Source of the DNA: Acidimicrobiia bacterium | GTDB lineage: Bacteria > Actinomycetota > Acidimicrobiia > IMCC26256 > PALSA-555 | DNA: 34,378 bases | Assembly: GCA_040881685.1 (NCBI GenBank) | Contig: JBBECS010000012.1 | Span: 1-34,378, forward strand | Reading direction: 5' to 3' | Shown: positions 1-34,378 of the stretch, in pieces | How the letters are laid out: each line of letters starts with the position of its first letter | Position numbering within the stretch: the first letter of the stretch is position 1 | Made by a program: the position numbers and the translations under genes | Notes under the pieces: generated by a model | Seen by the model: the letters and a program-made list of their open reading frames with translations, nothing else | Database searches by the model: none | Told to the model about the DNA's origin: nothing

Positions 1-31
1 AGCGGAGCGACCCATGAAGCCGAGCGCCTGA
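1..31 (+). other. Edge fragment: start-proximal repeat end plus 5-codon mini-ORF
   Basis: The first 13 bases (AGCGGAGCGACCC) followed by ATG are identical to the sequence immediately before the atpH start codon, which is the end of repeat copy F (reverse complement of 20651-20663). The window may therefore begin inside another copy of that element. ATG at 14 has a GGAG six bases upstream but reads only five codons to a TGA at 29-31. That TGA overlaps the methyltransferase ATG at 31 as TGATG. The same frame is open to the left edge, so the TGA could instead end an upstream gene. The coupling geometry is seen; the identity of the upstream gene is unknown. Confidence 0.4.
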
Positions 32-807
32 TGCTGACCGTCGACTTCGACCGGTTGGGAGTGCGTGACGGCGCACGACTCCTCGACATGGGTTGCGGCG
101 GTGGCCGTCACGCGTTCGAAGCGTGGCGTCGTGGCGCGACCGTCGTCGCGCTCGACTACTCGGAAGCCGAGCTCAAGGAAGTGCGCGCCATCCAGGGTGC
201 GATGGTGGAAGCCGGCGAGGCGCCGCACGGTCAGGTCGGTGGCGCCGTCAACGGAGACGCGCTGGTCCTCCCATTCGCGGACGCGACGTTCGACTGCATC
301 ATCGCTTCGGAGGTCCTCGAGCATCTCTGGGCCGACACGGTCGCGATCGCCGAGCTCGTGCGCGTCCTCCGTCCGGGGGGTCGCATCGCGGTCACGGTTC
401 CGACGCGCTGGCCCGAACGCGTCTGTTGGGCACTCGACCACCGCTACCACGACACACCCGGTGGTCACGTCCGCATCTATCGCCAGCCGGAGCTTGAGGC
501 CAAGCTCGAAGCTGCCGGTCTGTGGTTGCGCGGCTCTCACCACGCGCACGCGCTCCACTCGCCGTACTGGTGGCTCAAGTGCGCGACCGGTGTGAACCGC
601 GTCGATCCGCCCTGGGCGGTACGCCGCTACCACGACTTCCTTGCGTGGCAGATCACGAACCGACCGGGGTGGGTCGAGAGCCTGGATCGGCTCTTGAACC
701 CGGTCCTCGGCAAGAGCCTCATCGTCTATGGGCAGAAGCTGACGAGCGAATCGCAGAGCGGTGCCGGGTACCCCGGTACCGAGCGAGTGCGTCAGAGATC
801 GGAGTAG
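31..807 (+). CDS. Class I SAM-dependent methyltransferase
   Basis: 258 aa. Rossmann-fold methyltransferase of the UbiE/Methyltransf_11 type. Motif I is LLDMGCGGGRHA (about residues 17-28), an acidic residue ends strand 2 (D42), and the SEVLEHL and VLRPGGRIAVTVP blocks mark motifs III/IV. The substrate is unknown. The start at 31 overlaps a TGA (TGATG), suggesting translational coupling to something upstream. The next gene begins 7 nt after the stop, so the two probably form an operon. The C-terminal tail, about residues 238-258 and low in complexity, is encoded by repeat element H and lies outside the conserved fold. A role in cell-envelope or glycolipid tailoring is inferred only from the neighbouring terpenoid-cyclase-like gene. 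Confidence 0.88.
   Translation: MLTVDFDRLGVRDGARLLDMGCGGGRHAFEAWRRGATVVALDYSEAELKEVRAIQGAMVEAGEAPHGQVGGAVNGDALVLPFADATFDCIIASEVLEHLWADTVAIAELVRVLRPGGRIAVTVPTRWPERVCWALDHRYHDTPGGHVRIYRQPELEAKLEAAGLWLRGSHHAHALHSPYWWLKCATGVNRVDPPWAVRRYHDFLAWQITNRPGWVESLDRLLNPVLGKSLIVYGQKLTSESQSGAGYPGTERVRQRSE
741..800 (+). repeat. Structured repeat family 1, copy H (overlaps 3' end of CDS)
   Basis: Degenerate copy of the element found at 15897, 20034 and 24598, in the same orientation relative to transcription. The 10-bp stem is CGGTGCCGGG (759-768), loop TAC (769-771), right arm 772-781, with one G-U wobble (G763/U777). Flanks GAGCGAA (744-750) and GAGCGAG (781-787) match the family flanks. As with the other copies it lies just upstream of the next gene's start (TTG 815), but here the preceding reading frame runs through it. 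Confidence 0.6.
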
Positions 808-814
808 AAACGTC

Positions 815-1939
815 TTGAAGCGCAAGCACCCCCTCCCGGAGGTTGCGGGAATCATCACCAGTGAGCAGATCGCGGCAACGGTCGATGCGATCGCCGCGAT
901 CCAGCTGCCCGACGGCAACATCCCGTGGACGCCCGGCGAGCACACCGACCCGTGGAATCTCGTCGAGGCGGCGATGGCGCTCGACGTGGGCGGCCGACAC
1001 CACGAAGCCGAGCGCGGGTACGAGTGGCTGCGCTCGATGCAACGGCCCGACGGGTGCTGGCACGCGTACTACGTGGGTCGCGACGTGAAAGACCCGGCGC
1101 TCGACACCAATGTCACCTGCTACGTGGCGAACGGCGTGTGGCACCACTACCTCTCCACCGGCGACACCGGGTTCCTCGAGGAGTTCTGGCCGGTCGTCGA
1201 GCGCGGGATCGACTTCGCGCTCGACCACCAGTTCGAGACGGGTGAGATCGCGTGGCGCGGCGACAACCCGAGCGACGGCGCGTTGCTCACGGGATCGTCG
1301 AGCATCCACGCAAGCCTCCGGTGCGCCATCGCGATCGCCGAGCGCCTCGGGCACGAACGGCCCGACTGGGAGCTCTCACTCGGCTCACTTGCGATCGCCG
1401 TTGCGCACCGGCCTGAGCGGTTCCTCGACAAGAACCGATGGGCGATGGACTGGTACTACCCGGTCCTCGGCGGCGTACTCCGCGGTCATCCTGCACACGC
1501 GCGGCTTGCAGCCGACTGGGACCGCTTCGTCGTCGCCGACCGCGGTGTGCGCTGCGTGTCCGACCGCCCGTGGGTGACGGCCGCCGAGACGTGCGAGTTC
1601 GTCATGGCGCTCGACGCGATCGGCCTCGAGGAACGCGCCCGCGAGCTCTTCGAGTGGGTGCAGTTCCTGCGCCACGACGACGGGGGCTACTGGACGGGCA
1701 TGAACTTCAACGACGAGCGCTTTGCGGACCAAGGCGAGCTGTTTCCCGTCGAGCAGCCCACGTGGAACTCCGCGGCCGTGGTCTTGGCGGCCAACGCGCT
1801 CGGCGGCGACGGACCGACCGCAGGTCTCTTCCGCGGCGAGGGGCTGCCCGTCGGCCTGACCCGCCAGGAGCTCATCGAAGCCGGTGCTGCGATCGAGGCC
1901 GAGTACGCCACGGGGCGGGCCCGCACCGACCGAAGCTGA
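815..1939 (+). CDS. Prenyltransferase/squalene-cyclase-like (alpha/alpha toroid) protein
   Basis: 374 aa from TTG 815. That start has GGAG ten bases upstream (801-804) and avoids a 47-nt overlap; ATG 761 in the same frame would lie inside repeat H. The protein shows the repeated aromatic/Asp-Gly motifs of terpenoid-cyclase/prenyltransferase toroids: IQLPDGNIPW, MQRPDGCWHAYY and RHDDGGYWTGMNF, separated by paired helices. I see no class II DXDD protonation motif, so a true squalene-hopene cyclase is unlikely. The fold is also shared by glycan-processing six-hairpin proteins. Together with the upstream methyltransferase it probably acts in lipid or glycan modification. It ends 7 nt from the convergent methyltransferase gene. 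Confidence 0.75.
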   Translation: MKRKHPLPEVAGIITSEQIAATVDAIAAIQLPDGNIPWTPGEHTDPWNLVEAAMALDVGGRHHEAERGYEWLRSMQRPDGCWHAYYVGRDVKDPALDTNVTCYVANGVWHHYLSTGDTGFLEEFWPVVERGIDFALDHQFETGEIAWRGDNPSDGALLTGSSSIHASLRCAIAIAERLGHERPDWELSLGSLAIAVAHRPERFLDKNRWAMDWYYPVLGGVLRGHPAHARLAADWDRFVVADRGVRCVSDRPWVTAAETCEFVMALDAIGLEERARELFEWVQFLRHDDGGYWTGMNFNDERFADQGELFPVEQPTWNSAAVVLAANALGGDGPTAGLFRGEGLPVGLTRQELIEAGAAIEAEYATGRARTDRS

Positions 1940-1946
1940 GCTCGCG

Positions 1947-2567
1947 TCAGGCGTCGGCCCGGCGCAGGACGCGCAACGATCCCGTGGTCGACACCGGTTC
2001 GAAGCCATCGGCGACCGCGCGTTTCCAGACCTCGAACGGCGCCTGGCCCCCATCGGCAGGGTCCTCGAACACGTCGTGGAACACCAGCAAGCCGCCGGGC
2101 GCGAGGTGCCGTGACCACGACTCGTAGTCGGCGAGCGCGACATCGAGCGCGTGCCCGCCGTCGATGAACACGAGACCGAGCGTGGTTCCCCAGTTGGCAG
2201 CGACCGTCGCCGAACGACCGACGACGCCAACCACCGCATCCTCCAGACCTGCGTCCTCGATCGTGCGGCGGAAGAACGGCAGCGTGTCCATGCGCCCGGT
2301 TCGCGGGTCCACCAGCCGCTCGTCGTGGTGCTCCCATCCCGACTGGTTCTCCTCGGAACCTCGGTGATGATCGACGGTGTAGAGCACCGTCCCGCGTTCG
2401 CGGGCCGCCGCGCCGAGGTACACCGCCGACTTGCCGCAATACGTGCCCACTTCGAGCAGCGGTCCGATCGCACCGGCTTCGAGCCCGGCGTCGTGCAACG
2501 CGATGCCTTCGTGATCAGGCATGAACCCGATCGCGTCGCGTGCGTGGCCCAGGAGCGCGGCATCCAT
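1947..2567 (-). CDS. Class I SAM-dependent methyltransferase (Methyltransf_24/TylF-like)
   Basis: 206 aa from ATG 2567. The frame is open far upstream, but that extension only shadows the mutase gene in another frame. Motif I is GPLLEVGTYCGKSAVYLG, followed by LYTVDHHRGSEE and the family signature VFIDGGHALDVALADYESW, where D-G-G-H would bind metal or SAM. It ends with APGGLLVFHDVFE. The family includes O-methyltransferases acting on sugars, polyketides and catechols; the substrate here is unknown. ATG 2567 lies 2 nt after the TGA of the acyl-CoA mutase, so the two are almost certainly co-transcribed and translationally coupled. No function linking them is evident. Confidence 0.85.
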   Translation of the reverse strand: MDAALLGHARDAIGFMPDHEGIALHDAGLEAGAIGPLLEVGTYCGKSAVYLGAAARERGTVLYTVDHHRGSEENQSGWEHHDERLVDPRTGRMDTLPFFRRTIEDAGLEDAVVGVVGRSATVAANWGTTLGLVFIDGGHALDVALADYESWSRHLAPGGLLVFHDVFEDPADGGQAPFEVWKRAVADGFEPVSTTGSLRVLRRADA

Positions 2568-2569
2568 CG

Positions 2570-4204
<1,635 letters not shown>

Positions 4205-4285
4205 CTCTTCCGCTCTTGGCCCTTCGGGCCGGGCCGCTCGGGCCCCGCTCGCTGCGCCGCAGCGTACCCACGGCGCGGACGCTTG
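4205..4285 (-). repeat. Structured repeat family 2, copy E, leader of the acyl-CoA mutase gene
   Basis: On the transcribed (minus) strand this matches copy D (5601-5658): a block CCGCGCCG, a hairpin around GGTAC, then GGCCC with triloop GAA (arms at 4218-4222 and 4226-4230), then AAGAGCGGAAGAG directly before GTG 4204. Relative to D there is an extra stretch of about 20 bases between the two hairpins. The first hairpin retains 7 of 8 pairs, two of them G-U. The purine-rich end supplies the probable ribosome-binding site. No gene is visible in the rest of the 4205-4352 gap. Confidence 0.6.
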
Positions 4286-4352
4286 CTCACGTCGTCCAGG
4301 CTACCGGTGCCTTGGTACCGTCACGGCGCCGCCGATACAGGAGAGAACGACC

Positions 4353-4727
4353 ATGTCGCAGACCCCGGGCGAGATCGTGACCGCGCTCATCACGGCCAAC
4401 GAGGCTCGTGACGTCGACGCGCTGCTCGCGGTCCTCACCGACGACGCACTGTACGAGAACGTCCCGATGTCGCCGCTGAAGGGGCACGCCGAGATCCGAA
4501 GCATGCTCGAAGGCTTCCTCTCGTCGGCGACGAACGTGGCGTGGGAAGTGCTCCATCAGGTCGAACAAGGCAACGTGGTGATGAACGAACGCGTCGACCG
4601 CTTCGTGATGGCGGACGGAAAGAACATCTCGATCCGGGTTGCAGGGCTGTTCGAGATCCGCGACGGCAAGGTCGCGGTGTGGAGGGACTACTTCGACCTG
4701 GCGGAGTTCACGAACCAGATGGGGTAA
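4353..4727 (+). CDS. Limonene-1,2-epoxide hydrolase family protein (SnoaL/NTF2 fold)
   Basis: 124 aa. ATG 4353 has a good AGGAGAG at 4339-4345; the longer open frame upstream lies over repeat E and antisense to the mutase. The complete limonene-epoxide-hydrolase active-site pattern is visible: Y34 and N36 in LYENVPM, R80 and D82 in NERVDRF, and D112 in VWRDYFDL. In that family an Asp-Arg-Asp triad activates water for one-step epoxide opening. Most SnoaL-like proteins lack this set, so epoxide hydrolysis is a reasonable inference, but the substrate is unknown. Its 3' end overlaps the convergent SDR gene by 20 nt. The pairing with an oxidoreductase suggests small-molecule catabolism. Confidence 0.85.
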   Translation: MSQTPGEIVTALITANEARDVDALLAVLTDDALYENVPMSPLKGHAEIRSMLEGFLSSATNVAWEVLHQVEQGNVVMNERVDRFVMADGKNISIRVAGLFEIRDGKVAVWRDYFDLAEFTNQMG

Positions 4728-5496
4728 CACCCCGGCCCGATGGCGGGCGGAACTGGCCGGTCCCCGCGGTGACGCCGCCGTCGACGGGGACCGCCGCGCC
4801 CGTCATGAACGACGCGTCGTCGGAGAGCAAGAACGCGATGACCGCAGCCACCTCCTCGGGGCGACCCCACCGCTGCATCGGCACGTGGCTGCGCATCTCC
4901 TCGAACATGTCCGGTGCATGCCGCTCCATTGGAATCGTCATCCCGGTGCCCGCAATGCCACCAGGGCAGACCGCGTTCACGCGGATGCCCTCGTGGGCAA
5001 GATCGATCGCGACCGACCGAACGAGGTTCATCACACCACCCTTGGACGCGTTGTAGGCCCACATCTGCGCGTCACCGAACAGCCCCGACACCGATGCGGT
5101 GACGACGATCGCACCGCCGCCATTTGCGCGGAGCACCGGAACGGACGCACGCATCCCCAACATCACTCCGCGGAGGTTGATCGCGAGCGTGCGATCGACG
5201 TCGGCCATCGGGTGCTCGTCGATCGCGCCGCTGGCGCCGACGCCCGCGTTCAACACGACGCCGTCGAGCCTGCCAAAGCTGTCGAGCGCGCTCGCGATCA
5301 TCGCCGTGTTGCCTTCTTCGGTCGCGATGTCGGCGACATGTGCGCCCACGCGGTCGGTTGCCTCGTCCACCCATCCGAGCGCGTCGCCGGCAACGTCAAC
5401 GGCGAGCACCGACCAACCGTCACGGGAGAGCCGCTCTGCGGTTGCCCGTCCCATCCCCGATGCCGCCCCGGTGACGACGACCGCCTTGTTCGTCAT
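4708..5496 (-). CDS. Short-chain dehydrogenase/reductase (SDR)
   Basis: 262 aa classical SDR. Nucleotide-binding TGAASGMG is at 9-16, NAG at 83-85, structural N107, catalytic Ser at 135 or 137, and YNASK with Y148 and K152; AVPVDGG is near the C-terminus. The acidic residue after strand 2 (VDVAG) favours NAD(H). Substrate unknown. ATG 5496 lacks a Shine-Dalgarno sequence but has TACCCT eight bases upstream (5505-5510), so the transcript may be nearly leaderless. It converges on, and overlaps by 20 nt, the epoxide-hydrolase-like gene. Its C-terminal tail after PVDGG is longer than usual and includes the overlap region. Confidence 0.9.
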   Translation of the reverse strand: MTNKAVVVTGAASGMGRATAERLSRDGWSVLAVDVAGDALGWVDEATDRVGAHVADIATEEGNTAMIASALDSFGRLDGVVLNAGVGASGAIDEHPMADVDRTLAINLRGVMLGMRASVPVLRANGGGAIVVTASVSGLFGDAQMWAYNASKGGVMNLVRSVAIDLAHEGIRVNAVCPGGIAGTGMTIPMERHAPDMFEEMRSHVPMQRWGRPEEVAAVIAFLLSDDASFMTGAAVPVDGGVTAGTGQFRPPSGRGVTPSGS

Positions 5497-5504
5497 GGCG
5501 CGGC

Positions 5505-5510
5505 AGGGTA
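5505..5510 (-). promoter_or_regulatory. Candidate -10 box (TACCCT) for the SDR gene
   Basis: TACCCT on the minus strand, eight bases before ATG 5496. The hexamer is identical to those before prfA and the RecB-like gene. No convincing -35 and no Shine-Dalgarno sequence are seen, which fits a transcript starting at or one or two bases before the ATG. Confidence 0.4.
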
Positions 5511-5600
5511 TCGGCCCGCTACGGACAGTGGCTGCGTGGATTCCTGAGACCCGGCGCTACGCTCGCCCCGCGTCGCCGCCGACCACGGGAGTCGGGAGCG

Positions 5601-5658
5601 ACATCCGCGCCGCAGGTACCCTGCGGCCCGGCCCGCAGGGCCGAGAGCGGAGAAGGTG
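5601..5658 (+). repeat. Structured repeat family 2, copy D, leader of glpX
   Basis: Two hairpins in a row: arm GCCGCAGG (5609-5616), loop TAC, right arm 5620-5627; then GGCCC (5630-5634), triloop GCA, GGGCC (5638-5642). They are followed by GAGAGCGGAGAAGGTG running into ATG 5659. Copy E upstream of the mutase gene has the same order, the same second stem with loop GAA, and the same purine-rich end. The rest of the 5497-5600 gap holds the divergent promoters; TACGCT at 5558-5563 is a possible -10 for glpX. Confidence 0.6.
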
Positions 5659-6645
5659 ATGGAGCAGCGCGAAGCACCGGATCGCAACCTCGCCATGGAC
5701 CTCGGCCGCGTCACCGAGGCCGCGGCTCTCGCCGCCGGTCGGTGGGTCGGCCGCGGCGACAAGGAGGCCGCCGACCAAGCCGCGGTCGACGCGATGCGCC
5801 TCGTGCTGAACACCGTCCCGATGGAAGGCATCGTCGTCATCGGCGAGGGCGAGAAGGACGAGGCGCCGATGCTCTACAACGGCGAGGAGATCGGCGCGGG
5901 TGGGCCCCAGTGCGACATCGCGGTCGACCCGATCGATGGCACGACCCTCACGAGCCTCGGCCGGAACCACGCCATCGCCGTGATCGCGATCGCAGAGCGC
6001 GGGTCGATGTTCGATCCCGGTCCGTGCGTGTACATGGAGAAGATCGCGGTGGGACCCGAAGCGCGGGACGTGATCGACCTCGAAGCACCGGTCACCGCCA
6101 ACCTCGAGGCCGTCGCGAAGGCACGCGGCGAGCAAGTGAAGGACGTGACCGCGGTCATCCTCGAGCGCGATCGTCACGACAACATCATCCGCGAGTGTCG
6201 CGAGGCCGGCGCGCGCATTCGTCTCATCCCCGATGGTGACGTCGTTGGTGCAATGGCAACCGGGTGGCCGGAGTCCGGATACGACATCCTCTTCGGCATC
6301 GGAGGTACTCCCGAGGGCGTGATCGCGGCGTGCGCACTCAAGTCGCTCGGCGGCGCGATCCAGGGGCGGCTGTGGCCCAGGAACGAGGATGAGCGCAAGG
6401 CCGCACTCGACCTGGGCTACGACCTCGATCGTGTTCTCCAGACCGACGACCTCGTGTCGGGTGACGATGTGTTCTTCTCCGCAACCGGCATCACCGACGG
6501 CGACCTGCTCAAGGGTGTCCACTACCGCGGTGACGGCGCATCCACTGAGACCCTCGTCATGCGCTCCAAGACCGGAACCATCCGGCGCATCCAGGCCAAT
6601 CACCAATGGCAGAAGCTGATGCGCTACTCCGCGCTCGACTACTAG
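5659..6645 (+). CDS. glpX: Fructose-1,6-bisphosphatase class II (GlpX)
   Basis: 328 aa. Hydrolyses fructose-1,6-bisphosphate to fructose-6-phosphate in gluconeogenesis. It has the class II signatures: metal-binding [37 protein letters not shown] (D90-T95), [12 protein letters not shown], and C-terminal [16 protein letters not shown]. The ATG at 5659 is preceded by GGAGAAGG; a GTG immediately before it (5656) is also possible. The repeat D leader ends at the start codon. It is not functionally tied to its neighbours. The next gene's long open frame overlaps its 3' end only as an unlikely N-terminal extension. Confidence 0.97.
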
Positions 6646-6668
6646 AGCGAAGAGCAGCGGCCGCGCAC

Positions 6669-7529
6669 GTGCGGGGTGAGCGACGCGCCGGGGAAGGCGC
6701 GTGGCGTCGGAATCGTGGGATCCGCGGGGGCGTGCGGCGCGTTGGGGCGGCCGCGCTGCTCGCCACGCGCATCCCGACGACGAGGTGGCGATCGCTCCCC
6801 GACTTCGTGATCATCGGCGCGCAGAAGGCCGGGACGACGAGCCTGTATGCCGGGCTGGTCGCTCACCCTGACGTGCGGCGGGCGTTCCGCAAGGAAGTTC
6901 ACTTCTTCGACACCACGCACTATCCGCGCGTCGGTTGGTATCGCCGCCACTTCCCGATCGACCGGGAACACGTGCTCACCGGAGAGTCGAGCCCGTACTA
7001 CCTCTTTCACCCCGCCGTGCCCACCCGCATGAGGGCCGTCCTGCCCGACGTGTCGCTCATCGCCATTTTGCGCGAGCCAGTAGCGCGAGCGATCTCGCAG
7101 TATCACCACGCCCGGCACTGGGGCTTCGAAGACCGACCGATCGAGCGCGCGCTCGAACCTGCGGCGCACGAAGTGCTCGCGGCACTCGACGACGCCGCGT
7201 GGTACGACCGCGCGGACAGCCCAGCTCGCGAGCGGGCCTACCTCGCACGGGGGCAATACGCCGAGCAGCTCGAACGGTGGTTTGGCGCCTTCGACCGCGA
7301 TCGCGTGCTCGTGCTCGACAGCGAGGAGCTCGACCGCGGGCTCGCCATCCCGACCGCGCAACGCTTCCTCGGACTGGTCGAGCACGAGATCCCAGCCGTG
7401 CCCCATCGCAATGTCGGCTCGTACGGATCACCCGATCCCGGACTTGTACGGGAGCTCGCCGCATACTTCGAACCTCACAACGAACGACTGGTGAAGCTCC
7501 TCGGTCGAACGTTCCAGTGGTCAACCTGA
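6669..7529 (+). CDS. PAPS-dependent sulfotransferase (glycan-type)
   Basis: About 286 aa. Transfers sulfate from PAPS, probably to a carbohydrate. The 5'-phosphosulfate loop is FVIIGAQKAGTTSLY and the 3'-phosphate site is IAILREPVARAISQYHHARH, as in Sulfotransfer_1/3 (heparan-type) enzymes. KEVHFFD and GESSPYYLFHP are also typical of the family. The start is uncertain. GTG 6669 is used because it lies after the glpX stop. GTG 6732 would give a tighter N-terminus, and neither has a strong ribosome-binding site. A second sulfotransferase lies at 8979-9767 beyond a divergent flippase, which suggests a sulfated surface polysaccharide or glycolipid. Confidence 0.85.
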   Translation: MRGERRAGEGAWRRNRGIRGGVRRVGAAALLATRIPTTRWRSLPDFVIIGAQKAGTTSLYAGLVAHPDVRRAFRKEVHFFDTTHYPRVGWYRRHFPIDREHVLTGESSPYYLFHPAVPTRMRAVLPDVSLIAILREPVARAISQYHHARHWGFEDRPIERALEPAAHEVLAALDDAAWYDRADSPARERAYLARGQYAEQLERWFGAFDRDRVLVLDSEELDRGLAIPTAQRFLGLVEHEIPAVPHRNVGSYGSPDPGLVRELAAYFEPHNERLVKLLGRTFQWST

Positions 7530-7544
7530 GACGGTGGAGGAGCG

Positions 7545-8903
7545 TCAGTGCCCGGACCGACGCCTCATGTCGCGCACCTCGGTGAGGACCGCACGGAGGT
7601 CAGCCCGCGTCGAGAAGCCGGCCCGACGACGAATCACGATCAGCTGAGCAGCGTTCTGCAGCGCCAACTTCACGGCAGTTGCGATCGCGAGACCCTCGAT
7701 CCCGCCCAACTCGAAGCCGACGACTTGGAGCGCCAGGGTTACGGGCATGCTCACTGCGACGATCACCGCATACGCGCGGTGGTTGCCGGTCATGAGCAGC
7801 GCGAAGCCGCATGATCCTGCGAACGTCTGGATGATCTGGCCGACGCTGAGGATGACGAGCACCCACCAACCGTCGCCGTAGAACGCACCGAACAAGGCCT
7901 CCAGGATCTGACGGCCCGCGACCAGGTAGATGACGGCCAAGAGGCACGCGCCGATGAGCGCCACGCCGGCGGTGGCTCGCAGCGTCCGCTCGATGCGCTG
8001 CGTCATCGCTTGGGAATGCCACCCGGCGATCAGCGGCGTCACGACCTGATTCACCACGATCAGCGGGAGTCCGACCAGCATGCCGAGGCGGAATGGTGCG
8101 CCGTACAGCGCGACATCGCGGGCGCTACCGAGCGAACCGACGACGAGCATGTCGAGCTGTGCAACCAACGCCAGACCCACCGTGGACAGCCACAGCGCCG
8201 GCTCCACCGGCTGGCGGAACGAGATGCCGGCGGCTCGAGTTGGACGGAGCTTGGCCGCCACGGCGAACGCACCAGGGATCAAGGCTGCCGCCGACACGAT
8301 GACGCTCGCCAGGAGGACGTCCTCCAGGTTCACATCCGCCGAGATCGCCAACAGCACACCGAGTACGACGCACAGACCGAGGTTGGTCAGGAGCTGCCCA
8401 AAGATCGTTGCCCGCGAGTAGTCACGGAACGCGCGCAATGCTTCCGGGACGATGTTTTCGAGCACACGAAGGCCGGCCTTGATTCCCACGAGCGCACTCA
8501 CGGTTGCGAGCGCCGTACGAGGGAACGCAAACTGGAACAGCTCCTCCCCGAGCGGCGAGCCGAGAAGCGCCCCACATACGAGTGCGGCACCGAGCGCAAC
8601 CGCGAGCGCGGACACGATCTCGTGACGTGCTTCGTGCTCGTCCCGCTTGCTGAGCGCAGTGGCGGCCCGACGCAACAAGGTCTGTGGCAACCCAAGCTGC
8701 GCGATCAGCGCCGCGACCGTGAAGACGCTCACCGCGACGTTGTAGGAACCGAAGGCGCTCGGCTCGATCAAGTTCGCGACGAGCACCTGCGACGCGAAGA
8801 GCAAGCCGATGCTGAGCGGATATCCGATCCCTGCTCGACTGAGCCCGCGTGTGACGAGCCGCCGGTCCCCGCCCGCTCCCTCTCGCGACCTCACTTCGTC
8901 CAT
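7545..8903 (-). CDS. Oligosaccharide flippase (Wzx/MATE-like, MOP superfamily)
   Basis: 452 aa with about 12-14 hydrophobic helices. The N-terminal SRAGIGYPLSIGLLFASQVLVANLIEPSAFGSYN matches the start of polysaccharide-synthase/flippase family proteins, which move lipid-linked oligosaccharides across the cytoplasmic membrane. Other traits are the central AQLDMLVVGSLGSARDVALY and a basic C-terminal tail. It is encoded divergently from a sulfotransferase gene and sits between two sulfotransferases, so it probably exports the glycan they modify. ATG 8903 has no Shine-Dalgarno of its own. A nine-codon mini-ORF with a good one ends 3 nt before it, so translation may be coupled. GTG 8894 is an alternative start. 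Confidence 0.87.
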   Translation of the reverse strand: MDEVRSREGAGGDRRLVTRGLSRAGIGYPLSIGLLFASQVLVANLIEPSAFGSYNVAVSVFTVAALIAQLGLPQTLLRRAATALSKRDEHEARHEIVSALAVALGAALVCGALLGSPLGEELFQFAFPRTALATVSALVGIKAGLRVLENIVPEALRAFRDYSRATIFGQLLTNLGLCVVLGVLLAISADVNLEDVLLASVIVSAAALIPGAFAVAAKLRPTRAAGISFRQPVEPALWLSTVGLALVAQLDMLVVGSLGSARDVALYGAPFRLGMLVGLPLIVVNQVVTPLIAGWHSQAMTQRIERTLRATAGVALIGACLLAVIYLVAGRQILEALFGAFYGDGWWVLVILSVGQIIQTFAGSCGFALLMTGNHRAYAVIVAVSMPVTLALQVVGFELGGIEGLAIATAVKLALQNAAQLIVIRRRAGFSTRADLRAVLTEVRDMRRRSGH

Positions 8904-8906
8904 CGG

Positions 8907-8933
8907 TCAGGCGGCGATGCGCGTACGAATCAC
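8907..8933 (-). CDS. Possible 8-residue leader ORF before the flippase gene
   Basis: GTG 8933 reads VIRTRIAA and stops at TGA 8909-8907, three bases before the flippase ATG and in the same frame. It has a clear ribosome-binding site, AAAGGA (8947-8942), eight bases before the GTG, whereas the flippase start has none. Delivering ribosomes by termination and re-initiation is a plausible reading. Chance occurrence cannot be excluded for so short an ORF. Confidence 0.3.
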   Translation of the reverse strand: MIRTRIAA

Positions 8934-8966
8934 CGGGCTGATCCTTTCTGTGTGGTTCCGCTGCAC

Positions 8967-8972
8967 TAACGT
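8967..8972 (+). promoter_or_regulatory. Leaderless -10 box (TAACGT) for sulfotransferase gene
   Basis: TAACGT fits TANNNT and is followed by exactly six bases and the GTG start at 8979. There is no Shine-Dalgarno sequence. The same geometry occurs before the RecB-like gene and prfA. It implies transcription starting on the G of the start codon. Confidence 0.5.
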
Positions 8973-8978
8973 CGACGC

Positions 8979-9767
8979 GTGCGGGTCCGAGCGCTGGTGC
9001 AGCGAGCGTTGCTCGGACGGCAACGTCGACGGCCACCGCCGTGTCCGGAAGGCTGGACGACGGGTCCACCCGACTTCGTGGGGGTCGCGGCCCAACGCTC
9101 GGGCACGACCTGGTGGTACCACCTCGTCGAGTCGCATCCGCGCGTGGTCGAACGCAAGCGCCTCAAGGAGCTGCATTACCTCACGCAGTTCTGGAGCCGG
9201 CCCTTCACCGATGCCGACGCCGCGATCTACGCGCGGCACTTCCCGCGACCGCCCGAGCATCTGGCGGGCGAGTGGTCGCCGGGCTACCTCTCGCATTTCT
9301 GGGTTCCCGCCTTGTTGCACCGAGCTGCTCCCGCGGCGCGAGTGATCGTCCTGCTGCGCGACCCGGTGGAAAGGTTCCGGAGCGGCATCGGCCTCCAATC
9401 GGAGACACGGCCCGTCAACTTCACCGGTGCCGGGACCGCGTTCCGCATCGGGTGCTACGGGTCCCAACTCGAGCAACTCTTCTCCTACTTCTCGCCGGAG
9501 CAGGTGCTCATCCTTCAGTTCGAACGTTGCACGCTCGACGCGAAGCAAGAGCTCGCCCGGACCTACGGCTTCCTCGGACTCGATGACGGCTTCGTACCCC
9601 CCGACATCTCGGAACACCGCAACGAGAGTCGGAGCAAGAAGCCGACGCTTCCAGATCACACTAGGTCCGCACTCGTGACGGCATACGAACCTGAAGTGCG
9701 GCGTCTCCTCGCGCTCGCACCAGACATCGACGCCTCACTCTGGCCGAACTTCTCGCACCTCGCTTGA
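8979..9767 (+). CDS. PAPS-dependent sulfotransferase
   Basis: 262 aa. The 5'-phosphosulfate loop is FVGVAAQRSGTTWWYHLVESHP and the 3'-phosphate-binding segment is VIVLLRDPVERFRSGI. The family motifs KRLKELHYL and the LAGEWSPGYL region are also present. The GTG start appears leaderless. It ends 1 nt before the glycosyltransferase ATG, beginning the operon sulfotransferase-GT4-AP-like-small protein-HTTM. It differs enough from the upstream sulfotransferase that the two probably act at different positions or on different glycans; the acceptors are unknown. Confidence 0.88.
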   Translation: MRVRALVQRALLGRQRRRPPPCPEGWTTGPPDFVGVAAQRSGTTWWYHLVESHPRVVERKRLKELHYLTQFWSRPFTDADAAIYARHFPRPPEHLAGEWSPGYLSHFWVPALLHRAAPAARVIVLLRDPVERFRSGIGLQSETRPVNFTGAGTAFRIGCYGSQLEQLFSYFSPEQVLILQFERCTLDAKQELARTYGFLGLDDGFVPPDISEHRNESRSKKPTLPDHTRSALVTAYEPEVRRLLALAPDIDASLWPNFSHLA

Positions 9768-9768
9768 C

Positions 9769-10890
9769 ATGGGCAAACTCCGGATCGCGGTGGTGGGACC
9801 GCTCGAGATGCCGAGCACTCAGGGAGGCATGTCTCGGCATTGCGAGGAGCTCTACTCCCGCCTTGCCGCGCGTGGTCACGACATCACGGTGTTCTGTCAG
9901 ACAGCCGGCGCGCCGCAATATCGGGGTATGCGCCTTCGGCGAATACCCGGTGTTCGCGTGCCCGGGTGGGAGCGACTCGGATACAGCCTTCTCGCGTCGC
10001 TGCGCTCTCTGTTCGGCCGCTTCGACATTGTCCACTACCACTCGTTCGCATCATCCGGCTTCTGCTACCTGCCACGGCTCGGCCGCAAGAAGGTGGTCGT
10101 CACCGTCCATCGACTCGAGTGGCAGGATCAGAAGTGGGGCCGGTTCGCGCGGGCCTTCCTCAAGTTCTGTGAATGGGCGGCGGTCCGATCCTCGGCGGTG
10201 ATGATCACGGTGTCCCGAACCTTCAAGGCTGACCTGGAGCATCGATATCGCAGGATCAGCCCTGTGCACTACGTCGCCAACGGGGTGACGCCGCCCGCCC
10301 CCACCGGAACCGACGCGCTGGTCGGACTCGGGGTTGTACCCGGCGCCTACGGTCTCACGGTCGGTCGTCTCGTCTCCGAGAAGGGTCTCGATCTCGCGGT
10401 CGACGCCTTCGCCCAGCTCGCCGACGATCCAGGGATCGCAGTCACAGAGCTCGTGATCGTGGGTGGGGCACGCAACAGCGACGAGTACGTGGCCGCGCTC
10501 GAGTCGCGCGTTCGCAAGCTCGGGGTCAACGTCCGCTTGCTCGGCGTTCGCACCGGTGCCGAGCTCAACGCGCTCTATGCACACGCAGCCGTGTTCATCG
10601 CGTCCTCGTACCACGAAGGTCAACCACTGACGGTCCTCGAAGCGATGAGTCACGGCCGTTGCGTCGTGGCGAGCGATATCAGCGCACACCAAGAGCTCAT
10701 CGGTGACGCCGGCGTGCTGTTCCCGAGCGGGGATGCCCACGCATTGGCACACGAGCTGCGCAGGGTGCTCTCGGATCCTCAGGTCGTGCGCGAGCTCGGC
10801 GAGGCCGCCCGACGCAAGGTGATCGATTCCGATGAGTTCCGCTGGGACCACACCGCAGACGAGACCGAACGCATCCTGGTGGCGCTGTGA
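9769..10890 (+). CDS. Glycosyltransferase family 4 (GT-B fold)
   Basis: 373 aa. The N-terminal Rossmann domain begins KLRIAVVGPLEMPSTQGGMS, with the glycine-rich loop typical of retaining GT4 enzymes. The C-terminal domain has LTVGRLVSEKGLDLAVDAF and the EX7E-type motif in YHEGQPLTVLEAMSHGRCVV, then DISAHQELIGDAG. It transfers a sugar from a nucleotide sugar (donor unknown) to a lipid-linked or surface acceptor on the cytoplasmic side. It starts 1 nt after the sulfotransferase stop and overlaps the next gene by 4 nt (GTGA). With the flippase and sulfotransferases it forms a surface glycan module. Confidence 0.93.
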   Translation: MGKLRIAVVGPLEMPSTQGGMSRHCEELYSRLAARGHDITVFCQTAGAPQYRGMRLRRIPGVRVPGWERLGYSLLASLRSLFGRFDIVHYHSFASSGFCYLPRLGRKKVVVTVHRLEWQDQKWGRFARAFLKFCEWAAVRSSAVMITVSRTFKADLEHRYRRISPVHYVANGVTPPAPTGTDALVGLGVVPGAYGLTVGRLVSEKGLDLAVDAFAQLADDPGIAVTELVIVGGARNSDEYVAALESRVRKLGVNVRLLGVRTGAELNALYAHAAVFIASSYHEGQPLTVLEAMSHGRCVVASDISAHQELIGDAGVLFPSGDAHALAHELRRVLSDPQVVRELGEAARRKVIDSDEFRWDHTADETERILVAL

Positions 10891-13181
10891 GAAGTTGGCG
10901 CGCCTGGGGCGCTGCCGGCTTGGCCGCGCTCATCCTCGCCGCGACGGTCGTGGCCACGACCGGGGGCGAGCCTCGCCGACGCTTGACCGCCCGCGCGGAC
11001 CGTGTGCTCGTCGTGTCGCTCCCACACGTCTCGTGGTCCGACCTCGAAGGACCCGAGCTCCCGAACCTAAGCCGCCTGTTTGCGAGATCTTCGATCGCCA
11101 GCCTGACCACACGAACGACCGGCAAGACCGACCTGAGCGACGGCTACCTCTCCTTCGGCGCCGGCGCCCGCGCGACAGGAGGCAACCCGGCCACCGACGG
11201 CGCCGCGTTCGGTGTCCGAGAGGAGTACGGACGCGATCTCGCCCGTGACGTATACGAGCGCGAAACCGGCGAGCTTGCCGGGCGCGGCATCGTGCACCTC
11301 GGTCTGGCTGCGATCCTCGATGCCAACGAGGAGGAGGACCTCGACGCTGTGGTCGGCGCACTCGGCGATGCACTGCACCGCGGCGGGTACGCGCGGGCGG
11401 TCATCGCGAACGGTGACGGGGGCAGCCCAGTGAGCGCCTTTCCCGAGTTCCAGCGGATGGCAGCAGCCGCGCTGATGACCACCGACGGGCGCGTGCCGGG
11501 CGGGCGGGTCGACACTGGCCTGCTGTCTGACGATCCCGCCGCGCCGTTCGGTCGCCGCCTGAACATCCGCGAAGCGGTCAGTGCGTTCGAGGACGTCTGG
11601 AAGGACCGTTCCGTCGTGCTCGTGGAGGCGTCCGACCTCGTGCGCGCGACGAGATACCAGCCCTTCGCCGTGAAGGGATGGCGGCGCGTCCTCTACAAGC
11701 AGGCGCTCCGAGCGAGCGACCGGCTGGTGGGTGACCTGCTCGAGCGCGTCGACCTGGACCGCGACGCCGTTGTCGTCATCAGCCCGGTGCCGTCCGCCCT
11801 CGGTGAGACACTCACCGTCGTCTCGGTGAGCGCACCTGGCGTCGAGCCCGGATTGCTGCGGTCGCCGAGCCTCCGCCGCCCTGGCTTCGTCCAGATCGTC
11901 GACGTCGCCCCCATGATCCTCAACCTCGCGGGTGTGGAACGCCCCACGGTGATCCGCGGTCGTCCGATGACGGTTGCGCACACCGATCGAACCGCGACCC
12001 AGCGCCGTGCGTTCCTCGTGGACGAGATCGAGGCGGCTGAGTTCCGCGATTCCGTCGTCAACATCGTGATCGTTGCCTTCGTCGTGATGCAGGCTGCCTT
12101 GGCGCTCGCCGCCGTGTTTGTGCTGACCGGTCGCGCGGGTGCGACCACGAGAGCACGCGTGAGGTTTGCGTCGCTCGCGCTCCTCGCGTTCGTACCGGTC
12201 GTGTACCTCGCACGCCTCGTACCGTTCCATGACGTCAAGCCCGTGTACCCGGTGTTCCTCGTCGGCGCGTCGCTCGCGCTCGCCGCGCTGTACCGGCGCC
12301 TCGGACGTCGCCACGAGCTCGATCCGCCGATCGTCGCCCTCGGCGCGATCGTCGTGCTGCTCGTCGGCGACGTGCTGCTCGGAGCCCGGCTCCAGCTCGA
12401 CAGTGCTTTCGGGTACACGCCGAGCGTCGGTGTCCGGATCTCCGGCTTCGGGAACATCAGTTATGCGGCGTTGGCTGCTTCGGCGGTGCTGCTGGCCGGC
12501 CTCGTCGCCCACCGCGTCGGCGGACGACGGGGTGCATGGATCGCGATCGGCATCATGGCAATCGCGCTCGTCGCCGATGCCGCGCCGTTCTGGGGAGCCG
12601 ACGTCGGCGGCGTGCTTTCGATGATCCCCGCGTTCGGGATCACGGGTGCACTCCTCCTCGGTCTGCGGGTGAGGGCGAAGCTGCGAACCGCACTCATCTG
12701 CCTCGCGGCCGCCGCGCTCGGCGTGGCGATCGCGGCCGCGCTCGACCTGTCACAGCCCGAGGCGCAACGTACGCACCTCGGCCGCTTCATCGAACAGGTG
12801 CGCGACGAGGGGTGGTCGACCGTCTCGAGCACGTTGTCGCACAAGTTGTCCCAGAACCTCGCGACGATCACCTCGATCTGGGGCCTCATGCTCCCCGGCG
12901 TGCTCGCCTTCTTGGCCTACCTGCGATTCGGCCCGGGACGTCGGCTGCAGGCGCTCGGGCAGCGCATCCCGGAGCTCGGCATGGCGCTGGTCGGGTTCAC
13001 TGTGCTCGCCGTGCTCGGGTACGTGCTGAACGACTCAGGCATCAACATCCCCGCCACGATGCTCGCCGTGTTCAACGCCCTGATCGTCGGTTTGCTCGTT
13101 CGCAGCGACCCGGCTCGCGATGACGTCGAGGCGAAGCCCAAGAAGGCGCCCGCGCAGACAAAGGCGCGCGCAGCGCGTTGA
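10887..13181 (+). CDS. Polytopic membrane protein with degenerate alkaline-phosphatase-like domain
   Basis: 764 aa. An N-terminal signal anchor (about 5-25) is followed by an extracytoplasmic domain at about 35-365. VLVVSLPHVSW (40-50) then aligns with the first strand of the alkaline phosphatase/sulfatase superfamily, and FVQIVDVAPMILNLAGV (334-350) with the conserved VYDIAPTLL block. About ten hydrophobic helices follow (390-740), with the loop ISGFGNISYAALA, and a Lys/Ala-rich tail ends the protein. Metal ligands expected in this superfamily are missing: the first-strand Asp is Ser, and the usual SDHG is VISPVPS. I infer a non-catalytic binding or export role rather than a phosphatase. It overlaps both neighbours by 4 nt, so it is tightly co-translated with the glycosyltransferase. 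Confidence 0.75.
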   Translation: MRSWRAWGAAGLAALILAATVVATTGGEPRRRLTARADRVLVVSLPHVSWSDLEGPELPNLSRLFARSSIASLTTRTTGKTDLSDGYLSFGAGARATGGNPATDGAAFGVREEYGRDLARDVYERETGELAGRGIVHLGLAAILDANEEEDLDAVVGALGDALHRGGYARAVIANGDGGSPVSAFPEFQRMAAAALMTTDGRVPGGRVDTGLLSDDPAAPFGRRLNIREAVSAFEDVWKDRSVVLVEASDLVRATRYQPFAVKGWRRVLYKQALRASDRLVGDLLERVDLDRDAVVVISPVPSALGETLTVVSVSAPGVEPGLLRSPSLRRPGFVQIVDVAPMILNLAGVERPTVIRGRPMTVAHTDRTATQRRAFLVDEIEAAEFRDSVVNIVIVAFVVMQAALALAAVFVLTGRAGATTRARVRFASLALLAFVPVVYLARLVPFHDVKPVYPVFLVGASLALAALYRRLGRRHELDPPIVALGAIVVLLVGDVLLGARLQLDSAFGYTPSVGVRISGFGNISYAALAASAVLLAGLVAHRVGGRRGAWIAIGIMAIALVADAAPFWGADVGGVLSMIPAFGITGALLLGLRVRAKLRTALICLAAAALGVAIAAALDLSQPEAQRTHLGRFIEQVRDEGWSTVSSTLSHKLSQNLATITSIWGLMLPGVLAFLAYLRFGPGRRLQALGQRIPELGMALVGFTVLAVLGYVLNDSGINIPATMLAVFNALIVGLLVRSDPARDDVEAKPKKAPAQTKARAAR

Positions 13182-13636
13182 GCGAGGCCGCCGAGCTCGA
13201 GGCAGGACCGCGCTGGCCCGTCAAGGCAGTCGTGATCCTCACACTCGTGATGCTGTTCGTCGCCGGCGTTGCGACCGTCGAAGCCTGGCCGTTCACGGGG
13301 TGGCGGCTCTACAGCAACACGAAGGGTCCAACCGCCGGCAGCTACTTCGCGTACCGAGTGTCGCCCGATGGAACCGAGCACAAGATCGACTACGAAGAAC
13401 TCCCGTACGCGTACCGGCGCGCGCCGTACATCCTGAACAAGTTTCCGTCCTCCGACGATCCAACACGCGAGGCAGTGTGTGAGGCCCTCGCGCATGGAGA
13501 GCGTGAGGCGGGCCGGTCGGTCGCCGAGATCCATGTCTACTGGGAGCTTCGGCGTGTCGTACCCGTGGACGGCGAGCGTCACACGAAGCTGCTGGAGCGC
13601 GAGCTGCGCTACTCATGCGCACAGAATCAACGATGA
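13178..13636 (+). CDS. Small single-pass membrane protein next to HTTM gene
   Basis: 152 aa from TTG 13178, which overlaps the previous stop as TTGA. One transmembrane segment (about 16-34) is followed by EAWPFTGWRLYSNTKGP. This W-P-F-x-x-W-x-x-Y-S pattern is like that in small proteins often encoded beside HTTM/vitamin-K-carboxylase-like genes. The rest is a predicted extracytoplasmic domain of about 105 residues with two Cys (residue 99 and near the C-terminus). It overlaps the HTTM gene by ATGA. I know no tested function; a partner or substrate of the HTTM protein is an inference from coupling. Confidence 0.7.
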   Translation: MSEAAELEAGPRWPVKAVVILTLVMLFVAGVATVEAWPFTGWRLYSNTKGPTAGSYFAYRVSPDGTEHKIDYEELPYAYRRAPYILNKFPSSDDPTREAVCEALAHGEREAGRSVAEIHVYWELRRVVPVDGERHTKLLERELRYSCAQNQR

Positions 13637-14538
13637 AGAAGGTCTTCGGTTCCGTGGGACGCAAGCTCGATGATGTCCTGTTCGGACCCGAGACGCCGGC
13701 CCGCCTCGTGTTCCTCCAGGGCGGGATCATGGTGCTGTTCGCGGCGCGCACGATCGCGGTGCCGTACTACAAGCTGACGCCACAACCGCCCGGCCTGTTC
13801 CGACCGGTGCCGATCATCGACTTCCTCGACCGGATGCCACCTCGTTCGGCCGTGTTCGCGCTCGAGGCGATCGTGATCTTCGCGACGTTCGCGTGGTTCG
13901 TCGTCGGCAGGTCACCGGAGTGGCGCGCCCGAGGCCGACGAATCGCGTTCGTGACAGCGTGGGTCGCCTTCCTCTTCCTCGCTGCATTGCCGGCGAGCCG
14001 GGGCAAGATCTACCACCGCGACCTCCTGTTGGTGTGGGGTGCGGCGCCGCTGCTGCTTGCGCCCACCGACGTCTCGTTCCGGGACCGCACCCCGAGCCGA
14101 CGAACCGGTTGGCCCGTGCGATCCTCGATCGCGTTCCTGTCCGTGACCTACTTCTGCACGGGCTTCCAAAAGCTGAAGACCTCGGGCATCGAGTGGATCT
14201 TCAGCGACAACCTGCAGTGGGCGCTCTACTGGGGGCGGGTGCGGGGTGCGCCCCCGCCGTGGCGAGAGCTTGCGTTCTTCATCGCCGACCGCCCTTGGCT
14301 CTCGCAGCTGAGCGCCGCCTTCATCGTGTGCTTCGAGGTGGGCTTCCCCCTTGTGCTCTTCTTCGCGAAGACGCGCCCGGCGTTCATCGTGGGCGCGTGG
14401 GCGTTCCACGTCGGCACCTACTTGATGCTGGGGCTCGACTACTGGTTCTACGCCTTCGTGGTCACGTTGGTGCTGGTCGACTGGCCGCCGCTGATCGACC
14501 GGTTGCGACGCGCGCCGCGAACCGCGAGCGCCGCCTAG
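13633..14538 (+). CDS. HTTM-domain membrane protein (vitamin K gamma-carboxylase-like)
   Basis: 301 aa from ATG 13633, which overlaps the preceding stop (ATGA); an upstream in-frame ATG at 13615 would overlap further. There are multiple transmembrane helices and the family hallmark segment YFCTGFQKLKTSGIEW followed by DNLQWAL. GKIYHRDLLLVWGAAPLLLAP and AWAFHVGTYLMLGLDYW also fit HTTM proteins. This family contains eukaryotic vitamin-K-dependent gamma-carboxylase, but most bacterial members are uncharacterised and enzymatic carboxylation should not be assumed. Its TAG shares the palindrome CTAG with the stop of the convergent gene. Confidence 0.85.
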   Translation: MKKVFGSVGRKLDDVLFGPETPARLVFLQGGIMVLFAARTIAVPYYKLTPQPPGLFRPVPIIDFLDRMPPRSAVFALEAIVIFATFAWFVVGRSPEWRARGRRIAFVTAWVAFLFLAALPASRGKIYHRDLLLVWGAAPLLLAPTDVSFRDRTPSRRTGWPVRSSIAFLSVTYFCTGFQKLKTSGIEWIFSDNLQWALYWGRVRGAPPPWRELAFFIADRPWLSQLSAAFIVCFEVGFPLVLFFAKTRPAFIVGAWAFHVGTYLMLGLDYWFYAFVVTLVLVDWPPLIDRLRRAPRTASAA

Positions 14539-15446
14539 CGGTCGTCGCGCAGGACCGACCACGCCGTGGTGGCCGTCGTGTCCGCGTCGTACACCGACCA
14601 ACCGAGCGCGTCGACCTGCCGCGCCGCACGGACGAGATCTGCGTAGTCCTCCGGTGTGGAGAGCGCTCCGAGCCCACCGATGGGATGCACGGCGGCCTCC
14701 TCGTCTCCGAGGTTGGTGCGCAGGCGACGGATGCTCTCTTCCGTGTACACGAAAGCATCGCGATACGGGTCGGACCGGTACGTCCAGTACGCCATGGGCA
14801 TCCATACATCGAGATGCCGGGCGAGCTTGCGATACGGGAAGTCGGGCCACAGAGCCGGATTGACCACCTCCATCTGCACCGCTGGGTAGACGATGGCTCC
14901 GATGGCTCGATGGCGGGCTTGCTTGCGAGCCTGCCGTGCAAGCGCGACCACGCGCTTGTTCCGCTCGGCGACATCAGGAACCTGTCGCGATTCGATGTCC
15001 AGTGCGATGGCGTCGAAGCGTTCGCCGTGCCAGCGAAAGTCGATCAACGCTTCGAGCCGGTGCCGATCACGAGCGGGCTCTACGAGCTGCGGGTAGTACC
15101 ACGCCACCACCGTCATCTCGAGCTCGTGTGCTCGTTGGAGCAGCGATCCGACCAATGCGCGATCGACCAACAGCCCCTTCGAACGGGGATCGTCGATCGC
15201 CGCTTGGAGGTAGAGGGTGTCGCTGCCGAGGAGCGCGAGGTCGTCGACGGTGGCGACGGTGACGGCGGGCGGACCCGGGCGTTGGATGAACGCCGGGACG
15301 TAGTCGAACACGTCGACCCACGCGCCGAGACCGCGGAACGCGTCGATGTTGCGACTGTTTGCGCCGGCCGAGACGAGCAGCACCGACGTCGCCGCAACGG
15401 CGGCGATCACAATTCCGAGGGCGGCGACCGTGACGCGGTGACGCAT
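14535..15446 (-). CDS. Secreted TIM-barrel, glycoside-hydrolase-like protein
   Basis: 303 aa. An N-terminal signal peptide (MRHRVTVAALGIVIAAVAATSVLLVSAGA, about 1-29) is followed by a barrel-like domain. Strands with acidic residues include AWVDVFDYVP, TLYLQA, VVAWYYP, FDAIALDIES (D and E at a strand end) and HLDVWMPMAYWTY. These resemble extracellular putative glycoside hydrolases and DUF4015-like proteins. Activity is not demonstrable from sequence alone. Being exported beside a surface-glycan locus, it may act on cell-envelope glycans. ATG 15446 has AAGAGG three bases upstream. It lies downstream of atpC on the same strand and may be reached by read-through. Confidence 0.7.
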   Translation of the reverse strand: MRHRVTVAALGIVIAAVAATSVLLVSAGANSRNIDAFRGLGAWVDVFDYVPAFIQRPGPPAVTVATVDDLALLGSDTLYLQAAIDDPRSKGLLVDRALVGSLLQRAHELEMTVVAWYYPQLVEPARDRHRLEALIDFRWHGERFDAIALDIESRQVPDVAERNKRVVALARQARKQARHRAIGAIVYPAVQMEVVNPALWPDFPYRKLARHLDVWMPMAYWTYRSDPYRDAFVYTEESIRRLRTNLGDEEAAVHPIGGLGALSTPEDYADLVRAARQVDALGWSVYDADTTATTAWSVLRDDR

Positions 15447-15469
15447 GAGCCTCTTTTCCGCCGACAGGT

Positions 15470-15489
15470 GGGAGCGCCGAAAGGCGCCC
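15470..15489 (-). terminator. Hairpin after atpC, possible weak terminator
   Basis: GCGCC (15474-15478) and GGCGC (15483-15487) pair around a four-base loop, extended by GG/CC after a bulged base. There is no T-run on the transcribed strand, so it may be an end-protecting hairpin rather than an intrinsic terminator. Confidence 0.35.
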
Positions 15490-15494
15490 GGTTC

Positions 15495-15896
15495 TTACCC
15501 CGGAACAGCGCCGGCAACCTCGAGACGCAGGTCGGCTCGGGCGAGTGCAGCTTTGGACTCTTCGTTCTCCGGGTCGGACCGCAGCGCCGCTTCGGCCCGC
15601 TCCTTGGCCGCCTGTGCGCGCGAGACGTCGATCTGATCAGGGAGCTCGGCCACGTCGGAGAGGACGACCACGCGATCCCCCGTCACCTCGACGAACCCCT
15701 CGTGCACGGCGGCCGTCTGCTCACCGTCGGGCTGGATCACGCGAACCTTGGCCGTGCCCAGCGCGCCGAGCAGCGGCTGATGGCCGGGCATGAATGCGAT
15801 CTCACCCTCGACGGTGCGACACACCACCATCTCGCCTTCGCCCTCGTAGAGCACCTGCTCGGGCGAAACGATGATGACGGGAAACGTCGGGTTCAT
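15495..15896 (-). CDS. atpC: F1Fo ATP synthase epsilon subunit
   Basis: 133 aa. N-terminal beta-sandwich (PVIIVSPEQVLYEGEGEMVV, MPGHQPLLGALG) and C-terminal helical hairpin (RAQAAKERAEAAL), the regulatory part of the central stalk. ATG 15896 is chosen because the family always begins a few residues before this strand; the upstream extension runs through repeat A and into atpD. It is the last gene of the atp operon, separated from atpD by 109 nt, the widest gap in the operon, most of it occupied by a structured repeat. Confidence 0.96.
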   Translation of the reverse strand: MNPTFPVIIVSPEQVLYEGEGEMVVCRTVEGEIAFMPGHQPLLGALGTAKVRVIQPDGEQTAAVHEGFVEVTGDRVVVLSDVAELPDQIDVSRAQAAKERAEAALRSDPENEESKAALARADLRLEVAGAVPG

Positions 15897-15964
15897 CTCT
15901 CTGCGCTCGCTCTCTGCGTGCCGGGATACCCGGCACGCGGGCGTTCGCTCGCTGGCGAGCGCCT
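15897..15964 (-). repeat. Structured repeat family 1, copy A (atpD-atpC junction)
   Basis: Perfect 10-bp stem, arm GCGTGCCGGG (15916-15925), 3-nt loop (15926-15928), arm 15929-15938. A second hairpin has CGCTCGC (15946-15952), TG, GCGAGCG (15955-15961). A further CGCTCGC at 15904-15910 could pair with the same GCGAGCG. On the mRNA the order is short hairpin, long hairpin, purine-rich run, then the atpC ATG at 15896. Copies B and C have the same layout, with different but complementary stem bases. I see nothing else in 15965-16005. Confidence 0.8.
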
Positions 15965-16005
15965 TCCGCTCCTCCGTCGCTCCAGGCGCCGCGCGGTCAC
16001 GAGCA

Positions 16006-18422
<2,417 letters not shown>

Positions 18423-18425
18423 GGG

Positions 18426-20033
18426 CTATTCCGTCTTGAGCGTTTTGTCGGACTCGGGATCGCCGGGCGCGTCGGCGTCGGTCGCGCTGGGGTCGGCCGC
18501 AGGTCCGGTGCCGCCACCGACCGACGCCGCGAAAGACGCCTTGAACCCCGCGACCGCCGACTCGATCGCCTCACCCACGGGAAGAGACCCCGTGTCGCGG
18601 ACCTCGGACAAGAGGCCCGCGTGGCGGGTCCGCATCCATTCGAGCAGCTCGTTCTCGAACCGGCGCACCTCCGACGCGGGGATGTCGTCGAGCGCACCTG
18701 ACGTGCCCGCGTAGATCGAAACGACCTGCTCCTCGACCGGCATCGGAGAGTTCAGTGGTTGCTTGAGCAGCTCGACGAGGCGCTCACCACGGTCGAGCTG
18801 TGCACGCGAGACCGCGTCGAGCTCGGAGCCGAACGTCGCAAACGCCTCGAGCTCGCGGAACTGCGCGAGGTCGAGCTTCAGCGTTCCCGACACACCCTTC
18901 ATCGCCTTGATCTGCGCGGCACCGCCGACGCGGGACACCGAGATGCCCACGTCCACCGCCGGACGAACTCCCGACTTGAACAAGTCGTCGACGAGGTAGA
19001 TCTGCCCATCGGTGATCGAGATCACGTTCGTGGGGATGTAGGCCGAGACGTCACCGGCCTTCGTCTCGATGATCGGCAGCGCGGTCAGCGATCCCGCGCC
19101 GCGCTCGTCGTTCAGCTTGGCGGCGCGCTCGAGCAACCGGCTGTGCAGGTAGAAGACATCGCCGGGGTAGGCCTCCCGACCGGGCGGGCGCCGCAACAGG
19201 AGTGCGAGCTGGCGGTACGACTCGGCTTGCTTGGACAGGTCGTCGTACACAACGAGCGCGTGCTCCCCGTTATCCATCCAGTGCTGCCCCATCGCGCACC
19301 CGGCGTAGGGCGCGAGGAACTTGAACACCGCCTCGTCGGCGGCCGGCGCGCTCACGACGACCGTGTACTCCATGGCGCCGTGCTCCTCGAGCGTGGCAAC
19401 CGTCTGCGCGACCGACGATCCCTTCTGGCCGATCGCGACGTAGATGCACTTCACGCCCTGGCCGCGCTGGTTGAGGATCGTGTCGATCGCAACCGTCGTC
19501 TTCCCGGTCTTGCGGTCGCCGATGATGAGCTCACGCTGACCACGCCCGATGGGCGTCATCGCGTCGATGGCCTTGATGCCGGTCTGCAGGGGCTCGTGGA
19601 CGGGCTTGCGACCGACGATGCCAGGTGCCTGCACCTCGAGTCGACGCGTCTCCGTGGTCGCGATCGGTCCCTTGCCGTCGATGGCCTGACCGAGGGCGTT
19701 CACGACTCGTCCGACCATGGCGTCGCCGACGGGCACCGAGAGGATGCGCCCGGTCGCCGTGACCGCATGGCCCTCCTCGACCTCGTCGGCCTCGCCGAGG
19801 ATCACCGCGCCGATCGAGTCTTCGTCGAGGTTGAGCGCGAGGCCGAGCGTGCCGCCCTCGAACTCGAGCAGCTCGTTCACCGCGGTCTCGGGGAGACCCG
19901 CGACACGGGCGATCCCGTCACCCACTTCCAGGACCCGACCGACCCGCGCCGCCTCGAGCGACGGCACAAAGGACTCGACGTGCTTGCGCAGCGCCGCGGC
20001 GATGTCATCAGCGCTGATCGTCAGTTCTGCCAT
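18426..20033 (-). CDS. atpA: F1Fo ATP synthase alpha subunit
   Basis: 535 aa. Non-catalytic nucleotide-binding subunit. Walker A is GDRKTGKT (172-179); [34 protein letters not shown], and the conserved Arg region [15 protein letters not shown] are present. The C-terminus is extended by about 25 residues of acidic, Pro/Asp-rich sequence ([20 protein letters not shown]). Actinobacterial alpha subunits often have such C-terminal extensions, which in mycobacteria restrain ATP hydrolysis; whether this one does is inference. The ATG is preceded by AGGAG two bases away, contributed by the end of repeat B. Confidence 0.99.
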
Positions 20034-20101
20034 CTCTCCTCGCTCGCTCTCTGCGGGGCGGGATACCCGCCCCGCGGTCGTTCGCTCGCTGGCGAGCCTT
20101 C
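20034..20101 (-). repeat. Structured repeat family 1, copy B (atpH-atpA junction)
   Basis: Perfect 10-bp stem, arm GCGGGGCGGG (20053-20062), 3-nt loop (20063-20065), arm 20066-20075. The second hairpin is CGCTCGC (20083-20089), TG, GCGAGC (20092-20097). The extra CGCTCGC at 20041-20047 lies next to the atpA ribosome-binding site on the mRNA. It differs from copy A at two stem positions, both compensated on the other arm. The remaining 20102-20128 is more CGCTCG-type sequence. Confidence 0.8.
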
Positions 20102-20128
20102 GCTCGCTTGCGCTCGCTGCGGCCGCAT

Positions 20129-20650
20129 CTAGATGAGCTCCTTCAGCTGATCAAGGCGGTGACGGACGGAGCCGTCGATGACGGTGTCGCCGACGCGCGC
20201 AACCAGTCCGCCGAGCACCGACGGGTCGATGACCACCTTCACCTCGACGTTCTTGCCGGTCGCAGTACTGAGCGCCGCGGCAAGCCGCTCGAGCTGGCCG
20301 TCATCGAGTGGCACGGCGCTGCGCACCTCGGCCACCTCGTGCTCACGCTCGGCCGCAGCCAGCTCGACGAACCGGTTGACGATCTCGGGCAGATCGGCGG
20401 CTTGCCCGGCTGCGACGAGCATCGAGGCCAACGCGGTGCTCGTGGCGAGCGCCTTGTTGCCCATGAGCTCCTCGATCACGGCGATCCGCCGCTCTACGGG
20501 CAGCTTCGGGTCGGTGAGCCCCATGCGCAGATCGTCGGAGCTCTCGTAGGTGCGCGCCAGTCGGAACAGGTCATCTTCGACCGCAGCCAGATGACCTTCA
20601 GCGCGCGCAACCTGAAGGAGCGACTCGGCGTACGCGTCGACCTTGCTCAT
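20129..20650 (-). CDS. atpH: F1Fo ATP synthase delta subunit
   Basis: 173 aa. Peripheral-stalk subunit linking F1 to b (OSCP homologue). The N-terminal six-helix domain begins [16 protein letters not shown]. The C-terminal domain carries the family signature [37 protein letters not shown]. The ATG at 20650 has GGAG six bases upstream, supplied by repeat F. Unlike mycobacteria, where b and delta are fused, delta and b are separate genes here. Confidence 0.97.
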
Positions 20651-20702
20651 GGGTCGCTCCGCTGCGCCCTCCCGGCCGTCCGGCCAGGGCTCCGCTGCGC
20701 TC
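20651..20702 (-). repeat. Structured repeat family 3, copy F (atpF-atpH junction)
   Basis: The 45 bases at 20656-20700 match copy G (21443-21399, opposite strand) at 41 of 45 positions. The core hairpin is GGCCG-TC-CGGCC flanked by CCCT and AGGG. In G this outer pair is TCCT/AGGA, a compensatory change. A 12-base direct repeat, GCTCCGCTGCGC, brackets the hairpin. On the mRNA the element ends six bases before the atpH ATG and includes its ribosome-binding site. Confidence 0.7.
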
Positions 20703-20708
20703 CCGAAG

Positions 20709-21467
20709 TCACTTGCTGTCTCCCACCGAGGCGATGTAGCTGTCCACGAGTGCCATCTGCGTGTCGCGGTCCAGGTTCCGCTCGACGATCCGCTCCGCCA
20801 GCTCGATGGACATCTCGCCCACGCGTTGCTGGAGATCGCTCATCGCGCGGTCGGCCGCGAGCCGGGCGTCTTCTTGCGCTCGGGCACGGATGTCGGCCGC
20901 GTCGCTCTCCGCCCGGGCCACCAGATCGCGTCGCACTTGCTCGGCCGCCTCACGCGCTTCCTCGACGATCCGGTTCGCTTCGACACGGGCGTCGCCGAGC
21001 TGCGCCTCGTACCGAGCCTTTTCCTCCTCGGCCTCGCGCCGAGCCCGCTCGGCACCCTCGAGGTCGCCGCGGATCTTCTCCTCGCGGGCAGCAAGAGCCT
21101 TCTTGAGGCCGGGGAACGCGAACTTCATCAGCGCCACGGCAACGATCAAGAACGCGATGCCACCCCAGAGCAGCTCCGGCGTGGCCGGCGAGATGATGCT
21201 CGGAGACTTCTGGCAGTCCTCGAGTGCGTTACGAAACGCGAGGTACTGATCCTTCGGCGTCGCCAGGTCGATCGCTTCCTCGGTGCAATGGAGCAAGTGC
21301 TCCCCGAACTTCTCACCCGGGTCCGCTGCGGACGCAGGCGCGGCCGCGCCGAACACCGTCATGCCGGCGAGCACACCGGCGAGCATGATCCGACGTGCGC
21401 GAAGCGGAGTCCTGACCGGACGGCCGGGAGGACGCAGCGGAGCAAACCACGGTTGTCGGATGCGCAT
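20709..21467 (-). CDS. atpF: F1Fo ATP synthase b subunit with N-terminal signal peptide
   Basis: 252 aa from ATG 21467, which has AGAGGA nine bases upstream; an in-frame ATG at 21386 (M28) has a weak site. The long amphipathic coiled coil (about 125-235, KKALAAREEKIRGDLEGAER onward) is the peripheral stalk, after a transmembrane helix at 99-117. Before this helix is an unusual leader: a basic stretch, a hydrophobic segment MLAGVLAGMTVFG (28-40), and a cleavage-like PASA-AD (about 45-49). A segment of about 50 residues with C61 and C85 follows and would lie outside the membrane. Typical b (about 156-170 aa) starts directly with the membrane helix. Residues 9-23 are encoded by repeat G. Confidence 0.93.
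   Translation of the reverse strand: MRIRQPWFAPLRPPGRPVRTPLRARRIMLAGVLAGMTVFGAAAPASAADPGEKFGEHLLHCTEEAIDLATPKDQYLAFRNALEDCQKSPSIISPATPELLWGGIAFLIVAVALMKFAFPGLKKALAAREEKIRGDLEGAERARREAEEEKARYEAQLGDARVEANRIVEEAREAAEQVRRDLVARAESDAADIRARAQEDARLAADRAMSDLQQRVGEMSIELAERIVERNLDRDTQMALVDSYIASVGDSK
21399..21443 (-). repeat. Structured repeat family 3, copy G, inside the atpF reading frame
   Basis: Inverted copy of F, 41/45 identical, encoding residues 9-23 of the atpF product (proline/arginine-rich). The stem is retained with one G-U pair and one compensated C-G to T-A pair. If atpF starts at ATG 21386 instead, this copy is an intergenic leader like the others. Confidence 0.65.
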
Positions 21468-21496
21468 GACGCGCTTCCTCTCTCTCGGTGTGACTG

Positions 21497-21790
<294 letters not shown>

Positions 21791-22570
21791 TCAGTGCTCG
21801 GGATGGGCTGCTTCGGCGATGTATACGGCGGTCAGGATCGTGAAGATGTAGGCCTGGAGCACCGACACCAAGACCTCGAACGCGGTGAATGCGACCAGGC
21901 CCAGGAAGGGCAGCGGTGCGAACGCCAGCTGGATGATCCCGCTGTTCCGGACGATCGCCAGCTCGTTCACCATGATGGCGAAGATCGTCAGCAGAACGTG
22001 CCCGGCCGTCATGTTGGCGAAGAGTCGGATGGCCAGGGAGAACGGGCGCATCAGGAAGATCGAGAAGAACTCGATCGGTACGACCAGGAACTTCAGCGCC
22101 AGCGGGACGCCGGACGGGTTTATCGCTTTCCAGATGTAACCCGGGCCTTGGTGGATGAAGCCGACCACGATGAACGTGGCCCAGCTGAGGAGCGCGAGGA
22201 ACAGCGGAATCGCGAGTCGCGACGTGGCAGGAAACTGGATTCCCGGCACGATCGACCAGATGTTGATGAAGAAGATCCAGAAGAAGAGCGTCGCGAAGAA
22301 CGGCGTCCACTTCTGTGCCTCTTCAGCGCCGACCGTCTGGAGGCTGACGTTCTCCTCGATGGCCACGTAGCCCATCTCGGCCACGTTCTGGATGCCCACC
22401 GGTACGAGCGCACGCTTGCGCGCACCGAGCCCGAAAATCGCGATGCAGATCGCCGTGGAGACGAACGCCATGAGCGCGGTCTTGTTGAATGCGAGTGCAG
22501 TGTTCTCGCTGAAGATCGCGCGCCAGTCGAAGATCTCGTTCAGGCTCGGGAGCAGCTCGGCGAAGATCAC
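21791..22570 (-). CDS. atpB: F1Fo ATP synthase a subunit
   Basis: 259 aa, five to six transmembrane helices. The essential stator Arg is R182 in RPFSLAIRLFANMTAGH. NPSGVPLALKFLVVPIEFFS and the C-terminal LVSVLQAYIFTILTAVYIAEA are diagnostic. The GTG start overlaps the preceding gene's stop as GTGA and has no ribosome-binding site of its own, so it is translationally coupled. Confidence 0.98.
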   Translation of the reverse strand: MIFAELLPSLNEIFDWRAIFSENTALAFNKTALMAFVSTAICIAIFGLGARKRALVPVGIQNVAEMGYVAIEENVSLQTVGAEEAQKWTPFFATLFFWIFFINIWSIVPGIQFPATSRLAIPLFLALLSWATFIVVGFIHQGPGYIWKAINPSGVPLALKFLVVPIEFFSIFLMRPFSLAIRLFANMTAGHVLLTIFAIMVNELAIVRNSGIIQLAFAPLPFLGLVAFTAFEVLVSVLQAYIFTILTAVYIAEAAHPEH

Positions 22571-23019
22571 GACTCACCCACCCCGCTCGCAACCCGCTTG
22601 GGCTTCAACCCTGGCGACGCCAGCGAGAAGCTGACGTACCGCAGCTCCCACACGAGAAGACCGCCATACGCGAGGAGCAACGCACCGCAGAACACGGGCC
22701 AATCGACGATTTCGAGCGCCTTCACACCGGCGCCCACCGCGGTGATCAGCGCGAGCCGGCCGACGAAACCGAACAACGCGACGCCCATGAGCAGGTTCGG
22801 GTTCCGACGCGCCGCCCAGCCGAGACTGAGCGCGGCGATGAGCCAGTTGGCCACGACCACGACCACCGCAAGGGCGACCGCGGCGACCGCGTCCCAGCCT
22901 CGCCAGATTCCGACGCCGACCATGACGATCGGAGAAACGATCGCCGCGCGTCGGGCGAGGTCCAGCGCGATGCGCATCTCGATCGGGTCAGCCACGGGCT
23001 GCGCGGCGGGCGAGGTCAC
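22567..23019 (-). CDS. atpI: ATP synthase subunit I-like membrane protein
   Basis: 150 aa, four predicted transmembrane helices (about 25-45, 48-68, 77-97, 103-124). Position and hydropathy fit the AtpI / ATP synthase I family, which assists c-ring assembly and may affect Mg2+ supply; sequence conservation in this family is weak, so the call leans on synteny. It overlaps the upstream and downstream genes by 4 nt each (GTGA). Confidence 0.75.
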   Translation of the reverse strand: MTSPAAQPVADPIEMRIALDLARRAAIVSPIVMVGVGIWRGWDAVAAVALAVVVVVANWLIAALSLGWAARRNPNLLMGVALFGFVGRLALITAVGAGVKALEIVDWPVFCGALLLAYGGLLVWELRYVSFSLASPGLKPKRVASGVGES

Positions 23020-23285
23020 GCCGGGCCTCGACGGGTCCAGGGCTTGCCCGCCTCGTCGTGGGTGACCCGGTACTCGTACCGGTAGTACGCGGATGCGAAC
23101 GAGGCCGCGACGCCGAACACCGCGAACAGCAAGAGGAAGATCGGACCAGTGCCCACGCGGCTGTCGAGGAACGCTCCGATGAGGCCGAAGACCACCGGCG
23201 CCGTGACCATCGCGAGCCCGTGGCTGAGGGCATCCCCGGACGGCGGGGGCACAAGCATCGGTCGCTGCCGGTGGCGGGCGTTCAT
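23016..23285 (-). CDS. AtpZ/AtpI-family small membrane protein
   Basis: 89 aa. Two transmembrane helices: GLAMVTAPVVFGLIGAFLDSRVG and IFLLLFAVFGVAASFASAYY. The first helix, ending in the G-x-x-L-D-x-x-x-G-T-x-P pattern, is the signature of the AtpZ/AtpI family (PF09527), whose members support ATP synthase assembly. ATG 23285 is preferred because GGGGAG lies eight bases upstream; GTG 23309 is also in frame. It is the first gene of the operon. The predicted transcription start is near 23331. Confidence 0.8.
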   Translation of the reverse strand: MNARHRQRPMLVPPPSGDALSHGLAMVTAPVVFGLIGAFLDSRVGTGPIFLLLFAVFGVAASFASAYYRYEYRVTHDEAGKPWTRRGPA

Positions 23286-23321
23286 GGCCCCGTCTCCCCT
23301 CTCACCCAAGCATCGGGCCGC

Positions 23322-23339
23322 TTGTGAATATTTTCACAA
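23322..23339 (-). promoter_or_regulatory. Perfect CRP-type operator at the atp operon promoter
   Basis: TTGTGAATATTTTCACAA is a perfect inverted repeat containing TGTGA-N6-TCACA, the consensus of CRP-family regulators including actinobacterial Crp/GlxR. It overlaps the end of the -10 box and covers the predicted transcription start, a position that normally gives repression. It is the most AT-rich stretch nearby. Confidence 0.7.
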
Positions 23340-23365
23340 TATACGAGCACCCCCGGCCGGAACAA
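23338..23365 (-). promoter_or_regulatory. Promoter of the atp operon
   Basis: On the minus strand, TTGTTC (23365-23360), a 16-base spacer and TATATT (23343-23338). The start site would fall near 23331, about 45 nt before the first gene. TATTGT shifted by two bases is an alternative -10. Confidence 0.55.
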
Positions 23366-23378
23366 CTCCAAGGGTCCC

Positions 23379-23396
23379 CGCCGCGGGGTCGCGGCG
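23379..23396 (-). terminator. GC hairpin after wecA
   Basis: CGCCGCG (23379-23385), a four-base loop and CGCGGCG (23390-23396) form a 7-bp stem 8 nt after the wecA stop and just before the atp promoter. It has no T-run, so termination is uncertain. It may separate the upstream operon from the atp operon. Confidence 0.35.
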
Positions 23397-23403
23397 CCCT
23401 CTT

Positions 23404-24597
23404 CTAGCCCGAACGCGCCCGGCGGCGCTCCTCGAGATCGACCACGCCCACGTCGGCCGCGAGCTCCGCGGCGCGGGCTTCCGCGGCCGCGGCGTCCTCC
23501 TCACGACGGGTCCGGACCCCGGGATGGAAGTACGTGAACAGCAGCAACCCGAGGGCGCCGAGCGCGATCGGCACCAGCGCGTTGCCTCGGTTCGTGTACG
23601 TGGGGATCAACGCGGCCGCCGAGAGCAGAGCCGTCCACAGCCAGAGGAGCGCCACCGTGCGGCGTGGCCCGTGGCCAAGACGGATGAGCCGGTGATGGAG
23701 GTGCTCGCGGTCGGCAGTCGAGAACGACTGGCGCCGCAGCACCCTTCGGAGGAACGAGAACCCGGTGTCGACGAGCGGAACCGCGAGGATCACGATCGGG
23801 ATCAGCAGCGGGGCGAAGAAGAAGTAGGTCTGCCCGCTGAACTGGTCGGCGGTCCTCCCACCGACCGTGATCGTCGTGACCGCGAGGAGCAACCCGAGGA
23901 ACATCGCTCCCGCGTCGCCCATGAAGATGCGCGCGGGATGCCAGTTGTGGGGCAGGAAGCCCGCGCAGATCGAAACCGCGATCACGGCGATGAGCGGTGC
24001 GATGTTGGATCCGTCGATGAGGCCGGCCTTGAAGAGGCGATCCGAGTACAAGAAGAAGGCCGTCCCCGCGATGATGACGATCCCGGCGGCGAGTCCATCG
24101 AGCCCGTCGATCAGATTCAACGCGTTGGCCAACAGCACGACGGTGAGCACCGTGACCAGCGCCGCCCAGTTCGGCGAGAGAACGACGTAGTCGTAGCTCG
24201 CGAAGGGGACTCGGAAGAACAGCATCGTCACACCGAACAACGAGAGCAGGCTGGCACTCAGGACCTGGCCCGCGACCTTCGCCGGCGGCGACACCTCGCG
24301 CAGGTCGTCGAGCGCGCCGACCATGAACATGACCCCGGCGGCGAGCACCACACCCAACGGCTCCGACGACAACGAGAACATCTCTTTGAACTGGTCGATC
24401 TGGGTGGCCACCGCGAGCGCGGCGAGGAACCCGAGGAACATGCCGGCGCCGCCCAGGGTGGGCGTCGCGTAGGCATGGACGCTGCGCGGCCCCGGGAGCG
24501 ACATCGCCCCGACACGCGTGGCAATCCGGCGAATCAGGAATGTGGAGAGGAACGTGACGAGCGCGCCGACCGCGCCGACCGTCAGGTAGCCAACCAT
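23404..24597 (-). CDS. wecA: Polyprenyl-phosphate GlcNAc/hexosamine-1-phosphate transferase (WecA/MraY family)
   Basis: 397 aa, about eleven transmembrane helices. Transfers a sugar-1-phosphate from a UDP-sugar to decaprenyl/undecaprenyl phosphate, the first step of a cell-envelope glycan. DD at 97-98 (GALDDL), NLIDGLDG (161-168), FMGDAG (225-230) and HLHHR (299-303) are the catalytic and substrate motifs. The HxHHR-type motif favours WecA/Rfe over MraY. The C-terminal tail is a charged Ala/Glu/Arg helix. A gene of this type precedes the atp operon in mycobacteria as well (rfe). Repeat C abuts the ATG; no clear ribosome-binding site is seen. Confidence 0.93.
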   Translation of the reverse strand: MVGYLTVGAVGALVTFLSTFLIRRIATRVGAMSLPGPRSVHAYATPTLGGAGMFLGFLAALAVATQIDQFKEMFSLSSEPLGVVLAAGVMFMVGALDDLREVSPPAKVAGQVLSASLLSLFGVTMLFFRVPFASYDYVVLSPNWAALVTVLTVVLLANALNLIDGLDGLAAGIVIIAGTAFFLYSDRLFKAGLIDGSNIAPLIAVIAVSICAGFLPHNWHPARIFMGDAGAMFLGLLLAVTTITVGGRTADQFSGQTYFFFAPLLIPIVILAVPLVDTGFSFLRRVLRRQSFSTADREHLHHRLIRLGHGPRRTVALLWLWTALLSAAALIPTYTNRGNALVPIALGALGLLLFTYFHPGVRTRREEDAAAAEARAAELAADVGVVDLEERRRARSG

Positions 24598-24664
24598 ACG
24601 ATTCGCTCGCTTACTGCGAGCCGGGGTACCCGGCTCGCGGCCGTGCGCTCACTGGCGAGCGCCC
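24598..24664 (-). repeat. Structured repeat family 1, copy C (glyA-wecA junction)
   Basis: Perfect 10-bp stem, arm GCGAGCCGGG (24616-24625), 3-nt loop (24626-24628), arm 24629-24638. The second hairpin, CGCTCAC (24646-24652) with GCGAGCG (24655-24661), has one mismatch. CGCTCGC at 24604-24610 is the extra copy near the start codon. The fourth stem base is A/T where copy A has T/A and copy B has G/C. Confidence 0.8.
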
Positions 24665-24681
24665 TGCGGGCGCCGCGGCTG

Positions 24682-25938
24682 TCATGAAAGCTCGGGGTAG
24701 GGGGTGAACTTCGAGCAGAGCCGGCCGGCCGCATCCTTCACGTCGTCGGCCACGGCGGTGTCGTCGACGGCCCGCAGCACGTGGGCCAGGAGCGCCGCGA
24801 TCTCGACCATCTCGGGCTCGCCCATGCCCGCGGTGGTGACCGACGCGGTACCGAGCCGCAGGCCGCTCGTGACGAACGGCTTCTCGGGGTCGTTCGGGAT
24901 CGTGTTCTTGTTGGTCGTGATCCCCGCTCGATCGAGCGCCTCCTGCGCGACCTTGCCGGTCACGCCAAACGGTCGGAGGTCGACGAGCATGAGGTGGTTG
25001 TCGGTGCCGCCCGACACGATGCGGAACCCCTCGGCGGTGAGCGCGTCGGCCAGCGCTGCGGCGTTGCGAACGATCTGCGCCACGTAGTCCCGGAACTCAG
25101 GCCGCATCGCTTCGAGGAAGGCCACCGCCTTGGCTGCGATCACGTGCATGAGCGGGCCACCTTGAAGGCCCGGGAACACGCTCTTGTCGATCGCGGCCGC
25201 GTACTGCTCGCGACACAGGATCGCGCCGGCCCGCGGCCCGCGGAGAGTCTTGTGCGTGGTCAACGTGACCACATCCGCGTGCGGGACGGGCGAAGGGTGC
25301 GCTCCACCGGCGACGAGTCCCGCGATGTGCGCCGCGTCGACCAGCAGGAGCGCGCCAACCTCATCGGCCACGGCGCGGAAGGCCTCGAAGTCGATGACCC
25401 GGGGGTACGCCGTCGCGCCCGCCACGATCATCTTCGGCTTGCACTCGCGCGCGATCCGCGCCATCGCGTCGTAGTCGAGGAGCTCCGTGGCATCGTCGAG
25501 GCCGTAGCCCACGAAGTTGAACAGCTTGGCCGAGAAGTTGGGGGCAGCGCCGTGGGTCAGATGACCGCCCTGGTCGAGGGGCATGCCCATGACCGTGTCG
25601 CCCGGCTCGAGAAGTGCGAAGTACGCCGCCATGTTGGCGTTGGCGCCGGAATGGGGCTGGACGTTGGCGTGCTCGGCTCCGAAGAGCTCGCACGCTCGTT
25701 GGCGGGCCAGTTCCTCGGCATCGTCGACGACGTAGTTGCCGCCGTAGTACCGCTTCCGTGGATATCCCTCCGAGTACTTGTTGGTCAGCACAGAACCCTG
25801 CGCCGCGAGCACGGCGAGCGACGTGAAGTTCTCGGACGCGATCAGCTGGATCGTCGTGTTGAGCCGTTCGACCTCGCGACGGATGACGTCGGCGATCTCC
25901 GGGTCGGTGGCCTCGAGTGCCTCAGATGGAGTGGTCAC
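24682..25938 (-). CDS. glyA: Serine hydroxymethyltransferase
   Basis: 418 aa. Interconverts serine and glycine with transfer of a one-carbon unit to tetrahydrofolate. [29 protein letters not shown] (D201) and the PLP-binding lysine K230 in [12 protein letters not shown] are all present, as is GQQGGP-like [11 protein letters not shown] 25938 is chosen over ATG 25944 because it has AGAGGA at proper spacing and overlaps the rpiB stop as GTGA. The rpiB-glyA order before wecA and atp recalls the Firmicute arrangement, where glyA also precedes the atp operon. Confidence 0.98.
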
Positions 25939-26384
25939 GCGCATTCCTCTTGTTCGATGGCCTTGATCTGCTCGATGCGCGGGATGTGGCGACCCCCCTC
26001 GAACTCGGTTTCGAACCACGTGCGCACGATGTCGTCGGCAAGTGCCACACCGACGACCCGGGCCCCGATCGAGAGCACGTTGGCGTCGTTGTGCAGTCGA
26101 GAGTACCGAGCTGTGTACAGGTCGTTGCACAGGGCGGCGCGCACCCCATGGACCTTGTTGGCTGCGATCTGCTCACCTTGGCCGCTGCCGCCCAGCACGA
26201 TGCCACGTTCGACCCGGCCGGCACCGACCTCCCTGGCCACGGCGGCGCAGATCGGTGGGTAGTCGACCGGCTCCTCACTCGTCGTCCCGAGGTCGGTCAC
26301 GTCGTGGCCGTCAGCCGCGAGGCGATCCTTCAGGTGCTCCTTGAGGGTGAAGCCGGCATGGTCGGAGCCGATCGCGATGCGCAT
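25935..26384 (-). CDS. rpiB: Ribose-5-phosphate isomerase B
   Basis: 149 aa. Isomerises ribose-5-phosphate and ribulose-5-phosphate in the pentose phosphate pathway. [10 protein letters not shown] at the N-terminus, the phosphate/base loop [20 protein letters not shown] (65-84), and [15 protein letters not shown] are diagnostic. The catalytic Cys of E. coli RpiB is absent; instead E71 in SGQGEQ matches the actinobacterial (mycobacterial) form, where a Glu acts as base. It is the first gene of rpiB-glyA-wecA. Its promoter probably includes TACACT on the minus strand (26440-26435). Confidence 0.96.
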
Positions 26385-26434
26385 GACCTCACATGGGCTA
26401 GGAGTGCACAGAGGGCTGGGAGTGAGACGTCGCC

Positions 26435-26440
26435 AGTGTA
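26435..26440 (-). promoter_or_regulatory. Candidate -10 box (TACACT) for rpiB-glyA-wecA
   Basis: TACACT about 50 nt before ATG 26384 in the divergent rpiB / RecB-like intergenic region (26385-26497). No clear -35 is seen. The other half of this 113-nt gap carries the leaderless promoter of the opposite gene. Confidence 0.35.
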
Positions 26441-26485
26441 GAAGCCACCCGTCGGAGTGCCCGGGGAGATGCGTCAGGAGGTCGT

Positions 26486-26491
26486 TACCCT
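26486..26491 (+). promoter_or_regulatory. Leaderless -10 box (TACCCT) for RecB-like gene
   Basis: TACCCT, six bases, GTG 26498: the same hexamer and spacing as before prfA. The GGAGG-like sequence at about 26477-26482 is too far (over 15 nt) to serve as a ribosome-binding site. Confidence 0.5.
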
Positions 26492-26497
26492 CACCTC

Positions 26498-28030
26498 GTG
26501 AGGTTCCCCGATGAGTCGAGCGCGCTCGAGGAGCCGATCCCGAAGGTCGCGCCGTGGTTGCTCAGCGCCGCCGACACGTTGTGCGCTCGCAGGCTCCACT
26601 CCGAGTTCACGTGTGTTCCCGGGACGAAGGATCCCTTCAACCGCGGGCGCTTGCGTGAGGTGCTGATCGACGCCGTCCGCACGTTGCACGCAACCGGGAG
26701 CATCCCGCCGACGCCCTCACATCTCGAGCCCGAAGAGCAACGCGTGCTCGAGCACGCGCTCTCGTGGTACCCACGGCTCTTCGAAGGGATCGCTGATGCG
26801 ACGGTCGAGTCACCGATCGCCGAGCCGACCGAGCTCCCCCGGCGTGGCGTACGCCTCGGCGGCTGGGTGGACCTGTGCGTCGTGAGCGCCGCGGGTGGAC
26901 GAGAGCTGCGTCAGCTCGCCTTTGGCGCGCGCGGCGCACCCGAGAGCCCACTCGATCTCCCCGCCATCCGCCTGGCGGTCCTCCGGCTTGCTCAGATGCA
27001 TTGGGTCGAGGACGAGACACTGACGGTCGTGTGGGCCGACGTGCTCCGGGGTGCGCGGCGCGAGACGTCGGTGCGCGTTCCCGACGACCTTGCTCCGATC
27101 GCGACCTGGCTCGACGAGCGCCTCGAGGTGGTCACGTCACGGATGGACGAGTCAGCTGCCGAACCGGGTCGCGACTGCACGACGTGCGGCTTCGTGCCGC
27201 GGTGCCCGGCGCACGAGCTGCGCGGCTCGATGACGAGCCGCAAGGCGGATCGCTTCCCCTCGATCCTCGTGCTGTCGCCGACCTCGCTCGACGCGTGGCG
27301 CCGGTGCCGACGCGAGCTCGGGAACCGCGCGTTGTCCATCCCGCCGAGTGACCCGGAAGGCGGCACGGCGCACGGGCTGTACTTGCACGACATCCTGCGG
27401 TTCGTCCACCAGCAGGGATCCTGCCGTGACGAGCAGCACGTCGCCGAGATCCTCGCCATGCACGGCGCCGACGAGCGCGTGGCCGACGAGATCCGCCGGC
27501 ATGTCACGAAGTGCCCGATCGACGCCGAGTCGGTCGGGCACGAGGTCGAGTGGGTGAGGACCAACCCCAAGCCACCGGTCTTCCTCGCCAGCGCTCGTCT
27601 GGACGCCGTGTGGCGCCGCGACGACGTGCTCGAGATCCGCGACTACAAGACCGGCCAACGCGCCGTCGAGATGACCGCCGACGATCCGCGGGCGCGGCTC
27701 CAGGGCTGGGTGGCCGCACCCCGCGCGGCCGCACTCGGTCTGCGGCTGCGCGTTCGCTACGAGCACCTGTCGCGCGAGGTCGACGAGGACCCCGAGCCGT
27801 GGGAGCCCGACGACGACGACCTCGCGCACGTCGACGAGGAGCTCCGGACGATGGTGGCCGAGATGCGGGCCGAGCGCGAGTGGCACGGTGTCGCCGACGA
27901 GACGATCTGCCGCTACTGCCGGTACCGCTCGATCTGCCCCGACAGCGCCGCCCCGAGCGAACCCGACTGGCCCGCGGTCACGGACCTCGCACTCGATGAA
28001 CTCGAGCTCGATGGCCTCGAAGATCTCTGA
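26498..28030 (+). CDS. Tandem RecB-family (PD-(D/E)XK) nuclease-like protein, N-half inactive
   Basis: 510 aa made of two homologous halves. The second half is a RecB/Cas4-like module: C270, a helix with HDILRFVH (297-304), D369 in ARLDAVW, D382 and K384 in EIRDYKTG, and C471-x2-C474-x5-C480, a four-Cys iron-sulfur cluster pattern. The first half repeats the layout (C29, D125 in GGWVDLCVV, C227-x2-C230-x5-C236). The spacing from first Cys to Cys cluster is nearly identical (198 versus 201), but Q139 and A141 replace the catalytic Asp and Lys. So one nuclease site is intact, one is lost, and both metal clusters are kept. A role in DNA repair or defence is inferred. It is isolated on + among minus-strand housekeeping genes and apparently leaderless. 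Confidence 0.85.
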   Translation: MRFPDESSALEEPIPKVAPWLLSAADTLCARRLHSEFTCVPGTKDPFNRGRLREVLIDAVRTLHATGSIPPTPSHLEPEEQRVLEHALSWYPRLFEGIADATVESPIAEPTELPRRGVRLGGWVDLCVVSAAGGRELRQLAFGARGAPESPLDLPAIRLAVLRLAQMHWVEDETLTVVWADVLRGARRETSVRVPDDLAPIATWLDERLEVVTSRMDESAAEPGRDCTTCGFVPRCPAHELRGSMTSRKADRFPSILVLSPTSLDAWRRCRRELGNRALSIPPSDPEGGTAHGLYLHDILRFVHQQGSCRDEQHVAEILAMHGADERVADEIRRHVTKCPIDAESVGHEVEWVRTNPKPPVFLASARLDAVWRRDDVLEIRDYKTGQRAVEMTADDPRARLQGWVAAPRAAALGLRLRVRYEHLSREVDEDPEPWEPDDDDLAHVDEELRTMVAEMRAEREWHGVADETICRYCRYRSICPDSAAPSEPDWPAVTDLALDELELDGLEDL

Positions 28031-28032
28031 TG

Positions 28033-28257
28033 CTACGCAGCGGTGGGACGGAGATCGATCTCGAGGGTGAGCACGCCGTCGATGAACTCCCAGGACGCGT
28101 CGCCGATCATGGCAAAGTCCTGGTAGTCGAGCTCGGCCTGGGCGATGAGCTTCTGGCGCTCCGGACCCGCCACTGGGGGCAGCGGACGCTCGCGCACCGA
28201 CGCGGCGCGGTCGCGGAATCGCTCGAGCATCGCATCGACATCGAGATCGTCGGCCAT
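28033..28257 (-). CDS. Small acidic protein of unknown function downstream of prmC
   Basis: 74 aa, MADDLDVDAMLERFRDRAAS at the start and a C-terminal beta-like segment (ASWEFIDGVLTLEIDLRPT). The ATG has a strong GGAGGGGGA about six bases upstream; the longer open frame upstream shadows prmC. It is soluble, with no motif I recognise. It follows prmC by 34 nt on the same strand and ends 2 nt from the convergent RecB-like gene. It occupies part of the slot where a Sua5/YrdC gene often lies in actinobacteria, but is far too short to be one. Confidence 0.7.
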   Translation of the reverse strand: MADDLDVDAMLERFRDRAASVRERPLPPVAGPERQKLIAQAELDYQDFAMIGDASWEFIDGVLTLEIDLRPTAA

Positions 28258-28291
28258 CACAGGTCCCCCTCCCCTTCGTGCGCGGTGGATG

Positions 28292-29230
28292 TCACTGTAC
28301 GTGCGCGACCAAGACGCGGTCCCGATCGGTGAGATCCCGCTCGACGACGACGTCGACGAGGCCGGCATCGCGCGCCAGACCTCGCGCCTCGTCCGACTGG
28401 TGTGGCGCGAGCTCGACCACGAGCGCGCCTCCCGGCTCGAGCCACTGTGGCGCAGCGGTGACGATGCAGGCGATCGCCTCGAGCCCGGTGGGGCCGCTCA
28501 CGAGCGCGAGGCGCGGCTCGTGATCGACGACCTCGCGCGGCAGCTGGTCGAGCTCGGCTTCCGCGACGTACGGCGGGTTGGTGACCACGACACGGACGTT
28601 GCCCCGTAGACGGTCCGGCAGCGCGGCGAACCACTCGCCATGAGCCAGGCGCATTCGGGTGGCACCCGCCCCTGCGCCGGCGAGGTTGGCGCGAGCCACA
28701 GCCAACGCGTCCTCGCTCGCGTCGGTGGCCCAGAACTCGGCATCCGGGAGCTCGGCCGCAAGCGCGAGCGCGATCGCGCCGGAGCCGGTACCGAGATCCA
28801 CCACTGTGTACTCACCGTTCGCACCGGTCCACGGATTCGCGTGCCCGCGGCGAGCGCCGAGACGGCGTGCGATGTCGATCGCGACCTGGGCGGTCACCTC
28901 GGTCTCGGGTCGCGGGATCAGCACACGCTGGTCCACGAACAGATCGATGCCGCGGAACTCCCACTCCCCCAGCACGTACTGGAGCGGCTCGCCGGCCACG
29001 CGCCGCTCCACCATCCTCGCCACCCGCGTGGCCACCGCCTCGGTCGCGGGTTGGTCTTGGGCAGCCAGGAGATCCGCACCGCGCCGGCCCGACGCGGTCT
29101 CGACGATCCAGCGGGCCTCGGTGGCTGCCGACGCCAATCCCGCCGTTGCGAGTTGCGACTCCACCTCCCTGCGGAGCTGTTGCCAAGTTCTCTCGCTCGG
29201 CGCGTCTGAGTTGAACAGTGCCTGCTTCAC
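28292..29230 (-). CDS. prmC: Release factor glutamine methyltransferase PrmC
   Basis: 312 aa. Methylates the glutamine of the GGQ motif in release factors. The N-terminal helical domain leads to GEPLQYVLGEWEFRG and VLIPRPETE. The SAM motif is DLGTGSG (145-151) and the substrate motif NPPY (218-221). The GTG start overlaps the prfA stop as GTGA. The partner release factor is therefore made immediately upstream, the usual arrangement. Confidence 0.97.
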   Translation of the reverse strand: MKQALFNSDAPSERTWQQLRREVESQLATAGLASAATEARWIVETASGRRGADLLAAQDQPATEAVATRVARMVERRVAGEPLQYVLGEWEFRGIDLFVDQRVLIPRPETEVTAQVAIDIARRLGARRGHANPWTGANGEYTVVDLGTGSGAIALALAAELPDAEFWATDASEDALAVARANLAGAGAGATRMRLAHGEWFAALPDRLRGNVRVVVTNPPYVAEAELDQLPREVVDHEPRLALVSGPTGLEAIACIVTAAPQWLEPGGALVVELAPHQSDEARGLARDAGLVDVVVERDLTDRDRVLVAHVQ

Positions 29231-30306
29231 GCTTCGCCGAGCTGCTCTTCTCGTTCGGCCGCGGCGAGCGCGTCGACGATCACGTCGAGGTCATCGCCGC
29301 CGGCGAGGACCCGGTCGAGCGTGACCGTCACCTTCACCCGGTGGTCGGTGACCCGGTTCTCCTTGAAGTTGTACGTGCGGATCTTCTCGGAGCGCCCGCC
29401 CCCTTTGACCTGCTCGCGACGAGCCGATGACATCTCAGCCTCGTGGCGCTCGCGCTCCTCCTGGAGCAGCCGCGATCGAAGGATGCGCAGCGCCTTGTCC
29501 TTGTTCTGGAGCTGGCTCTTCTCGTCCTGGCATGTGACGACCAGGCCAGTCGGCTTGTGCGTGATGCGAACCGCCGAGTCGGTCGTGTTGACCGACTGGC
29601 CGCCGGGACCACTCGAGCGGAACACGTCGATCTCGAGGTCCGATGGCGCGATTTCGATGTCCACCTCTTCTGCCTCCGGCAGGACGGCAACCGTGGCCGC
29701 GCTGGTGTGCACCCGACCCTGGCTTTCGGTGACGGGCACGCGCTGCACCCGGTGCGGGCCGGCCTCGTACTTGAGGCGCGCCCACGCGTCCGGCCCCTTG
29801 GCCACGAGCGTCACCTCGCGCAGTCCCCCCATGTCGGACGGCTGGCTGGAGAGGGTCTCCACCTTCCATCCCCGCCGCTTGGCGAGCCCCTCGTACATCT
29901 GAAAGAGATCGCGGGCCCAGAGGTTTGCCTCCTCGCCACCCTCTGCGCCTCGGATCTCGATGATGACGTTGCGGCCGTCGTTCGGGTCACGCGGCACGAG
30001 CAGCTCTTTGAGCTGCGCTTCCAACTCCTCCAGGCGAGCTTCCTTCTCGATGACCTCCGTGCGCAGGAAGGCCTGCATGTCTTGTTCGCCTTCGGCGGCG
30101 GACTCCTTCGCGAGCATCTCGCGCGCCTCTGCTAGTTCCGATTCGGTCGCGCGGTAGTCGCGGTAAGCATCGACGACCGGCTTGAGCTCTGCGTGACGGC
30201 GACCCGCCTCGCGCGACGCCGCCTGGTCACCCGACGCGTAGATCTCGGGCAGGCGCGACTCGAGCTTCTCCAGCTCGGTCTCGAAGTCGGGAAGGTGCTC
30301 GAACAC
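29227..30306 (-). CDS. prfA: Peptide chain release factor 1
   Basis: 359 aa from GTG 30306. Recognises UAA/UAG and triggers peptide release. The codon-reading tripeptide is P-V-T (191-193), which marks RF1 rather than RF2. GGQ is at 235-237 in SSGPGGQSVNTTDSAVRITH. The usual length of about 360 supports this start; the open frame further upstream runs over the end of the DUF1501 gene. No Shine-Dalgarno sequence is present, but TACCCT plus six bases precede the GTG, so the mRNA is probably leaderless. Confidence 0.97.
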   Translation of the reverse strand: MFEHLPDFETELEKLESRLPEIYASGDQAASREAGRRHAELKPVVDAYRDYRATESELAEAREMLAKESAAEGEQDMQAFLRTEVIEKEARLEELEAQLKELLVPRDPNDGRNVIIEIRGAEGGEEANLWARDLFQMYEGLAKRRGWKVETLSSQPSDMGGLREVTLVAKGPDAWARLKYEAGPHRVQRVPVTESQGRVHTSAATVAVLPEAEEVDIEIAPSDLEIDVFRSSGPGGQSVNTTDSAVRITHKPTGLVVTCQDEKSQLQNKDKALRILRSRLLQEERERHEAEMSSARREQVKGGGRSEKIRTYNFKENRVTDHRVKVTVTLDRVLAGGDDLDVIVDALAAAEREEQLGEA

Positions 30307-30312
30307 GCACCC

Positions 30313-30318
30313 AGGGTA
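30313..30318 (-). promoter_or_regulatory. Leaderless -10 box (TACCCT) for prfA
   Basis: TACCCT on the minus strand (30318-30313), exactly six bases, then GTG 30306. This matches the arrangement at 26486 and resembles that at 8967. It gives prfA-prmC a promoter independent of the DUF1501 operon that ends 43 nt upstream. Confidence 0.55.
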
Positions 30319-30349
30319 TCGACCTGTCTCGGTCGCTCTCGTCGCCGCG

Positions 30350-31693
30350 CTACTCGAACATGGGAAATGCCTTGTAGTCATCGCCGAGGACAGGAGTGGT
30401 GTCCTCGACACCGAGCCAACGCAAACCACTCGCGTAGTGCCGACGGAAGTCGTCGGTGTGACGAAGGTTTCCGTCCTCATCCAGGTGTGTCAGCGAGGCT
30501 GGCTCGCCGTAGCGACCGCCCTTCACCTTCGGACCGACCACGAAATGAACATTGGCCGTGCCGTGGTCGGTGCCGCTGCCGTTCTCTTGCGGACGGCGCC
30601 CGAACTCCGACACCGTCATGAGCACGACCCTGTCCGCGACCTGCTGGTCGGCGCTCTTGTCGAGCGCAGAGAAGAAGCCGTCGATGCCCTCGTCGAGCTG
30701 TTCGAGCAGGACGGGATGACGCTCGGCCTGGCCTTGATGCGTGTCGAAGTCGCCAACGCCGTTGATGTACACGATGCGCGGTCGAGCCGGTGACTGCACC
30801 AGCTCTGCCGCGAGCAGCAGCGAGTCGCCAACGCTCGTGTCCTGGTATCCAGGCCTTCCAGGTCCCCGCTCCGCGCGCGACGTCGGTGATCGTGCTGCAC
30901 TCGATTCCGGCTCCAGGGAATGGTCAAGCTTCGTGCGAGCCTTCACGGTGAGGCCGACCGCGCGCTGCACCTGGCCGACGAGGGTCGTTGTGTCCACGTG
31001 CGCGGGCTTGACGTCACTCCAGGCCGCGATGAGGTCATCGACGTCCTGCCCTGTCGAGTCCAGCCACGCCGGCACACGGGGCTGGAGACCGCTGGCGTCG
31101 GCGATCGTGGTGGCGAACGACGCACGCCCGATGAGCGCGGGCGACGGCCCGGGTCCGATGCTGATCGCGGCGAGCGGATCGTCGAAGCCCACGGTGCCAT
31201 CGAGATAGGCGCCGAGCCATCCTCCGCCGCCGGTACCGCCCTTCGCTGACCACCAGATCGCGAACGACCCGAAGTGCGAGAGGTCGGCGTCGTCGTATCC
31301 AAGTCCCTCGATGACGGCCACGTGCCCGTTCCCGTACCGGCTCGCCAGCTTCGGAAGGCTTGGGTGCAAGCCGACCTCGCCGTCGAGATCGATGGCGTCG
31401 GTGACTCCCAGCGTGGGGCGCAGGTCGCGGTAGCGACCGTCCTGGAGGGGCACGACCGTGTTGAGCCCATCGTTGCCGCCGCCCAGCTCCACGATGACGA
31501 GCGTGTGACCATTCGTGTCGGCGTTGACCTGGCCGACGCGCGTCGACGCGGCAGCGGGCGTGTCACCCAGCTTCCCCTCCGAAAGCCCGCCCCACACCGA
31601 CAGCCCGTACCCCGCGCCGACAGCGGTCGCGGTGCCGACGCCGAGCCGGCGGAGGAAGTCGCGCCGCGAAGGGTGCTTGGAGGCGGAAGTCAT
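30350..31693 (-). CDS. DUF1501 family protein, Tat-exported
   Basis: 447 aa. Twin-arginine signal at the N-terminus (S-R-R-D-F-L, arginines 10-11, then a hydrophobic stretch), so it is exported folded. LVIVELGGGNDGLNTVVPLQDGRY is the family hallmark, followed by HPSLPKL, DTHQGQAERH and VLMTVSEFGRRPQENGSGTDHGTANVHFVVG. DUF1501 proteins have an alkaline-phosphatase-like (sulfatase-type) core; the FGR and DHG elements here fit that, though the substrate is unknown. It overlaps the DUF1800 gene by 4 nt (ATGA), a pair conserved across many phyla. Confidence 0.9.
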   Translation of the reverse strand: MTSASKHPSRRDFLRRLGVGTATAVGAGYGLSVWGGLSEGKLGDTPAAASTRVGQVNADTNGHTLVIVELGGGNDGLNTVVPLQDGRYRDLRPTLGVTDAIDLDGEVGLHPSLPKLASRYGNGHVAVIEGLGYDDADLSHFGSFAIWWSAKGGTGGGGWLGAYLDGTVGFDDPLAAISIGPGPSPALIGRASFATTIADASGLQPRVPAWLDSTGQDVDDLIAAWSDVKPAHVDTTTLVGQVQRAVGLTVKARTKLDHSLEPESSAARSPTSRAERGPGRPGYQDTSVGDSLLLAAELVQSPARPRIVYINGVGDFDTHQGQAERHPVLLEQLDEGIDGFFSALDKSADQQVADRVVLMTVSEFGRRPQENGSGTDHGTANVHFVVGPKVKGGRYGEPASLTHLDEDGNLRHTDDFRRHYASGLRWLGVEDTTPVLGDDYKAFPMFE

Positions 31694-33006
31694 GCGAGTG
31701 CGAACTCCGGAGACATGGCGGCCAGCGCGAATTGGCGACCGGGATCGCGCTCGCGCTCGAGCAGCTGACGCGTCGACGCGTCGACGTCGAAGATGCCGAA
31801 ACGTGCGAGCAGCGAATCGACGTCACCGGCGGACTCGGGCGCTCCCGCGAGCACGTTCAAGAGGTCGAAAGCGTGCACGAGCTGGTGTGGCCCCAACAGC
31901 AGTGGGCCCTCGGGGAAGCCGCCGACGTTGGGTGGGACGAAGGGGATGAAGCCCACCGTGCGAAGCGCCTCACCTCTTCCATTCGCTTGCGCAGAGCTTC
32001 TGTTCGTCTGCGTGGCGCGCTTGCGCATGGCGCCCAGATCGACCGTCAGGCCCCCACCGGCTTGCACGATGCCAACGAGCTTCTCGACGGGGGTGCGCAC
32101 CCGCGAGCGCACGGCATTGTTGGACGTGAACGCGGGCTCGGCCGCGATCGCTTCGACCAACCTCATGATCGACCAATCACGTGCGAACGCGTCACCCAGT
32201 CGTTTCGCGTCGCCGTCGTCGGGGTCGAGGCCAACGAGCTCGCGGTAGAGCTTCGTGGCGATGAACCGACCGGTCGCAGGGTGCTCGAGGATCACGTCGA
32301 GCGCGCTGTCGAGATCGAACGCGCCGCGCTGACCGAGCAGCTCCTTGTCACCGCCGTCGTGCCGATTGCGGATGAAGATGGAGCCCCATGGCGCGGCTCC
32401 GAGCTCGGCCAGGCGACTCGAGAAGGGGCGCCCTTGCACGTTGACGACCCAACCGCTGAACGCGCGGGACGCCTCCACCACGTCGACCTGCTTGTAGCCG
32501 CCGCCGATGCCCAGCGTGAACAGCTCGAGGCACTCACGCCCGAAGTTCTCGTTCACCTGCCCGACGGCGTTGCTCGTCCCATCGAGGTACACGAGCATCG
32601 CCGGGTCCTTCGCCATCGCGGGGAGAAGGTCGGCGAACGATCCGGTGGCGTGCGCACGAACGGTCGCGTGCTGCTGGTGCATGAGGTATGGGATCCGCAC
32701 CTTGGCGATGCTCGTCGCGAAGTGGTCGTGCCAGAACCAGACCAGGCGCTCCTCGATCAGTCGCGGGCTCGTGCTCATCTGGTCGAGCCACCACGCGATC
32801 GTCTCGGCGATCTCGATCGGCTGCTGCTCGTCATACGACGAAGGTGGATCCATCGGCGGCAGCGTGGGGGGAGCCGCCACCGACAGATCCAGGGCGCGAG
32901 CAACTGCCGCGTCGGGCGACTCGAGCTCGGCGACCAGCTCGGGGTGGACCCCCATCGACAGCCGTCGGACTACATGCGAGATGCGCTCGCGCTTGCTGAC
33001 GCTCAC
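31690..33006 (-). CDS. DUF1800 family protein
   Basis: 438 aa. The family motifs LVWFWHDHFATSI, NENFGRECLELFTLGIGGGYKQ, VVEASRAFSGWVV and HPATGRFIATKLYRELVG are all visible, as is PPNVGGFPEGPLLLG. It is helix-rich with no obvious signal peptide at the chosen GTG start (33006, AGGAT upstream). It precedes and is translationally coupled to the Tat-exported DUF1501 protein, so the two probably form one unit, possibly with co-export. The biochemical role of the pair is not established. Confidence 0.9.
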   Translation of the reverse strand: MSVSKRERISHVVRRLSMGVHPELVAELESPDAAVARALDLSVAAPPTLPPMDPPSSYDEQQPIEIAETIAWWLDQMSTSPRLIEERLVWFWHDHFATSIAKVRIPYLMHQQHATVRAHATGSFADLLPAMAKDPAMLVYLDGTSNAVGQVNENFGRECLELFTLGIGGGYKQVDVVEASRAFSGWVVNVQGRPFSSRLAELGAAPWGSIFIRNRHDGGDKELLGQRGAFDLDSALDVILEHPATGRFIATKLYRELVGLDPDDGDAKRLGDAFARDWSIMRLVEAIAAEPAFTSNNAVRSRVRTPVEKLVGIVQAGGGLTVDLGAMRKRATQTNRSSAQANGRGEALRTVGFIPFVPPNVGGFPEGPLLLGPHQLVHAFDLLNVLAGAPESAGDVDSLLARFGIFDVDASTRQLLERERDPGRQFALAAMSPEFALA

Positions 33007-33082
33007 AAGACGAATCCTCGCGTCGGGATGTGATGGAACCGTGAAGTTGGGCTGATGGGTGGGTCAGGGAAGGCAACGGGCG

Positions 33083-34303
33083 TCACGGCGGATCGGGTCC
33101 GTTGCCGGGCGGCACGAGATTCCAGCTCTGGGCAGTGCCAGTGACCTTCCAACCCTGGTTCGTCTTGAGCCGGTGGTGGTGCCAACAGAGGCGCCAGAGG
33201 TTGGACTGCTCGGTGCGACCACCTTCGCTCAGGGGCACGACGTGGTCGATCTGGAGATTGAAATCGGCGTCGCAGCCCTCGACACCGCACACCGGGTACT
33301 GCTGCTCGAGCCACGCCGTGAGCAATGGCGGGTAGTACCGCTTGTTGGTGGAGTACTCGGGCAGATCGTTCGGGTCGGCCGGGATCTCGCGGACCTTCGC
33401 CTCGACGAGCATCCGCTTGGCGATCATGACCGGGATCGGACCGATGCCCGGGATCTCGCACCGCTCACCGCGCGCCGCGTACCCACGATCGGCGACGGCG
33501 GCGTCCATGACCAATGTGGCCCCAGTGGCCTTGCGGGGCCCGCTCGTGATCAGCGAGTGGAGCGCGTCGGCGGCATAGGCCTCGCGCGACTCACGACGGC
33601 CCGCCGCGCGAGCCTCGCGAAAGATCAGATCCGTCTCGGCGTCGATCGCCGCGTTGACCTCCGCTCCCTTGTCGGGGCTCATGCGCCAGATGCCGCACGT
33701 CGACGCGTCGGCATCGACCCACGTTCGCAACGAACGCGTGTCGTGCAACCGCTGGGCCCACGCCGCATCATCTGCTTCCGCGCCGGCGCGCACACGCCGA
33801 CATCGGTCGCGCAAGCCCTTCAGCGAGATGCCACGCTTGGCCTCAGCGACCAGCGCGGCTTCCGCGCTCGGGTCCTGACGCGCCGCACCGGCGATCTCGT
33901 GCGCCTGGACCTCGGACAACCGTCCCGCCCTGAACGCCGCATCGGTCGCCGGCAGCTCTACCAACGCGTCGACTGTGGCCAGCGCGCGCTCGGCAGCAGC
34001 GACGGGCACGCCACTTTTCCGGGCCAGCCACTCGGCGGCCGAACGCGAACCGCTGTCGCGGTACGCGAACGTTTCATCCACCCGCTTGGCCGCAAGCGCC
34101 TTGGCCGCGGCACAGGCATGCTCGCCCCGCGCGAAGCGCTCCACCGCCCGCACCGCACCTCGAGCATCGAGCAGACCCGGCTCGAAGTCGCGCACCTCAG
34201 CCTCGATCGTGGCGATCGCGGTCTCGAGTGCTGCGAAGTCCACGGCTTCGTCCTTCGTGATCGACCAGCCGGCATGGCCAGGCTGGGAGCCCTGAGGGCT
34301 CAT
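33083..34303 (-). CDS. DUF222 / HNH endonuclease domain protein (13E12-type)
   Basis: 406 aa. The N-terminal helical DUF222 domain (RSAAEWLARKSGVPVAAAERAL, GRLSEVQAHEIAGAA) is typical of the actinobacterial 13E12 repeat family. The C-terminal HNH nuclease has CGVEGC (339-344), DH (353-354), an Asn in QSNLW, and HHHRLK (375-380). Zn-binding and catalytic residues are intact. The start is uncertain: ATG 34303 has no ribosome-binding site, whereas GTG 34243 has AAGGA seven bases upstream. The promoter holds a LexA box, so DNA-damage induction is expected. REP13E12 genes of M. tuberculosis also carry SOS boxes. Confidence 0.9.
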   Translation of the reverse strand: MSPQGSQPGHAGWSITKDEAVDFAALETAIATIEAEVRDFEPGLLDARGAVRAVERFARGEHACAAAKALAAKRVDETFAYRDSGSRSAAEWLARKSGVPVAAAERALATVDALVELPATDAAFRAGRLSEVQAHEIAGAARQDPSAEAALVAEAKRGISLKGLRDRCRRVRAGAEADDAAWAQRLHDTRSLRTWVDADASTCGIWRMSPDKGAEVNAAIDAETDLIFREARAAGRRESREAYAADALHSLITSGPRKATGATLVMDAAVADRGYAARGERCEIPGIGPIPVMIAKRMLVEAKVREIPADPNDLPEYSTNKRYYPPLLTAWLEQQYPVCGVEGCDADFNLQIDHVVPLSEGGRTEQSNLWRLCWHHHRLKTNQGWKVTGTAQSWNLVPPGNGPDPP

Positions 34304-34347
34304 TCGGAAGGCAGGACGTCAGGCTCGTCCGCGAAGCTCTGGCGGAG

Positions 34348-34377
34348 AGTATACGAACATATGTTCGCTCTTGTCAA
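34348..34377 (-). promoter_or_regulatory. Near-perfect sigma70-type promoter of the HNH gene
   Basis: On the minus strand TTGACA (34377-34372), an 18-base spacer, and TATACT (34353-34348). This is by far the closest match to the -35/-10 consensus in the window. Such a strong promoter needs repression, which the operator in its spacer would supply. Confidence 0.8.
34354..34367 (-). promoter_or_regulatory. LexA (SOS) box in the HNH gene promoter
   Basis: CGAACATATGTTCG is a perfect palindrome matching the CGAAC-N4-GTTCG box bound by LexA in actinobacteria and Firmicutes. It sits exactly between the -35 and the -10, touching the latter, where bound LexA would exclude RNA polymerase. Confidence 0.85.
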
Positions 34378-34378
34378 G

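Follow-up and report, generated by a model that had tools for sequence, protein, structure and literature searches.

A predicted pseudonuclease and nuclease of the iron-staple type, fused in one actinobacterial protein and encoded by adjacent genes in most of its relatives

A 34,378-nucleotide stretch of DNA from an Acidimicrobiia bacterium (contig JBBECS010000012.1 of assembly GCA_040881685.1; hereafter the window) encodes a 510-residue protein in which two nuclease folds of the RecB type stand in tandem, the first without its catalytic residues and the second with them. This combination of a dead and a live fold is near certain. Its most likely ancestor is an old enzyme of two subunits, a dead and a live iron-staple nuclease. 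The gene, its domains and residues, and its neighbors are as follows (positions in the window, strand, feature):

26498..28030, + strand: fused dead-plus-live iron-staple nuclease gene; GTG start, 510 aa
26498..27205, + strand: N domain, residues 1-236, a RecB/Cas4-type fold without catalytic residues (Pfam, AlphaFold2, structural matches)
26582..26584, + strand: C29, first Cys of the N-domain staple; invariant in 33/33
26912..26920, + strand: Q139-L140-A141, degenerate motif III of the N domain, opposite D382-Y383-K384
27176..27205, + strand: C227-x2-C230-x5-C236, C-terminal Cys triad of the N-domain staple; invariant in 33/33
27206..27265, + strand: inter-domain linker, residues 237-256, site of the stop/start junction in split relatives
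27266..28027, + strand: C domain, residues 257-510, an active-type PD-(D/E)XK nuclease (PDDEXK_1 best over 259-481)
27305..27307, + strand: C270, first Cys of the C-domain staple; invariant in 38/38
27386..27388, + strand: H297, motif I histidine; invariant in 38/38
27407..27514, + strand: H304, C309, H335 and C339, four more Cys/His positions of the C domain (helical part); invariant in 38/38
27602..27649, + strand: D369, D382 and K384, catalytic motifs II/III (from C-half conservation)
27908..27937, + strand: C471-x2-C474-x5-C480, C-terminal Cys triad of the C-domain staple; invariant in 38/38
25935..26384, - strand: rpiB, conserved left neighbor, divergent, with glyA beyond
28033..30480, - strand: conserved right neighbors, convergent: a small 111-aa ORF, prmC and prfA

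The presence of two RecB-type folds in one protein, as proposed by the first-pass annotation of this DNA, is supported by Pfam searches, profile comparison and predicted structures. The Pfam model PDDEXK_1 (PF12705) matched the whole protein, most strongly its C half, at an E-value of 1.8e-17, and the isolated N half at 0.002; of the N-half relatives taken individually it matched 6 of 33, the best at 7.4e-6. BLASTP of the N half against the C half detected no significant similarity (E 0.48), and since the repeat is hidden from this method, comparison of profiles and folds was required. Using hhalign, the N-half and C-half families were aligned with an E-value of 9.5e-6 over 220 columns, with Q139 placed opposite D382 and A141 opposite K384. 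A phmmer search of the protein against PDB sequences returned nothing useful. AlphaFold2 modeled the N half alone with a pLDDT of 92 and the whole chain with a pLDDT of 91 and a pTM of 0.88, the latter from an alignment (A3) that misplaces the last Cys motif in the rows of split N halves, a fault from which the N-only alignment (A1) is free. The N-half model resembled the nuclease domain of AdnA (Z 14.3, 4.8 Å over 224 residues), ACE1 (Z 14.0) and AddB (Z 10.1), and the C half, taken within the full model, resembled the AdnA nuclease domain (Z 15.5) and ACE1 (Z 14.9). The first half thus matches the PD-(D/E)XK fold; a mismatch, which had been named beforehand as a refuting outcome, did not occur.

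The residues that distinguish the two halves are likewise as first described. All positions of the two four-Cys layouts (C29/227/230/236 and C270/471/474/480) were verified in the 510-aa ORF; their spacing is near-equal and both end in CxxCx5C. The nuclease residues D369, D382 and K384 were confirmed in the second half only, with Q139 and A141 at the catalytic positions of the first, consistent with the profile alignment. Seven columns are invariant across the 33 N halves (C29, E79, Y91, R138, C227, C230 and C236), four of them being the Cys quartet, and the quartet of the C half is invariant in 38 of 38; loss of the cysteines in homologues, the other adverse outcome named beforehand, was therefore not observed. 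The complete D/(D/E)/K set occurs in 0 of the 33 N halves. At position 139, Q, L, I, K, S or M predominate; at position 141, R, A, D, Q, L or S; and in the column of I57, the N-domain counterpart of H297, L, E, I, T, R or S. H-D-(D/E)-K is present in all 38 C halves, with H297, D369 and K384 invariant and position 382 occupied by D in 37 and by E in one. Conservation thus supports a dead first site and an intact second one, and the N halves also diverge faster (median distance 0.68 vs 0.51). With its cysteines invariant and its catalytic positions free to vary, the N half has been preserved for its fold and staple and not as a nuclease; judged by its sequence, it is a pseudonuclease fold.

In iron-staple nuclease domains, exemplified by AddB, Dna2, Bad and Cas4, four cysteines span the RecB-type domain (PMC7430649). 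Four conserved cysteines span the whole domain in both halves of the window protein. Of the earlier claim of two Fe-S clusters, the two four-Cys signatures are upheld and Fe-S binding itself is a prediction. The C domain carries a further set of invariant residues in its helical part (H304, C309, H335 and C339), a candidate for an extra metal (zinc) site. This idea is tentative because H304 has an N-half counterpart, H64, which is found in 27 of 33 sequences. The outgroup C halves of L091 and L092 have a His near the place of C309.

Relatives of the window organism encode the two halves either as one gene or as two. The protein was found in 41 of 80 relatives searched, and fused homologues are 43-70% identical to it. 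About half of these 80 genomes, some of them incomplete, yielded no pair, so an essential role throughout the order is improbable. Both halves were mapped in 35 relatives: 11 encode them in a single ORF and 24 in two adjacent ORFs, N then C. The 24 include one genome (L039, G019:C1:178857-180349) whose fused-type gene has an apparent frameshift within the N half, possibly a sequencing error, leaving the second part of that half in frame with the C half. A 4-bp overlap (ATGA, GTGA or TTGA) joins the N-gene stop codon to the C-gene start codon in 12 of the 24 split pairs, a count that omits the overlap in L039, which arises from the frameshifted frame. For two additional pairs (L060 and L062), the N half escaped BLAST and was recovered by profile (HMM). 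The split arrangement occurs in most families of the window's order, and Actinobacteria bacterium IMCC26256 (CP011489.1) has a split pair; the fused arrangement occurs in the window's own family and a few neighboring ones. Split pairs extend beyond the order: one genome (L067) belongs to a different family of the class, and three (L091, L092 and L093) belong to one family outside the class; by eye, the motif III Lys is absent from the N halves of L091 and L092. A contig titled as a Bifidobacterium breve MAG (CAMDCC010000232.1; L103) carries a fused nuclease whose C half is 77% identical to that of the window; the title looks like that of a mislabeled MAG.

In a phylogenetic tree, the N halves form one clade (100/96) and the C halves another (97/88), and single-domain RecB-family proteins fall outside both; the tree is midpoint-rooted only, and does not prove N and C to be mutual closest relatives. 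In a concatenated marker tree, most fused forms, together with L034 and L039, fall in one weak clade (78) that lies among split forms, and one fused genome (L049) falls elsewhere, so that one or two fusions are possible. Distances among N halves correlate with those among C halves beyond the marker-gene control (partial r 0.71), as calculated over 232 non-independent pairs of linked genes. The simplest reading of these sequences is that the gene is an old two-gene pair that was fused once or twice, and such a fusion is likely. The protein had first been described as internally duplicated; its origin is probably the fusion of adjacent paralogous genes, as suggested by the 24 split forms among 35, the two pairs found by HMM and the four genomes outside the order. 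Fusion of neighboring genes is classical evidence that their products function jointly.

The locus is conserved throughout the order as glyA-rpiB / nuclease / prmC-prfA, with the flanking genes on the opposite strand. This synteny indicates a stable chromosomal locus and not an insertion: the description of a gene inserted against the flow of housekeeping genes is correct as to strand and is rejected as to insertion. The fused gene had no match in phage and plasmid collections, leaving a mobile-element origin unsupported. A leaderless start, also proposed at first, is possible; the analysis covered aligned upstream regions of three genomes of the same genus. The gene is monocistronic in this window, as initially noted, and not in relatives, where the two-gene form is followed by thiolase-like and DUF983 genes. 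These genes (the former with TLP1_add_C) lie directly downstream in many relatives (e.g. L033:5952-7842) and are absent from the window. A small ORF (28033-28368, - strand) overlaps prmC and is about 53-84% identical in relatives; it matched no Pfam family. The neighbors glyA, rpiB, prmC, prfA and the thiolase-like and DUF983 genes give no hint of a role in DNA repair.

Among the closest structural relatives of both halves are parts of larger machines. The nuclease domain of AdnA, from mycobacterial AdnAB (PDB 9np6, 7sjr, 6ppr), has a RecB-type fold like both halves and is the best or near-best structural match, and the nuclease domain of AddB, from AddAB (4ceh, 4cej), shares this fold. The four-Cys iron staple is likewise present in AddB (PMC7430649). 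Both AdnA and AddB are joined to an SF1 helicase or helicase-like domain, whereas the window protein is helicase-free and one of its domains is dead; as the first-pass annotation had stated, domain searches found no helicase family in the protein, and no SF1 helicase was found among the identified neighbors. AddA and AddB each contain a nuclease. The arrangement had been likened to AddB/AddA or to DNA-threading pseudonuclease domains, and its inactive-plus-active character stands; RecB/RecC is a better analogue than AddB/AddA, because the nuclease-like domain of RecC is dead (PMC1185551). That C-terminal domain of RecC is a homologue of the RecB nuclease that lacks catalytic features and forms a hoop for single-stranded DNA (PMC1185551), thus placing a dead RecB-type domain beside a live one, as in the window protein. 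RecC differs in being part of a three-subunit helicase-nuclease, whereas the live partner here is motorless; the dead domain of the window protein, unlike that of RecC, also retains its full Cys quartet, and its dead and live halves are either fused or encoded by adjacent genes.

Stand-alone RecB-type nucleases offer a second comparison. Cas4 and ACE1, the latter of the Argonaute-associated Cas4 family (PDB 9iac, 9iab, 4ic1), are proteins of about 200-270 aa; the window protein differs in that its nuclease is paired with a dead copy and that no cas or argonaute gene is present among its identified neighbors, which are housekeeping genes and not cas1/cas2. The Cas4 model TIGR00372 matched 18 of 38 C halves (best E 9.6e-7), the window's own not among them, and the Cas4 model PF01930 fell below cut-off against the window protein (E 0.26). 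The same genome contains a single-domain RecB-family nuclease (L100, G000:C1:44160-44891), which may resemble mycobacterial Rv2119. It is like the window protein in its PDDEXK_1 domain and CxxCx5C motif, and differs in having a single domain and in falling outside the N and C clades. An AddAB/AdnAB-type pair is encoded elsewhere in the genome (L139:1759-9266, G000:C9), comprising a 1099-aa protein with UvrD-helicase and PDDEXK_1 domains and a 1403-aa PDDEXK_1 protein, the latter with similarity to AddB and with the nuclease domain as its only Pfam match. Given this separate pair, the window gene is an addition to the end-resection machine and not a replacement for it.

We favor, with some confidence, a reading of the fused pair as a single-chain pseudo-heterodimer, in which the dead N domain acts by binding or threading DNA and positions a strand for cleavage by the C domain. 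The sequence, the predicted folds, the residue conservation, the fused and split forms and the synteny are established; the mechanism is proposed. Each Cys quartet would bind an Fe-S cluster that holds its own domain together, and the two domains would pack against each other. On the pattern of RecC's dead nuclease-like domain, the N domain would bind DNA or let it thread through, and would present a single strand to the C domain for metal-dependent cleavage. Without a motor, the enzyme may act on DNA ends, flaps or repair intermediates, beside the AddAB/AdnAB-type helicase-nuclease of the genome. It is from the RecC precedent that we infer that the N domain holds or guides DNA for the C domain, and by this analogy a DNA-guiding role is plausible.

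A simpler alternative to DNA guiding is that the N domain is a partner in folding and stability only, a dead paralogue that persists as an obligate dimerization subunit. We consider this rather unlikely. N halves diverge faster than C halves while their staple cysteines are invariant, as if the fold alone mattered, and a structural role is reported for iron-staple clusters (PMC7430649); against this, the invariant E79, Y91 and R138 suggest a further specific role, though they may be packing residues. Guiding and stabilization alike predict that the two proteins form a complex in split-gene species, and only guiding predicts contacts between the N domain and DNA. The full Cys quartet of a domain that does not cut could also point to an Fe-S cluster that senses redox state or DNA damage and gates the active C domain. 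Its retention does not demand sensing, given that the cysteines are also required to hold the fold, and such a sensor is improbable. Least probable of all is that the protein is a defense nuclease, akin to DruK or the Argonaute-associated Cas4 family, and not a repair enzyme: the PADLOC model for DruK matched the C domain (E 3e-7) and the fold is close to that of ACE1, yet housekeeping synteny is fixed across the order, the phage and plasmid collections gave no match and no defense gene is found among the identified neighbors.

No description of a helicase-free, paired dead/live Fe-S nuclease of the RecB type was found in the open-access subset of the literature. Tentatively, and against somewhat unfavorable odds, the pair may represent an undescribed actinobacterial two-subunit motorless nuclease, whose dead Fe-S subunit, by binding or reading DNA, determines the cutting site of the live subunit. 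If so, the fused and split lineages would constitute a natural experiment on how such pairs are assembled. RecB-type machines with a dead nuclease domain are known among large helicase complexes, such as RecBCD, where the domain lies in RecC; here, the pairing of dead and live domains is motorless, the dead partner retains its Cys staple and the pair exists both as one chain and as two. In so small a protein, the contribution of a dead RecB-type domain and the question of a purely structural Fe-S cluster within it become testable. The gene also adds a probable DNA-processing enzyme to an actinobacterial group known mostly from metagenomes.
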